A DNA stretch of 56,742 nt from Geminocystis sp. M7585_C2015_104 (GTDB lineage Bacteria > Cyanobacteriota > Cyanobacteriia > Cyanobacteriales > Cyanobacteriaceae), in assembly GCA_015295805.1 (NCBI GenBank), contig DVEF01000068.1, positions 1 to 56,742 of the forward strand. Direction: 5' to 3'. Under the pieces are notes generated by a model. That model made no database searches. It was given only the letters and a program-made list of their open reading frames with translations, and was not told where the DNA came from. Shown here in pieces: positions 1 to 56,742 of the stretch (position 1 is its first letter; each line of letters starts with the position of its first letter). The translations under genes and the position numbers were made by a program.

Positions 1-1739
1 CACTGGGGGCACTGTTGGGGGTGAATTTCTGTATGGTTGCAGTAGTGGCAGCGTAATAACTCCCTTGTACCTGACTGGGTGTAGTGGTAGGAAAGGGAGA
101 CATCACAGTGGGGACATTCCATCACATATCCACAACTACGACAAGAGACAAAAGTGCTATGACCTCTACGGGGGATAAACAGAATAGCCTGTTTGCCTTG
201 GGGTTTGAGGAGGGAAAGCAATTGACGAAGACGGCGGCTGAAAATGGTGCGGTTGCCTTGTTTTAATTCCGTCCGCATATCGATGATTTCCACGGGGGGG
301 AGAGGGCGTTTATGGATTCTCTCCGGGAGGGGGAGGTAGTGATAGGAGGGGTTAGGCTTAGTAGCCAGATGCCAGGTTTCTAGGGAGGGGGTAGCACTGC
401 CTAGAATGAGGGGGCAATTTTCTAACTCGGCGCGCCATTTGGCTACTGTGACGGCATGGTAGTGGGGGGAAGGTTGTTGTTGTTTAAAGCTGGAATCATG
501 TTCCTCGTCTATGATAATTATACCCAGGTGGGGGAGGGGGGCAAACACTGCACTTCTAGTGCCAACTACCACCATGGGTTGCCCAGTCAGCATTTGTCGC
601 CAGGTGTCATATCTTTCTCCATCACTGAGGGCGCTATGATAGACACACACCCTGTCACCGAATCTTGCTCTAAATCTGTCTGTTAGTTGGGGGGTTAAAC
701 CGATTTCGGGCACCAATACTAAAGCGGATTTTTCGGCCGCCAGGATAGGGGCGATGGCTTGGAGGTAAATTTCTGTTTTGCCCGATCCAGTAACTCCATG
801 TAATAATACGGTAGCGAAGGAATCCAGTTGGGAAATGTGGTGTAAAGCCCGTTGTTGTGCCGGTGTAAGTTGTTTAGGGGAGTCGGGGGTGGGGTTAGAA
901 TCCTTTAACAGACGCAGTGTTTCCCTTTCTTCTATTAAAACACATCCCTTGTCACAGAGGCTTTTAATGGCCGAGTCGCTGGGGAGATTACATAGACGTT
1001 TCAATTGGGCCAAGGGTAATTCCCCATGGTGATTCTTCAACACCCTTAGGACTTCTTTTTGTTGCCAGCTTAGGGAAACTCCTTCTTGTTCCCCCAAAAA
1101 GGTGACAATTTTGATATACTTGGGAGTGGCCCTAGCGGGGGGTTGGAGGTAGACTTCTAGCCATTTTTTTTTCACCAGTTGTTGAATGGCCTTGCGGGCA
1201 TTGGCCACTTTCTGACAGACGAAACGGTAGCTATAATCCCCTTGTTTACTTTTTTGTAACAGCTTGACTACTTCCCATTCCTTGACGGAGCAAAAATCCT
1301 CTACATTGTCTTTAGGCAGATTATCCCATAATAATTTTACCCTTCTCTGGGCACGACCCAACAACTTGGGAGGCAGAGCGACTCTTACCACGTCCATCAA
1401 GTCTGCCAGATAGTATTGGGCGGTACGTTCCAACAGTTGCCAATAATGGGGGGGAAAAAAGCCAGTAGTGATGACTTCATCTATTGGCTTAATTTTGTCC
1501 AAATCCAAGTCTGCGGGGGGTTGAGAGGCAACCTTTACCACCACACCCCCAACTATAGACTCTCCAAAAGGCACAGTTACAATATCCCCGGGTTTTACTT
1601 CTGTATCAGCCTTCCCCCTATAGGTGTACAAACCCTCAGCATAGACACAGTCTACCAGTACCTGTAGCCACTGACCTAGGTTGCTATTCTCTGCTTTTGC
1701 TTTGGCTGAGTAACGGGAGGGGGATTCTGCTAATCTCAT
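1..1739 (-). CDS. priA: Primosomal protein N' (PriA replication-restart helicase), 3' end outside window
   Basis: PriA is a superfamily 2 DNA helicase that recognises stalled forks and reloads the replicative helicase. The minus-strand frame opens with ATG at 1739 and is open to the left edge (579 codons seen). The product shows an N-terminal DNA-binding region, a Walker A motif GVTGSGKTEIY near residue 313, a DEEH box near residue 410, and the start of the zinc-binding region (CRSCGYVMECPHC, then CHYC and a final CP pair) at the left edge. The Walker A motif lies about 85 residues further in than in E. coli PriA, so the N-terminal part is longer; I recall cyanobacterial PriA proteins being longer too. 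The C-terminal helicase part is missing only because the window ends. Identification is firm. Confidence 0.95.
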   Translation of the reverse strand, partial: MRLAESPSRYSAKAKAENSNLGQWLQVLVDCVYAEGLYTYRGKADTEVKPGDIVTVPFGESIVGGVVVKVASQPPADLDLDKIKPIDEVITTGFFPPHYWQLLERTAQYYLADLMDVVRVALPPKLLGRAQRRVKLLWDNLPKDNVEDFCSVKEWEVVKLLQKSKQGDYSYRFVCQKVANARKAIQQLVKKKWLEVYLQPPARATPKYIKIVTFLGEQEGVSLSWQQKEVLRVLKNHHGELPLAQLKRLCNLPSDSAIKSLCDKGCVLIEERETLRLLKDSNPTPDSPKQLTPAQQRALHHISQLDSFATVLLHGVTGSGKTEIYLQAIAPILAAEKSALVLVPEIGLTPQLTDRFRARFGDRVCVYHSALSDGERYDTWRQMLTGQPMVVVGTRSAVFAPLPHLGIIIIDEEHDSSFKQQQPSPHYHAVTVAKWRAELENCPLILGSATPSLETWHLATKPNPSYHYLPLPERIHKRPLPPVEIIDMRTELKQGNRTIFSRRLRQLLSLLKPQGKQAILFIPRRGHSTFVSCRSCGYVMECPHCDVSLSYHYTQSGTRELLRCHYCNHTEIHPQQCPQ

Positions 1740-1804
1740 CTGCTAAACCGCCGCCACAGGTGGGGAATCAAAAATGTGCTTTCCCCATCTTATCCCATCC
1801 TGTT

Positions 1805-1951
1805 CTATATAGCCAAAGTTCTAGTAGAATCTTGACGACGACGGCGACTGCGGAAACGGGAGGAGGGGTGGTTGGATTTTTTGCGAAACTGACGGGCGTA
1901 GGCTTTATTCCTTTCCGCCTTTTCCTTTTTCTGGTTACGACGTTTAGCCAT
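1805..1951 (-). CDS. Small very basic conserved protein, 48 aa
   Basis: The protein begins MAKRRNQKKEKAERNKAYAR and is made almost entirely of Lys, Arg, Asn, Gln and Ser. There is no signal peptide or membrane segment. An upstream in-frame Met would add 23 residues, but the ATG at 1951 has a good ribosome-binding site (AGGTGG) a few bases upstream and begins the basic sequence, so I use it. The charge suggests an RNA- or ribosome-associated protein, which is inference. It resembles small basic proteins I recall from other cyanobacteria; no function is assigned. Confidence 0.65.
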   Translation of the reverse strand: MAKRRNQKKEKAERNKAYARQFRKKSNHPSSRFRSRRRRQDSTRTLAI

Positions 1952-2092
1952 GATTCCACCTATTAATAAAAAAGTGTCGGCCAGTCTGCTATCTGTACCG
2001 ACGGCATACTGTTTGCTCAAACAAAACTAGCTCAAACAAAACGGGCACTACCGAGGCTCTTCCACTAAACAACAACCCCCATAAGTAGGCGA

Positions 2093-2389
2093 TTAGTAAC
2101 GCTGTGAGAAACGCTCCCTGCGACTACGATTGTACGAGTCTTTCCCCTCCCGAGGTTTGGCCTTATTCACCCTTAATTCCCTTTTCATCCACTGTGCACC
2201 ATCCAGGGCGTCAATGGCTTTAGCTTCCTGGGCATCATTTTCCATTTCCACGAAGGCAAAGCCTCTCATACGTCCAGTTTCCCTGTCGGTGGGGATGTAA
2301 ACGCGATTTACCTTCCCATACTCGGAGAATACTTCTATCAAGTCTTCACTTGTTACCTCGTAGGGGAGGTTTCCTACATAAATAGACAT
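2093..2389 (-). CDS. RRM-type RNA-binding protein (cyanobacterial Rbp family), 98 aa
   Basis: This is a single RNA-recognition-motif protein. RNP2 (IYVGNL) is at residues 3-8 and RNP1 (RGFAFVEM) near residues 42-49, spaced as in a canonical RRM of about 80 residues. A short basic tail rich in Arg and Ser follows (YNRSRRERFSQRY). The Rbp family is typical of cyanobacteria; several members are cold-induced and bind mRNA, some acting in mRNA localisation at thylakoids. The tail is Arg/Ser-rich rather than Gly-rich. The gene is divergent from lpxB, with about 230 bases between the two starts. Family assignment is firm, the specific paralogue is not. Confidence 0.92.
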   Translation of the reverse strand: MSIYVGNLPYEVTSEDLIEVFSEYGKVNRVYIPTDRETGRMRGFAFVEMENDAQEAKAIDALDGAQWMKRELRVNKAKPREGKDSYNRSRRERFSQRY

Positions 2390-2622
2390 AACCTATCCGA
2401 ACTCTTCTGCTTAATTGAACTTGTTACTGTGGAGAGAAGACATCCGACGAGCCCAAATGCAATCCACCTGAGTGAAAACCCCGGGACTGAAGAGCTACTT
2501 CCTCACGACGTTCCTTCCCACCAGTCCAATTATAACATGTGGTTTTAATTTGTCAACAGGGGGAGGGAAGAGATTTGGGGTAGAATCGATTTTGTTTTTT
2601 GAAGGGAAACACCAGAGAAGAT

Positions 2623-3786
2623 ATGCGTCTGTTTGTCAGCACGGGGGAAGTTTCCGGGGATTTACAGGGGGGATTGTTGGTGAAATCTCTCTACCGGGTG
2701 GCGGAGCTCTTTAACATTTCTTTACAAGTAGAGGGACTGGGAGGAAGGAAAATGAGGGAAGCTGGGGCCAACGTACTCCATGATACCACTGCCATTGGCT
2801 CAGTGGGGCTATGGGAGTCTATTCCCTTTGTCTTGCCCACTTGGCGGGTACAACAAAAAGCAATAAGGTATTTACAAGCTAATCCCCCCTCTGCTATAAT
2901 CCTAATAGATTATCTTGGCCCTAATCTGACCATTGCCACTTACCTGAAAAAGAGATACCCCCACATTCCCATTATCTGGTACATTGCCCCTCAGTTTTGG
3001 GTGTGGGCCCCTTTGGGAAGAGATGTGCAACAGCTGGTTAGGGTGACAGATAAACTCCTGGCTATTTTCCCAGCGGAGGCCCGGTTTTATAGGGGTTTGG
3101 GGTTGGATGTGACTTATGTGGGACACCCGTTAGTAGACTATCTTTCCAACCCCCCCAGCCGGGAAGATGCCAGGGCTAGGTTGGGAATTACTGATGAGGA
3201 GAAGACTATTGTTCTTTTGCCTGCCTCTCGTAGACAGGAGTTGCACTATCTTTTGCCTGTGATATTGAGTGCTTCTAAAATAATACAGAAGGAAATACCA
3301 AAAAGTCGTTTTTATCTACCTATATCCCTTCCCGAATACAAGGCTACCATTGAAGCGATGGTGAGAAGGTATCAGTTGGATGTGACTTTATGGGAGGGAG
3401 ACAGTCTGGAGGTATTGGCGGCGGCGGATTTAGCTATAACTAAGTCTGGTACGGTAAATCTGGAATTGGCTTTGCTGAAAATACCCCAGGTTGTCATTTA
3501 CAGAGTTAATCCGCTGACTATGTGGATTGCCCGAAATCTCCTCAGTTTTAAAATACCCTTCATGTCGCCAGTAAATCTTGTAGCTGAAAGGGAAGTGGTG
3601 CCGGAGTTTTTACAAGAAAGGGCTACAGTGGACAACATTTTATGGCAAGCTAGGGAATTGCTGTTTGACTCTACTCGTCGCACCCAGGTGATGCAGGGCT
3701 ATCATGTAGTAAGGGATGCCTTGAAAAATGACAAAGGGGATGTGTGTGAGCAAGCGGCTATAGAGATTCTCCGTTATTTGGGGTGA
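2623..3786 (+). CDS. lpxB: Lipid-A-disaccharide synthase
   Basis: LpxB is a GT19 glycosyltransferase that joins UDP-2,3-diacylglucosamine to lipid X to give the lipid A disaccharide at the inner membrane. Visible features are the N-terminal STGEVSGDLQGG loop, the segment YIAPQFWVWAPLGRDV, the LLPASRRQE loop of the second Rossmann half, and the sugar-nucleotide site TKSGTVNLELAL. The length of 387 residues matches the family (E. coli 382). A TTG eight codons upstream is possible, but the ATG at 2623 follows AGAGAAG and starts exactly at the conserved MRLFVSTGE. It converges on mutL with 15 bases between the stops. No other lpx gene is in the window. Confidence 0.95.
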   Translation: MRLFVSTGEVSGDLQGGLLVKSLYRVAELFNISLQVEGLGGRKMREAGANVLHDTTAIGSVGLWESIPFVLPTWRVQQKAIRYLQANPPSAIILIDYLGPNLTIATYLKKRYPHIPIIWYIAPQFWVWAPLGRDVQQLVRVTDKLLAIFPAEARFYRGLGLDVTYVGHPLVDYLSNPPSREDARARLGITDEEKTIVLLPASRRQELHYLLPVILSASKIIQKEIPKSRFYLPISLPEYKATIEAMVRRYQLDVTLWEGDSLEVLAAADLAITKSGTVNLELALLKIPQVVIYRVNPLTMWIARNLLSFKIPFMSPVNLVAEREVVPEFLQERATVDNILWQARELLFDSTRRTQVMQGYHVVRDALKNDKGDVCEQAAIEILRYLG

Positions 3787-3801
3787 TTCCAGTTAGGATT
3801 C

Positions 3802-5604
3802 TTAGGGGGTTTTATCTGCTTTTTTTCTCCTACTTAAACTTTCAAGTTTCTTCGCCATTTTTTCATTTTGTGGGGGGGTTTTATGTTTTTTGTTGTTACC
3901 TTCTTTTGGGGGGCTTTCTGTAATGCCATGACTGATTCCCAAAACCCAGTGGCGACGAAAATAACGAAATAATGACGATTCTTCCAATGGCAAATAAATG
4001 GGTCTACCATGGGGACAAGTGTGGGGGTTTTTAGTTTTAATCCAGTCGTCTACTATTTGTTGCATTTGTTTTAAAGACAGTTTTTGCCCGTTGCGAATTG
4101 CTGTGCGACATGCTACTGCCCTAATGGCATAATCCAAATCTCCCCCCTGACTCAATTCCAATAATGCTTCCTCCCAGTCTTGTCTGTTTAATAGGGCTTT
4201 TGGTATGCTTCTTACTGCCCATAAATTGGGGCCAAAATTTTCTACTTCTAAGCCTATATTTTCTAACTGTTCCACCTGTTTCTCTTGTAAATTGCCCAAA
4301 ATAATTGGAGTTTCTAATGGCACTATCTCCCAGTTATCTTTTAATTGTTCGTACAATACTCTTTCATGGGCAATATGTTGTTCAATCAGCCAAATTCCTT
4401 CTTCATATTCTGCTACTATATAGGTGTTTCTTACCTGGGCAACTGCCTTCAATTTTATCAGCCCTTTTGTCTCCTTGTCTGTTTTTTTTTCTTCCTCTTT
4501 GGATTCCCCTCCTCCAAGATTATAACTGACTTTATTCTCGGCAAGTTTTAATATGCTGTCCTCCAGTTTTTTGTTAAAATACCTCTGGGAAATGTTGTTT
4601 GGTGAAAGTCTAAAAACTTCGGCTAGGGAATCTTGGATTATCTGTTGCCAAAAGGATATGTTATCTAGATAAATTTCCGCTTTAGCTGGGTGACGATTCC
4701 AATCAATTTGCTGAGGGGGAATTCTTAAATCCACAAAAGCTACTGGAAATCTATCCCTTTCTAGGGTATGGTGATAGCTGTTGTAAATTGCTGTCTCCAA
4801 TTCTGGACATCTTACCACTCTGCCGTTAATGCCAATTTTAATCCAATCTGGCCGTGGACGAGACAGTCTGTCTGGCAAGCCGGCAACTAGTTTTAATTGG
4901 GAAAAGCACTTTCCATCCGGCAAATGGATGATTTTTTCTAAAAATTGCAAGTCGGAATCTCTAAAGGAGGAGACTAGTTGTGGGAATATTTTTTTTGGGG
5001 AATCACTACTACTAACAGCTAAAACTAGACGCCCATCTACTAACAATTGCCAGGTGACATGGGGATGACACAAGGCGAATTCTCCCAACAGGATTTGGAT
5101 TTTTTTCAACTGTTTTTTGAAGGGAGGACTAACCTGTCTTCTAACGGGGGTATTGGCAAACAAATCACTAACTGTTACAATAGTGCCCAGAGCCATGGGA
5201 TGGGGGTGGGATTGTACGATTTTACCCTTTTCCGCTTTGATTGCCCAGCCGTTGCTGTCTTTGATTCTACTGGCGATGGTAATGGTGGAAAATTGGGCTA
5301 TACTGTGTAAAGCCTCACCCCTAAATCCCAGGGTATGAATATTACTTAAATCGGCGGCTTGAAAAATTTTACTGGTGGTGTGAGGTTGGATGGTTAATGG
5401 CAAGTCTTCTTCTGCTATTCCCTCACCATTGTCTGCCACTTGTACACTCCATGATTGTGGATAAAGGGAGACTACTATCCTATTAGCCTTTGCATCTAGG
5501 CTATTTTCCACTAATTCCCTGACAACTGCAGTGAGAGAGTCAATCACCTCACCGGCGGCAATTAGTTTAATTACATTGTCAGGTAGTTTTTTTATTTTCA
5601 TCAC
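3802..5604 (-). CDS. mutL: DNA mismatch repair protein MutL
   Basis: MutL is the GHKL ATPase that couples mismatch recognition to strand removal. The N-terminal ATPase has ELVENSLDA (catalytic Glu at residue 33, Mg-binding Asn at 34), DNGEGI near 60 and GFRGEAL near 95. The C-terminal dimerisation domain carries the endonuclease-type motifs EQHIAHERVLYE, ACRTAIRNG and CPHGRP, so it resembles nicking MutL proteins rather than E. coli MutL. The first of these normally reads DQHA(X)2E(X)4E and here has Glu for Asp and Ile for Ala. A basic tail of about 50 residues follows. The 5' end overlaps the upstream response-regulator gene by 26 bp, so the two are probably co-transcribed. Start is the first of two Met codons; the second is equally possible. 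Confidence 0.95.
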   Translation of the reverse strand: MMKIKKLPDNVIKLIAAGEVIDSLTAVVRELVENSLDAKANRIVVSLYPQSWSVQVADNGEGIAEEDLPLTIQPHTTSKIFQAADLSNIHTLGFRGEALHSIAQFSTITIASRIKDSNGWAIKAEKGKIVQSHPHPMALGTIVTVSDLFANTPVRRQVSPPFKKQLKKIQILLGEFALCHPHVTWQLLVDGRLVLAVSSSDSPKKIFPQLVSSFRDSDLQFLEKIIHLPDGKCFSQLKLVAGLPDRLSRPRPDWIKIGINGRVVRCPELETAIYNSYHHTLERDRFPVAFVDLRIPPQQIDWNRHPAKAEIYLDNISFWQQIIQDSLAEVFRLSPNNISQRYFNKKLEDSILKLAENKVSYNLGGGESKEEEKKTDKETKGLIKLKAVAQVRNTYIVAEYEEGIWLIEQHIAHERVLYEQLKDNWEIVPLETPIILGNLQEKQVEQLENIGLEVENFGPNLWAVRSIPKALLNRQDWEEALLELSQGGDLDYAIRAVACRTAIRNGQKLSLKQMQQIVDDWIKTKNPHTCPHGRPIYLPLEESSLFRYFRRHWVLGISHGITESPPKEGNNKKHKTPPQNEKMAKKLESLSRRKKADKTP

Positions 5605-7378
5605 TCCTTTTTGCCCCTACCCCTATTTTGGTTGTTAATTTTTCTGGGTGTAATAGCAATTCCGTTGCCTGTTGACGGGGGATGGGGGGGGAGAATAAAT
5701 ATCCCTGTGCGTATTCGCATTGGAGTTGTTTTAGTCTTAGGAGACTTCCCCCATTTTCACACCCCTCTGCCACTACCTTTATCCCTAATTTATGGGCTAG
5801 TAGGATAATAATTTCCACTAAGTCTGCCTTTTTCTGTTGGCTGTCACTTTGGATAATAAAACTTCTATCTATTTTAAGATAATCTACGGGAAGCTGATGC
5901 AAATAACCTAAAGAGGAATAACCGGTGCCAAAATCATCAAGACTTATTTGTATTTTCTTACTCCTCAGATTTTGAATGATGTGGAGAGTTAGAGATAAAT
6001 TCTGGATTAGGGCGGTTTCGGTAATTTCTAGTTTTATTTTTTCGGGATTAATTCCGGTTTTTGTGATAACAGATTCTATGTCTTCTATAAGGGCGGGATG
6101 AGAAAGTTGGCAGGCAGATAAATTGACGCTAACACCAACGGGAAAACCATATTCCCTTTGCCAAATTACTTGTTGTTGGCAGGCTTGTTCGAGAATCCAT
6201 AAACCCACTTGTGTAATTAATCCAGACTCTTCTAAGCAGGGTATGAATTGCAGGGGTGGAATCAATCCCTTAGTGGGATGTTGCCAACGAATTAACACCT
6301 CAAAACTGTCAATGTGATAGTCTGTTAAATCAACAATCGGCTGATAGTAGAGGGTGAATTGTTTTTCCTCAATGGCCCTCCTTAAATCCATTTCCCACTG
6401 CAACCTTTTTCGGGTGGCTTCTCTAAGAGATTGTTCAAAAATATAATACTGGTTTTCCCCTTTCTGTTTTGCCTTATGTAAAGCCGTATCAGCATCTCTA
6501 AAAACCTCTAATTCCGCCTGATGAAAATAGTGACTATTAGCCAATACAATCCCCAGATTGCAGTTAACAAAAATGTCATATTCATCTACCTTGATGGGAT
6601 GGCGAAAACTAGAAAGAATACATTGGACAAAACGGATGACTCTAGATGGCTCGGGTATTTCTTCTAGGAGGATATAAAAATTATCAGCCGCCATCCTTGC
6701 TACCATTCCTTTCTCCCCCACCAAGTGGGAAAGATGTTGGCCTATTTTTTGTAAAAGTTTATCTCCAATTTCATAGCCAAAGGAGTTATTAATAAGACTA
6801 AAACCGCTGAAATTGAACTGAATTAGAGCAAACTCTTCCTCATTGTCAAGACATTTTTTAATTTTCCTTCCCAAGGCGACACGACTAGGTAACCCAGTTA
6901 AACTGTCTGAGAAAATCATTTTTTCCAACTCGGCAGTGCTTTGTCTAACTTTTTCCTCTAAAATGGAATTAACCTGTTGTAACTGACGATAAAGACTACA
7001 AATGGTTAAATGGTTTTTAACCCTAGCCCTAACAATATGAGGATTTATGGGTTTAGTAAGATAATCTACGGCTCCAATTTCTAGGCCCTTCATTTCTTCA
7101 TCACTTTCCGCCAATGCCGTCAAAAAAATAATAGGAATATCCCTTGTGGCCCTGTCGCTTTTCAATTGCCGGCAAACCTCATAGCCATCAATGTCAGGTA
7201 GGAGGATGTCTAGGATAATCAAGTCCGGGGCAGGGTCTTTTTTTGCCAAATCTATAGCCTTTTTTCCGGTAGTTGCGGCAACAATCTGATAATTTTCTCC
7301 CAAAACTTCCATTAGCAAATGTATATTTTCCGGCTGATCGTCGACAATTAATATTCTCTGTTTTCCACCAACAACCAT
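5579..7378 (-). CDS. Response regulator with degenerate GGDEF and EAL domains (c-di-GMP signalling)
   Basis: The 599-residue protein has three parts. A receiver domain occupies about residues 1-125, with the acidic pair in VDDQPEN, the phosphoacceptor Asp in DLIILDILLPD and Lys in LTKPI. A GGDEF-like domain follows (about 155-320), whose signature loop reads AADNF, so cyclase activity is unlikely. The EAL domain (about 335-580) has EVL near residue 359, NLSACQL, EITE, DDFGTGYSSLGYL, LKIDRSF and AEGCE, so the catalytic acidic residues and Lys are present and it probably hydrolyses c-di-GMP. No histidine kinase gene is adjacent. It is the first gene of a unit with mutL, which it overlaps by 26 bp. 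Confidence 0.92.
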   Translation of the reverse strand: MVVGGKQRILIVDDQPENIHLLMEVLGENYQIVAATTGKKAIDLAKKDPAPDLIILDILLPDIDGYEVCRQLKSDRATRDIPIIFLTALAESDEEMKGLEIGAVDYLTKPINPHIVRARVKNHLTICSLYRQLQQVNSILEEKVRQSTAELEKMIFSDSLTGLPSRVALGRKIKKCLDNEEEFALIQFNFSGFSLINNSFGYEIGDKLLQKIGQHLSHLVGEKGMVARMAADNFYILLEEIPEPSRVIRFVQCILSSFRHPIKVDEYDIFVNCNLGIVLANSHYFHQAELEVFRDADTALHKAKQKGENQYYIFEQSLREATRKRLQWEMDLRRAIEEKQFTLYYQPIVDLTDYHIDSFEVLIRWQHPTKGLIPPLQFIPCLEESGLITQVGLWILEQACQQQVIWQREYGFPVGVSVNLSACQLSHPALIEDIESVITKTGINPEKIKLEITETALIQNLSLTLHIIQNLRSKKIQISLDDFGTGYSSLGYLHQLPVDYLKIDRSFIIQSDSQQKKADLVEIIILLAHKLGIKVVAEGCENGGSLLRLKQLQCEYAQGYLFSPPIPRQQATELLLHPEKLTTKIGVGAKRSDENKKTT

Positions 7379-7708
7379 TTATTTTTCCTCTTGGCTATCT
7401 TCTCCTAATAATAAATGTTACTCCACTGGCCACAATCTTAACTAAAATCCTCATGGATGATAATAATTTTCCAATGGGCAATGGAGTCATTTTGTAGTTT
7501 TTTTTAACTGTGTTGCAAAAGTTTTTAAAACCCCCGTTTATAATCCTAACTAATTTTAGCCTCCCCAATGATAATTTTTGTAAAAGTTAAATGTAATAAA
7601 AATTTACAGTTTCCCCCCTTAAAAATCCCCCCGGGGGGCATCTAAAAATCAATTATTCGCGGTAGTATAGAGTAGAATGGGGCCCTTGTGGCGTGCAAAA
7701 CAATAACC
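7379..7708. other. Intergenic region between the c-di-GMP regulator and sbcD
   Basis: These 330 bases are AT-rich and contain no convincing reading frame. The right part holds the CCCCCCGGGGGG palindrome listed as the probable terminator of the minus-strand pilT-sbcD unit. The left part must carry the promoter of the regulator gene; no clear -35/-10 pair could be picked out. Confidence 0.5.
7621..7645 (-). terminator. Probable terminator of the pilT-sbcD transcript
   Basis: On the minus strand, about 70 bases after the sbcD stop, a perfect CCCCCCGGGGGG palindrome (7627-7638) is followed at once by ATTTTT. A hairpin would need an internal loop of the central bases, leaving a short but pure G-C stem. 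Position and T-run fit an intrinsic terminator; folding energy was not computed. Confidence 0.45.
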
Positions 7709-8929
7709 TTACTTTTCCAACAGTTGTTTGGCGGCGGCGAGGATGTCCTCTTTGAAATCCTGTAGGTCCTTGCGGTTTTCCAGGTAAAGGGAAAGGGCCT
7801 CTAGAGGGGTAAGGGTATTACCTGTGCCCAATTCTGGCAGTCTTGTCCTGTCCAACAGGGAGACGGATTCGGCCTTGATGGTATAACAATGGGCGGCCGA
7901 TAGAGCAAGATGAAGGGCCTTTGTATCAATGGAATCCATTTGTTCGGGGCGAATACGGTAAATCACCCGCACCACCGCATCGCGAATATTCTTCTTGGCG
8001 ATGGCAGAAAGAAGAGTCTGTTGGGGACTATTGCTAGTGGTTAAGTCTAGTTCAATGGTAACAAAGGGGCGGGCCGGTAGGGGGCGAAACTCCCAATGGA
8101 CTTGGTTTTTACCCTGGATGTGGACAAGGACAAAGCCTTTTTCTTCATTCTCCTCGGAGAAATCCACCCTTTCGATGCTGCCCGAGTAAACCACTGGGGG
8201 GTTGTTTTGGGGATTGAGGTTTTGGTGTTTGTGGACATGACCTAAGGCCACATAGTCAAATTCGGGACGGATGAGGAGGGAAAGGGGCATATAAAAGCCC
8301 TTGCCCACTGACAAAAATCTTTCCGCACCCAGACTAGCCCTCTCCGCCATCAGATGTGCCAAGAGGATGGTGGGAAGCTGGGGCTGTAGCTTACGTATTT
8401 CTGCTTCCAGAATAACTTGGACTTTCTGGAGGAATAGCCTTTCGATTTCGGCCATGGTTGCCTTCCCTGTTTCCTCTTTAGTGAGAAGGAGTTTAGGGGT
8501 TAGCCAGGGAAGGGTGACAACTTGAACCGGGCCTGACTTGGTGCGGATGGTGTAAGTGGCAATTTTCTCTGCCACAATGAAATTGGGCACCCCCAGGGTG
8601 TTGTAGATGGTAAGACTGGCGCCACCTAGGCCGTCATGGGAGTGTTGATCGTGATTGCCCACCAAAAAGATAGTGGGAATGTGAGCTTCTGCCAGACGAC
8701 GAAACTGGGAGGCAAAGGCGGATTGGATGTAGGGGGGAGGGGTGCTGTTGGGGAAGGCATCGCCAGCAAACAAGACTAAGTCTACCCCTTCCCGAATGGC
8801 CTCGTCAATACAGATACTCAAACAACGGAGAAAATCCTCCAGTCTGGTGTTTCTGCCAGTTTCTGGATTGATTTTCCCGTGGTTGAAACTACTACCTAGA
8901 TGGATGTCGCTGAGGTGGAGAATTTTCAT
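7709..8929 (-). CDS. sbcD: Metallophosphoesterase of the SbcD/Mre11 exonuclease family
   Basis: SbcD is the nuclease subunit of the SbcCD complex, which processes hairpins and DNA ends. The calcineurin-like motifs are all present in order: LSDIHLGS at the N-terminus, FAGDAFPN, GNHDQH, HLMAE and GHVHKHQ. These supply the Asp, His and Asn ligands of the two-metal centre. The length of 406 residues matches SbcD (about 400). No sbcC gene is next to it, unlike in many bacteria, so a partner ATPase would have to lie elsewhere. It is 9 bases downstream of pilT on the same strand and probably shares its transcript. Confidence 0.88.
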   Translation of the reverse strand: MKILHLSDIHLGSSFNHGKINPETGRNTRLEDFLRCLSICIDEAIREGVDLVLFAGDAFPNSTPPPYIQSAFASQFRRLAEAHIPTIFLVGNHDQHSHDGLGGASLTIYNTLGVPNFIVAEKIATYTIRTKSGPVQVVTLPWLTPKLLLTKEETGKATMAEIERLFLQKVQVILEAEIRKLQPQLPTILLAHLMAERASLGAERFLSVGKGFYMPLSLLIRPEFDYVALGHVHKHQNLNPQNNPPVVYSGSIERVDFSEENEEKGFVLVHIQGKNQVHWEFRPLPARPFVTIELDLTTSNSPQQTLLSAIAKKNIRDAVVRVIYRIRPEQMDSIDTKALHLALSAAHCYTIKAESVSLLDRTRLPELGTGNTLTPLEALSLYLENRKDLQDFKEDILAAAKQLLEK

Positions 8930-8938
8930 GACGGTGGC

Positions 8939-10465
8939 TTAGACTCTACCCCTCAACATCATGGCCATCTCGTTGCGGGCGGGGGAGTGTTGTAGGGCAG
9001 TTTCTTCGGTAATACGCCCTTCCTGATATAGGTTAAACAGGGACTTATTCATGGTGATCATACCATCAAACTCCCCTTCTTCCATCAAGCGGGTAATCTC
9101 CTCATATTTGCCGTTGAGGATGTAGTCTTTAACGGTTTCAGTGTTGATGAGGATGTCATGATATGCAGCCCGTTTCCCATCGGTAGTACGACACAGTCCC
9201 TGGGATATAATACATACTAGGGATTCGGCAATGGCCGAGCGGATGGCAGGTTGCTCTTCGGCGCTGTAGAGGGTAAAAATACGCTCAAGAGTCTTAACAG
9301 CACTATTGGTGTGGAGTGTGCCCATTACCAAGTGGCCAGTTTGTGCGGCTTTGAGGGCGGTATTCATGGTTTCCTTGTCCCGCATTTCCCCCACCAGGAT
9401 TATATCAGGGTCTTCCCGTAGGGCGGCCTTAAGGGCATTTTCAAACTTGAGGGTATGCATGCCCACTTCTCTTTGTTTTATGAGGGATTTGCGGCTCTGG
9501 TGGACGAACTCGATGGGGTCTTCAATGGTGATAATATGTTTAGCATGCTCACTGTTGATATAATCAATCATGGCTGCCAGGGTGGTGGATTTTCCGCTTC
9601 CCGTAGGCCCCGTTACTAGAATCAACCCCTTGTGCGCATCACACACGTCTTTAAACACTGGCGGCAGACGTAGTTCTTCCAGGGTTAGAATGCGCAAAGG
9701 TATCAATCGTAATACCATGGCCGGGCCCCTGAGGCTGTCAAAGACATTAATACGCACCCTAGCAAAGTCGTACTGGGTGGCCCCATCGAATTCTAACTCT
9801 TTCTTGAATTTTTGGATATCCTCCTCCCGCATTATTTCCCGCAACCAGCTCATGAATGTATTATGGTCAATTTCAGGATACTGGTCCAGGGTGATAATTT
9901 CGCCACGATCGCGCATTCTAGGCAATTCCCCTACCCCTAGGTGGATATCAGAATAGCCCTTGTCGAAGGCCAGTTTTACTAAATCCCTCAGGGGGGGTTG
10001 TCCTGGAGCCCGTCCTGGTGGGGGGGATGTAACACGTACTCCCGCCACCCCGACTACACCCGCCCCTCCTCTCAGAGTCCCCTTGGCTATGGTGGCCTCC
10101 TCTAATACGTCTGTACTACCAGAACGAGCAGACGGACGAGGGGCAACAGGTGGGGGTGGTGGAGGGGGTGTGGGCCGTGAAGGGATGTGAGGGGGGGCTT
10201 GTCCTCCCCGAGTGGGTGGAGGCGGCGGAGGTGGGGTTTTTTTGCTAGGAGGCATCAATTCTGGTGATGTTATTTGGGTTTGTTCGCTGTCAAAATAGTC
10301 GTCTAGGTCGGAGGTGTCGAATTCAAGGGGGGAGGGATTGGTACTGTTATCCCCCCCTTTGCCACTTACTCTAGTTTCTTCTTTCCCCAATGGGGGTGGT
10401 GGCGGAGGCACTTTTGCTGGGAAGGGGAGAGGTTTTTTCTTGGGTTGGTCTCCAGATTGAGTCAT
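8939..10465 (-). CDS. pilT: PilT-type pilus retraction ATPase with a proline-rich N-terminal extension
   Basis: PilT is the hexameric ATPase that depolymerises type IV pili and drives twitching and phototaxis in cyanobacteria. The core (from about residue 160) has Walker A GPTGSGKST near 287, EDPIEFVHQ (Asp box), the Walker B region PDIILVGEMRD and the His box MGTLHTNSA. The first 160 residues are not part of the usual PilT fold: they are disordered and strikingly proline-rich, with runs such as PPPPPPPTRGGQ and PTPPPPPPPV. E. coli-type PilT has about 370 residues; this one has 508. Cyanobacteria often carry two PilT paralogues, and the longer one (PilT2) is the likely match, which is inference. 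The downstream neighbour sbcD is probably co-transcribed. Confidence 0.9.
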   Translation of the reverse strand: MTQSGDQPKKKPLPFPAKVPPPPPPLGKEETRVSGKGGDNSTNPSPLEFDTSDLDDYFDSEQTQITSPELMPPSKKTPPPPPPPTRGGQAPPHIPSRPTPPPPPPPVAPRPSARSGSTDVLEEATIAKGTLRGGAGVVGVAGVRVTSPPPGRAPGQPPLRDLVKLAFDKGYSDIHLGVGELPRMRDRGEIITLDQYPEIDHNTFMSWLREIMREEDIQKFKKELEFDGATQYDFARVRINVFDSLRGPAMVLRLIPLRILTLEELRLPPVFKDVCDAHKGLILVTGPTGSGKSTTLAAMIDYINSEHAKHIITIEDPIEFVHQSRKSLIKQREVGMHTLKFENALKAALREDPDIILVGEMRDKETMNTALKAAQTGHLVMGTLHTNSAVKTLERIFTLYSAEEQPAIRSAIAESLVCIISQGLCRTTDGKRAAYHDILINTETVKDYILNGKYEEITRLMEEGEFDGMITMNKSLFNLYQEGRITEETALQHSPARNEMAMMLRGRV

Positions 10466-10508
10466 GGCCTATTCCCTGTTATAATCTCTATACCCTAATT
10501 ATTCCATT

Positions 10509-11225
10509 CTAATTTTTAATCCTAGAGTTTTTGTGGTGGCAGGCGGGAATAATAGTCTCCAACCAGTCTTTAATCTGTCGGTAAAGAGTTTCATACCCTC
10601 TGCTGTTGGGGTGTAAACCGTCGGCAGACATCTGGGATTGACGCCAATAATCCCCCTTACTCATCCAGAGGTCGAATATGTCTAGGTAGGGGATGTTTCT
10701 TTGTTCACAAGCTCGTTTGCAGATCTCTTTATACCGGTACTGGTCTGTCAGGTTAAAATAGAGACAGTCAAACAATGGCATCTTAGACTCATCCACTGGC
10801 ACCATCCCCACAAACATAACCGGTGCTAGTTCCACTGCTACTTCTAGCAGTTCGTTGATGTCTGTGGTAAACTGTTGATGGCTGGTTTGGTTTCTGCCCT
10901 GTTTATGCCCAAGGCGGGGGGTGTCGTTTACCCCTACACAGAGGAGAATCAAGTCGGGCAGTCTGTTTCTTACTTCCCCCCGGCAGGCGAATTCCTGAGG
11001 TAGACGTTGTTTTACTCTAGCTACGGTATCCCCCCTCACTCCCAGATTGTATAATACATGGCCACCTTCTTCCCCCATCCAATCACGACGCAGTCTTTCT
11101 ACCCATCCTCCCCCCTCACAATCCCCGTAACCGTATACCAGACTGTCACCAATGGCAATTACTCTTAGGGGTTGGGCTACTTTGTAACTGAAGGCAAGTT
11201 TACTGGGATTGATTAAAACCCGCAT
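10509..11225 (-). CDS. GDSL-family esterase/acylhydrolase (SGNH fold)
   Basis: The SGNH hydrolase blocks are clear: block I AIGDSLVYGYG with the nucleophile Ser, block II NLGVRGDT, block III GVND, and block V DGLHPNSRGYETL with the catalytic Asp and His. No signal peptide is evident, so a cytoplasmic enzyme is likely. The substrate could be a lysophospholipid, thioester or simple ester, which the sequence does not decide. I use the ATG at 11225 (MRVLINPSK); a TTG at 11243 in the same frame would add six residues, and neither has a good ribosome-binding site. It lies just downstream of the CPBP protease gene on the same strand. Confidence 0.88.
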   Translation of the reverse strand: MRVLINPSKLAFSYKVAQPLRVIAIGDSLVYGYGDCEGGGWVERLRRDWMGEEGGHVLYNLGVRGDTVARVKQRLPQEFACRGEVRNRLPDLILLCVGVNDTPRLGHKQGRNQTSHQQFTTDINELLEVAVELAPVMFVGMVPVDESKMPLFDCLYFNLTDQYRYKEICKRACEQRNIPYLDIFDLWMSKGDYWRQSQMSADGLHPNSRGYETLYRQIKDWLETIIPACHHKNSRIKN

Positions 11226-11258
11226 ATTGGTCAAAACAAGCAAGCCAGGGTAATTATA

Positions 11259-11840
11259 CTAAAGCTTTGTGCTCTTTTTCCACTTCCAGAAGGCCCCGGA
11301 CACAAAATTGGTTAAACTATGGGCAATAATAGGCACAAGGAGATTATCGGTAAGATAAACACTATAACCCAAAAGAAAGCCAACGAGGGTCGCCCACACT
11401 ACATAATGCCAATTGGCTGCCTCACTCCAGTGGAGAATACCAAAAAATACGCTAGATATTACCAAAGCTAGCCAGTCATAACCCAACCCGGGAATCATTA
11501 TGCCCCTAAATAACAACTCCTCACTCACTCCCGGTAGTATCCCCAGCCAAAACAAGTCTGGGAATGTCAAGGGGGTGATAATCAATTCCAGATACTTCTT
11601 GGCACAAAGACGATACCCTTCCCACACATACGCCAGGATGACACTGGCTGTTAGTATTATAAACCCTAAAATTATCCCCGCCCCCAGAGCAGATAATGTT
11701 GGTTTCAATGGTATCCTCTCCACTTCCCCTAGTCTCTGCCATATTTCGGCTACCAGCAGGAGAATCAAGGCGGTTATTGCCATCAGGATGAGTATTTGAG
11801 TGCGACTAAAGGGTTGGGAATTGAATGGATGGTTGTCCAT
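11259..11840 (-). CDS. CPBP-family intramembrane glutamic protease (CAAX protease/bacteriocin-processing)
   Basis: The 193-residue protein is highly hydrophobic with about five membrane segments, starting at residues 13-30. The family's three motifs are present: EELLFR (EExxxR), FGILHW (FxxxH) and HSLTN (HxxxN), so the catalytic Glu, Arg, His and Asn are intact. In cyanobacteria, members of this family include both putative CAAX-like proteases and membrane proteins of unknown role. The end of this gene is about 33 bases upstream of the GDSL esterase start, so the two may form an operon. The substrate is unknown. Confidence 0.88.
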   Translation of the reverse strand: MDNHPFNSQPFSRTQILILMAITALILLLVAEIWQRLGEVERIPLKPTLSALGAGIILGFIILTASVILAYVWEGYRLCAKKYLELIITPLTFPDLFWLGILPGVSEELLFRGIMIPGLGYDWLALVISSVFFGILHWSEAANWHYVVWATLVGFLLGYSVYLTDNLLVPIIAHSLTNFVSGAFWKWKKSTKL

Positions 11841-11986
11841 TTAATGTATGTCGTATTTTAGCCCTTATCCTAATATTAACTCCCCTCAGCTGGGAGTTTG
11901 ATAAATTAATGTAATGGAATTCACAAGGGCATCAGTGCCTGTTTTTGATTGTATTCCACTTGAGTTGAGAAAATCTAGTCATCGGC

Positions 11987-13051
11987 ATGTTGGCATTAGA
12001 CCCTCAATTGAAGGAAAAATTGGCCAAGCCGCTGAAAATAGGGAATCTGACAATTAATAGTCGTGTGTTTCAGTCTCCCCTGTCAGGAGTTACAGATTTG
12101 GTTTTCCGTCGGCTGGTAAGACGATACGCGCCCCATTCTATGATTTATACGGAGATGGTAAGTGCCAAGGAAGTCCACCATCTGGCAGAGATTCCTAGAA
12201 TAATGGAAATAGCACCAGATGAGCAACCTATTAGCATCCAGCTGTTTGACAGTCGCCCGGATTTTATGGCTGCGGCAGCCGTAAAGGCGGCAAAAGAGGG
12301 CGCTCAAACTATTGACATAAACATGGGTTGCCCAGTGAACAAGATTACTAAAAAAGGAGGGGGTTGTCAACTGTTAAGGCAGCCGGAAGTGGCAGAAGCC
12401 ATTGTCAAGGCGGTAAAAAAGGCAGTAGATGTGCCGGTTACGGTGAAGACTCGTATTGGTTGGAGTGATGAGGAGATTAATATTCTCGACTTTGCCAGAA
12501 GGATGGAGGATGCCGGTGCGGATATGATTACTATTCATGGACGTACTAGACAACAGGGTTACAGTGGCAAAGCAAGGTGGGATATTATTGCCCAGGTTAA
12601 GGAGAAATTGTCTATTCCTGTTATCGCCAATGGGGATATTTTCTCTGTCGAGGCGGCCATCTCTTGTCTGCAAGTAACTAATGCCGACGGGGTTATGTGT
12701 TCGCGGGGCACATTGGGTTATCCTTTTTTAGTGGGGGAGATTGACTATTTCTTCCGCACCGGCAAATTGTTACCATCCCCCACTGTTAAGGAAAGATTAC
12801 AATGTGCTAAGGACCATCTAAGGGGATTATGGGAATACAAGGGGCAAAGGGGGATACTTCAGGCTCGTAAACACTTAGCCTGGTATTGTGAGGGATTTCC
12901 TGGTGCGAGTCAATGGCGGGATAGACTATCTCGTGTCAATTCTTTAGAGGAGGGATTGTCTTTGTTGGATGCCTTGATAGAATCTCTCTCCTCCTCTTCC
13001 GTTGCGCCTTTAACTCAAGGCGGCTATGAGTTTATTTCTGGCGGTGTTTAA
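11987..13051 (+). CDS. dusB: tRNA-dihydrouridine synthase (DusB type)
   Basis: This FMN enzyme reduces specific uridines in the tRNA D-loop. The TIM-barrel motifs are in order: SPLSGVTDLVFRRLVRRY near the N-terminus (DusB proteins usually have APMAGVTD), EMVSAKE, INMGCPVNKI with the catalytic Cys, VKTRIGW, HGRTRQQGYSGKARW and a phosphate-binding NGDIFS followed by RGTLGYPF. The length is 354 residues, slightly longer than E. coli DusB (321). The last 42 bases overlap the 3' end of alaS on the opposite strand, so the C-terminal residues of both proteins are encoded by the same DNA. Confidence 0.93.
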   Translation: MLALDPQLKEKLAKPLKIGNLTINSRVFQSPLSGVTDLVFRRLVRRYAPHSMIYTEMVSAKEVHHLAEIPRIMEIAPDEQPISIQLFDSRPDFMAAAAVKAAKEGAQTIDINMGCPVNKITKKGGGCQLLRQPEVAEAIVKAVKKAVDVPVTVKTRIGWSDEEINILDFARRMEDAGADMITIHGRTRQQGYSGKARWDIIAQVKEKLSIPVIANGDIFSVEAAISCLQVTNADGVMCSRGTLGYPFLVGEIDYFFRTGKLLPSPTVKERLQCAKDHLRGLWEYKGQRGILQARKHLAWYCEGFPGASQWRDRLSRVNSLEEGLSLLDALIESLSSSSVAPLTQGGYEFISGGV

Positions 13052-15655
13052 AGCCTCTTCCACTTTGGTAGTATCCCTGCCACCGGCCTGTGCTAAATTG
13101 GGTTTGCCTCCCCCACCGCCACCACAAATTTTGGCAATCTCCCCAATGAATTTGCCCGCTTGCATTTTTCTTTCTTTGTAAATTTTTGGACTAAATGCTG
13201 CTACGAAATTGACCTTATTCTCCTCTGGGGTAGAAGCTAAAATAATCGCACCTTCTCCCACTTTTTCTAATAACCTTTGGGCGGCATTTTGGAGAGCCTT
13301 AGCCTCCAGTTGACCCATATTTGCCACTAAAATCTTAAATTCTCCCACCGATTCCGCCTGGTTGATTAAGTTTTCCGACTTGAGTAGGGCTAGTTCGGTT
13401 TTTACTCTTTCTAACTCTTTTTGGGTGGTTTTTAACTCTTCTTGTAACTGGTAAATGCGCCCAGTAATCTCCTCGGGTTTAGCCTTAAAATGCTCACATA
13501 ATTCCTTGACAATGTCATCCCGAAGGCGTAAATAATCCAAAACGGCAGCACCAGCTACCGCCTCAATCCTCCTAATACCAGCGGCAATTCCAGTGGAGGA
13601 GATGATTTTAAACAAGCCGATTTCAGCAGTATTGTTTACATGAGTACCACCACATAATTCCATGGAAACACCAGGAATGTCTATCACCCTGACTATCTCC
13701 CCATACTTTTCACCAAACATGGCAATTGCCCCTTTTCGTCTTGCCTCCGCCAAGGGCATAATCTCTACATGGGTTTTATGAGCCTCTGCTATCCAGGTGT
13801 TGATTAAATCTTCTATCTGTTGCAGTTGAGAGGGAGTAAGAGGTTGATTACAGTTAAAGTCAAAACGTAACCTGTCATGGGATACTAATGAGCCAGCCTG
13901 GGAGATAGACTCGTCTACCACCCTCTTCAAGGCTGCCTGTAACAGGTGGGTGGCAGTATGGTGTGCCCTCAGACGATTACGATAAGATTTATCAATAGTA
14001 GCGGTAACTGTTTGCCCTACGGAGACTTTGCCCCTTTCCACAACGCCATAGTGGACAAAAAATCCGGATTCCTTTTGGACATCATGGATAGAGATTAACA
14101 GGTTATCCCCAGCTATATAACCCTTGTCAGCAATTTGTCCACCGGATTCGGCATAAAAGGGAGTCTTATCTAAGATTATCTGAATGGAGGTGCCAGCTGT
14201 GGCTTCTTGTACAATCTTCCCGTCTACTAATAGGGCCTCAATTTTACCGTCTGCCTGATATTGTTGATAGCCCAAAAACTCGGTAGGATGGATATGTTCA
14301 GCCAGTTTGTCAATACTGCCCTGTACAGTCAAATCAATGGTTTCATGGGCGGCTTTTGCCCTTTGTCTTTGAGCCTCCATTTCCCTTTCAAAACCAGTTA
14401 CATCCACAGTTAATCCCCTTTCTGCGGCAATTTCCTGTGTCAACTCCAAGGGGAAGCCGTAGGTGTCATACAAGACAAAGGCATCCTCGCCGGAAATGAC
14501 TGTTTCTCCCCTCCCTTCCAACTTCTCGATAATCTCTTCTAACAGTCTTTCGCCTCTTTCTAGGGTAACCAGGAAGGCAGACTCTTCCCTTTCTAACTCG
14601 CTTTTGATTATCTTTTCCCTCTCCCTGGTGTTGGGGTAGGTGTCTTCTGCCAGACTAATAGCTACCTCCGCCAGGGGGGTGAGAAAATTGCCTTCTATGC
14701 CTATCAGACGCCCATGACGCACCATCCTCCTAATTAGCCTTCTCAACACATATCCCCTACCAATATTAGATGCCGAGATGCCGTCTGCAATCATGTGTAC
14801 CACAGCCCGACAATGATCACCGATAACCTTAAGGGAGACTTTCGTCTTCTCATCGGCATCTTGGTAGTCAATGTTGGCAAGAGAGGCGGCAGTCTTGACA
14901 ATGGGGAAAATCAAGTCCGTTTCGTAGTTGTTGGCAACACCCTGTAATATTTGCGCCATCCTTTCTAACCCCATGCCAGTGTCGATATTCTTGTTTTGTA
15001 GGGGGGAAAGATTCCCCTCCGCATCCCGGTTGTATTCCATGAACACCAGGTTGTAGAATTCGATGAAGCGGCTGGAGTCTCCCAAATCGATATTATCTAG
15101 CCCAAGTTCTGGCTTAAAGTCATAGTATAACTCGGAACAGGGGCCACAAGGGCCAGTAACACCGGCTGTCCAAAAATTGTCTTCCTCCCCCATGGGGATT
15201 ATCTTCTTCTCAGGAAGGCCAACCCTATCCCGCCAAATGGCAAAAGCCTCATCGTCTTCCCTAAATACGCTGACGACAATCCTTTCCGGTGGCAGTTGAT
15301 ACACCTGTGTGGTCAATTCCCATGCCCAAACAATGGCCTCTTCCTTAAAATAATCCCCAAAGCTGAAATTACCCAACATCTCGAAGAAGGTATGGTGTCT
15401 GGCAGTGCGCCCTACATTTTCTATATCGTTGGTACGAACACATTTTTGGGCTGTTGTAACACGGGGATATTCCGGCTGTTGTTGTCCCAAGAAAATGGGC
15501 TTAAAGGGTAGCATTCCCGCTATTGTGAGCAAAACAGTGGGATCCTCCGGCACTAATGAAGCACTAGGTAGGATTTTGTGTCCTTTTTCTGCAAAAAAGC
15601 CCAAGAACTTCTCTCTAATCTCTTTACCACTCAGAAAAGGAGGTTTTTTGCTCAT
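13010..15655 (-). CDS. alaS: Alanyl-tRNA synthetase
   Basis: AlaRS charges tRNA-Ala. Seen in order are the class II catalytic domain at the N-terminus (MLPFKPIFLG, RHHTFFEMLGNFSFGDYF), the tRNA-recognition region, an editing domain with the metal-binding HHTATHLLQAAL and CGGTHVNN motifs, and a C-terminal DHHA1-type domain with a CGGGGGGKPNLAQAGG loop. The length of 881 residues is normal (E. coli 876). The start MSKKPPFLSG at 15655 has no close rival. It converges on dusB with a 42-bp overlap. Confidence 0.97.
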   Translation of the reverse strand: MSKKPPFLSGKEIREKFLGFFAEKGHKILPSASLVPEDPTVLLTIAGMLPFKPIFLGQQQPEYPRVTTAQKCVRTNDIENVGRTARHHTFFEMLGNFSFGDYFKEEAIVWAWELTTQVYQLPPERIVVSVFREDDEAFAIWRDRVGLPEKKIIPMGEEDNFWTAGVTGPCGPCSELYYDFKPELGLDNIDLGDSSRFIEFYNLVFMEYNRDAEGNLSPLQNKNIDTGMGLERMAQILQGVANNYETDLIFPIVKTAASLANIDYQDADEKTKVSLKVIGDHCRAVVHMIADGISASNIGRGYVLRRLIRRMVRHGRLIGIEGNFLTPLAEVAISLAEDTYPNTREREKIIKSELEREESAFLVTLERGERLLEEIIEKLEGRGETVISGEDAFVLYDTYGFPLELTQEIAAERGLTVDVTGFEREMEAQRQRAKAAHETIDLTVQGSIDKLAEHIHPTEFLGYQQYQADGKIEALLVDGKIVQEATAGTSIQIILDKTPFYAESGGQIADKGYIAGDNLLISIHDVQKESGFFVHYGVVERGKVSVGQTVTATIDKSYRNRLRAHHTATHLLQAALKRVVDESISQAGSLVSHDRLRFDFNCNQPLTPSQLQQIEDLINTWIAEAHKTHVEIMPLAEARRKGAIAMFGEKYGEIVRVIDIPGVSMELCGGTHVNNTAEIGLFKIISSTGIAAGIRRIEAVAGAAVLDYLRLRDDIVKELCEHFKAKPEEITGRIYQLQEELKTTQKELERVKTELALLKSENLINQAESVGEFKILVANMGQLEAKALQNAAQRLLEKVGEGAIILASTPEENKVNFVAAFSPKIYKERKMQAGKFIGEIAKICGGGGGGKPNLAQAGGRDTTKVEEALNTARNKLIAALS

Positions 15656-15677
15656 AGATTATCACCGATAGTCACTT

Positions 15678-15840
15678 ATATGCTATTATCCCTCACAAGG
15701 AGGGACTATTAGCTAGCTATCCTATTGCCCAGCCAATGCCATAGTGGTGGAAAAGAAGACTGTTAGTTATAGTTATCCCCTCACCTAGCCTAGGTCATAA
15801 TGATAATAAGGAAGACTAGCAGCTATCCTGTTGCCTAGCC
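15678..15840. repeat. Degenerate direct repeat in the alaS-trpS intergenic region
   Basis: The 20-mer at 15715-15734 recurs at 15821-15840 with two mismatches (18 of 20), an offset of 106 bases. A second shared word, ATCCCTCAC / ATCCCCTCAC, occurs before each copy, near 15688 and 15773. This looks like an old tandem duplication of roughly 90-106 bp in the divergent promoter region between alaS (-) and trpS (+). No protein is encoded. Confidence 0.55.
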
Positions 15841-15908
15841 GAGGATAGTAATGTTATAATTGACCCCTGTTGTTTTAGGCACGGCAACAAAGACAAGCCT
15901 CATTAAAC

Positions 15909-16919
15909 ATGATGACAAAAAAACGTGTCTTGTCGGGGGTACAACCAACAGGGAATCTCCACATAGGCAATTATCTAGGGGCAATTCGTAACTGGGTGGA
16001 GATACAGAAAAACTACGAGAACTATTTCTGTGTAGTAGACCTACATGCCATCACAGTACCCTATAATCGAGACACGTTGGCGGAAAACACCTATACCATT
16101 GCTGGCTTATATCTGGCCTGTGGTATAGACCCAAATTATTCTACCATTTTTGTGCAGTCCCATGTGAAGGCCCACACGGAGTTAACTTGGATACTCAACT
16201 GCATCACTCCTATCAACTGGCTAGAGGGGATGATTCAGTTTAAGGAGAAGGCTATCAAACAAGGGGAAAACGTGAGTGTGGGATTGTTAGACTACCCCGT
16301 GTTGATGGCGGCAGACATTCTATTATACGATGCCGATGAGGTGCCAGTAGGGGAAGATCAAAAACAACACTTGGAACTAACACGGGATATTGCCATCCGC
16401 GTCAATAACCTGTTTGGCAGTAAAGACAATCCTATATTTAAAGTACCAGAACCTCTCATCAGAAAGGAAGGAGCCAGAGTAATGAGTCTTACCGATGGCA
16501 CCAAAAAAATGTCCAAATCCGATCCCTCTGACTACAGTCGTATTAACTTGTTGGACAGCCCTGACGAGATTAGACGGAAAATCAAACGTTGTAAGACTGA
16601 TTCCATTATGGGGTTGAGTTTTGCGGAGGACAGGCCAGAATGTAACAATTTGTTAAGTTTATATGCCATATTCAGTGGCAAAAGCAGGGAGGAGGTGGCG
16701 GCAGAATGTGCTAATATGGGATGGGGACAATTTAAACCCCTGTTAGCCGATGCCATTATAGCCTCCCTAGAGCCCATTCAAAAAAGATATAAGGAAATAA
16801 TGAAGGATAGGGGGTATCTACACAAGTTACTGCAAGAGGGGAGGGAAAAAGCAGAAGCAGTGGCCAATGCCACCTTAAACAGAGTTAAGTCTGCCTTTGG
16901 TTTTTTGCCTCCGCCATGA
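15909..16919 (+). CDS. trpS: Tryptophanyl-tRNA synthetase
   Basis: TrpRS is a class I synthetase. It has the HIGN motif in GNLHIGNYLGAIRNW near residue 18-21 and the KMSKS loop (TKKMSKSDPSDYSR) near residue 200, with the Trp pocket region VGEDQKQHLELTRDIA. The length of 336 residues is typical of bacterial TrpRS. There are two consecutive Met codons at the start; the first is used. It begins a same-strand run with metF, which follows after 14 bases, and ftsY. Confidence 0.96.
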   Translation: MMTKKRVLSGVQPTGNLHIGNYLGAIRNWVEIQKNYENYFCVVDLHAITVPYNRDTLAENTYTIAGLYLACGIDPNYSTIFVQSHVKAHTELTWILNCITPINWLEGMIQFKEKAIKQGENVSVGLLDYPVLMAADILLYDADEVPVGEDQKQHLELTRDIAIRVNNLFGSKDNPIFKVPEPLIRKEGARVMSLTDGTKKMSKSDPSDYSRINLLDSPDEIRRKIKRCKTDSIMGLSFAEDRPECNNLLSLYAIFSGKSREEVAAECANMGWGQFKPLLADAIIASLEPIQKRYKEIMKDRGYLHKLLQEGREKAEAVANATLNRVKSAFGFLPPP

Positions 16920-16933
16920 AGGGGTGTTAGTAG

Positions 16934-17851
16934 ATGAGTAGTAGATTTCAACAAGCCATCGCCAGGAAAGACTTTCTCATCACCGCGGAAATAACCCCGC
17001 CAAAGGGAGGCAATCCCCAGAGAATGCTCGAGGTGGCCGAATTGTTGAAAAATAGAGTACATGGCGTCAATATTACTGATGGCAGTCGTGCCGTTCTTAG
17101 AATGTCCTCCATAGCCGCCTGTGTGTTATTATTACAACGGGGGATTGAGCCCATTTGTCAGATTACCGGCCGAGACCGTAATGCTATTGCCATACAAGCA
17201 GATTTAATGGGCGCCTACAGTCTGGGCATTAGAAATATTTTAGCCCTAACTGGGGATCCCATAAAGGTAGGAGACCATCCCAATTCCAGGGCGGTATTTG
17301 AGCTAGAATCTGTGCGAATATTGAAACTAATCAACGAGCATTTAAACAAGGGTTTTGATATTAATAATAATCCCCTTCCCGACGGCAAATTGGACTTGTT
17401 TACAGGGGCGGCTGTCGACCCACAGTCCAAAAGCTGGTCGGGTCTACAAAGACGTTTTGAAAGGAAAATTAATGCTGGCGCCAAGTTTTTCCAGAGTCAA
17501 TTGATTACAGACTTTGATAAATTGGAACGCTTCATGAATGAGATAGCCTCGGGTTGTGGCCGGCCTATTTTGGCTGGTATTTTTCTCTTAAAAAGCGCCA
17601 AAAATGCTATTTTTATTAACAAAAATGTACCTGGGGTAGAGATACCAGAAACGATAATAAAGCGGCTACAGAAGGCGGAAAACCAGTTAGAAGAGGGCAT
17701 GAAGATAGCGGCGGAACAGATAAAAATGGCTCGGCAGATATGTCAGGGAGTGCATATAATGGCCGTCAAAAAAGAGGAATTAATCCCTAGAATATTGGAT
17801 CTGGCGGGAGTTAAACCAATAGAAAATAATGGCCAAGGGCTGAGAATATAA
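16934..17851 (+). CDS. metF: Methylenetetrahydrofolate reductase family protein (MetF-type)
   Basis: MTHFR reduces 5,10-methylene-THF to 5-methyl-THF for methionine synthesis, using FAD. The eight-stranded barrel is recognisable from FLITAEITPPKGGNPQRMLE (catalytic Glu), VNITDGSRAV, GIEPICQITGRDRN, NILALTGDPIKVGDHP and AGAKFFQSQLITDFDK. The length is 305 residues, like E. coli MetF (296). It starts 14 bases after trpS and is probably co-transcribed with it. The sequence is divergent from E. coli MetF, closer to the single-domain form common in cyanobacteria, so the enzyme assignment is strong but not absolute. Confidence 0.88.
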   Translation: MSSRFQQAIARKDFLITAEITPPKGGNPQRMLEVAELLKNRVHGVNITDGSRAVLRMSSIAACVLLLQRGIEPICQITGRDRNAIAIQADLMGAYSLGIRNILALTGDPIKVGDHPNSRAVFELESVRILKLINEHLNKGFDINNNPLPDGKLDLFTGAAVDPQSKSWSGLQRRFERKINAGAKFFQSQLITDFDKLERFMNEIASGCGRPILAGIFLLKSAKNAIFINKNVPGVEIPETIIKRLQKAENQLEEGMKIAAEQIKMARQICQGVHIMAVKKEELIPRILDLAGVKPIENNGQGLRI

Positions 17852-17918
17852 ATTAAATTAAATAGTAGAATATACAAAGGGCGGTAAAACAGTAGCAAAA
17901 GGGGAGAAAGGAATAATT

Positions 17919-19013
17919 ATGTTTAACTGGTTTCGTCGGAAAAAAGAGGGGGAACAAAAAGTCGAACAAGCAAAAATAACCCCAGAAGGAGAATCAGAAG
18001 AATTGGAAAAGAAGGCAGAATCAGAAGAGGAAATTGCTTGGTCAAAACAAGTATTAGCGGGGGAAGGAAAAAAACTAGAAGAGGTAGACGAGGAGGAAAT
18101 AACCTGGCTAGCTAAACTACGTCGGGGGTTGGACAAAACTAGACGACAAATTGTAAATCAACTGAAATCTGTAATAGGACAAGGCCCTTTAGACCAAAAT
18201 GCCATCAGCCAGATAGAAGAGATGCTCTATAGTGCGGATGTAGGATATGAGGCTACGGAAGAGATAATCAGGGCGTTGGAGGCGAAAGTAAAACAGGAGG
18301 CGCTGCCAACAACAGAGGCAATGGGTTGTCTTAAAGAGATATTAAGACAAATCCTAGACGCCCCCATAAAGGGGGAATTCGCCCCACAGGAGGGAAAATT
18401 AAACATCTGGTTGTTGACGGGGGTCAACGGGGTAGGCAAGACTACTACCATTGGTAAATTGGCCCATTTAGCTCAAAAATCTGGTTATAAATGCCTCATT
18501 GCCGCAGCAGACACCTTTCGGGCGGCTGCCGTTGAACAGGTGAAGATTTGGGGGGAAAGAACCAATACAACTGTAATTGCTAATACTGCTAAAAATACCG
18601 ATCCAGCGGCGGTAGTGTTTGATGCCATCAATGCAGCCATAGCCAGACAGGTAGACATTCTCTTGATAGACACTGCCGGCAGACTGCAAAACAAGAAGAA
18701 TTTGATGGAGGAGTTAGCCAAAATTCGTCGAGTCATTGACAAAAAAGCCCCAGACGCCCATGTGGAATCCCTCCTGGTACTGGATGCCACCCTTGGACAA
18801 AACGGCTTGAGACAGGCTCAGGTATTTTCACAAGTTGCCCAACTTACAGGAGTAATTATAACCAAGTTGGATGGGACTGCCAAGGGCGGGGTAGCCTTTG
18901 CCGTTGCCAAGAATCTAGGATTACCCATTCGCTTCGTTGGCGTAGGGGAGGGAATAGAAGACCTACGTCCTTTCTCTAGTTACGAATTTGTAGAAGCCCT
19001 TTTATCCACCTAG
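17919..19013 (+). CDS. ftsY: Signal recognition particle receptor FtsY
   Basis: FtsY is the membrane-associated GTPase that receives SRP-ribosome complexes. A short acidic A domain (about residues 8-55, Glu-rich) precedes the N domain and the GTPase G domain. The G motifs are G1 GVNGVGKTTT near residue 167, the insertion-box sequence AADTFRAAAVEQ, G3 DTAGRL and G4 TKLDGTAKGG, all diagnostic for the SRP GTPases. The acidic N-terminus and the ending GVGEGIEDLRPFSSYEFVEALL distinguish it from Ffh. It is the last gene of the trpS-metF-ftsY run. Confidence 0.96.
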   Translation: MFNWFRRKKEGEQKVEQAKITPEGESEELEKKAESEEEIAWSKQVLAGEGKKLEEVDEEEITWLAKLRRGLDKTRRQIVNQLKSVIGQGPLDQNAISQIEEMLYSADVGYEATEEIIRALEAKVKQEALPTTEAMGCLKEILRQILDAPIKGEFAPQEGKLNIWLLTGVNGVGKTTTIGKLAHLAQKSGYKCLIAAADTFRAAAVEQVKIWGERTNTTVIANTAKNTDPAAVVFDAINAAIARQVDILLIDTAGRLQNKKNLMEELAKIRRVIDKKAPDAHVESLLVLDATLGQNGLRQAQVFSQVAQLTGVIITKLDGTAKGGVAFAVAKNLGLPIRFVGVGEGIEDLRPFSSYEFVEALLST

Positions 19014-19509
19014 CCCCAACCTCTTGTTGGTATAGACAAAGTAAATCCCCCTGGGCGCAACAGACACCCCTACACTCCTTTAATTCTACGCTCCTTTTTT
19101 ACATCCCCTTTACATTACCCCTTTATATTTCTTAATGAACTTTACAAAAAGGCCGAACTCCTGATAGGATGGTAGGGGGGACGGCAGGTAAAGAGAGACT
19201 GCCAGGGTCGATCCTGGGCATTATTTAAATGGGATTAAAAATCAATAAAAGCGGAATATAAATTGAAGTTTTAAAGGATGGAATAGTGGGAAAGAAAGGG
19301 TTTTAGAGGGATAGCAGCAGAGCTTATTGAAATTAGATATCAACGATATAAAAATAGAGAAGACAGAGGCCATGGGAAATGTGCCCCACCCCCCTAACTA
19401 GCAAACCCTAACCCCTGTTAATTCTAAATTAATCTGAAATTAACCGAAGATTAATCTTTTCCAGTTAACCTATTAGGCTGACAAGAGTTTCAGTGGGGAT
19501 TCAATTGGA
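19014..19509. other. Intergenic region upstream of the large phosphatase gene
   Basis: No reading frame is convincing in these 496 bases. A short hairpin (CCAAC/GTTGG, 19016-19030) follows the ftsY stop but has no T-run. The last 95 bases contain a regularly spaced TTAA repeat array, listed separately. The middle is AT-rich and featureless to my reading. Confidence 0.5.
19417..19472 (+). promoter_or_regulatory. PhoB/SphR-type box array
   Basis: Five TTAA-centred octamers lie in a row: TTAATTCT (19418), TTAATCTG (19429), TTAACCGA (19440), TTAATCTT (19451) and TTAACCTA (19465). The first four are spaced exactly 11 bp apart, that is, an 8-bp box plus a 3-bp spacer. This is the structure reported for cyanobacterial Pho boxes (tandem PyTTAAPyPyT/A repeats bound by SphR, the PhoB homologue). 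The array ends about 37 bases before the start codon of the phosphatase gene. Binding itself is inferred. Confidence 0.75.
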
Positions 19510-22500
19510 ATGACAATCAGCCTGAGGTTAATAGGGATTCATAATACAGGAGTATTTGGACAGGGAGCCGCAGAGATACCAGCTTATGACCCCTCTACCA
19601 GACGTCTGTTTGTGGTAAATGCTCAGGCGGTGACGGTAGATGTGTTGGACATCTCTAACCCCGCCAACCCAATTAAAATAGGTGAGATTAATGCCTCCAG
19701 ACAGGGGGGTGTGGCCAACAGTGTTGCGGTCAACAATGGCATACTAGCAGTGGCCCTAGAAGCTAGTGTCAAAACAAATCCTGGGAGTGTGGCCTTTTTC
19801 CAGACCAATAGTGACTTCAGTAGTGGCAACGTAACACCACTAAAGGTGGTGACGGTGGGGGCACAACCGGACATGGTGACGTTTACCCCCGACGGGAAAA
19901 AGGTATTGACTGCCAATGAGGGGGAACCAAACAGCTACAATCAGCCAGACTCTGTTGACCCAGAGGGGTCTATTAGCATCATAGACATCAGCAATGGGGT
20001 TGTCAATGCCACTGTTACTACGGTTAATTTTAATGCCTTTGACAGTCGGAAAGATGAACTAATTGCCAGGGGAGTGCGTATATTTGGACCTAATGCCACT
20101 GTTTCTCAGGACTTAGAACCAGAATACATTGCTGTTTCCCCCGATTCCAAGACGGCCTATGTAACTCTACAAGAAAATAATGCTATTGCCGTAGTAGACA
20201 TTGATAGGGCAACGGTAAGAGACATAATACCCCTCGGATTTGTTGACCACAGCACCACCAGAACTAAACTTACTACATATCGGTTTCAAAATTTGCCCCC
20301 CCTTGGCACCACCATAGGAGGACAACAGATTCTACTAGGAGGGTTTTCTGGTTTATGGTTTGAGGGGCGTGGCAAGGATGGCACATTGAAGTTTATAACA
20401 CACACTGACAGGGGACCCAACGCCGAGGCCCAGGGCAGTCTACGTCCTTTCCTACTGCCCAGTTTCGCCCCCGAAATAGTACGTTTCCAGTTGAATCCCA
20501 ACAGCGGCGAGATTACTATCACACAGAGAATCTCACTAAAACGACCAGATGGCACACCCCTGACTGGCTTGCCTAATATTTATATTCCCGGGGGCAACAC
20601 CAACACCCCCTACAATGATGAAATCCCAGTAGACTTGAGAAATAATCCCATTTACCCCCTTGATCCCCTTGGGGCAGACTTAGAGGGGATTGCGGTGGCG
20701 AGGGATGGCACTTTTTGGATGGTGGACGAGTATCGCCCTGCTATTTACCATTTCGACGCCAATGGAACCCTGATAGAGCGTTTTGTGCCAGTGGGGACAA
20801 ATCCCCCAGGAAGTAGCGAGTATGGGATTGAGGCACTGCCAGCAGTTTTGGCTCAACGTCGCCAGAATCGGGGTTTTGAGGCTGTGGCTATAGACAGTGA
20901 CAGAAATAAACTCTACGCCTTTGTCCAAAGTCCTATCCGCAATCCTGTCACCCTAAGTAACACCAACTTAAACAATCTTAATAACATCCGCATTGTTGAA
21001 TTCGACCTGACTACTAAGACTACCACTGCCCAGTATCTCTACAGGTTGGATAACCCCAATTTGGGCACTCCCGGCAATACCAGGGCAGACAAGATTGGCG
21101 ATGCCGTTTATATAGGCAATGGCGAGTTTCTAGTGGTGGAAAGAGACGATGATGCCATTGACAGTGACCCCTTAAGTAACATAGAGAAGAAGGTATATCG
21201 CTTCAGCCTAGCCGGCGCCACAGACATTACCCCCTTTACACAACCCATTGATGTGGGCGGGGGGGTATTCAAAACCGTTGATGAGATGACTCCCAGCGAG
21301 TTGGCTGCCCGGGGGATTAATCTAGTCAAAAAAACCCTCTATGTAGACTTGGCCGCCGTGGGCTACAATGCTGTGGAGAAGGTGGAAGGGTTGGCCTATC
21401 TGGGAGATGGCAAGATTGCTGTAATCAACGATAATGACTTTGGCGTTGCTAACATAACTCTCAAAGGCGATGGAACATTTACTCCAGATCCCAATCCCGA
21501 GCCCGTTTTGTTGGGTATTATTCAAGTACAACCCACCGCCCTGGATGTGAGTGACAGGGATAACAGAATTAACATTGCCAACTGGCCGGTTTTGGGAATG
21601 TTCCAGCCGGATGCCATAGCCACATATCGGGCTGGTGACGGTAAGATATATCTGGTGACGGCCAATGAGGGGGATGCCAGAGAGTGGCCTGGATTTGGAG
21701 AAGAAGTTAGGGTGGCCAGTTTAAGACTGGACGGTAACGCCTTCCCCAATGCCAGTCAGTTACAACGGAATGACCAACTGGGCCGTTTGACTGTTACTAC
21801 AACCCTAGGAGACACCGACAGGGATGGCGATTTTGATAAGCTTTACCTCTTCGGCACTCGTTCTTTCTCGATCTGGGATAGCAATGGCAATTTGGTATTT
21901 GATAGCGGTAGTCAGTTCGAGGAGATTATAGCCCGCCTCATAGCCCAGGGTCAATTGCCCTCCATTGCCTTTAACGCCAACAATGACGATAATAACTCCT
22001 TTGATACCCGTTCCGACAACAAGGGGCCTGAACCGGAGGGGGTTGTCCTTGGCACCATCAGGGACAGAACCTATGCCTTCATAGGACTAGAAAGAATTGG
22101 GGGCGTCATGGTTTATGATATCACTGACCCTCACCACCCCACTTTTGTTCAATACGTCAACAATCGCAATTTTGTGGATGCTCAGGGCAACATACTGCCA
22201 GTAAGACTTCCCGATGGCCGTTCCAACCCCGCAGTGGGGGATTTAGGCCCAGAGGGATTGGCCTTCATCAGCGCCCAGGACAGTCCCACTGGTACTCCTC
22301 TCCTTGTAGTCTCTAATGAAATAAGTGGTACCACCAGTATTTGGGAAGTTGAATTACCTAACTATACACTTCAAATACTGCATGCATCTGACCATGAAGC
22401 GGGAATACCAGCCCTTCAGGACATTATTGGCTTCTCCGCAGTGTTAAATGCCCTGGCTTCCAGATACCCCAATACCATAAAACTGGCCAGTGGGGATTTG

Positions 22501-23202
22501 TTCATACCGGGGCCATTTTTCAATGCTAGTCGGGACTTATATGGACAACCGGGTATTGCCGACGTCCTCGTCCATAACCGTCTAGGTTGGGATGTGGCGG
22601 TATTGGGCAACCATGAGTTTGATGCTGGAACGTCTGCCTTCTACACGTTGCTAGCCCCCAACAGAAATATCCGGGGTGTGGGCATAGATGCCAACAGGGG
22701 ATACCCGGGGGCGGCCTTTCCTTACTTGGCCACCAATTTGGACTATTCCACAGACAGCTCGAGACTGAAAGAGCTGGTGGTACCGGCGGGAGGAGCTCCT
22801 AAACAGGCCAGTTTAACCCAGAGTGTGGTATTGGAAATCGGTGGTGAAAGAATAGGGGTAGTGGGAGCGGTGGTGCCCTATCTCCCACAAATTACCAACA
22901 TTGGGGGCATTACCATGCTTACTAACCCCAATAGTCGCGATGTGGAAGAAAATGCCCGGTTGATTGCTAATAGTGTCCAGCCCTTTGTGGATCAGTTGGT
23001 ATCCCAGGGAATAAATAAAATCATCCTCATGACCCACCTCCAGCAGTTTGAGGTGGAACAGGCTTTAGCAAGAAAACTGCGAAATGTAGATATTGTTATC
23101 GGCGGGGGCTCACACCGGGTCATGGCCAACCCCGATGACGCACTGCGCCAAGATGAAACACAACGCCCCCCCAGTTACTACAGCCCTATCCTCAAAAGTT
23201 GA
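19510..23202 (+). CDS. Giant phosphatase: choice-of-anchor I, phytase-like and 5'-nucleotidase domains (5' part of a frameshifted gene)
   Basis: The 1230-residue product starts with a beta-propeller-like 'choice-of-anchor I' region (LFVVNAQAVTVDVLDIS; PDMVTFTPDGKKVLTANEGE), which is interrupted by an esterase-like phytase domain (about residues 250-640: DRGPNAEAQG, LEGIAVARDGTFWMVDEYRP). It resumes at about 670-940 (VTANEGDAREWPGFGEE). A 5'-nucleotidase metallophosphatase domain begins near residue 952 with HASDHEAG, SGDLFIPG, VLGNHEFDAG, MTHLQQ and GGGSHRV. The frame then ends abruptly, and the missing nucleotidase remainder continues in another frame from 23199. There is no N-terminal signal peptide. 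Pho-type boxes lie just upstream. Likely function is scavenging phosphate from organic esters outside the cytoplasm. Confidence 0.82.
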   Translation: MTISLRLIGIHNTGVFGQGAAEIPAYDPSTRRLFVVNAQAVTVDVLDISNPANPIKIGEINASRQGGVANSVAVNNGILAVALEASVKTNPGSVAFFQTNSDFSSGNVTPLKVVTVGAQPDMVTFTPDGKKVLTANEGEPNSYNQPDSVDPEGSISIIDISNGVVNATVTTVNFNAFDSRKDELIARGVRIFGPNATVSQDLEPEYIAVSPDSKTAYVTLQENNAIAVVDIDRATVRDIIPLGFVDHSTTRTKLTTYRFQNLPPLGTTIGGQQILLGGFSGLWFEGRGKDGTLKFITHTDRGPNAEAQGSLRPFLLPSFAPEIVRFQLNPNSGEITITQRISLKRPDGTPLTGLPNIYIPGGNTNTPYNDEIPVDLRNNPIYPLDPLGADLEGIAVARDGTFWMVDEYRPAIYHFDANGTLIERFVPVGTNPPGSSEYGIEALPAVLAQRRQNRGFEAVAIDSDRNKLYAFVQSPIRNPVTLSNTNLNNLNNIRIVEFDLTTKTTTAQYLYRLDNPNLGTPGNTRADKIGDAVYIGNGEFLVVERDDDAIDSDPLSNIEKKVYRFSLAGATDITPFTQPIDVGGGVFKTVDEMTPSELAARGINLVKKTLYVDLAAVGYNAVEKVEGLAYLGDGKIAVINDNDFGVANITLKGDGTFTPDPNPEPVLLGIIQVQPTALDVSDRDNRINIANWPVLGMFQPDAIATYRAGDGKIYLVTANEGDAREWPGFGEEVRVASLRLDGNAFPNASQLQRNDQLGRLTVTTTLGDTDRDGDFDKLYLFGTRSFSIWDSNGNLVFDSGSQFEEIIARLIAQGQLPSIAFNANNDDNNSFDTRSDNKGPEPEGVVLGTIRDRTYAFIGLERIGGVMVYDITDPHHPTFVQYVNNRNFVDAQGNILPVRLPDGRSNPAVGDLGPEGLAFISAQDSPTGTPLLVVSNEISGTTSIWEVELPNYTLQILHASDHEAGIPALQDIIGFSAVLNALASRYPNTIKLASGDLFIPGPFFNASRDLYGQPGIADVLVHNRLGWDVAVLGNHEFDAGTSAFYTLLAPNRNIRGVGIDANRGYPGAAFPYLATNLDYSTDSSRLKELVVPAGGAPKQASLTQSVVLEIGGERIGVVGAVVPYLPQITNIGGITMLTNPNSRDVEENARLIANSVQPFVDQLVSQGINKIILMTHLQQFEVEQALARKLRNVDIVIGGGSHRVMANPDDALRQDETQRPPSYYSPILKS

Positions 23203-24785
23203 AGGATGCCGATGGCAAGGATATTTATTTGGTCAACACCGGTGCCAACTACCGCTACGTGGGACAACTGGTGGTGGACTTTGACGCCCGGGGCAATGTG
23301 GTCAATGTGAGGGATGAAAGTGGGCCATACCCCACAGATCTTGCTGGTGTAAATCGGTTGTATCCGGAAAATATTACCACTTTTGAACAGGTCAAGGCAA
23401 AAGCAGACCCCCAACTGGTTCAAATCGTGGACAATGTGGGTAATTTTATCAATTCTCTCGACGCTAAAGTATACGGAAATACAGCAGTATTTTTAAATGG
23501 TTTAAGGGAGAGTGTGCGTCGGGAGGAAACGAATCTGGGCAACCTCACTGCTGATGCTAATCTCTGGTATGCCAGAAGGTTTGGCGTGACAGTAGACATT
23601 TCTGTGAAAAACGGGGGGGGGATCCGTGATGCCATAGGACTGTCTTACATCGATGGTGGTACTAACCAGTTGGTTCAATTGCCACCTCCGGCCAACCCCG
23701 CTACTGGCAAGAGAACAGGAGATATTTCTGAACTGGACATAATCAACTCCCTTCGCTTTAACAACAAACTGGTGGTGGCGGACATCTCCGCCCAGGGAAT
23801 TAAAGACTTGGCTGAACACATGGTGGCGGCTTGGACTGCCACTGCTACCCCGGGGCAATTTGGCCAAATAGGTGGCTTCAGCTTTAGTTACGATCCCACT
23901 AAAACCCCAATCCGTTTCCGCCGCGATGCCAACGGTAATGCCATAGCAGTAGAAACCCCTGGCGAGAGAATCCGCAATTTGGTGCTTATCCGTGATGATG
24001 GCAGCAAGGAAGCAATAGTGGTGGATGGAAGATTGGTGGTGCCCCCCGAGCGAACTTACAAGATGGTAATTCTGGACTTTCTGGCCAATGGCGGTGACGG
24101 CTACCCCAGGTTCTATTTCCAAAATGTCACCCCCCTAGAAAACCTTAACCCTCCTTCTATCCCCGACAAAGCCCCTGGTTTGCTGAAAGGTGGTGAACAA
24201 GATGCCTTAGCAGAATACCTGGCAGAGTTTTACCCCAATTCCAGCCGACCTTTCAATCAACCTGACACCCCTATATCCCAAGACACCCGTATCCAGAATC
24301 TTAGTTTCCGTCAGGATACGGTTCTGGCCGGCATAGACAGAGATCGCTTCCTATTTGACACACTAATTTATCGTTTTCGCACCGGCAATGGCACTTATAT
24401 TTATGTGGATGAGGCGGAGAGACAAAGTATTCTCCAGGGCAACTATGGTTTTGTAGAAGAGGGTGTGGCCTTCAAGGCTTCGAAACGGGGGGGCGAAAAC
24501 CTACAGCCCATTTACCGCTTCCGTAGTCTCCTCCGCCCTGGTGCATATCTTTACGCCGGGGGGGAAGAAGTTGAACAAATCCGGCAAAGACACAGAAACT
24601 TATTCGTGGAGGAGGGATTGGCCTTCTACGTGTATGATGGCTCGTCCCAAAAAGGACAAGACATCTACCGTTTTCAAACTATACCCGGGGCCTATATTTT
24701 GGTCAACGAGGCGGAAAAACAAAGCATCCTCGCCGGCAATTTTGGCTTTGTCAATGAGGGGGTTGTTTTTGAGGCTCTGTTTTAA
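23199..24785 (+). CDS. 3' part of the frameshifted phosphatase: 5'-nucleotidase C-terminal domain plus three-repeat tail
   Basis: The first codon of this frame is TTG and in the intact protein would be an internal Leu; a C-run indel joins it to the preceding frame. The first 385 residues continue the 5'-nucleotidase (NTGANYRYVGQLVVDFDARG, ESVRREETNLGNLTADANLW, KNGGGIRDAIG, and a C-terminal substrate-binding region). Residues 388-528 are three tandem repeats of about 45 residues starting IYRFRTGNGTYIYVDEAERQ, PIYRFRS and DIYRFQT, each with an aromatic/Glu pattern ending in a GFVEEGVAF-like block. This resembles the DUF5648-type repeat. The same tail ends the next gene. Alone this fragment lacks most of the metal-binding half and is unlikely to be active. 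Confidence 0.8.
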   Translation: MKDADGKDIYLVNTGANYRYVGQLVVDFDARGNVVNVRDESGPYPTDLAGVNRLYPENITTFEQVKAKADPQLVQIVDNVGNFINSLDAKVYGNTAVFLNGLRESVRREETNLGNLTADANLWYARRFGVTVDISVKNGGGIRDAIGLSYIDGGTNQLVQLPPPANPATGKRTGDISELDIINSLRFNNKLVVADISAQGIKDLAEHMVAAWTATATPGQFGQIGGFSFSYDPTKTPIRFRRDANGNAIAVETPGERIRNLVLIRDDGSKEAIVVDGRLVVPPERTYKMVILDFLANGGDGYPRFYFQNVTPLENLNPPSIPDKAPGLLKGGEQDALAEYLAEFYPNSSRPFNQPDTPISQDTRIQNLSFRQDTVLAGIDRDRFLFDTLIYRFRTGNGTYIYVDEAERQSILQGNYGFVEEGVAFKASKRGGENLQPIYRFRSLLRPGAYLYAGGEEVEQIRQRHRNLFVEEGLAFYVYDGSSQKGQDIYRFQTIPGAYILVNEAEKQSILAGNFGFVNEGVVFEALF

Positions 24786-24873
24786 CTGACCAATTAACCA
24801 AATAACAATAGGAAAGATGAAAAAATAAGGGTTTAATGGGGCTTGTCTTAGGTAAAAGGGCCATGCCCCCTTT

Positions 24874-24915
24874 TTTAGCCAAAATTTAATCCAAAAATAA
24901 CCTAATCTTAAATTT
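24874..24915 (+). promoter_or_regulatory. Second, weaker PhoB/SphR-type box array
   Basis: Four octamers with an exact 11-bp period precede the tandem alkaline phosphatase gene: TTAGCCAA (24875), TTAATCCA (24886), ATAACCTA (24897) and TTAAATTT (24908). They are more degenerate than the array at 19418, but the period is identical and the target is again a phosphatase gene. A possible -10 (TATTGT, 24923-24928) follows about 8 bases later and the start codon is 70 bases downstream of the array. Confidence 0.6.
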
Positions 24916-24984
24916 CTCCGGGTATTGTGTGGTGCAAGATCAGTGTATAGAGTCAGAGTGAGAATTTGACTGCATGAAAGAGTT

Positions 24985-27900
24985 ATGAGTGGTAATCACG
25001 TTATTTTCATCCACCCAGACGGCACTAGTCCTTCTCACTTCGGATTTTTGAGATTTGTGGACAAAGGGCCCGATGGCAGAGTGAATTGGGACACCCTGGA
25101 CTATGCCGGTGTCTACCTGGGCCACATGGAGGATCAGTTGGGAGGCACTTCCAACGCCGGCGCGGTAACCCATGCCACCGGTGCCAAGGTGTATGCGGAA
25201 TCCTTTGGCTACGAAAAGGATGGTTCTCCAGTAATCTCCTTGGCAGGCACCACCACCACCATAATGGAGGACGCTGTAAGGGAAAGAAAAGTTACTGCCC
25301 TGTTACAGTCGGGGGCAATATTTGAACCCGGCACGGCGGCCTTTGTGGCAAAAACGAGAGAAATAGAAGTGGATGGGAGAAGAATTGTCCCCCGACGACA
25401 AAATGCAGAAATCGCAAGACAGGTAATCCTCTCCGGAGTGGACTTCATAATGGCGGGGGGACTGTTGAATCTCTTACCCGTAGGCTCCCCCGTACCTGAG
25501 GGGGCAAGAGCCTACGCCACAACTGAACAGTTGGATGCCATCAGCACTAGTCCCCTTGACCGCCCCCGGGAAAACCTTATTCAATTGGCAATAAACAGGG
25601 GGTATACGGTCGTATATACGGAAGACCAACTCAGGTCCTTGTTGACCCTTCCTACCCCCCCTACCAAGGTTTTGGGTGTATTTGCACCAGTTCACACTTT
25701 CAATGATCAGCCGGAAGAGGTATTAGCCCAAAGAAATCTGCCTCTGTACGTGCCCACCGCCCCCACCATAGCCGAGATGCTGGAAATAACCCTGGAGTTG
25801 GCCAAAAAACACCCCAACTTCAACAATGGCTCGCTGTTCGTGGTAGAAGAAGAGGGCACAGACAACTTCGGCAATGCCAATAATGCGGCGGGGACGTTAG
25901 AGGCCCTGCGTCGGGCAGATGATGCCATTGGGGTAGCCCTCAACTTCCTTCAAAGACACCCCAACACCCTAGTCCTCACGGCGGCCGACAGTGATGCTGG
26001 CGGTTTACAGGTAAGAGATCCCTTGCCGGCTGGACAAAATGTGGGCAACATCAACAACAACCCCACTACAGAGGCCCGGAATATACCCCTGGATGGTCAA
26101 AATGGGGTCAACACTAGACCCTTCGTTTCAGCACCCGATGCCCAGGGGAATCGTTATAATTTTGGCATTGCCTGGGCGGGACTTCCCGACTTCTCTGGCA
26201 GCATCGTCGCCAGGGCCGAGGGGTTGAACGCCGATAAACTCCCCTCCACCCTAGATAACACAAAGATATACGAGCTGATGTATGAAACCCTCTTTAACAG
26301 GGAACTAAGATCTCGCAATCCAGATCCTGTGCCGGCGCCTCCTCCCACCAGAAGTACAGGCAACGTCATATTCATACACCCGGATGGCACTAGTCCTTCC
26401 CATTATATGGCCCTCAGAAACATAGACTACGGTCCTGATGGAAGACTGAATTGGGACATGATGACACATGCCGGCGTCTATCTGGGACATATGGCTGACC
26501 AGCTGACGGGCACGTCCAATGCGGGTGCGGTTACTCATGCTACAGGGGTAAAAGTCTTTGCAGAATCCTTTGGCCTCGATGAAAACAACAGGCCTATAAT
26601 GCCGGCTTCCGGTAAGGTGGGGAGGACTATTTTAGAGGAAGCCATCCGTGCCGGTAAGGCCACTGCCCTAATCCAGTCTGGACACTTGGCCGAGCCCGGT
26701 ACTGCCGCCTTTGCCGCTAAAACCACTAACAGGGATGGCAATGAGCTGCGGGCCAGGGAGAAATATGCGGAAATCATTGAGCAGGTAATTCGTTCTGGCA
26801 CAAATGTAATCATGGGCGGAGGCGAGTTGTACATGTTGCCAAGAGGCACTACGGGGTTCCATGTCACCCCAGAAATAGATGCCTCAGAAACCCGCCCTGA
26901 ACGTCGTCCCAGAATCAACCTCATTGAATTAGCCAAGTCCTTGGGGTACACTGTGGTTTACACCAAGGAGCAAATGTTGCAGGTAGTAAACAGCCCCAAT
27001 CCCCCGGAAAAACTATTAGGTGTATTTGCTGCCACCCACACCTTCAATGACAGAACGGAAGAACAACTGCGCCTAGGTACAAGCAACCCCACTCCCCTGT
27101 ATGTGCCAACAGCACCCACCGTGGCCGAAATGCTGGACGCGGCCCTGAAAATACTTAGCAGGGATCCTGATGGCTTTTTTGCGGTGGTGGAAGAAGAAGG
27201 CACAGACAATTTTGGCAACGTAAATAATGCGGTGGGCACCATTGAGGCCATGCGTCGTGCCGATGCGGCTATTGGGGTAGCCATGAAATATGTTAAAAAT
27301 AAAGACCCCAACACCCTAGTCATTACCGCCGCCGACAGTGATGCTGGTGGGTTGCAGGTGTTCCAATTTGTACCCTATGAGCGCCCCTCTGGGAATGCCA
27401 CCACAAGGCCAGAACTAGCAGACCAAGAAAGTGCTGTACCATTTATCAACGTTAACAGAACAACTGAGAACAGAAACAGGGTATTTTTAGACGGCCAGAA
27501 TGGTAGTCAGGTCACCCCTTGGATTCCCTTTAAGGCCAAAGACAGTTTAGATGGGCCAATGGGCAATTTTGGAATAGTTTGGGCTGGCACCCCTGACTTC
27601 CCGGGCGGCCTTGTGGCCAAAACATATGGTTTGAATGCTGACAAGTTGCCCTCTACCCTGGATAATACTGATATATACAAGATAATGTACGAAACCCTCT
27701 TTGGTGTCTCCCCCGACTCTGTCAAGCCCTACTATGACAAGTTAACTGACCCCATATACCGTTTCCGCACTGGCAATGGCACCTACCTGTATGTGGACGA
27801 GGCGGAAAAACAAGCCATTATGAACAACAACCCCTTTGGTTTTGTCTTTGAAGGGGAAGCCTTCAAGGCCTCTAAACGTCCTGGCGCCAACATGGAGCCC

Positions 27901-28176
27901 ATATATCGTTTCCGCAACCGGAATCTGAGGGGTGGTTATATATATGTAGGAGAAGAGGAACGTCAATCCATTTTGCGCAACCACAGAGACGTTTTTGTGG
28001 AAGAAGGGATAGCCTTTTATGTGTATGGTGCTGACAGTGGGATTGCGGATAAAATCTACCGTATCCAAACCCGGCCCGGGGCCTATATGTTAGTGCATGA
28101 GGGGGAAAAACAAAGCATTCTTGCCAGTAATTTAGGCTTTGTCAATGAAGGAGTGGCCTTTGAAACGGTAGCATAA
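24985..28176 (+). CDS. Tandem double alkaline phosphatase with three-repeat C-terminal tail, 1063 aa
   Basis: Two alkaline-phosphatase domains lie head to tail, at residues about 4-445 and 457-910. Each opens with VIFIHPDGTSPSH and has TSNAGAVTHATG(A/V)K, where the Ser aligns with the PhoA nucleophile, VVEEEGTDNFGN and TAADSDAGGLQV. Compared with E. coli PhoA, D51, S102, E322, D327 and D369 are kept, but the zinc ligands H331, H370 and H412 appear as Asn, Ser and Asn in both copies (hand alignment). Residues 921-1063 form the same three-repeat tail as the upstream phosphatase. No signal peptide or membrane segment is seen. It is 199 bases downstream of the frameshifted phosphatase, same strand, with its own Pho-type box array. 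Hydrolysis of phosphate monoesters is likely but unproven given the altered metal site. Confidence 0.85.
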   Translation: MSGNHVIFIHPDGTSPSHFGFLRFVDKGPDGRVNWDTLDYAGVYLGHMEDQLGGTSNAGAVTHATGAKVYAESFGYEKDGSPVISLAGTTTTIMEDAVRERKVTALLQSGAIFEPGTAAFVAKTREIEVDGRRIVPRRQNAEIARQVILSGVDFIMAGGLLNLLPVGSPVPEGARAYATTEQLDAISTSPLDRPRENLIQLAINRGYTVVYTEDQLRSLLTLPTPPTKVLGVFAPVHTFNDQPEEVLAQRNLPLYVPTAPTIAEMLEITLELAKKHPNFNNGSLFVVEEEGTDNFGNANNAAGTLEALRRADDAIGVALNFLQRHPNTLVLTAADSDAGGLQVRDPLPAGQNVGNINNNPTTEARNIPLDGQNGVNTRPFVSAPDAQGNRYNFGIAWAGLPDFSGSIVARAEGLNADKLPSTLDNTKIYELMYETLFNRELRSRNPDPVPAPPPTRSTGNVIFIHPDGTSPSHYMALRNIDYGPDGRLNWDMMTHAGVYLGHMADQLTGTSNAGAVTHATGVKVFAESFGLDENNRPIMPASGKVGRTILEEAIRAGKATALIQSGHLAEPGTAAFAAKTTNRDGNELRAREKYAEIIEQVIRSGTNVIMGGGELYMLPRGTTGFHVTPEIDASETRPERRPRINLIELAKSLGYTVVYTKEQMLQVVNSPNPPEKLLGVFAATHTFNDRTEEQLRLGTSNPTPLYVPTAPTVAEMLDAALKILSRDPDGFFAVVEEEGTDNFGNVNNAVGTIEAMRRADAAIGVAMKYVKNKDPNTLVITAADSDAGGLQVFQFVPYERPSGNATTRPELADQESAVPFINVNRTTENRNRVFLDGQNGSQVTPWIPFKAKDSLDGPMGNFGIVWAGTPDFPGGLVAKTYGLNADKLPSTLDNTDIYKIMYETLFGVSPDSVKPYYDKLTDPIYRFRTGNGTYLYVDEAEKQAIMNNNPFGFVFEGEAFKASKRPGANMEPIYRFRNRNLRGGYIYVGEEERQSILRNHRDVFVEEGIAFYVYGADSGIADKIYRIQTRPGAYMLVHEGEKQSILASNLGFVNEGVAFETVA

Positions 28177-28395
28177 GATACAAAACAGTGGTGGCTCCGT
28201 CAGTGTCCCCCCTTTACCCAACTATAAAATCCCCTGTAGACGGGTAAAAATCATCCGGAAGAAAAGGGATTATATAGACTGTCTTCTACGACTGACAACC
28301 GGCACTCGGTGGGGGCTATTGTAGTACAGGGAGGATTGGAGTGAAAAGAGACAAGGAGAATCAGTCCTCCCTCTTCTTGTTGGGCTAAACCCAAC

Positions 28396-29274
28396 CTAAA
28401 ATGTTAAAATCTCACTGGGCAGAGACTGGAAAACTGTCTTATCATTTTTTACTGTACTACTACTAATTCTGGTAACCACAGGAAGAGTAACAGTTTCCAC
28501 CTGGGGGGTAAAACCCAACCACCTTTTGCACTTGGCAGCAAATTCCTGACTATCCCCACTGACACAAAAACGGGTTGGCAGGGGGTGAGAGTGATTTTTC
28601 AGATTAAGCAATTCCAACTCTCTGGCAGCCGCAATACAAACGTATTCTGCAGGGTCTACAAAATGCACTGGAAAAGGAATAATCTCTGTTAAAATGCCCT
28701 TCAAGTGAGGGTAGTGAGTGCAACCGTACACCAGAGTATCAATTCTGTTTTCTATGAGGGGTTGTAGGTATTCCCTGGCTACCCTTTTAGTGTAGGGGTC
28801 ATAAATGCGATTCTCTTCAATGAGAGGTACAAATTCGGGGCATCCCACCTGCCACACTGGTATCCGCGGATTAATCTCCTTGATGGCGTTGAGGTAGGCA
28901 TTACTTTTGACAGTAGCCACCGTGGCAATTATCCCAATCCTCTTCCCTTTTTTCACTGCGCCTCTTGCTGCCGGGTGGATCAGTCCTAATATAGGGAAAT
29001 CATACTCTGACTGTACTACCTCCAAAGCCAAAGCGGAACTGGTATTACAGGCCATGATGACCATTTTCACCCCTTCCGACTTCATCCAGTCTAGGATTTG
29101 TCTTACGAAGAGGATGATTTCTTCTCTACTCCTCTTGCCATAGGGGAGACGGAGAGTGTCTGCAAAATATAGTATGGATTCTTTGGGCAAATAGCGATAT
29201 AGTTTTCTGAGAACCGTTAAACCTCCCACACCACTGTCAAAGACACCAATTCGGTTTCTCCAAGACTGTTTCAT
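28396..29274 (-). CDS. murI: Glutamate racemase
   Basis: MurI makes D-glutamate for peptidoglycan. The N-terminal IGVFDSGVGGLTVLRKL, ADTLRLPYGKRS, the first catalytic Cys in MACNTSSALAL and the second in GCTHYPHLKG are all present. The length of 292 residues is typical. It lies upstream, in transcription order, of no other wall gene, but the next gene upstream on the same strand is a peptidoglycan amidase (29369-31339), so two cell-wall genes sit side by side. A weak hairpin (GTTGGG/CCCAAC, 28379-28395) follows its stop. Confidence 0.95.
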   Translation of the reverse strand: MKQSWRNRIGVFDSGVGGLTVLRKLYRYLPKESILYFADTLRLPYGKRSREEIILFVRQILDWMKSEGVKMVIMACNTSSALALEVVQSEYDFPILGLIHPAARGAVKKGKRIGIIATVATVKSNAYLNAIKEINPRIPVWQVGCPEFVPLIEENRIYDPYTKRVAREYLQPLIENRIDTLVYGCTHYPHLKGILTEIIPFPVHFVDPAEYVCIAAARELELLNLKNHSHPLPTRFCVSGDSQEFAAKCKRWLGFTPQVETVTLPVVTRISSSTVKNDKTVFQSLPSEILTF

Positions 29275-29368
29275 ATAGTTGTTGACTATTGGGATGAAGA
29301 ATATTTTAATTTAAGCAAAACTACTTAGGATGGTAAAGATACCGCCCGGCCAAGTCAATTCTTGATAA

Positions 29369-31339
29369 TTATTGTCGTGTCTTGATGTACTCGATGATTC
29401 CGGCGGCGATAGCCTCTGCCATTTGTCGTTGAAAGGTGGGGTTGGTCAGTTTAGCGGCATCTTCCATCCCAGTCACAAAGCCCGTTTCCAACAACACCGA
29501 GGGCATCCGGGCAGTGCGTATTACATAAAACCTAGCAGTGCGTACCCCCCTGTCCACCACATTCACCCTCCTGATAATGTTACGATGAATACTCTCTGCT
29601 AGGGCACGACTTTGGGGGGTATAATAGTAGGTCTCGTAGCCGTTAACATTGGGTTTGTTGGCGCCGGCGGAATTGGCATGAATACTCACGAAAATGTCGG
29701 CATTGAGGCGGTTGGCCATTTCCGAGCGTTCCTGAAGACTGATAAAATAGTCCCCACCCCTGGTAAGGCGCACTTGTACTCCCTGCTGTTCTAACAAACG
29801 GGCCACCTGTAGGGAGATACTGAGGACTATGTCCTTCTCGAAAATACCCCCAACCCCCACCGCCCCCACGTCCTTACCACCATGTCCTGGATCGATTACC
29901 ACTAGTATTCTTCCCCGACTTGGATTACGGTTGTTTGGCTGACTGCGTGGAGGGTTGTTAGGATTCAAAGGACGATTGTTATTACTGGGACTGGAACTAT
30001 CACTTGGCGTATAGTCGTATGGGTTAACAGAAGAGGGGAGGGTTGTGATGGGGGAAAAGTAGGGGTTATTTAGGGCGTTTGCGGGTGGAATCAAGGGATT
30101 AAAAGGACTAATGACGGTAAGGGGTAGAGATATAAACTCCTCACTCAGTTGGTTAATCTCTCCAATCCTCACCCCCTGAGCCGGCTCTACTTGTATTATT
30201 AGAGAATTGCTTTTTGGTTGCAAAATTCTGAGCCGAGAGATGGGACTTCCCGCCATCAGGATAGGCTCTTGAAAATTGGGTGCCAGCGAGGCATTTTCTA
30301 GACGGATTTCATAGATGCGGTTTTCATTTATCCAACTACCACGTGCTCTGATAGGAAGATTTGCCCTTATAGACAATTGGTTATTGGTAACCTCAATAGA
30401 CTCTATTAAAGTCCCTCTCCCTGTGGAGGGGGACTGACTAGAAGGGGAAAAGGGGGCGACAGGTAGATCCATTACTTGTGTCATGCCTCCCTGTGGCCAG
30501 ATTAACAATTCCCCCCTGGTGGTGAAACTAGCTTGCCAGTCGGGACTATCTGGGTGGATATGAAGAGTTATAACGGTGGTATTGTTTTTCTCACTGATTT
30601 CCAACTCCCCCACTCCGTATTTGTTGACAGGCCAGGATTGCAGTAAATTGGGAGCCACCTTTAAACCCTCAACCTCAAAATAGAGCCGCCGCCGGTCACT
30701 TCTTTGTACTGTGATCCTATTACGCTGACTTCCCCCTAAGGCTATCAACAACCCACTGCTAGTAACCCGAATGGGACTGGTGTTGTTGCGGCTTGCCGGG
30801 GAGGCACTGCGGCTGCTACCAGGGATACTGGAACTAGATGGTGAGGAAGAGGGATTGGGGTTTGGAAAGTAGGGGTTACCAGTTGGCGGTTGGGGAGTGG
30901 GATTTGGGGGCTGGGGATTGGGGGAGGGGGAGGGAATAGGGAATTCTCCTGGTTGTGGCTGGGGTAATTCTACTAGCCACTGGGTGGGTGATATTCCTCT
31001 GATTTTGATCTGACGTGGGTCTAGAATATAACCGGGTGCCAGTTCGATCACCAGTCTGGTAGTATTGGGATCAAATTGACCTATCCTGAGGGTTGTAATT
31101 ACGCTGCCCAGACTTTGTTCAATTTTAGGCCTTCCTAGGATTGTACCGGGTAGGTCAATTACTAGACGTGTAGGATTAGGGATTAATTGGGCTACCGGTT
31201 TAACACTTTCTTCCGTTACGAAAATAAGGCGATTCTGATTCGCGTCAAAACGCCAGGATAGCAATCTCCCCGCATAGGCTGGGGCAGCCACCAACAGGAA
31301 GGTTGTTAAACTAAAAACAAAAGCACATAGTTTTTTCAT
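29369..31339 (-). CDS. amiC: N-acetylmuramoyl-L-alanine amidase with AMIN domains
   Basis: This secreted enzyme cleaves the amide bond between MurNAc and the stem peptide, as needed for daughter-cell separation. The ATG at 31339 begins a clear signal peptide (MKKLCAFVFSLTTFLLVAAP, then AYA) and follows a GGAG site, so I prefer it to the longer frame starting at 31438. After the signal comes an AMIN domain (about 25-110), a Pro/Ser/Asn-rich linker, a second AMIN-like region, another low-complexity linker, and a C-terminal amidase_3 domain with VVIDPGHGGKDVGAVG, FEKDIVLSIS, SIHANSA and LLETGF. These supply the His, Glu and His zinc ligands and the catalytic Glu. Length 656 residues. Confidence 0.92.
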   Translation of the reverse strand: MKKLCAFVFSLTTFLLVAAPAYAGRLLSWRFDANQNRLIFVTEESVKPVAQLIPNPTRLVIDLPGTILGRPKIEQSLGSVITTLRIGQFDPNTTRLVIELAPGYILDPRQIKIRGISPTQWLVELPQPQPGEFPIPSPSPNPQPPNPTPQPPTGNPYFPNPNPSSSPSSSSIPGSSRSASPASRNNTSPIRVTSSGLLIALGGSQRNRITVQRSDRRRLYFEVEGLKVAPNLLQSWPVNKYGVGELEISEKNNTTVITLHIHPDSPDWQASFTTRGELLIWPQGGMTQVMDLPVAPFSPSSQSPSTGRGTLIESIEVTNNQLSIRANLPIRARGSWINENRIYEIRLENASLAPNFQEPILMAGSPISRLRILQPKSNSLIIQVEPAQGVRIGEINQLSEEFISLPLTVISPFNPLIPPANALNNPYFSPITTLPSSVNPYDYTPSDSSSPSNNNRPLNPNNPPRSQPNNRNPSRGRILVVIDPGHGGKDVGAVGVGGIFEKDIVLSISLQVARLLEQQGVQVRLTRGGDYFISLQERSEMANRLNADIFVSIHANSAGANKPNVNGYETYYYTPQSRALAESIHRNIIRRVNVVDRGVRTARFYVIRTARMPSVLLETGFVTGMEDAAKLTNPTFQRQMAEAIAAGIIEYIKTRQ

Positions 31340-31479
31340 AGGATTACTCCCTTTTTTTCTCTCTACTTTTGTTCGCCCCCTTGCCGTCAGCTGTTGCTTT
31401 TTGTTCCAATGACAGGGGCAATATTCTTTTGTTTCCACAGTCTGCCACGCGGAGTAGTCATTTTAGAATTTTCTTACTA

Positions 31480-32034
31480 TCAACGATTGCCTATAGTTTT
31501 TTGAAAAGCAGGCCTTTGGGACAGACGGTTAACATATTCTTCGACGGCAGGGTAGGATGAAAAGTCCATTTTAGCCAGAATCCGGGAATAGGCCAACATC
31601 GAACCCACAGCAATGTCTGCAACGGTGAGTTTATCTCCTAACAAAAATGGTTTTTCGGCAAATATTTTTTCCAAGGGAGGGAGCAATCTAGGGATTTCTC
31701 TTTCGCGATTAGCCTCTAAAAAAAGTCCCGTGGCGAGAGTAGAATTAGCAAATAAAATCCACTGGTTTAGGATACTTCTTTGTTCTAAACCGTTAACTTC
31801 TTTTCCGTACTTTTCCGCCAAATATAGTAAAATTGCCCCTGATTCCCACAATATAAAATCCCCATCCACAATGGCGGGCACTTTCCCCATGGGATTGATT
31901 TTTAGGTAGTCTGGTTTAAGATGTTCACCGTTGGCCATGTCTAAGAGTACAAATTGATATTCTACTCCAATTTCCTCCAAATACCACTGGACTATAGATG
32001 CCCTACTTCTACTACCTCCGTACAACTTGAGCAT
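31480..32034 (-). CDS. Glutathione S-transferase family protein
   Basis: The 184-residue protein has the N-terminal thioredoxin-fold half (LYGGSRSRASIVQWYLEEIG, the cis-Pro segment NPMGKVPAIVDGDFILWES) and a C-terminal all-helical half with PFLLGDKLTVADIAVGSML, the usual N-capping box. The ATG at 32034 starts exactly at MLKLYGG, the family's normal N-terminus, and has GGAAAG upstream; the longer frame from 32115 would add 27 unlikely residues. Substrate unknown; roles in detoxification or redox protection are typical of the family. Confidence 0.9.
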   Translation of the reverse strand: MLKLYGGSRSRASIVQWYLEEIGVEYQFVLLDMANGEHLKPDYLKINPMGKVPAIVDGDFILWESGAILLYLAEKYGKEVNGLEQRSILNQWILFANSTLATGLFLEANREREIPRLLPPLEKIFAEKPFLLGDKLTVADIAVGSMLAYSRILAKMDFSSYPAVEEYVNRLSQRPAFQKTIGNR

Positions 32035-32100
32035 GGTTTTTTCTTTCCAGAGTAGTCGACAATTTTTCGCTAGTTTATTATTACCCATATCTGTCCCCCG

Positions 32101-32128
32101 TGACAAAAAAAACACCCCCCCGGGGACT
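32101..32128 (-). terminator. Probable terminator after the 32156-32620 gene
   Basis: On the minus strand, about 30 bases after the stop of the conserved unknown gene, CCCC is followed by seven Gs, TG and eight Ts. A four-base G-C stem with a GGG loop followed by the T-run would act as a compact intrinsic terminator and isolate the GST gene. Not folded by computation. Confidence 0.45.
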
Positions 32129-32155
32129 TTTGGAGTACTTATTCTACGGGACTAG

Positions 32156-32620
32156 TTATAATCTTTTGTGGGTATAGGGGTGTTGTTTGATATTGTCTTT
32201 GTCGGAAACAATGTTAATACTATTGAGGACCCTTTTCCTTTCCAGAGAGTAGTTAAAATCAGTTTTCGTTTCTCCCAGGGGAATTAACTTTTTGGCATCG
32301 GGGTTAGCCTTATAGGTGCGAGTGGCGGCAAGGGTGCGTTGCAGGAAGTCTTGGCCAAATTGACTGTCTGGGGGGAAAGAGGAAGGTTTCTGGTAGCCGT
32401 TTTCCCTAATCACCTCCCCTACTGTGGTGGCCACTGCCAACTGGTAAGAGGTGGGGATACCCTTAAAAAGGGTTTCCAGGAAGGCGGAGGGGATTGGCTC
32501 AATAATTTTCACCTCCTGCAACTGATCATCTTGTTTCAAAAAGCAGGTGGCCAAGCCAAAAACACAGTAATCGTTAGGGGTTACCCCCGCTTGATTCCAG
32601 TCTATGGTGTGGTGTTCCAT
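32156..32620 (-). CDS. Conserved protein of unknown function, 154 aa
   Basis: I do not recognise a domain. The sequence starts MEHHTIDWNQAGVTPNDYCV and has no signal peptide or membrane segment. It is moderately acidic in the middle and ends in a polar tail. Its codon use and composition resemble the neighbours. Its first 47 bases overlap the end of the upstream RNA methyltransferase gene on the same strand, so translational coupling is likely and supports it being a real gene. Function is not inferred. Confidence 0.7.
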   Translation of the reverse strand: MEHHTIDWNQAGVTPNDYCVFGLATCFLKQDDQLQEVKIIEPIPSAFLETLFKGIPTSYQLAVATTVGEVIRENGYQKPSSFPPDSQFGQDFLQRTLAATRTYKANPDAKKLIPLGETKTDFNYSLERKRVLNSINIVSDKDNIKQHPYTHKRL

Positions 32621-33419
32621 GAGTATTATCCTGTGTTTTCTGTAATTGTCTTTGTCTCTGGTATTCTGCCAGTACTAAGGAAGTAGCAACGGCCACGTTT
32701 AAGGATTCCACCTGATTGAGGAGGGGAATTTTCACCTTGTGGGTGGCCATTGCCTTGAGGGTGGGAGATAATCCCTGAGACTCATTGCCTACTAATACCA
32801 GGGTGGGGGGATAGAAATCCATTTGCCAAAGGGATATACTCCCCCTAGGTTCCGTGGCCACAATTTGATAGCCTTGAAGACGATATTGGGAAATGAGCTC
32901 CAAAAGATTGTCCACCACGGACCATTTAATTTTAAACCATTCCCCGGCAGAGGCTCTTATCACTTTAGGATGATCCAAATCAACACAATCCCTGCTCAAC
33001 CAGAGGAAGTCCACCCCCATGGCCACACTGGTGCGGATGATAGTACCCATATTACCGGGATCTTGAATCCGCTCTAAAACCAGTCCCAATTGAAGGCTAG
33101 GGGGGGGATGGTGGTCAGGGAAACGGGGGGCGGCGGCTACTACGCCATCGGGATTGACGGTGGTTGCCAACCAGGCCATTATCTCTTCGGACACCGTTTC
33201 CGCCTTTTCTGCTAGGGATTGTAATTGTGACCACAAATGGGGGTGTTTTTCTTGCCAGGGTATAGTGGCCAAAACCACCTTCAGGGGGTACTTAAGGGCC
33301 ACTGCCACAGATACTGGATTAGTCCCCTCCAGCAGGTATAAATTTTCTTTATGTCTGTTTTTGCTGTGGTGTAGCTTCTTTACCCCCTTTACAACGGGGT
33401 TTTGGCGACTAGTAAGCAT
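32574..33419 (-). CDS. TrmH/SpoU-family RNA 2'-O-methyltransferase
   Basis: SpoU enzymes use S-adenosylmethionine to methylate ribose 2'-OH groups in rRNA or tRNA. The N-terminal substrate-binding part (MLTSRQNPVVKGVKKL, YLLEGTNPV) is followed by the knotted catalytic domain with motif 1 RIQDPGNMGTIIRTSVAMG, motif 2 LVLVGNESQGLS and motif 3 KIPLLNQVESLNVAVATSLV. The length of 281 residues fits the family. The target nucleotide cannot be read from the sequence. It follows sigA on the same strand by about 16 bases and overlaps the next gene by 47. Confidence 0.9.
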   Translation of the reverse strand: MLTSRQNPVVKGVKKLHHSKNRHKENLYLLEGTNPVSVAVALKYPLKVVLATIPWQEKHPHLWSQLQSLAEKAETVSEEIMAWLATTVNPDGVVAAAPRFPDHHPPPSLQLGLVLERIQDPGNMGTIIRTSVAMGVDFLWLSRDCVDLDHPKVIRASAGEWFKIKWSVVDNLLELISQYRLQGYQIVATEPRGSISLWQMDFYPPTLVLVGNESQGLSPTLKAMATHKVKIPLLNQVESLNVAVATSLVLAEYQRQRQLQKTQDNTHGTPHHRLESSGGNP

Positions 33420-33435
33420 TTTGCAGTGTATTTGA

Positions 33436-34596
33436 TTACCGTATATACTCTTTGAGAATGCTATTGCGATTGGGGTGGCGGAGTTTTCTGAGGGCTTTAG
33501 CCTCTATCTGTCTGATTCTTTCCCGGGTGACGTTAAAGATTTGTCCTATTTCTTCAAGAGTTTTCATGCGACCGTCATCCAAGCCATAACGCAGGCGTAG
33601 TACATCCCGTTCTCGGGGACTGAGAGAGTCCAGGACGTTTTCCAAGTCCTCCCTCAACAGGTTTTTAGCCACTTCATCTTCGGGGTTTTCGCCATCCGCT
33701 TCAATGAAATCGCCCAGACGGGAGTCTTCTTCCTTGCCTATGGGTGTTTCCAGGGAAATGGGGAGTTGGGCAGACTTGGCAATAAATCGGAGTTTCTCGA
33801 TGGTCATCTCCATGTCTTCGGCAATCTCCTCCTCAGTGGGTTTACGCCCCATTTTCTGGGAGAGCATCTTTGTAGTTTTCTTGATGCGAGATATAGTTTC
33901 ATACAGGTGTACGGGGAGACGAATGGTGCGGGATTGATCTGCTATGGCCCGAGTGATTGCCTGACGAATCCACCATGTAGCGTAAGTGGAGAATTTATAA
34001 CCCTTTTCGTGGTCAAATTTCTCTGCTGCCCGAATCAGGCCCAATGAACCTTCTTGAATCAAGTCCTGGAACGACAAACCCCGATTCATGTATTTTTTAG
34101 CAATGGACACCACCAGACGCAAATTCGATTGTACCATCTTATCTTTTGCCCGTCGTCCCAGATGGAGGCGACGATAGAACTGACGCAGGGAGGGCATGTT
34201 ACAGGCTTGAGCCCACTCTTCATCCGTGGGTTTACGTCCCAAATGTTCCTTAAGTTTATTACGTATATACTCCATCTCCAGCAAGTCTGAAATCTGTCGG
34301 GCCAATTCGATTTCCTCTTCTGCCCGCAGAAGTCGAATACGACCGATTTCCTGTAGATATACGCGGATAGAATCCTCTGTAACGGGCCTTTTTCTGGACT
34401 GACCCCTTTGTCTGCCTGCTGGAGCCTTTCGGGGCTTTTTAGCAATTTCTGCCGCCTCTAGGGAGTCTGGGGGCAGTCCTTCGGTTAAATCCTCCGGCAA
34501 CTGGTCGTTATCTTGGTAGTCGGCGAAGGAAGAATCAAACATATCGTCCAAATCATCGGGAGAGACGGTAGCGAACATTTGTTGAACCTGCGTCAT
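33436..34596 (-). CDS. sigA: Principal RNA polymerase sigma factor (group 1, SigA type)
   Basis: The 386-residue protein has region 1.2 ([21 protein letters not shown]), region 2 with the core-binding and -10 recognition helices ([20 protein letters not shown] and [20 protein letters not shown]), region 3, and region 4 with the -35-binding helix-turn-helix ([20 protein letters not shown]). It has an acidic N-terminal stretch and a basic linker ([19 protein letters not shown]) before region 1.2. The ending [16 protein letters not shown] and length match cyanobacterial SigA rather than the shorter group 2 factors. About 950 non-coding bases lie upstream, room for complex regulation. Confidence 0.93.
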
Positions 34597-35550
34597 GGCG
34601 TTTTCCTCAAATTGTCAAGAGTTTAGCAGATAGACAAGATGACCAGAAAGATAAACCCTCAAAAAGGGTGCAACCTTCTTTTACAGTTTCCCGTCTGTTG
34701 CCGACAGGGGGAAAAACTAACAGACAGGGAAACCCTAAGCGTATCCCCCACCCCTGGGGAGCCACTCATTGTGGTCCATAAAATCATTAGCATTTCAAAC
34801 GTCCTGGGGTACTCAGCCGACTGTGTATTTTTTGTGCTTCTTCATCAAATACCACAGTCTGGTATATTTTTGACCACTCCTCGAGTCTAGTTAGGCTCAA
34901 GGGTAGCCGGAGGGTAAAGGGGGGAGAGTTGAAACTCCACCCGCACATATGACGAAGAAGTAGTAGTTGACCCGGCAGCGTATTCCCTGTCACCATCAAG
35001 TGTATTGCTCGGCAGAGGAGATATATTATAGACTTGTCTGTTACGGTAAAGATATCTTCAGACTTTTGTTATGGAAGGTTAAGTAAAGATGGACAAGAGA
35101 AACCCCCTAGGGCCCAGCAGTATGGGAAAACAATCTAGTGGAAAGAGGGGCAAACAGGTTGGCTGTTTCTTCCCTTTTCCCATAAGCCCTTGTCCTTGTT
35201 ATCTTTACTTTACTTTTCCCCAGAAGGAGTCGTCTGGACAGACAACCCCCCTGAAGGTTTTTAACAAGTCTGAGCAGGAAAATCTTCAGATATTGTAATG
35301 AATTTCACAGAAAATCGCATCAAATGACGATAGCCTTCTATTGTGTTGGGGGGCATAAACTCTCTCTACCAGTGGAAATAGGAATTGTCCTTGACCACTA
35401 GATTAACAAACCTTTTAGATTTTGGGCAAATTCTCCCCTGATTTTAGGGGGTTTGTCATGGAACTTTAATGGTTGTCCTGGGGGAAGCAATGGCAGTCCT
35501 TTACTGTTTCTGTTTTGCCTCCCCGGGGGGCAATTGCAGCAATATAATAG
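34597..35550. other. Long non-coding region upstream of sigA
   Basis: These 954 bases have no convincing gene. They hold a long nested inverted repeat (35059-35272, listed separately), a short CCCCT/AGGGG hairpin near 35433-35449, and a CCCCGGGGGG palindrome at 35521-35530. The 34620-34790 part is likely to contain the sigA promoter; no unambiguous -35/-10 pair was picked. Confidence 0.5.
35059..35272. repeat. Long nested imperfect inverted repeat
   Basis: Pairing arms nest in order: CAGACTTTTGTTA (35059-35071) with TAACAAGTCTG (35262-35272), two unpaired Ts; AAGTAAAGAT (35081-35090) with ATCTTTACTT (35201-35210); GGACAAG (35091-35097) with CTTGTCC (35189-35195); TATGGGAAAA (35121-35130) with TTTTCCCATA (35175-35184); AAACAG (35152-35157) with CTGTTT (35163-35168) around a five-base loop. 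This makes one elongated hairpin of about 210 bases. It could be a structured RNA or a small non-autonomous mobile element; no transposase or target duplication was recognised. Confidence 0.65.
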
Positions 35551-35886
35551 TCACAATAGGGAAACGAGTTCTTTTCTGAGAAAGTCCATATTGGCAATTC
35601 GTCCCACAAGCAGATTGCCCTCCTTACACTGACTAAAGGCCCGACGCCAATGTTCTACTTCTTCTTGTCGCTGTAGCCAGAATTGGACTATGCTTTCTAT
35701 TACCTCATCCCAGTCCCAGTCCGGTTTTTGGATTATCATTTCTGTAGATTGTATGAAACTGTCCAGAGTACACTCATAGCTTCCCAGGTAAGCCCTGCTG
35801 CGATGGGGATTTTGTTCCACTTGTTGTTGGTAGTAGAAGAAGTCTAGTATTGGACTTATTCCCACAATGTCAAAACAGTAAGACAT
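35551..35886 (-). CDS. Conserved protein of unknown function, 111 aa
   Basis: The ATG at 35886 starts MSYCFDIVGISPILDFFYYQ and has a strong AGGGAGG site eight bases upstream; an earlier in-frame codon would add 12 implausible residues. The protein is rich in aromatic residues and Glu, with no signal peptide or membrane segment and a segment IVQFWLQRQEEVEHWRRAF likely to be helical. It resembles small cyanobacterial proteins, but I cannot name a family. It stands alone between two long non-coding stretches. Confidence 0.7.
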   Translation of the reverse strand: MSYCFDIVGISPILDFFYYQQQVEQNPHRSRAYLGSYECTLDSFIQSTEMIIQKPDWDWDEVIESIVQFWLQRQEEVEHWRRAFSQCKEGNLLVGRIANMDFLRKELVSLL

Positions 35887-36467
35887 AGGCGCTCCTCCCT
35901 TCCTTAGGTTTAAACGACACAAACAATTAAAAAAACTTATACGTCTAGTTTTTTACTTTAATCTCTATTTTTTCTTGGAAAACAATCCCCAATTGAATTC
36001 CACGGGTTTTATTTTAGCTAAAAATACGGAGAATTTTGTTTGGCAATAACTTTTTCCCCCTATTCTTCGTCTTTTTTTAACCCTCGGAAAACACCTAGAT
36101 ATTTTCCCAAGGTTTTATCTGGGATTAAACAAAGACAAAGTTGGGAAAGAGGGTTGAAGGGGGGAGAAAAAAATAAGTGGAACAAATAAATCAGAGGGGG
36201 GATTTTGTAAAAAGAAATACCATAAAAACACTAAAAAGCTCTACAGCCAGGGGGCCAGTGGCAGGCAAGAGCGGAAAGAAAAGGGAGAAAGAAAAAAGGG
36301 AAACTATCTAGAAAAAGATATAAGAAATTTATATCACTAATTTGTTGAAAAAGGCACATTAACTGCTATATTTATCCTTGGCTTAGTACCCCAGGGAAAC
36401 GAAAATGAGTCTCCGCCATTTACTTGCCGTGTGATGAGATGACATGAATAGTAGGGGAGTAGTGTTC
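35887..36467. other. Intergenic region upstream of the M23 peptidase gene
   Basis: About 580 AT-rich, low-complexity bases with many A- and G-runs. It lies between divergent genes, so it must hold both promoters. I see no reading frame, repeat or hairpin that stands out. Confidence 0.4.
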
Positions 36468-37832
36468 ATGAACTCAAAGGAGCTATTAAAGGGATTGTCT
36501 CAGACAATGATAGTACTGGGAGTGGGATTGATATTAAATCCTGACTCAGCCAGGGCCACTGTTTTAGACTCAATTGGTGGGGAAAGTGAGGAGGTTTCCC
36601 GTCCAACCCTATTGGTTAAAAGTGCCGAACAGGTCTCTCTTTTGGTCAAGAATGAATCCCCCAATCCAGACAGCATTTCTGTCAATAGCCCTTCCGGGTC
36701 CATGGGGGATGAAGGCATGTCCTCTTCCCAAAATAGAGATTTTGTCAGCAGTGAGGGGGATATGGGCGGGGAAAAGACAGCCATAGAAAGCTCCTCTAAT
36801 ACAACCGAAACAGGGAATGATGATACTGTTGCCACACAAACATCTTACATTTCCCTGGCAGTGACAGCTCAGAATACAATTACTGACACAGCAGTGACCC
36901 CTGAAAAGAATGTGGTAGCTCAAAGTACAAGTATCAATATACCAGTAACCCCCGAAACAGATGTAGTGGCGCAGAGCACAGGTATCAACATACCGGTAGA
37001 AGCCCCGTCCCGGGAAACTGTAAATGCCTCCCCCACGGAGACGGCAAAACAAATAGCAATACCCGTCAGTGTGGAGGCTCCACAAAGCAGGACAGACACC
37101 AGCTTTGTGGCAGTGCCGGTAATGGAGCCTATCCCAGAAACAAAAACCCAACAGTATGCCAGCAGCGGCGGGGGCATGCCCTTAGAAACGGGGGAACCAG
37201 TTTTCATAGAGGAGGAAACAGAAGAGCAGATTCTGCCACCATCTACTCGTGCTACTGGGAGTTTTTCTAATACCACAAGCCCCGTCAGAGAAGAGGGGAA
37301 AAGGGGAGGGCTGGTCAGTGCTATCAATATAAACATTGAGCCCTACGAGCCAGAAATAGACCCCTCCCAGGAGGAGACAGAGATACCAATTCAACCGCAA
37401 TTAGTAACCCCCAGCCCATCAGAGCAGTCAGAAAACAGGCCAATGCCAGGGTTTATTTGGCCGGCGCGAGGAGTGTTGACGTCGGGCTTTGGTCGGCGTT
37501 GGGGAAGAATGCACAAGGGAATAGACATTGCGGGGCCTGTGGGCACCCCCATTGTAGCGGCTGCCGACGGGGTTGTGATCTCAGCCGGTTGGAATGCGGG
37601 GGGATATGGCAATGTGGTTAGGATCAGACACTTTGATGGGACAATCACCCTCTATGCCCACAACAGTAAGATTCTTGTGCGTCGTGGAGATTACGTGACC
37701 CAGGGACAGCAAATAGCTAAAATGGGCAGTACTGGGTTTAGCACTGGCCCCCACTTGCACTTTGAAATCCATCCCCAAGGGAGAAGGCCCGTTAACCCCT
37801 TGGCCTTTTTGCCTCCTAAAACTAGTCAGTAG
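36468..37832 (+). CDS. M23-family peptidoglycan endopeptidase (LytM domain), secreted
   Basis: The ATG at 36468 follows GGGGAG at good spacing and begins MNSKELLKGLSQTMIVLGVG, an atypical but plausible signal peptide ending near ARA; an ATG at 36444 would add eight residues. The first 330 residues are low-complexity, Ser/Thr/Pro/Glu-rich, with internal near-repeats (TPEKNVVAQSTSINIPV, TPETDVVAQSTGINIPV). The last 120 residues are a LytM/M23 zinc metallopeptidase: GFGRRWGRMHKGIDIAGPVG with the first His and Asp, and GPHLHFEIHP with the HxH motif. It probably trims or binds peptidoglycan in the periplasm. Length 454 residues. Confidence 0.88.
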   Translation: MNSKELLKGLSQTMIVLGVGLILNPDSARATVLDSIGGESEEVSRPTLLVKSAEQVSLLVKNESPNPDSISVNSPSGSMGDEGMSSSQNRDFVSSEGDMGGEKTAIESSSNTTETGNDDTVATQTSYISLAVTAQNTITDTAVTPEKNVVAQSTSINIPVTPETDVVAQSTGINIPVEAPSRETVNASPTETAKQIAIPVSVEAPQSRTDTSFVAVPVMEPIPETKTQQYASSGGGMPLETGEPVFIEEETEEQILPPSTRATGSFSNTTSPVREEGKRGGLVSAININIEPYEPEIDPSQEETEIPIQPQLVTPSPSEQSENRPMPGFIWPARGVLTSGFGRRWGRMHKGIDIAGPVGTPIVAAADGVVISAGWNAGGYGNVVRIRHFDGTITLYAHNSKILVRRGDYVTQGQQIAKMGSTGFSTGPHLHFEIHPQGRRPVNPLAFLPPKTSQ

Positions 37833-37962
37833 TGGGCCCTGGTTTTAATTAGTTTTAATTGTCCCTCATGGCGCCCCCAGGGGTGGGTGCCAATTTGGTT
37901 CAATTTTCAGTATCATAGTAACCGGAGCAGTAAGAGTAAAATCGGAAGCAAACTCAAAGGAT

Positions 37963-38211
37963 ATGGTGAAAATACGTCTGAAAAGATTTGGGAAAAAGGG
38001 AGAACCCAGTTATCGGATTGTGGCAATGGATAGCAGGGCTCGTCGAGACGGTAAGGTGTTAGAAGAGTTGGGATACTACAACCCTAGAACCAAGGAAACC
38101 AGACTAAATGTTCCCGCCATCGTAAACAGACTAAAACAAGGTGCTCAACCTACCGATACTGTTCGTAGTATTTTGGCCAAAGCAAAAGTGTTTGAACAAG
38201 TAAATGCTTAA
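37963..38211 (+). CDS. rpsP: 30S ribosomal protein S16
   Basis: The 82-residue protein begins [20 protein letters not shown] and contains [14 protein letters not shown], both diagnostic for bS16. It is a small-subunit protein placed early in 30S assembly. Its last eight bases overlap the start of the KH-domain gene, the usual rpsP-khpA arrangement. Confidence 0.97.
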
Positions 38212-38644
38212 CTTAGGAGTGAATTCTAATTCCGGTTCTCATGTCAACTCCCCCCCCGGCGAGGGCAATAGGCCAGATTATGACGGTTTGATCCGCTTTT
38301 TAATAGAGCCCCTATTGGAATCCCCAGAACTTTTATGTTTTGACTGCGAATTAGTGCCTAGCACCAGGAAAGTCTGGATTCGTCTTGCTATCGAGGATGA
38401 GGATAAGGGGAGAATTTACGGCCGAGGGGGAAGGAACATACAAGCAGTTAAAACCATACTGCAAACGGCGGCTCAGTTAGCTGGTGATACTCTGTACTTA
38501 GAACTTTACGAAGATAATGACGGCAGCAGAAAGAGGATTCCCCGCCCCTCTATAGTACATTCCCCCCCTCCCAAGGCTCCCAGTAGCGCCCACCCCAAGA
38601 AGAGTCTCCGACGTCGTCGTCGCACTCCCAAATCTAGATTTTAA
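38204..38644 (+). CDS. khpA: KH-domain RNA-binding protein (KhpA/YlqC type)
   Basis: A single KH domain of about 75 residues carries the GxxG loop as GRGG in [20 protein letters not shown], near residue 72. It is followed by a very basic Pro/Ser/Arg-rich tail ([14 protein letters not shown]). KhpA proteins bind RNA and in some bacteria affect sRNA function and cell-size control. The gene begins within the last codons of rpsP, so translation is probably coupled, and a strong terminator follows 29 bases after its stop. The length of 146 residues exceeds the usual 80 because of the N- and C-terminal additions. Confidence 0.9.
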
Positions 38645-38672
38645 ATTGTATACAAATGTCTAAACAAACAAG

Positions 38673-38704
38673 CTACAAGAGTTGCCGGCTCTTGTAGTTT
38701 TTTT
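38673..38704 (+). terminator. Intrinsic terminator of the rpsP-khpA operon
   Basis: A perfect nine-base stem, CTACAAGAG (38673-38681) with CTCTTGTAG (38689-38697), encloses a seven-base loop and is followed by seven Ts. It lies 29 bases after the khpA stop codon. Confidence 0.9.
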
Positions 38705-38746
38705 ATACACAAGTACTGTTTGTTCTCCCATTAGCTCCCTAACTGC

Positions 38747-39751
38747 TCAACTGCTCCACGGTGTGGCCCATGGCACTGCATCGTCGAATAGATGCCTCTG
38801 TTTCTTTAGACAGCTTTTCCCCTTCCAGGCTACAACAGGTCTTGACGCGATTGTAGTAGGTATGGGCAGTGGGAGATTGTTTTTGTTGTCTTCTTGTAAT
38901 CCAGAATAGGCATTTCCTCCCCGCTCAATATAGGCAGTGGCCGGGCTGTAGTGGACACCAAGGAGTGAGGGGGTAACTTCAGTGGCTTTGCTGTAATACT
39001 TCATAGCTTGCCCACAGGCTGCCAACTCGTGATGGATATCCCCTGGGTCGACGTGAGGGGAGTTATCCTGATGGCCTTGTTGTAGTTTCTCATGGCTTTC
39101 TTGTAGTCCAGCAGGTCATAATACACAGTACCCCGATTGTAATAAGCCCGGGCTCAGGGCGCCAACATGTAGGGAAAGGGCTTTGTTGTAGTCTTTTATT
39201 GCTTGTATTTCCCCAACTTGTGGTAAGCTAAAGCTCTATTGTAAACAACTTCAGCTTAGTTAGGGGCGAGGGCCTCGCCTACAACCCTCTAGGTTTTTGG
39301 GATTGATTGTTATGGTCTCATTGAGGAGTTTAATAGCCTTGTCATACTATTTCAACCAAATAGGGGTTGGCGTCGAGGGCAATAGCTTTTTTGTAGTCTT
39401 CTATGACCTTCTTCATATTGCGGTATTACCTCGGTTATAGTAAGCCTCAGCCCAGTTGGGGTTAATCTGGATGGCTTGACTGTAATCTTCTATTGCCCAG
39501 CACGAAGTAAAACTCAGCGGTCGTGGGAACTATGGCAATGGCTCTGTTACAGTCTTGTTTTACTTTTCCTAAGTGGTGGTAGACAGTTGCCCTGTGGGAG
39601 AAGCTATGGGCAATGTGGGAGATAGGCTCAATTGCCGGAGTGTACTGTTGTTAATGTAGTGGTCATATTTCAATTGAGAGTCCGGAGGTAATGCCTGTGA
39701 CAGGTGTTCTGGTAGGGCCTTTTCATATTCCCCCGGCTTAATGTGTTTCAA
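38747..39751 (-). pseudogene. Decayed TPR-repeat protein gene
   Basis: Translating the minus strand in all three frames gives scattered tetratricopeptide repeats, for example EDYSQAIQINPNWAEAYYNR (around 39430-39500) and VIEDYKKAIALDANPYL (around 39365-39410), and a degraded N-terminal part near 39751 (HIKPGEYEKALPEHLSQALP). They are separated by stop codons and frame changes, so no single frame exceeds about 90 codons. The 34-residue periodicity survives over roughly 1 kb. The parent was probably a TPR scaffold protein of about 330 residues. No insertion sequence is visible, so decay by point mutations and small indels is likely. Confidence 0.75.
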
Positions 39752-39890
39752 AGAGCCTTCCTGGGAGGGGTGTTTTGTTCTTCATGTCTTTTGGCTTTAT
39801 AGCATAGCCATATTTTTTTGTCTTAAACCCCCCTAGCAGTTTTAATTGATATTGTGTATCTGTTGGCATTGGTTCAAGGAGTATCGCCTT

Positions 39891-40166
39891 ATGACAAAGA
39901 CTGTTAGGATTACTGTTTCCGGAAAGGTACAAGGGGTGTACTTTAGGATGTATACTCAGATGAAGGCAAGAGAGTTGGGAGTCCGGGGTTATGTGCGTAA
40001 TCTCCCCAACGGGGATGTGGAAATTGTCGCCACTGCAGAAGAGGCCAAGTTAAAGCAACTGGTAGACTGGTGTCATGTGGGCTCCCCTTCTGCTGTCGTT
40101 ACTAACGTAGCTGTAGAAGATATACATCCCCCAGAAACCTTTAGGGATTTTGAAATTCGCTACTAG
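39891..40166 (+). CDS. acyP: Acylphosphatase
   Basis: This small enzyme hydrolyses carboxyl-phosphate bonds. The 91-residue product has GKVQGVYFRMYTQMKARELG with the phosphate-binding Arg at residue 19 and GYVRNLPNGDVEI with the catalytic Asn at residue 37. The ATG at 39891 starts exactly at the family N-terminus (MTKTVRITVSG) and follows AAGGAG; an upstream ATG at 39846 would add 15 unrelated residues. It is isolated, next to a decayed gene. Confidence 0.93.
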   Translation: MTKTVRITVSGKVQGVYFRMYTQMKARELGVRGYVRNLPNGDVEIVATAEEAKLKQLVDWCHVGSPSAVVTNVAVEDIHPPETFRDFEIRY

Positions 40167-40194
40167 TGTATTATGTAGGTTTACAGACCAACGC

Positions 40195-42060
40195 CTACTC
40201 TACTGTTACGGATTTAGCCAAGTTGCGGGGTTGATCTACATCTAGTCCCTTCAAGGAGGCAATATAGTAGGACAACAGTTGTAAGGGCACTACTGCCAAC
40301 AGAGGTGACAACAACTCTTCCACCTCTGGCACAAACAATTTGTCCTGGAATATCTCCTCGTTTCTGTTTTCTGGCAACACTCCAATCAGTCTGGCATCCC
40401 TTGCCCTGGCTTCTTGGGCATTGGAAATCACTTTTTCATACACCCTCCCCGGCATGGCTATGGCGACTACGGGCACCCGGGCATCTAACAGGGCAATTGG
40501 GCCGTGTTTCATCTCCCCTGCCGGATACCCCTCTGCATGGATATAACTGATTTCCTTGAGTTTTAATGCCCCCTCTAGGGCTATGGGGAAATTGATCCCC
40601 CTGCCAATGAAGATAAAGTCTGTTGTCTCGGTGAATTGGTGTGCGAGTTGTTGGATTGCCTCCTCTTGGGAGTGGAGAATGTGCTCAATTTGACTAGGTA
40701 ATTGCCATAAACCCTCGATAATCTCCCCCAGACGCTCTGATGTGATGGTTTTTCTCCTCCAGGCTAGATCCAGTGCCAACAGGTAAAAGGCAATCACTTG
40801 GGCAGTAAAGGTTTTTGTAGCCGCCACCCCTATCTCTATCCCCGCATAGGTGTGAATAATCTGGTCTACTATGGTGGTAATAGTACTTTCCGGGCGGTTG
40901 GTAATGCCCAAAAGACGAGAGTGGTAGGGGGGTTTTAGGTGGGCCCGTCTCTGTTTTTCCATTTCTAAAGCGGCTAGGGTATCTGCCGTTTCCCCTGACT
41001 GGGTTACCCCTATGGTTAGGGTGTTGGCCATCAGGGGGGTTGGCGAGTAGCGGAATTCCGAGGCATACTGGACAAAAGTCGGTATCCCGGCAATTTGTTC
41101 TAACAAATATTTCCCCACTAGACTCGCATGCCAAGATGTCCCACAGGCCACTATTTGGATATGTTCTAGATTTTCGTACATTTCCGGTTTGAGATTGAGG
41201 GATATGGGGTTGCCCTCCCCCTTCCAAGAGACGTCTAAGTATGCTTCTAGACAATTTCGTACTACTGTGGGCTGCTCGTGTATTTCTTTGAGCATGTAGT
41301 GGCGGAAACCCTGTTTTTCCACAGTGGTGGGACTGAAATCCAATAGGCGCACCCTCTTGCGCAGTCGTTTCCCCGCAAAGTCATATATCTCCACTCCTAG
41401 GGGGGTGAGACGGGCAATTTCACCGTTTTCCAAGGACAATACAGTATTAGTGTGTTTTACTAAGGCGGTTACGTCGGAGGCACAGAAAAATTCCCCCAGT
41501 CCAAAACCGATAATAAGGGGGGCACTCTGACGAGCCACAATCAACTCATCGGGGTGAGCTGCATGTAAAATGGCAATGGCAAAGGCTCCGTGTAGTCTAT
41601 TTACTGCCTTGATTACGGCTTCTAAAAAGGGCTCATTGTTGTCAGGACAGTAATATTCGGCGATGAGGTGGGGGATTACTTCTGTATCTGTGTCGGAGAC
41701 GAATTGATGTCCTTTTTCTGTCAATTCCTCTTTTAACTGCTGGAAGTTTTCGATTATGCCATTTTGGACTACTGCTATTTTCCCTTTGTCGTCACAATGG
41801 GGGTGGGCATTGTATTCTTCTGGTTTGCCGTGGGTTGCCCAGCGGGTATGTCCAATCCCTATGGTGGAATTACTTTTTTCCTTCTCCAGTTTGCTGCGCA
41901 AATTGTATAATTTCCCCTTGGCTTTTATTACTTTTATCTGCCCGTCTACAACGGTGGCTACTCCTGCTGAATCATACCCTCTGTATTCTAGTTTTTCCAA
42001 CCCTTCTATTAAAATCTCCAGGGCGTTGCCCGTGCCAATATAACCTACAATTCCACACAT
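40195..42060 (-). CDS. glmS: Glutamine-fructose-6-phosphate aminotransferase (isomerising)
   Basis: GlmS makes glucosamine-6-phosphate, the entry step to peptidoglycan and LPS amino sugars. The N-terminal glutaminase has the nucleophile Cys2 in MCGIVGYIG and GHTRWATHG; the two C-terminal SIS domains show CGTSWHASLVGKYLLEQIA, SQSGETADT, EIGVAATKTFTAQ and EGYPAGEMKHGPIAL. The ending LAKSVTVE is the standard C-terminus. Length 621 residues (E. coli 609). I see no glmS ribozyme signature upstream. Confidence 0.97.
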   Translation of the reverse strand: MCGIVGYIGTGNALEILIEGLEKLEYRGYDSAGVATVVDGQIKVIKAKGKLYNLRSKLEKEKSNSTIGIGHTRWATHGKPEEYNAHPHCDDKGKIAVVQNGIIENFQQLKEELTEKGHQFVSDTDTEVIPHLIAEYYCPDNNEPFLEAVIKAVNRLHGAFAIAILHAAHPDELIVARQSAPLIIGFGLGEFFCASDVTALVKHTNTVLSLENGEIARLTPLGVEIYDFAGKRLRKRVRLLDFSPTTVEKQGFRHYMLKEIHEQPTVVRNCLEAYLDVSWKGEGNPISLNLKPEMYENLEHIQIVACGTSWHASLVGKYLLEQIAGIPTFVQYASEFRYSPTPLMANTLTIGVTQSGETADTLAALEMEKQRRAHLKPPYHSRLLGITNRPESTITTIVDQIIHTYAGIEIGVAATKTFTAQVIAFYLLALDLAWRRKTITSERLGEIIEGLWQLPSQIEHILHSQEEAIQQLAHQFTETTDFIFIGRGINFPIALEGALKLKEISYIHAEGYPAGEMKHGPIALLDARVPVVAIAMPGRVYEKVISNAQEARARDARLIGVLPENRNEEIFQDKLFVPEVEELLSPLLAVVPLQLLSYYIASLKGLDVDQPRNLAKSVTVE

Positions 42061-42143
42061 ATTTGGTTTTGAAAGGGATTTCCAGTAGTTTATTAGATTA
42101 TAGATGGACTTTTCGCCATAAATTAACCAATAATTTCCTCTAC

Positions 42144-42698
42144 TTAAAATTCTTCTGTGGGTTTGGGATTTACTGAGCCTTCTGGATTCAGGAATAAATT
42201 ACCTGCCGCGTCGTTTTGATAAATACAGTCTATTTTTGGGTTGGCGTCTAGACTACCTGTGAAACCAAAAGTATTCATGCGGTTTTTACACTGACGGACT
42301 TGTTCTTCTGTTATCAGCCTTCTTTGTTCTAGAATGGACCAGTTGTTTTTCTTTAACACGCAACCTGGCCGCATTACAGGCTGTGATACGTACACATTAA
42401 AGGGGTTAAGAGTGATAAACACCCTTAGGTCCGAAACAATGGCACTAGCGCCAAACTGCACACATATTTCTGGGTTGGGGGCACTGCGATCTATTACTTC
42501 TCTCGATGCTACATTTGGACTACTTGTAGTTTGTCCTGAACTCAAAGCAATACCCACACCTATCCCCAGGATGAAAATGCCGGCACAGATGGCCACCAGG
42601 GTATAGTTAATTTTTTCCGGGAAAAAAGGGGTGCCTTTGCTCTTGGTGGGGGTTTCTGTATAATATCTGGAATAGGGGGATTGTGGTTTACGCCTCAT
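42144..42698 (-). CDS. DUF3172 family membrane-anchored protein
   Basis: The 184-residue protein has a polar N-terminus, one membrane segment at about residues 33-54 (YTLVAICAGIFILGIGVGIA), then a soluble domain with CVQFGASAIVSDLRVFITLN, VSQPVMRPGCVL and QVRQCKNRMNTFGF. These are features of DUF3172, a family I know from cyanobacteria and plastid-bearing organisms. Four Cys residues in the soluble part could form disulphides on the lumenal or periplasmic side. Function unknown. Confidence 0.8.
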   Translation of the reverse strand: MRRKPQSPYSRYYTETPTKSKGTPFFPEKINYTLVAICAGIFILGIGVGIALSSGQTTSSPNVASREVIDRSAPNPEICVQFGASAIVSDLRVFITLNPFNVYVSQPVMRPGCVLKKNNWSILEQRRLITEEQVRQCKNRMNTFGFTGSLDANPKIDCIYQNDAAGNLFLNPEGSVNPKPTEEF

Positions 42699-42748
42699 GG
42701 CTTAGTTTTGGGTTTTTGTCGTATCTACATGATAACTAATGGTTTATA

Positions 42749-44491
42749 TTACTGGGGTTGGTGGTAGAATTGTCGGGCGTGGAAGGCTGCATATCTTCCA
42801 TTTAGCTTTAGTAACTCTTCATGGGTTCCCGATTCTATGATTCTACCCTTTTCCAACACTAAAATCCGGGTTGCTTTTCTCACCGTAGCCAGACGATGGG
42901 CAATTACAAATACCGTACGGTCTTTCATTATCCTTTCTAATGCTTCTTGTACCAACACCTCCGATTCTGAGTCTAAGGCGGAGGTAGCCTCATCTAGGAT
43001 GAGGATTTTCGGTTTCCAGAATATGGCGCGCGCAATGGCAATCCGTTGTCTTTGTCCTCCTGAAAGACTCACACCTCTTTCTCCCACGTATGTATAATAG
43101 CCCTGGGGTAGATGGCAAATGAATTCATGGGCGTTGGCAATTATTGCTGCTTTTTCTACCTCCTCCATGTCAAAATTTGTTGCCCCAAAAGCTATATTTT
43201 CTGCTATCGTCCCGGAGAATAAATTAGTTTCCTGGGGGACTATTCCTATTTGTTTCCTTAGACTTTTTATTGTGATATCTTTTATGTTTATCCCATCAAT
43301 TAATATTTCTCCTTCATCCACGTCATAAAAGCGAGGCAAAAGGTTTACCAATGTGCTTTTCCCCGCCCCCGATGCCCCCACTAAGGCAATTATCTCTCCT
43401 TTTTTTGCGGTAATGTTAATATTTTCTAATACTTTTTTTCCCGGCGAGTAGCTGAAAGAGACGTTGCGATATTCCACGTTGCCTTCTATATTCTCCAGTT
43501 TAATTGCCCCCGGTTTTTCCACAATCAACGGCTTTACTTGCAGCAATTCAAATACTCTTTCTACTGAGGCCTCTCCCTGTTTAAATTCATTATAATTGCT
43601 GGTAGTTATGGCGATGGGATCTATTAGTAAAGCCACTGCAGTAAGATAACTGATAAAATCGGCACCAGTCATGTTGTTTAGAGAGATTTGCCAGCCGCCC
43701 AAAAAAAACAGGAAAATTATACTCATTGCCTCTAGAAAGCCCACCACCACGTACTGAAGGGCCCTATTTTTTTCTGCAGCCAGTTTGGCTTTTCTAGTAT
43801 TTTCTGCCTCGAGGGAAAAGCGTTGTATTTCATATTCTTCTGCAGCAAAAGCTTGTACTAGTCTGATACCAGAAATAACCTCGGTAAGCAGGGATGATAG
43901 ATTAGAAACCCTATTTTGACTTTTTCTGGTCAATTCTAGCAGTTTATTGCCAAACCAGGTGATTAAAAGTGCCATCAGGGGGGCTATGGTTAAAGTAGCT
44001 ATAGTCAGTTGCCAATTGACAAAAAACATGTAGGCAATTACGACAATTAGCTGTAGAATACTAGGGATAAATTGGTGGAAAATTTTGTTGATTACCTCGC
44101 CAATTCTGTCCACATCTTCAGTCAAACGGTAGGCTAAGTCGCCGGTTTTAGCTACTTGGAAATAGCTTAAACTAAGGGTTTGTAAATGGGCATAGACTAG
44201 TTTCCGCAAATCGAAGGCAATTTGGAGGGCGGCTTTTGCCATGAAAGTATCTTGCCCATATTGAGTAAATCCCCTGACAAGGAAGACTACAGCAGACAAT
44301 CCCGCCAGGGAGATAATAGAGTCCAAATCCCCCTTACCCACATACTCAGCCATTCTACCTGCCAACCAGGCCATAATGGGCCAGAAGGTGGTAAAACCAA
44401 TAGTGCAGGCAAAGGCAATGGCAATAGTTTTTGCTTCTTTGAGGATATGGGGGATGAGTAACCGATAGCTGGATTGGGATAACAATTTCAA
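42749..44491 (-). CDS. ABC exporter, fused membrane and ATPase domains (MsbA/lipid-multidrug type)
   Basis: The 580-residue half-transporter has an N-terminal six-helix membrane domain (about 15-310) and a C-terminal nucleotide-binding domain with Walker A GASGAGKST near residue 374, Q-loop IGIVPQET, signature VSLSGGQRQR, Walker B ILILDEATSALDSES and switch His in VIAHRLATV. It would work as a homodimer. No membrane-fusion partner (HlyD) gene is adjacent, so a type I secretion role is less likely than lipid or drug export. About 50 bases separate it from the upstream radical SAM gene on the same strand. Confidence 0.92.
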   Translation of the reverse strand: MKLLSQSSYRLLIPHILKEAKTIAIAFACTIGFTTFWPIMAWLAGRMAEYVGKGDLDSIISLAGLSAVVFLVRGFTQYGQDTFMAKAALQIAFDLRKLVYAHLQTLSLSYFQVAKTGDLAYRLTEDVDRIGEVINKIFHQFIPSILQLIVVIAYMFFVNWQLTIATLTIAPLMALLITWFGNKLLELTRKSQNRVSNLSSLLTEVISGIRLVQAFAAEEYEIQRFSLEAENTRKAKLAAEKNRALQYVVVGFLEAMSIIFLFFLGGWQISLNNMTGADFISYLTAVALLIDPIAITTSNYNEFKQGEASVERVFELLQVKPLIVEKPGAIKLENIEGNVEYRNVSFSYSPGKKVLENINITAKKGEIIALVGASGAGKSTLVNLLPRFYDVDEGEILIDGINIKDITIKSLRKQIGIVPQETNLFSGTIAENIAFGATNFDMEEVEKAAIIANAHEFICHLPQGYYTYVGERGVSLSGGQRQRIAIARAIFWKPKILILDEATSALDSESEVLVQEALERIMKDRTVFVIAHRLATVRKATRILVLEKGRIIESGTHEELLKLNGRYAAFHARQFYHQPQ

Positions 44492-44540
44492 ACCTGTCCA
44501 ATGGGCGATGAGTGGCCGACGTGTTGTTAATTTTAACAGG

Positions 44541-45980
44541 CTAAGAGGCCATCCTTTGAGCTTTTTGTTTTCTTTCTCTTAGGTAGGCGAAAAATTCCTT
44601 GGCTTCCCGCAATCGTCTCTTAAACATTTGGGTGTCACTCAACATCTCACCGACAATAGGGATTATGGCCCGTGGGCGGAAGTAGAAACGACGATACATT
44701 CTAGCAACTGCCTCTTCAATTTCGGCGGCAGATAGATGGGGGTAGGAGAGGGGTGACAGTTGGATTCCAGAGTCGGCCACTAGCTGGGTGTCGGTAAACC
44801 AGTTGTTTTCCAAAGCCTGTTGGTATAATTCTGTGCCGGGATAGGGTGCGGCAATGGACACCTGAATAGTGTGGGGGTTAATCTCACAGGCGAATCTAAT
44901 GGTGTCTTCGATGGTTTCTTGGGTTTCGTTAGGCAGTCCTATGATAAAAGTCCCATGGACCTTAATACCCAATTTACGACAATTTTCCATGAATTTGCGG
45001 GCTACTTCTAGTTTTATGCCTTTTTTGATGCCGTCAAGGACTTTCTGATTGCCAGACTCAAATCCCACTAGTAATAGTCTTAAGCCGTTTTCCTTAAGTT
45101 TTTTAAGGGTATCATAGTCCAGGTTGGCGCGGGCGTTACAACTCCAGGTAAGTTTAAGTCGTTTCATGTGTTCACTGATGGCGATAGCTCTTTGTTTGTT
45201 GATGGTGAAGGTGTCGTCGTCAAACATGTATTCCTTAACCTTGTCGCCGAAGAGACTTTTAGCTATTTCCATTTCTTTGCCAACGGCGTCTGGGGATTTA
45301 GCACGGTACACGTGTCCACCAATGGTTTGTGGCCATAAACAGAAGGTGCATTTAGCTGGACAGCCTCTGCCAGTGTAAAAGGAAATGTAGGGGTGTAGAA
45401 GGTAGCCGATAAAATATCTGTTGATGTCCAGATTTTCCGCATAGACGGGGAAGACGCTGGGGAGAGAGTCCCAATCGTGGATTAATTCCCTTTCGGGGTT
45501 GTGGATGATATTGCCGTTTTTGTCGCGATAACTCAATCCCTTAATTTCAGAGAAGTCTTTGCCTTCTGCTAATTCCTTACAGGTGAAGTCGAATTCATTC
45601 CTACAAACGAAGTCCAAAACGGGATAGTCTCGTAGGGTTTTTTCTGGCAAAACCGCCACATGAGCGCCTACAAATCCCACTTGGGTGTCTGGATTTTGGG
45701 CTTTGATGGCGGCGGCGCATTTAGCGTCATTAGCGAGGGTAGGGGTGCTAGTGTGAATGATCACCAATTCGTAGTCTTTGGCGATGGCTAAAACCTCTTC
45801 TAGGGTTTGTCCGTGGGGTGGGGCATCTACCAGACGACTACCCTTAACCAAAGCTGCTGGTTGTGCCAGCCAGGTGGGGTACCAAAAGGAGGTAATTTCC
45901 CGCTTAGCTTGGTATCTCGCCCCGGCGCCTCCGTCAAAACCGTCGAAGGAGGGGGGATTGAGGAATAAGGTTTTTTTCAT
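44541..45980 (-). CDS. hpnJ: B12-binding-like radical SAM protein, hopanoid-associated HpnJ type
   Basis: The 479-residue protein begins KKTLFLNPPSFDGFDGGAGA and contains RYQAKREITSFWYPTWLAQP and RLVDAPPHG, segments I associate with HpnJ, followed by a B12-binding-like N-terminal domain. The radical SAM cluster motif is GRGCPAKCTFCLWP near residue 206 (CxxxCxxC). HpnJ proteins act in making the cyclitol head group of bacteriohopanepolyols. No other hpn gene or squalene-hopene cyclase is in the window, so the assignment rests on sequence recall. It is followed on the same strand by an ABC exporter that could carry a lipid product, which is speculation. Confidence 0.8.
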   Translation of the reverse strand: MKKTLFLNPPSFDGFDGGAGARYQAKREITSFWYPTWLAQPAALVKGSRLVDAPPHGQTLEEVLAIAKDYELVIIHTSTPTLANDAKCAAAIKAQNPDTQVGFVGAHVAVLPEKTLRDYPVLDFVCRNEFDFTCKELAEGKDFSEIKGLSYRDKNGNIIHNPERELIHDWDSLPSVFPVYAENLDINRYFIGYLLHPYISFYTGRGCPAKCTFCLWPQTIGGHVYRAKSPDAVGKEMEIAKSLFGDKVKEYMFDDDTFTINKQRAIAISEHMKRLKLTWSCNARANLDYDTLKKLKENGLRLLLVGFESGNQKVLDGIKKGIKLEVARKFMENCRKLGIKVHGTFIIGLPNETQETIEDTIRFACEINPHTIQVSIAAPYPGTELYQQALENNWFTDTQLVADSGIQLSPLSYPHLSAAEIEEAVARMYRRFYFRPRAIIPIVGEMLSDTQMFKRRLREAKEFFAYLRERKQKAQRMAS

Positions 45981-46188
45981 TAGTCAAGTCACTCCCACAA
46001 CCACAATTTTTTCCCCTCATTGTACTATTTGCCCTCCCTATCCCGTACTGCTTCATTGCAATCCCCCACCCTGAAAAGAATGTAACAAAAGTTTACAATA
46101 ATTTCTCATATGGGAAGCAGTTTTAAGAGAAAATAATTAGGGTGTGATTAAGACCTGGAAAATAGGAAAATATAATAGTTTGAGGGAT

Positions 46189-46680
46189 ATGTTGAAAAAA
46201 AGAGTTTTCATTTTTCTGATGGGGATTCTCTTGGCGTGGCAATCCTTTGTGGGGGAGGCAAGCGCGTTGAATTTAAGCGAGAAGGTGCGGACAATTCCCC
46301 TGAATGAGGAGGGGGATATGATTACTCTTTCCAACAAGGAGGTAGCCAAGGGGGCCGCCCTCTTCAAGAATAACTGTGCCCAGTGTCATATCCAGGGGAA
46401 AACTAAGACTAACCCCAACGTGACACTTAGCAAACAAGCTTTGGCCAATGCCCTCCCCGCCAGGGATAATTTGTTGGGTCTAATGGATTATATCAAACAT
46501 CCCACCAGCTACGATGGGGAGGAGGATTTGTCTTTACTACACATGAATACAGAACGTCCTGACCTGTGGCCGGAGATCAGAAATTATACTGAGGATGACA
46601 TTAAGGCGGTAGCAGGTTATATTCTAGTGCAGGCCAATGCCGATCCCAAGTGGGGCAATCTCTCTTTGATTGACAACTGA
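46189..46680 (+). CDS. psbV: PsbV-type (cytochrome c550-like) c-type cytochrome
   Basis: An N-terminal signal peptide (MLKKRVFIFLMGILLAWQSF, then VGEASA) targets the lumen. The mature part shows the cytochrome c550 pattern: IPLNEEGDMITLSNKE, haem site CAQCH near residue 62, TKTNPNV, ARDNLLGLMDYIKHPTSYDG, and a second axial His candidate in LLHMNTERPDLWPEIRN. PsbV is an extrinsic subunit stabilising the manganese cluster of photosystem II. Unusually, the C-terminus ends KWGNLSLIDN and lacks the usual GGKIYY-like tail, and several conserved positions differ, so it may be a PsbV2-like paralogue. A GTG at 46144 could extend it, but the ATG at 46189 gives a normal signal peptide. Confidence 0.85.
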   Translation: MLKKRVFIFLMGILLAWQSFVGEASALNLSEKVRTIPLNEEGDMITLSNKEVAKGAALFKNNCAQCHIQGKTKTNPNVTLSKQALANALPARDNLLGLMDYIKHPTSYDGEEDLSLLHMNTERPDLWPEIRNYTEDDIKAVAGYILVQANADPKWGNLSLIDN

Positions 46681-46905
46681 CAACTAGGATAGGCAGTCCG
46701 CCCATCGTACACAATGCCATAACCACCGCCCCACACCTTGTTTTTGAGCTTAAAACTGCCAACGGGTGTGGGTTTAATTTGCCGGGGGGTCAAGTCAGTC
46801 AATTCCTCCACTTTCCCCCATTGGAAAATTGTATAATTGGTACTCGTGGCCTGTTGGAGACGAATTCCGGTTATGGCCGCTTTTTATGTTCAAAATTGAC
46901 ACCCC

Positions 46906-47409
46906 ATGTCAAAAGCTAGAATCCTACAGCCGGACTTGGTGTTGGGAGATGTGGTTATCCACATAACTCCTGAATTACTTAAAAAATACAATCTGAAGGG
47001 TTTAATTTTGGACGTGGATGAGACTCTAGTGCCCTGGAATGAAACCGACATTTCCCCTCAACTATTAACTTGGATTGAACAGATACGTCCCCACGTTGCC
47101 ATTTGGCTTGTCAGTAATAATTTTAGCTACAGACGTATTGAAAGAATTGCCAATTACCTGGGAGTGCCCTTTTTGCACGGTGCTGCCAAACCCTCTCGTC
47201 GTAAACTGTTGCAAGCTGTCCGGGCCATGAATCTGCCCTTAGAACAAATTGCCATGGTGGGCGATCGTCTGTTCACGGATATTCTAGCCGGCAATCGTTT
47301 AGGGCTCTTCACCATTTTAGTGGAGCCCATGGGGTCCAAACAGTTTTCTATCCGCAATTTTGAGGTTTGGTTGTCCCAGCTGTTGGGTGTTTCTCTTAGT
47401 AAACATTAA
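46906..47409 (+). CDS. YqeG-family HAD IIIA phosphatase
   Basis: The 167-residue protein has HAD motif I as LILDVDETLVPW, motif II SNN in IWLVSNNFSYRR, a Lys in AKPSRR and motif IV VGDRLFTDILAGNRLG. Family members are small haloacid-dehalogenase-like phosphatases; B. subtilis YqeG is linked to ribosome- and growth-related genes and in plants a relative dephosphorylates phosphatidylglycerophosphate. The latter role would fit thylakoid lipid synthesis here, but it is inference. Confidence 0.88.
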   Translation: MSKARILQPDLVLGDVVIHITPELLKKYNLKGLILDVDETLVPWNETDISPQLLTWIEQIRPHVAIWLVSNNFSYRRIERIANYLGVPFLHGAAKPSRRKLLQAVRAMNLPLEQIAMVGDRLFTDILAGNRLGLFTILVEPMGSKQFSIRNFEVWLSQLLGVSLSKH

Positions 47410-47648
47410 TATTTGTTTGCATTCCTTCAAGTTTTGCTAGACAACTTAAAAATCTAAAAAAAATATTAAGAAAATGGGGGTTTAAAAAAAAACGTGGCAA
47501 TATAGGAGTCGAAGATAATATTGGGGTCAGCCGAATAAAGACCCTAAATATAAGGCCTGGTTGATATACTAATTTCATTTATACCCATAACGGGGGGGCT
47601 CTTTCACGGGGCGCCCCTTACGGTTTTTGGGGAAGTAGGGGTGAATAG

Positions 47649-48275
47649 ATGGCCGTGTCTAGACATAAGGAGATGGTCTTGAGGAGGGGAATAATAGCAA
47701 ATGGGGTTTTCAGGACAATTGCCGTAGGCCTATCTACGGTTTACCTTTTTTTGATGACCATCTCTTCTTCAACGGGTGGGAATTCTTGTCCAGAGGAGGA
47801 GTTGTATTCTGGCCAAAAGCCTTCTCCCACCACTAGGAGGGTAAGGTTGCCAGAAGAGGGGATTGAAATATCTGTGCCTAGCAACTACAGGGTTATAAAA
47901 AGGAGTAACGGCGAGGTAGAAGTCCTACACCCCGCAGACTATGCCCTTTTGCGGTGTGTTGCCGAGGGAAGGGGATATGGCAGGGGTTATTATTCGGAGA
48001 TTATTACCCTAATACCTAGAAAAGGAAACCTGACCCTGCTAGAACAAATAAAGAGGGACTTTCCGGACGAAGAGGTGGTTGATAGCTATTCAAGGGGTGT
48101 TTTGTCGGGGTATATTATCCAGTCGAAGGTAGGTTTAAGTCTTCCGGGTTTCATCGGCGCACACCCCACGAGGAAGGATGTATTACTGGTCATCAGTGCT
48201 AGTTGTGACTGTGACGTTGAGATGCAGGATTTCCTAGAGACTTTGTCCAGACTGGAGGTGGGGGTTTTGAAATAA
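47649..48275 (+). CDS. Secreted or lipoprotein-like protein of unknown function, 208 aa
   Basis: A basic N-terminus and hydrophobic stretch (about residues 17-40, ANGVFRTIAVGLSTVYLFLM) precede a Cys in GGNSCPEE, so it could be an exported protein, possibly a lipoprotein, though the lipobox is not canonical. The rest is a mixed soluble domain with EGIEISVPSNYRVIKRSNGE and a terminal SRLEVGVLK; it resembles small domains that follow stress or surface proteins, but I do not recognise a family. It converges on obgE. Confidence 0.65.
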   Translation: MAVSRHKEMVLRRGIIANGVFRTIAVGLSTVYLFLMTISSSTGGNSCPEEELYSGQKPSPTTRRVRLPEEGIEISVPSNYRVIKRSNGEVEVLHPADYALLRCVAEGRGYGRGYYSEIITLIPRKGNLTLLEQIKRDFPDEEVVDSYSRGVLSGYIIQSKVGLSLPGFIGAHPTRKDVLLVISASCDCDVEMQDFLETLSRLEVGVLK

Positions 48276-48303
48276 GGGGAGATGGGGGTTGCCACCACTG
48301 GGA

Positions 48304-49359
48304 TTAGGGTATAACCGGAGGTAGGGGGGTGGCATAGAGGCTGTTACTGGTTTCTGTGGGTTTAGGTTGAAGGGAGTCTAGTAAATCCCAGACTGCCTGG
48401 ACAAGACGATCACATCCTTTGCCAGTTGCGGCGGAGATAAGGAAAACCGGATTAGTGGTGAAAGACTGGAATTGGGCAAGGACTTCTTGTTGTCTTTCCT
48501 CCTCCACGCTGTCGATTTTATTAAGGGCGATGATTTCTGGACGTTCGTCTAAACCCTTGCCATAGGCGCGTAATTCCTGACGGACTACCTGATAGTCGTG
48601 AAGGGGCTCGGGGTTATTAATGTCTACCAGATGGACTAAAACCCTTGTCCGTTCGATGTGTCTGAGAAAGTCATGCCCTAAACCGACACCACGGGAGGCA
48701 CCTTCAATCAAGCCGGGAATGTCGGCAAATACTGTACCATCTCCTGTTGGTTTGCGCACCACACCCAAGTTGGGTACAAGGGTAGTAAAGGGGTAGTCTG
48801 CAATTTTGGGACGTGCTGCAGACAGGCAAGCAATGAGAGTAGATTTGCCGGCATTGGGCAACCCGATAATCCCCACCTCTGCTATCAGTTTTAATTCTAA
48901 ACGGAGACGACGGTATTCTCCTTCTTTCCCCGGTAGGGCGTATTCAGGCGCGCGATTGCTGTTGCTAAGAAAATGTCGATTACCCAGTCCTCCCTTACCT
49001 CCCTTGGCTGCCACAAAAGTCTGTCCTTCTTCCACTAGGTCTACCAGTAATTCCCCTGTATCTGCGTCGTATACTACTGTACCACAGGGCACTTCTATTA
49101 TTAAGTCCTTGCCGTCGGCGCCAGTACAATTGTTTGGACCTCCCCTTTTGCCGTTTTCAGCGCGAAAATGACGGACATATTTAAAGTCCAAAAGGGTTTG
49201 TAGTCGATTCACTGCTTTTAGTATTACATTTCCCCCTCGGCCGCCATTGCCGCCAGAGGGGCCCCCCGCCGGTACATATTTTTCCCTGCGAAAGGCGACA
49301 ATTCCATCTCCTCCTTTTCCCCCTTGCACTTCAATTTCTACTTGATCTATGAACTGCAT
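48304..49359 (-). CDS. obgE: GTPase Obg (ribosome-associated)
   Basis: Obg GTPases act in 50S assembly and stress control. The Gly-rich Obg fold is at residues 1-158 ([20 protein letters not shown] and [12 protein letters not shown]), and the G domain follows with G1 [11 protein letters not shown], switch I/G2 [15 protein letters not shown]3 [10 protein letters not shown] and G4 NKID. The length of 351 residues matches bacterial Obg without the C-terminal OCT domain of B. subtilis. Confidence 0.96.
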
Positions 49360-49718
49360 ATGTGCCGTGAGCCTTATCTTCTTCTACAGCCAATATTTAT
49401 TTTAGCCATTTCCCCATTTTCTCGCCCCAAGCCATGAGCAATTTTATCCCGTCGTAGCTATAATTTCCTCCCAAAAATTCCTTGATTTTACGAAGGAATT
49501 TGTTTCTCAATTTTTCCAGAGCACCACATATTAATTTCTACTTTTCTTTCCTGACAATTCTGTTAATAACTACTAGCCGATGCCTGTCTCAGCAACTCAC
49601 AGAAATATTCAACCACAGTGGAGGGTTTTATTCTCCTTTTTCGGGCTATTTGTTATATATCCAGGCCCTGCTGATGGAGGGGCAGGTGGGGGAGGTGGCA
49701 GAGCCCCGGGGCTGGGCA
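49360..49718. other. Intergenic region between obgE and recQ
   Basis: These 359 bases have no reading frame I trust. A perfect AGCCCCGGGGCT palindrome at 49702-49713 lies just after the recQ stop on the minus strand but has no T-run. The part next to 49360 must hold the obgE promoter. Confidence 0.4.
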
Positions 49719-51269
49719 TTAGGTTTCTGTTTTTCTGGTAGAATTTGTGGGGACAATTTTAACCCTTTTATTACCCCTAAGTACTTGCCAACTTTCTGAA
49801 TTTAATTTTAGGATGTCATGGCCGTCATTAGTTTCAGTTAAAAATCCCTGAAATATTAGTCCTCGTGCCAGATGTTCCCATTGGGCTCTACTAATATCCC
49901 TGCCGAGCCCATAGGTGGGGAGTAAATGATGACCGCATTTATAGACTTTTTTGGTTTTATTGCCTCTTAAAACATCTATAATATGCCTGACTCCAAATCT
50001 TTCGCCAGTGCGGGCGACACAAGACAAAAACTTTTTGGCCTCTACAGTCCAATCTTCCACATTTTTGGGATTCAAACAGTTATCACAGGCCCCACAATTG
50101 CCCTTAAATTTTTCGCCAAAATATTCTAGTTGGACGGTGCGCCGACAATAGGGGGTTTCTGCATATTCTTTCACTTTAAGGAACTGTTGTATTGCCAATT
50201 TTTGTTCTGTCAAAGTATTCTTTTGTCTAATAAAATATCTGATTTTGTGTTCGTCTTGAGGGCTGTATAGGAGGATACAAGTGGCTGGATTACCGTCCCT
50301 ACCTGCCCTTCCGGATTCTTGATAGTAGCTTTCTAGATTTCTGGGCAAATCGTGGTGAATGACAAAACGGACATTTGGTTTGTTAATCCCCATGCCAAAG
50401 GCAACGGTAGCCACCATAATCCTCACCTCGTCTCGTAGAAAAGAATGCTGGTGGTGTGTGCGTGTCTCGTAACTCAACCCGGCATGGTATGGCACAGCGG
50501 AGATGCCGTCTCGCTGTAGACTATAGGCTAAATCTTCAGTGGTTTTCCTGGTAAGACAGTAGATAATACCGGCGCCTTGAAGAGAATTTATTAGTCGGAA
50601 AAGCTGGGGGTAGGCTGGTATTTCTTTGGAAATAACCTGATAATACAAATTGGGGCGGTTAAAACTGAAACGGTGTATTATGGGCTCCCGTAGCTGTAAC
50701 TGAGAGATAATATCCCGTTGTACACGGGGAGTAGCGGTGGCAGTGAGTGCCATAATGGGGACGTGGGGGTAACGATGACGCAATTGTTTTAGTTGACGGT
50801 ACTCTTGGCGGAAGTCATGTCCCCATTCTGAAATACAGTGAGCTTCATCTATAACGAAGGAGGCAATAGAAACAGTGTTGGCCAACAAGTGGAGAAAGTC
50901 TTGAAAATTCTCACTGACTAGTCTTTCTGGGGCCAGGTATAGGAGTTTACATTGTCCTGCTAAAAGGAGTTTTTGTATGTTTTTGATTTCTTCTCCTGAT
51001 AGGGTACTATTGATGAAGGTAGCGTTTATTCCTTTTTCCTTAAGGGAGAAAACCTGATCTTGCATTAGGGAAATGAGGGGGGAGACGACGATAGTAACAC
51101 CCTGTCTTAGGAGTGCGGGTAACTGAAAACAGAGGGATTTGCCGCCGCCGGTGGGCATTATCACCAGTAAGTCTCGGTTGGTGAGGGCATCGGCGATGAT
51201 TTTTTCTTGCCCTTCTCTAAAGCCGTCATAGCCGAAGTACTTTTTTAGGGCTTGTAGTAACGATGTCAT
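49719..51269 (-). CDS. recQ: ATP-dependent DNA helicase RecQ
   Basis: RecQ unwinds forks and recombination intermediates 3' to 5'. The helicase core has GYDGFREGQEKII, Walker A MPTGGGKSLCFQLP near residue 40, DEAHCISEWGHDFRQEY near 143, SATATPR-like ALTATATPRVQRDI and QESGRAGRDG. The RQC domain has the zinc-binding Cys set (YCRRTVQLEYFGEKFKGNCG, then ACDNC). The protein ends soon after RQC at 516 residues, so the HRDC domain of E. coli RecQ (about 610 residues) is absent, a common short form. Confidence 0.93.
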   Translation of the reverse strand: MTSLLQALKKYFGYDGFREGQEKIIADALTNRDLLVIMPTGGGKSLCFQLPALLRQGVTIVVSPLISLMQDQVFSLKEKGINATFINSTLSGEEIKNIQKLLLAGQCKLLYLAPERLVSENFQDFLHLLANTVSIASFVIDEAHCISEWGHDFRQEYRQLKQLRHRYPHVPIMALTATATPRVQRDIISQLQLREPIIHRFSFNRPNLYYQVISKEIPAYPQLFRLINSLQGAGIIYCLTRKTTEDLAYSLQRDGISAVPYHAGLSYETRTHHQHSFLRDEVRIMVATVAFGMGINKPNVRFVIHHDLPRNLESYYQESGRAGRDGNPATCILLYSPQDEHKIRYFIRQKNTLTEQKLAIQQFLKVKEYAETPYCRRTVQLEYFGEKFKGNCGACDNCLNPKNVEDWTVEAKKFLSCVARTGERFGVRHIIDVLRGNKTKKVYKCGHHLLPTYGLGRDISRAQWEHLARGLIFQGFLTETNDGHDILKLNSESWQVLRGNKRVKIVPTNSTRKTET

Positions 51270-51558
51270 TTTCCTTTTACGGTGTTACTTTTTCCTATTG
51301 ATAAGTATTTTAAATACCTTCCATAGTCTTTATTTTTTTCTATTTCCCCTGCCCCCGTCTTCTGGAATCCTTATTTTAAAAGGGTTATAAATATTTTAAA
51401 TCTGAGATTATGGCGAATTAGGGCGAGTTTATATTATAAGTAATGATTATAGTAGCGAGGAGAAACAATTTCATTTTTAATATGTATAGAATGTTGAGCA
51501 TTTATGCTCTAGTATTCTAAATAGACTTACTGGAATAGTAAGGGGTATTAGCCTGTAG

Positions 51559-51885
<327 letters not shown>

Positions 51886-52231
51886 ACCGAAGTTCCCGGC
51901 AGAGTTATAATACTATTGTGATAAAATCATCCGCCCTCTGCCGGCGGTGGGACTTGCATCTCTTTCTCTCTCTTGTTTTGTACTCCCCTCTATGGGGGGT
52001 GTTGTTGTATTTTGTTATCAGTAACGAAACTCACCAGAGAAAAATTGGAACCTGGGGACAGGGATAATAGTCTAACGGTGATAGAAAAAGGGAGAATCAG
52101 CCATAAAGACAGGCCAAGATATATACCCAGTTTATCTGATTCTCTTTCCATAGGCAAATACGGATTGCGGAAATGTTGTCGTTGTGGCAATATTTCCCTG
52201 CAAGTGGGGTTTATTTTGTGATGATATTGTC
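51886..52231. other. Intergenic region downstream of petF
   Basis: These 346 bases hold a perfect nine-base stem, CCGGCAGAG (51896-51904) with CTCTGCCGG (51936-51944), enclosing 31 bases and starting 11 bases after the petF stop. A pyrimidine-rich tract follows. It could stabilise or terminate the petF mRNA. I see nothing else convincing before the next gene. Confidence 0.5.
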
Positions 52232-53017
52232 ATGGAAAAATGGGTTAAGAATATGTGGAAGAGTAGTATACTTCGCGGTTTAGCTGTATTATTATTAGCC
52301 ACGGGGAGTGGTTTTGTGCCCACTGAGAAGGCAGGGACTACGGTGACCTTTCAGGAAACCGAGGTGAAACAGGAGGATTTTATTGCGGTAGCCCAACCCC
52401 TTGGGGGAAACAGATATAATTTGCTGGTGATTGAGCAGATTCCCAAAAAAAACAGATGTTGGCGGGAGGAAGGAGAAAACCCGGTTTCCGTAGACTTGTT
52501 ACTGCTCAATTTTGATTTTACTGGCCATTGCCGTCGTAGCACTGATGCCAATGGTTATTCTATCCGCTATGATGGACAGGACTATGGCTTGGATTATATC
52601 CTTGCCCTGGTGGAAAGGAACGGGGAGGTAGTGTTGATGGGCTACAATCGTCGTAATACCTCAGCGTCGCCCATAGTGGTGGGCTCGACTCGGGGTATAA
52701 GCAGAAGTCCTATGAAAATTTTTCTCAATCCCGGTTGGCGTTTTACAAAAAGAACCTATGAGGGGAAGGTGTTGGGACATGTGTACTTCAGTTTTGATTC
52801 CAGCAGGGCTCCTGTGATGGAAAATAATGGTACAAGTCCAGCAACCAACAGTCCCAACGTCATAGATGCCCCACGGGGAGCCAATGGAGGTGAAAAAGGG
52901 AGGGTGTTGAGAGAGATTGTGGCGCCTCCGGCCAATGTGGCGCCTCCGGTGGGGGGAGAAAAGCCACAAAAAAGAAACCGGAAGGCATCACGTTTTGAGC
53001 GCTTTTCTGAGTACTAA
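52232..53017 (+). CDS. DUF3747-domain exported protein
   Basis: The N-terminus (VKNMWKSSILRGLAVLLLAT) looks like a signal peptide or anchor. It is followed by a domain I recognise as DUF3747 from cyanobacteria: FIAVAQPLGGNRYNLLVIEQ, VDLLLLNFDFTGHCRRSTDA, NGYSIRYDGQDYGLDYILAL and PGWRFTKRTYEGKVLGHVYF. A disordered Pro/Ala/Arg tail follows, with a short repeat (APPANVAPPV). I use the ATG at 52232; a GTG at 52184 or an ATG at 52253 are alternatives and no start has a strong ribosome-binding site. Function unknown. It converges on rps1 with nine bases between stops. Confidence 0.82.
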   Translation: MEKWVKNMWKSSILRGLAVLLLATGSGFVPTEKAGTTVTFQETEVKQEDFIAVAQPLGGNRYNLLVIEQIPKKNRCWREEGENPVSVDLLLLNFDFTGHCRRSTDANGYSIRYDGQDYGLDYILALVERNGEVVLMGYNRRNTSASPIVVGSTRGISRSPMKIFLNPGWRFTKRTYEGKVLGHVYFSFDSSRAPVMENNGTSPATNSPNVIDAPRGANGGEKGRVLREIVAPPANVAPPVGGEKPQKRNRKASRFERFSEY

Positions 53018-53026
53018 GACTATCTC

Positions 53027-54052
53027 TTATGCTTCGGTAGTCTCTTCGGCGGTGGTTCCTGAGACCTCTTCTACCGCTTCAGTGGCTGGGAGGACGGCTT
53101 CTTCTGCCCCTTCAGCTGTGGCTTCTGGCAATGTGGCAGCCTCCCCTTCTGCAGCGGCTAGTTGTTTTTCTTTCCATTTTTTGGCCATTTCCTCGGCCTT
53201 TTCAAAGACTAGTTGCCTATTTCTGAGCATATCCCCTGGTTCGGGCTCTAATTGCTTAGTAGACAGGGAGATACGACCTCTTTCGGCGTCCAGGTCAATG
53301 ATCATCACCTTAACCTCGTCATTGACATTGAATACGGCCTGAGGGGTTTCGATGTGCTCATGGGAGATTTCGGATATATGCAATAAGCCGCTGACGCCGC
53401 CGATGTCAATGAAGGCCCCATAGGGTTTGATACCACGAACAGTGCCCACCACCACTTGTCCTACCTCTAGGCCGTTCATCTTGCGCTCCACTAGGGCCCG
53501 GCGGTGACTGAGGACGAGACGGTTGCGCTCTTCGTCTACTTCCAAGAATTTCAAAGGTAGCTCCTGGCCCACTAGGTCTTCTTTGGCGTCTTTGACACTA
53601 ATATGAGAACCGGGTATGAAGCCCCTCAAACCTTCTACTTTCACCAGGGCGCCGCCGCGGTTGGTAGCAAACACATGGGCGTAGACTGTGGCGTCTTCTT
53701 CCTTCAACTGACGAACTCTCTCCCAGGCGCGCATGTACTCAATGCGGCGGATGGAAAGGGTTAACTGCCCGTCCTCGTTTTCATCGGCTAGGATAAAGAA
53801 TTCCCTGGTTTCATTGGGTTTCAACACGTCGGTGGGAGATTCCACTCGGTTGATAGAAAGTTCTTGCAGGGGAATATAAGCGGCGGTTTTGGCACCTATA
53901 TCAATCAAGGCTCCTTTCGGCTCGATGTTAAAAACTGTGCCGACTACAATATCTCCTGGGCTAAAACGGTAGTCGTATTGTTCTAAAAGAGCGGCGAACT
54001 CTTCACGGGTAAAGCCGATGTCCACGTTACGGGTTTCTGTTTGATTGACCAT
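53027..54052 (-). CDS. rps1: 30S ribosomal protein S1 (three S1 domains)
   Basis: S1 helps 30S subunits capture mRNA. Three S1 OB-folds are visible: GDIVVGTVFNIEPKGALIDI near residue 31, a more divergent middle one (VYAHVFATNRGGALVKVEGL) and GQVVVGTVRGIKPYGAFIDI. The tail is acidic, Glu/Ala/Thr-rich. Cyanobacterial S1 usually has three domains, unlike the six of E. coli. I start at the ATG at 54052 (MVNQTETRNV), the family's usual N-terminus, although the strong Shine-Dalgarno lies farther upstream (see the separate entry). It is in a row with nrdR, psbT and psbB on the same strand. Confidence 0.94.
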   Translation of the reverse strand: MVNQTETRNVDIGFTREEFAALLEQYDYRFSPGDIVVGTVFNIEPKGALIDIGAKTAAYIPLQELSINRVESPTDVLKPNETREFFILADENEDGQLTLSIRRIEYMRAWERVRQLKEEDATVYAHVFATNRGGALVKVEGLRGFIPGSHISVKDAKEDLVGQELPLKFLEVDEERNRLVLSHRRALVERKMNGLEVGQVVVGTVRGIKPYGAFIDIGGVSGLLHISEISHEHIETPQAVFNVNDEVKVMIIDLDAERGRISLSTKQLEPEPGDMLRNRQLVFEKAEEMAKKWKEKQLAAAEGEAATLPEATAEGAEEAVLPATEAVEEVSGTTAEETTEA

Positions 54053-54383
54053 AGGCATTTCCACTGTTTGGCTGTGAGTTGCGATAATGTTGATCCCTCC
54101 TGGATAACTGAAAAGAAGAACAATTCAAGTTTAGGGGATTAGATGAGTTAGAGTACAAGATCTACTATTCTACCCTTTCTCGACCCTGTAGGGGGAACTT
54201 TCCTTACCCACTAAATGGGGATTATTCCCTGGCGGGCTGATGGGCAGCTCTGGCGAGCTGATGGGCAGCTTTAAACCCAAACCCCCACCCCTTGGCCCCC
54301 ATCCCTCAAAAGGAGTACAATCTCCGGTTCTGCTTTTATTATACAAAAGACCCATTGTAGCTCATAAGGGAGGGAGGAGACCA
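54053..54383. other. Intergenic region between rps1 and nrdR
   Basis: This holds the 5' region of rps1, including a distant AGGAGG, and a 21-bp near-tandem repeat in which GCTGATGGGCAGCT occurs at 54236-54249 and again at 54257-54270. No reading frame is convincing. Confidence 0.5.
54095..54101 (-). promoter_or_regulatory. Strong Shine-Dalgarno displaced about 40 bases upstream of rps1
   Basis: The minus-strand sequence AGGAGGG occurs here, a perfect anti-16S match, yet no ATG, GTG or TTG lies at usable spacing. The first in-frame standard start codons are GTG 54064, ATG 54058 and ATG 54052. An in-frame ATT codon at 54088-54086 is seven bases from the site. It may be a standby site, a leader for autoregulation, or an ATT start. 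Confidence 0.55.
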
Positions 54384-54917
54384 TTAGAGATTTTTTGGTA
54401 TTTTTTGGTTGTTTTGGACGGAAACCTCTACCGTTAGGGAATTTTTCTCATTTTCTTCCTCCACAGTTTTGTTTTCCAATTCCTGAAGCATTGTCACAAA
54501 GTCTTGGATGCTGGTAAAATTCTTGTAGACGGAGGCGAAACGGATATAGGCCACCGGGGAAATATTACTAAGATGAGCCAGGACGAGGTCGCCGATTTCC
54601 TTGCTGGTGATCACCCGGGGTCGTTTTTGTTCTATTTCCGACTCTATTTTTTCCACTACCCTTTCTAGTGTTTCTAGCTTAACCCCTGTTTTTTCACAGG
54701 CCCTTACTAGTCCCCTTAGGATCTTAGTACGGTCGAAGGATTCTGTGCTCCCGTCTTTTTTAATCACCGTGATGGGGACAAACTCGATTCTTTCGTAGGT
54801 GGTAAAGCGGTAGTGACAACGTAAACACTCCCTTCTCCGTCTAACACTTTTCCCCTTATCCGTGGTTCTGGATTCAATTACCCTTGTTTGACTATAATGA
54901 CAGGAAGGACATTCCAT
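54384..54917 (-). CDS. nrdR: Transcriptional repressor NrdR
   Basis: NrdR senses ATP/dATP and represses ribonucleotide reductase genes. It starts MECPSCHYSQTRVIESR, with the zinc ribbon completed by CLRCHYRF, and is followed by an ATP-cone (ITVIKKDGSTESFDRTKILR). The length of 177 residues is slightly above the usual 150 because of a C-terminal extension. It lies between rps1 and psbT, in the same orientation. Confidence 0.96.
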   Translation of the reverse strand: MECPSCHYSQTRVIESRTTDKGKSVRRRRECLRCHYRFTTYERIEFVPITVIKKDGSTESFDRTKILRGLVRACEKTGVKLETLERVVEKIESEIEQKRPRVITSKEIGDLVLAHLSNISPVAYIRFASVYKNFTSIQDFVTMLQELENKTVEEENEKNSLTVEVSVQNNQKIPKNL

Positions 54918-55046
54918 AATCCCATGTACAATCCCATAATCCTATTTGCCTCGTGTTGTGAGGGGAACACCCCGTTCGGGGCGCAGCATATTTTCTCCAT
55001 GTTAGCAAGTGATATTAACATTTTTTTATATAAAGAGGAAGAAATA

Positions 55047-55074
55047 AAACAAAAAGCCCCCCACCCCGGGGGGC
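55047..55074 (-). terminator. Intrinsic terminator of the psbB-psbT operon
   Basis: On the minus strand, GCCCCCC and GGGGGGC pair around a GGGGT loop (55056-55074) and are followed by TTTTTGTTTT. It lies about 45 bases after the psbT stop. Confidence 0.85.
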
Positions 55075-55118
55075 GACGGGAGACTTGTTGCAGTTGTGGC
55101 TCCTCCCATGGGGAGGGG

Positions 55119-55217
55119 TTATCTCTTCTCGATTCTGGGAGGTTCTCGGAATACTACTGCGAAAAACAGGACCGCAATGGTCATAGCAAAAACCAAAATA
55201 TAAGCCACTACTTCCAT
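55119..55217 (-). CDS. psbT: Photosystem II protein PsbT
   Basis: This 32-residue single-helix subunit sits at the dimer interface of photosystem II, next to CP47. The protein begins MEVVAYILVFAMTIAVLFFA and ends FREPPRIEKR, matching PsbT. It follows psbB on the same strand after 88 bases, the arrangement common to cyanobacteria and plastids. Confidence 0.96.
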   Translation of the reverse strand: MEVVAYILVFAMTIAVLFFAVVFREPPRIEKR

Positions 55218-55305
55218 GGTTACCTCTCCTCTGTCATGTAAATGGGAAAAAAAGGGAAGGATAGAAACGGGGGTTTAATTCTATCCTAACCCATAAGACA
55301 GTCAT

Positions 55306-56742
55306 TTAGGCTTCTACACGGCGGGTGGTCTTGTCGCCCACTTTTTGGAAGACACCCCACTCTACCTGTTCTGGATCTAGGTCGGGATCGATACCGGCAA
55401 AAACGTCGCGGAAGAGGGTACGAGCGCCGTGCCAGATGTGCCCAAAGAAGAAGAGGAGAGCGAAGGTAGCATGGGCGAAAGCAAACCAACCACGGGGACT
55501 GGTACGGAACACCCCGTCGGAGTTGAGGGTTTCGGTGTCGAAGCGGAAGGGTTCACCCAACTGGGCTTTGCGGGCAAAACGTTTTACATCCAGGGGATCG
55601 GTGAAAGTTTGACCGTCCAACTCGCCGCCGTAGAAGGTAACAGTAACCCCTGTTTGCTCGATGCTCAACTGGGATTCAGCACGACGGAAGGGGATGTCGG
55701 CTCGGACAATGCCGTCTTTGTCTACTAGAACCACGGGGAAGGTTTCAAAGAAGTTGGGCATACGACGCACTGTCAATTCGCGTCCTTCCTTATCTTTGAA
55801 CACAGGGTGTCCTAGCCAGGCTTGGGCTATTCCATCCCCTTTATTCATGGGGCCGGTGCGGAAGAGACCTCCTTTGGCGGGGCTATTGCCGATATAGTCA
55901 TAGAAGGCTAGTTTCTCGGGGATAGAAGACCAGGCCTCGGAAAGACTTGCTCCCTGAGCCAATTTTTCCTCCACCCGCCGTTGGATTTCTTGTTGGAAGT
56001 ATCCCTGATCCCACTGATAACGGGTTGGCCCAAACAGCTCTATTGGGGTTGTAGCGCTGCCGTACCACATAGTCCCGGCTACAACGAAGGCGGCGAAGAA
56101 GACGGCGGCGATACTGCTGGAGAGTACTGTTTCGATGTTCCCCATTCTGAGGGCCTTGTAGAGTCTTTCAGGGGGACGTACGCTCAGGTGGAACAGGCCG
56201 GCGATAATCCCCACGATCCCAGCGGCTATGTGGTGGGCCACCACGCCACCTGGGTTAAAGGGGTTAAAGCCTGCTGGTCCCCATTCTGGTGCTACTGGTT
56301 CCACATGTCCCGTTAAACCGTAGGGATCGGACACCCACATACCAGGCCCCCACAAACCGGTGAGGTGGAAGGCGCCAAATCCGAAGCAGAGTAAACCCGC
56401 CAAGAACAGGTGAATACCGAAGATTTTAGGTAGGTCTAGGGCCGGTTCACCGGTGCGAGGGTCGAAGAAGAGGTCCAAATCCCAGTATACCCAGTGCCAA
56501 ACTGCCGCCAAGAATAGCAAACCGGACAGGACGATATGGGCTATGGCCACTCCTTCAAAGGACCAGAAGCCGGGTTCAACTCCTGTTTCGCCGGTTACGC
56601 TCCAGCCTCCCCAGGAAGCGGTCACCCCCAGACGGGCCATAAAGGGGAGCACAAACATCCCCTGACGCCACATGGGGTTCAATACTGGGTCGCTTGGGTC
56701 AAATACTGCCAACTCGTACAACGCCATGGACCCCGCCCAGCC
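55306..56742 (-). CDS. psbB: Photosystem II CP47 chlorophyll-binding protein, 5' end outside window
   Basis: CP47 is an inner antenna of photosystem II with six membrane helices. From the right edge the frame reads GWAGS, then [20 protein letters not shown], which is residue 32 onward of the usual protein, so about 31 residues are missing outside the window. Chlorophyll-ligand His residues are seen in [17 protein letters not shown] and VAHHIAAGI, and a large lumenal loop lies between helices five and six. The ending [16 protein letters not shown] is standard for CP47. Confidence 0.98.

Follow-up and report, generated by a model that had tools for sequence, protein, structure and literature searches.

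Does an alkaline phosphatase whose zinc-binding histidines are all replaced remain an enzyme, and if so, with which metals would it work? The classic example, PhoA, depends on two zinc ions, and the question is raised by a single open reading frame in the window (the whole stretch of 56,742 nucleotides analysed here, from Geminocystis sp. M7585_C2015_104), whose product of 1063 residues matches PF00245 in two stretches (whole-protein E = 1.3e-60; 206 bits against a curated cut-off of 24.4). The two alkaline phosphatase domains in tandem reported in a preliminary description of the locus are thus borne out (Table 1). We consider it probable that this protein represents a cyanobacterial PhoA-type subfamily of active Ser-nucleophile phosphatases, whose metal sites, judging from the sequences, would consist of oxygen ligands throughout and take hard divalent metals, with the tandem as a built-in dimer. 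A tRNA scan of the window found none. A search of a phage collection returned four records at 26-28% identity, and in a viral fold library three matches had E values of 0.001 or lower, each of them weak (TM at most 0.33 of the query).

Table 1. Features of the tandem phosphatase gene and its upstream region, in window coordinates
Feature	Coordinates	Strand	Basis or detail
Tandem His-less alkaline phosphatase, 1063 aa	24985..28176	+	single ORF; two PF00245 stretches and PF18885
Alkaline phosphatase domain 1, aa 1-452	24985..26340	+	alignments
Alkaline phosphatase domain 2, aa 456-916	26350..27732	+	alignments; models of aa 1-916 and aa 456-912
C-terminal DUF5648 (PF18885), possible export or surface module	27757..28164	+	Pfam
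Domain 1 predicted site residues			D12, S56, E114, R137, E288, D293, N297, D335, S336, D402; alignments
Domain 2 predicted site residues			D467, S511, E570, R591, E736, D741, N745, D784, S785, D871; alignments
Codon of N297, domain 1, PhoA His331 position	25873..25875	+	alignments
Codon of S336, domain 1, PhoA His370 position	25990..25992	+	alignments
Codon of D402, most likely the PhoA His412 position of domain 1	26188..26190	+	bridged alignment; one-column ambiguity elsewhere
Codon of N745, domain 2, PhoA His331 position	27217..27219	+	alignments
Codon of S785, domain 2, PhoA His370 position	27337..27339	+	alignments
Codon of D871, most likely the PhoA His412 position of domain 2	27595..27597	+	bridged alignment; one-column ambiguity elsewhere
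Pho-box-like triple repeat	24885..24914	+	three 8-mers, 3-bp linkers; 20/24 of relaxed consensus CTTAACCT
Pho-box-like repeat array upstream of neighbouring phosphatase gene	19417..19457	+	19, 20/24 (+), 21/24 (-)
Neighbouring choice-of-anchor I / phytase-like / 5'-nucleotidase gene	19510..24785	+	ORFs and Pfam

An AlphaFold2 model of residues 1-916, built from 41 of the 63 whole tandem relatives and the window's protein, shows a confident tandem arrangement (pLDDT 91.8, pTM 0.92), and it matches the Vibrio alkaline phosphatase 7qp8_A at Z 45.2 (rmsd 3.7, 370 residues aligned) and the E. coli enzyme at Z 43.6. The second domain alone (residues 456-912, modelled from 43 of the 143 domains plus the window's two) matches E. 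coli 1khj_A at Z 39.7 (rmsd 2.6, 353 aligned), and all 50 of its closest solved structures among the matches listed are alkaline phosphatases. Sulfatases are absent among the 50 structure matches listed for either model, an absence that excludes nothing. The two domains may constitute an intramolecular counterpart of the PhoA homodimer: the active-site loops have better pLDDT in the tandem than in the lone domain, a gain between models with differing input alignments that lends this reading slight support.

For the residue-level comparison the roles of the PhoA residues, the mature numbering and the assignment of the M1 and M2 sites are our working assumptions. We aligned 18 family rows (the window's two domains, four of L135-L143 and every twelfth of 143 sampled domains) with 21 canonical comparison enzymes, with canonical sequences from other phyla serving as a bridge. 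Both copies retain the equivalents of S102, R166, D51, E322, D327 and D369, and have Asn at H331 and Ser at H370, as the preliminary description had read by hand. All three His are kept in 21/21 canonical enzymes and absent in 18/18 family rows of this one alignment. The earlier statement that the Asp and Glu ligands and the nucleophile Ser are all kept stands for Ser, D51, D327, D369 and E322, but not for the Mg site, where D153 is Glu and T155 is Gly in both copies and in all 18 family rows; by alignment, these changes also alter this third site. Position 153 is itself variable in canonical cyanobacterial enzymes, being His in 13 of 14 rows. Next to the nucleophile, the bridged alignment further gives D101 as Thr and A103 as Asn in the window's copies. 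A loss of R166 suggested by our first alignments was discarded, since the bridged alignment shows its equivalent to be kept; it had seemed lost because an insertion in the tandem forms misaligned the unbridged sets.

The third His position requires separate treatment. Asn had been proposed at H412, but none of the alignments gives an invariant Asn there, and the NFG stretch that precedes the conserved Trp does not keep its Asn across the family, other rows having Pro, Gln or Gly instead. The bridged alignment instead gives an invariant Asp, so that H412 is most likely replaced by D402 in copy 1 and D871 in copy 2. MAFFT without the bridging sequences and hhalign place a Phe at H412 and the invariant Asp one column earlier; because these two alignments shift by one column, we infer the Asp rather than read it directly. 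It is preferred since it is present in 145/145 domains, since the neighbouring Phe column varies (F 125, N 11, V 7, Y 2 among the 145 domains), and since the spacing to the next strand agrees: D871 lies five residues before the Leu opening that strand (876-882 in the model), as His412 does before Leu417 in PhoA.

The wider family was sampled by scanning with the patterns EEE[GA][TS]DN[FM] and HPDG[TA]S[PA][SA]H, which yielded 79 loci from the best 80 of 381 related stretches, 77 of them with cyanobacterial titles. With incomplete domains dropped, 143 whole domains from 81 ORFs of these loci, together with the window's two, make a set of 145. The patterns favour D51, E322 and D327, and within that bias S102, R166, E322, D327 and D369 equivalents are kept in 145/145 domains and D51 in 144, with one gap; the replaced His positions, S102, R166 and D369 lie outside the patterns. 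In every one of the 145 H331 is Asn, H370 is Ser, an invariant Asp stands at or next to H412, D153 is Glu and T155 is Gly. A separate set found by protein search has the Asn and Ser in 38/38 domains, the window's included. Matches were found in 29/386 genomes, among which G041 carries a canonical enzyme with all His and G385 and G070 carry fragments; a further search listed more than 30 places, of which 30 were taken up as loci. The His-less branch occurs in genera such as Dolichospermum, Calothrix and Fischerella. Since 145/145 domains carry the same Asn, Ser and Asp, chance is excluded; our numerical chance estimate serves as a guide only, its 11 positions having been picked after the alignment was viewed. 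By their conservation, the His replacements are the mark of a family kept by selection and not the outcome of decay, in agreement with the earlier view that they are functional.

The age of these replacements relative to the duplication was assessed with a tree of 17 of the 63 whole tandems, 11 single domains, L028, L030, the window's protein and 12 of the 21 canonical enzymes, in which the metal-site columns are retained and the root is placed on the canonical rows by choice. A 100/100 branch separates the 50 His-less rows, as one clade, from the outgroup of 12 canonical rows; within the main tandem group the first domains form one clade and the second domains another. On this topology the His-less state is older than the main duplication, as had been claimed from the window's two copies, and tandem duplication probably happened more than once.

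The relatives also carry candidate export signals. Among the 79 loci, all 11 single-domain ORFs that are whole have a lipobox-like Cys (nine by pattern; L106 and L112 by eye), and the divergent single-domain forms at L031 and L032 lack a lipobox and have, by eye, a Sec-like N-terminus. Tandem relatives have an RTX-like end motif at 42/64 C-termini, which we read against the general background of type I secretion biology; of seven scanned for PF00353, four score over the cut-off, L038 falls under it, and L045 and L093 give no match. The tandem protein of the window itself lacks an RTX match, and no N-terminal signal was seen in it by eye. At L111 and L114 a single reading frame joins the domain to GDPD, phytase-like, exonuclease/phosphatase and 5'-nucleotidase domains.

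Upstream of the tandem gene lies a Pho-box-like repeat scored against the relaxed consensus taken from the available part of PMC1906773. A similar array precedes the neighbouring phosphatase gene, which comprises two ORFs (19510-23202 and 23199-24785), the second ending in DUF5648. Scores of at least 20/24 occur upstream of 21/64 tandem relatives versus 8/382 other ORFs and are reached by 29/780 Markov shuffles, contrasts that are only indicative because the relatives are not independent; the latter two controls replaced an initial one of random stretches. Single-domain relatives reach this score in 2/14 entries (with the split tandem L070 counted twice and the fusion L114 included), and L031 and L032 have no such site (best 13 and 15 of 24). 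When the window was scanned with a two-repeat pattern, a single site came up, at 46134, away from the tandem gene, in a region that also scores 20; no known phosphate gene was found nearby among those checked. The same genome has a separate PhoX-family gene, and no PhoD match was found in it.

Together, the Pho-box-like repeats, the lipoprotein- and RTX-type signals of the relatives and the phosphatase fusions suggest an exported phosphate-starvation enzyme. In the mechanism we propose, phosphate starvation would raise expression via SphR; the tandem form would be exported by a C-terminal signal, RTX-type in relatives and DUF5648 here, and the single-domain relatives would be lipoproteins or bearers of Sec-like signals. 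Outside the cell the subfamily would scavenge phosphate from organic phosphate esters. Its M2 site would consist of the D51, D369, Ser370 and Ser102 equivalents and its M1 site of the D327, Asn331 and Asp412 equivalents, both all-oxygen and both predicted to hold divalent cations of the hard type, with Ca2+ or Mg2+/Mn2+ the likeliest. As in PhoA, the Ser would attack the phosphate to give a phosphoseryl intermediate that is released by water.

Three other accounts of the same residues have to be weighed. Dead enzymes commonly arise by loss of metal ligands, and the replacement of three His ligands and two Mg-site residues in 145/145 domains would suit a pseudo-enzyme that still binds phosphate or phosphoesters but no longer hydrolyses them, having lost this activity along with its zinc ligands. 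The preliminary description had likewise entertained a non-hydrolysing phosphate binder. However, 145/145 domains retain both the nucleophile Ser and the counterpart of R166, which makes such a binder less likely, the replacing residues are themselves invariant, and in two loci the domain is fused to other phosphatase domains; we regard this account as unlikely. Single His mutants of E. coli PhoA reportedly keep some activity.

Activity on another ester, as a phosphodiesterase, sulfatase or phosphonate-ester hydrolase in which the fold is unchanged but metal site and specificity have shifted, would fit the altered D101, D153 and T155 positions, the GDPD and nucleotidase partners in the fusions, and the calcium-binding sulfatases as an all-oxygen branch of the superfamily; yet the protein shares Ser, R166 and E322 with PhoA, its Pfam matches at E up to 0.001 include no sulfatase family, and the 50 closest solved structures listed are alkaline phosphatases, so we give it still less credence. 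The least probable of the three is that the protein is a zinc enzyme still, with H465, H502 and H518 and their domain 1 partners H10, H47 and H63 substituting as ligands. These His are nearly invariant (144, 143 and 145 of 145 domains, respectively), but none falls, by alignment, in the metal-position columns; theirs correspond to Ile49, Tyr87 and Trp109 of E. coli PhoA, which we take not to be metal ligands, and the fold is unchanged. A metal site unlike the classical two-zinc one, as first surmised for this locus, would seem the most economical reading, with a precedent in the calcium-binding sulfatases of the superfamily.

A broader proposition, which we advance tentatively and with somewhat less than even confidence, is that of a widespread zinc-independent PhoA branch with an all-oxygen multi-metal (Ca2+/Mg2+) site and a dimer built into one secreted chain by repeated duplication. 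If true, a branch with the PhoA fold, Ser and Arg but with all three His ligands exchanged would show naturally how far a metal site can be rebuilt while catalysis survives, and a PhoA-type annotation could not be taken to mean zinc demand in genera that have the branch, among them Dolichospermum, Calothrix and Fischerella. According to the available part of PMC11098088, PhoX, present in cyanobacteria and other bacteria, and Psip1 require iron with calcium; with zinc in PhoA, metal supply is therefore thought to shape which phosphatase cyanobacteria can use, and the present subfamily, if the proposition holds, would offer a phosphate-scavenging enzyme independent of both zinc and iron.

In the literature searched (titles and abstract starts, most subscription journals being outside its scope) we found no characterised family with this exact motif set, no account of a PF00245 family that lacks the His, and none of alkaline phosphatase domains arranged in tandem. 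With the PhoA-type enzymes of E. coli and Vibrio the window's protein shares the fold (Z 36 to 45 among the matches listed), the Ser, R166, D51, E322, D327 and D369; it differs in having no His at H331, H370 and H412, in the changed D153 and T155, in its two domains in one chain and, by eye, in having no N-terminal signal. PhoX belongs to a different Pfam family, and neither its domain (PF05787) nor the PhoD domain (PF09423) is among the Pfam matches of the tandem protein. Atypical PhoA, PhoAaty, was first identified as a phosphatase in the freshwater Synechococcus PCC 7942 (PMC11098088, available part), and the purified enzyme of the dinoflagellate Amphidinium carterae is active with Ca2+, Mg2+ or Mn2+ but not Zn2+ (PMC6723241, available part). 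It is described in the available parts of PMC11098088 and PMC4548154 as without sequence similarity to classical PhoA; in contrast, the window's protein matches PF00245 at E = 1.3e-60, and on that description it is set apart from PhoAaty.

The formylglycine sulfatases belong to the same superfamily as the tandem protein. The position of their Ca2+, and of a zinc in the ENPPs, we take to be the M2 site of PhoA. Going by the available parts of PMC11677397 and PMC5066984, sulfatases hold a single Ca2+ by three Asp and one Asn, and ENPPs hold zinc at that position by two Asp, one His and the nucleophile. The Asn ligand of sulfatases is frequently exchanged for His or Gln (PMC5066984, available part), and hence an Asn alone does not fix the metal. 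The window's protein differs from them in its Ser, where they are described with a formylglycine nucleophile and one metal, and in having no sulfatase Pfam match at E up to 0.001; the oxygen-only ligands of their Ca2+ are the feature that it would share.

The 1063-aa product of the tandem alkaline phosphatase ORF contains two stretches of PF00245 (Pfam; E 1.3e-60 for the whole protein), followed by PF18885 (DUF5648) at aa 925-1060; a weak match to the metalloenzyme superfamily, PF01676, covers about 50 residues. Domain 1 begins right at the N-terminus, where no signal peptide is seen by eye. Both PF00245 matches in the genome (2.82 Mb, 108 contigs, 97% complete) fall in this ORF; the PhoX family has one match there and PhoD none.

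Residue equivalents were taken from an alignment with E. coli PhoA and canonical PF00245 enzymes from Bacillota, Actinomycetota, Pseudomonadota and cyanobacteria. Based on these equivalents, both domains keep the nucleophile Ser, the Arg, E322 and the zinc-site Asp ligands, with each His ligand replaced by an oxygen-bearing side chain; further, D101 has given way to Thr and A103 to Asn. The preliminary description had the three His replaced by Asn, Ser and Asn: Asn at H331 and Ser at H370 stand, but the residue at H412 is most likely Asp (with a one-column shift between alignments).

Features of the window and its relatives, and domain equivalents of PhoA residues
Feature or PhoA residue	Position or domain 1	Strand or domain 2	Remarks
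Tandem His-less alkaline phosphatase ORF	24985-28176	+	1063 aa, ATG start
Pho-box-like triple repeat	24885-24914		three 8-mers, 3-bp linkers; 20/24 positions of YTTAAYYW
Pho-box-like array of neighbouring gene	19417-19457		
Multi-phosphatase chain	L111:492-9059		two alkaline phosphatase copies
Multi-phosphatase chain	L114:5980-13254		one alkaline phosphatase copy
D51	D12	D467	alignment with canonical enzymes
S102	S56	S511	alignment with canonical enzymes
D153	E114	E570	alignment with canonical enzymes
T155	G116	G572	alignment with canonical enzymes
R166	R137	R591	alignment with canonical enzymes
E322	E288	E736	alignment with canonical enzymes
D327	D293	D741	alignment with canonical enzymes
H331	N297	N745	alignment with canonical enzymes
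D369	D335	D784	alignment with canonical enzymes
H370	S336	S785	alignment with canonical enzymes
H412	D402	D871	assignment differs by one column between alignments

A pattern scan of an 84,980-species collection yielded 381 related stretches, the best 80 of which gave 79 loci; 77 bear cyanobacterial titles, the other two being MAGs labelled Chloroflexaceae and Gracilibacteria. Across 145 whole domains (window plus 79 loci), Asn at H331, Ser at H370 and Asp at or adjoining H412 are each present in 145, as are the equivalents of S102, R166, E322, D327 and D369; that of D51 is present in 144, with one gap. All 11 site positions examined lie within the 92 near-invariant ones of 460 (1.2e-8 for a random draw, the positions being picked post hoc and 3 of the 11 belonging to the scan patterns). 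The three His are all kept in 21/21 canonical enzymes (14 PF00245 proteins of cyanobacteria and seven of other bacteria, including E. coli). Part of the places from a PF00245 family search (29 loci) comprises 14 canonical and 15 His-less members, clearly separated by both profile scores. Of 386 cyanobacterial genomes searched with the protein, 29 gave a match, among them one with a canonical enzyme and two with fragments only. Three other His of domain 2, H465, H502 and H518 (H10, H47 and H63 in domain 1), occur in 144, 143 and 145 of the 145 domains; these columns hold Ile49, Tyr87 and Trp109 in E. coli PhoA.

An AlphaFold2 model of aa 1-916, built from 42 tandem sequences including the window's, has pLDDT 91.8 and pTM 0.92, so the relative placement of the two domains is confident in the model. 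Among solved structures, the top 50 entries listed are all alkaline phosphatases (best Foldseek E 3.9e-26), e.g. Vibrio 7qp8 (Z 45.2, rmsd 3.7, 370 aligned) and E. coli 1kh5 (Z 43.6, rmsd 2.4, 362 aligned). Domain 2 modelled alone (pLDDT 86.5, pTM 0.91) matches E. coli 1khj (Z 39.7, rmsd 2.6, 353 aligned). Ten-residue blocks have mean pLDDT 53 in the single domain versus 86 to 91 in the tandem at the nucleophile, and 59 versus 84 to 85 at D871; the alignments differ, and within that limit the gain fits predicted halves that support each other.

A 62-domain tree (LG+G4 with no mixture model, rooted on canonical rows, some with long branches) groups the 50 His-less rows in one clade (100/100). 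Within the main tandem group, the 16 first domains form one clade (100/98) and the 16 second domains another (99/99). Hence, one old duplication postdates the His loss, which bears out the earlier proposal that the substitutions predate the duplication. The domain pairs of L111 and L116/L028 sit outside this group, and the starred branches require at least four changes each of the first- and second-domain labels; by this topology, duplication probably occurred more than once. The distribution is patchy: neither a same-genus genome nor any of the five further same-family genomes listed has a match to the gene, reflecting loss or horizontal gain. In four tandem relatives (L020, L022, L095, L110) a domain is interrupted or cut, so the gene may be decaying in some lineages, or else these assemblies contain errors. 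Unannotated records filed as phages (OR844989, OR849936, OR846605, PQ520363) hold alkaline-phosphatase-like stretches of 26-28% identity, possibly host DNA.

The gene is preceded by a Pho-box-like repeat, scored against our relaxed form, YTTAAYYW, of the box CTTAACCT of the phosphate-starvation regulator SphR, as given in PMC1906773. The window has five sites of at least 20/24, at three places (about 1.1 expected): the two arrays in the table and a third place, 46163, near further ORFs. At this threshold sites occur upstream of 21/64 tandem relatives versus 8/382 other ORFs, in 29/780 shuffled sequences and in 2/14 single-domain relatives; two divergent single-domain members (L031, L032) have none.

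All 11 whole single-domain ORFs of the 79 loci have a lipobox-like Cys (nine by pattern, two by eye; a twelfth, L070, is a split tandem); L031 and L032 instead look Sec-exported by eye. In tandem relatives the first domain starts no more than about 35 residues into the open frame, with no signal peptide evident by eye. Of their 64 C-termini longer than 60 residues, 42 end in an RTX-like motif, and PF00353 exceeds its cut-off in 4/7 relatives scanned; at E up to 0.01, none of the 64 matches DUF5648. In the window's genome, six ORFs terminate in DUF5648 (27757-28164, 24375-24776 and L003-L006); judged by eye, they include a protein resembling CAP and repeat-rich proteins of exported appearance. 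Since no signal peptide was seen by eye in the window's two phosphatase genes or the CAP-like protein, DUF5648 may, judging from sequence, serve at the C-terminus as a module for export or surface display in place of RTX.

The neighbouring upstream gene encodes choice-of-anchor I, phytase-like and 5'-nucleotidase domains (Pfam), and its relatives are present in 8/79 loci, L111 and L114 among them. It is apparently split (19510-24785) into two ORFs with a four-base overlap and a frame change; by coordinates, both halves match in one frame in L088-L090, and the split may be genuine or a sequencing error. A fusion occurs in L111 and L114 (Hydrococcus rivularis), where a single open frame no shorter than 2425 aa joins the alkaline phosphatase to GDPD, phytase-like, exonuclease/phosphatase and 5'-nucleotidase domains.

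Beyond the sequence and model results, namely the conserved chemistry positions, the single clade and the predicted fold, we infer that the protein would be a Ser-nucleophile phosphomonoesterase with metals held by oxygen ligands, and the tandem an internal dimer. We take the position of the ENPP zinc and the sulfatase Ca2+ to be the M2 site of PhoA (D51, D369, H370, S102). Our literature search aimed at a His-less alkaline phosphatase found no account; PMC1906773 mentions that cyanobacteria have alkaline phosphatases whose type is uncharacterised. Sulfatases, of the same superfamily, offer a precedent for Ca2+ on oxygen ligands, albeit a single metal: PMC11677397 places it on three Asp and one Asn, where ENPP zinc is held by two Asp, one His and the nucleophile. 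That Asn is poorly conserved, His and Gln often standing in its place (PMC5066984); thus, Asn alone cannot identify the metal. At M1, retention of D327 together with the new Asp suggests, from sequence, a second cation, unlike the single-metal sulfatase plan. Purified dinoflagellate PhoAaty is active with Ca2+, Mg2+ or Mn2+ and lacks Zn2+ activity (PMC6723241), so these metals can serve a phosphate-starvation phosphatase. The PhoAaty family, however, is described in PMC11098088 as sharing no similarity with classical PhoA; here the predicted fold and the catalytic core are those of PhoA and the metal site differs.
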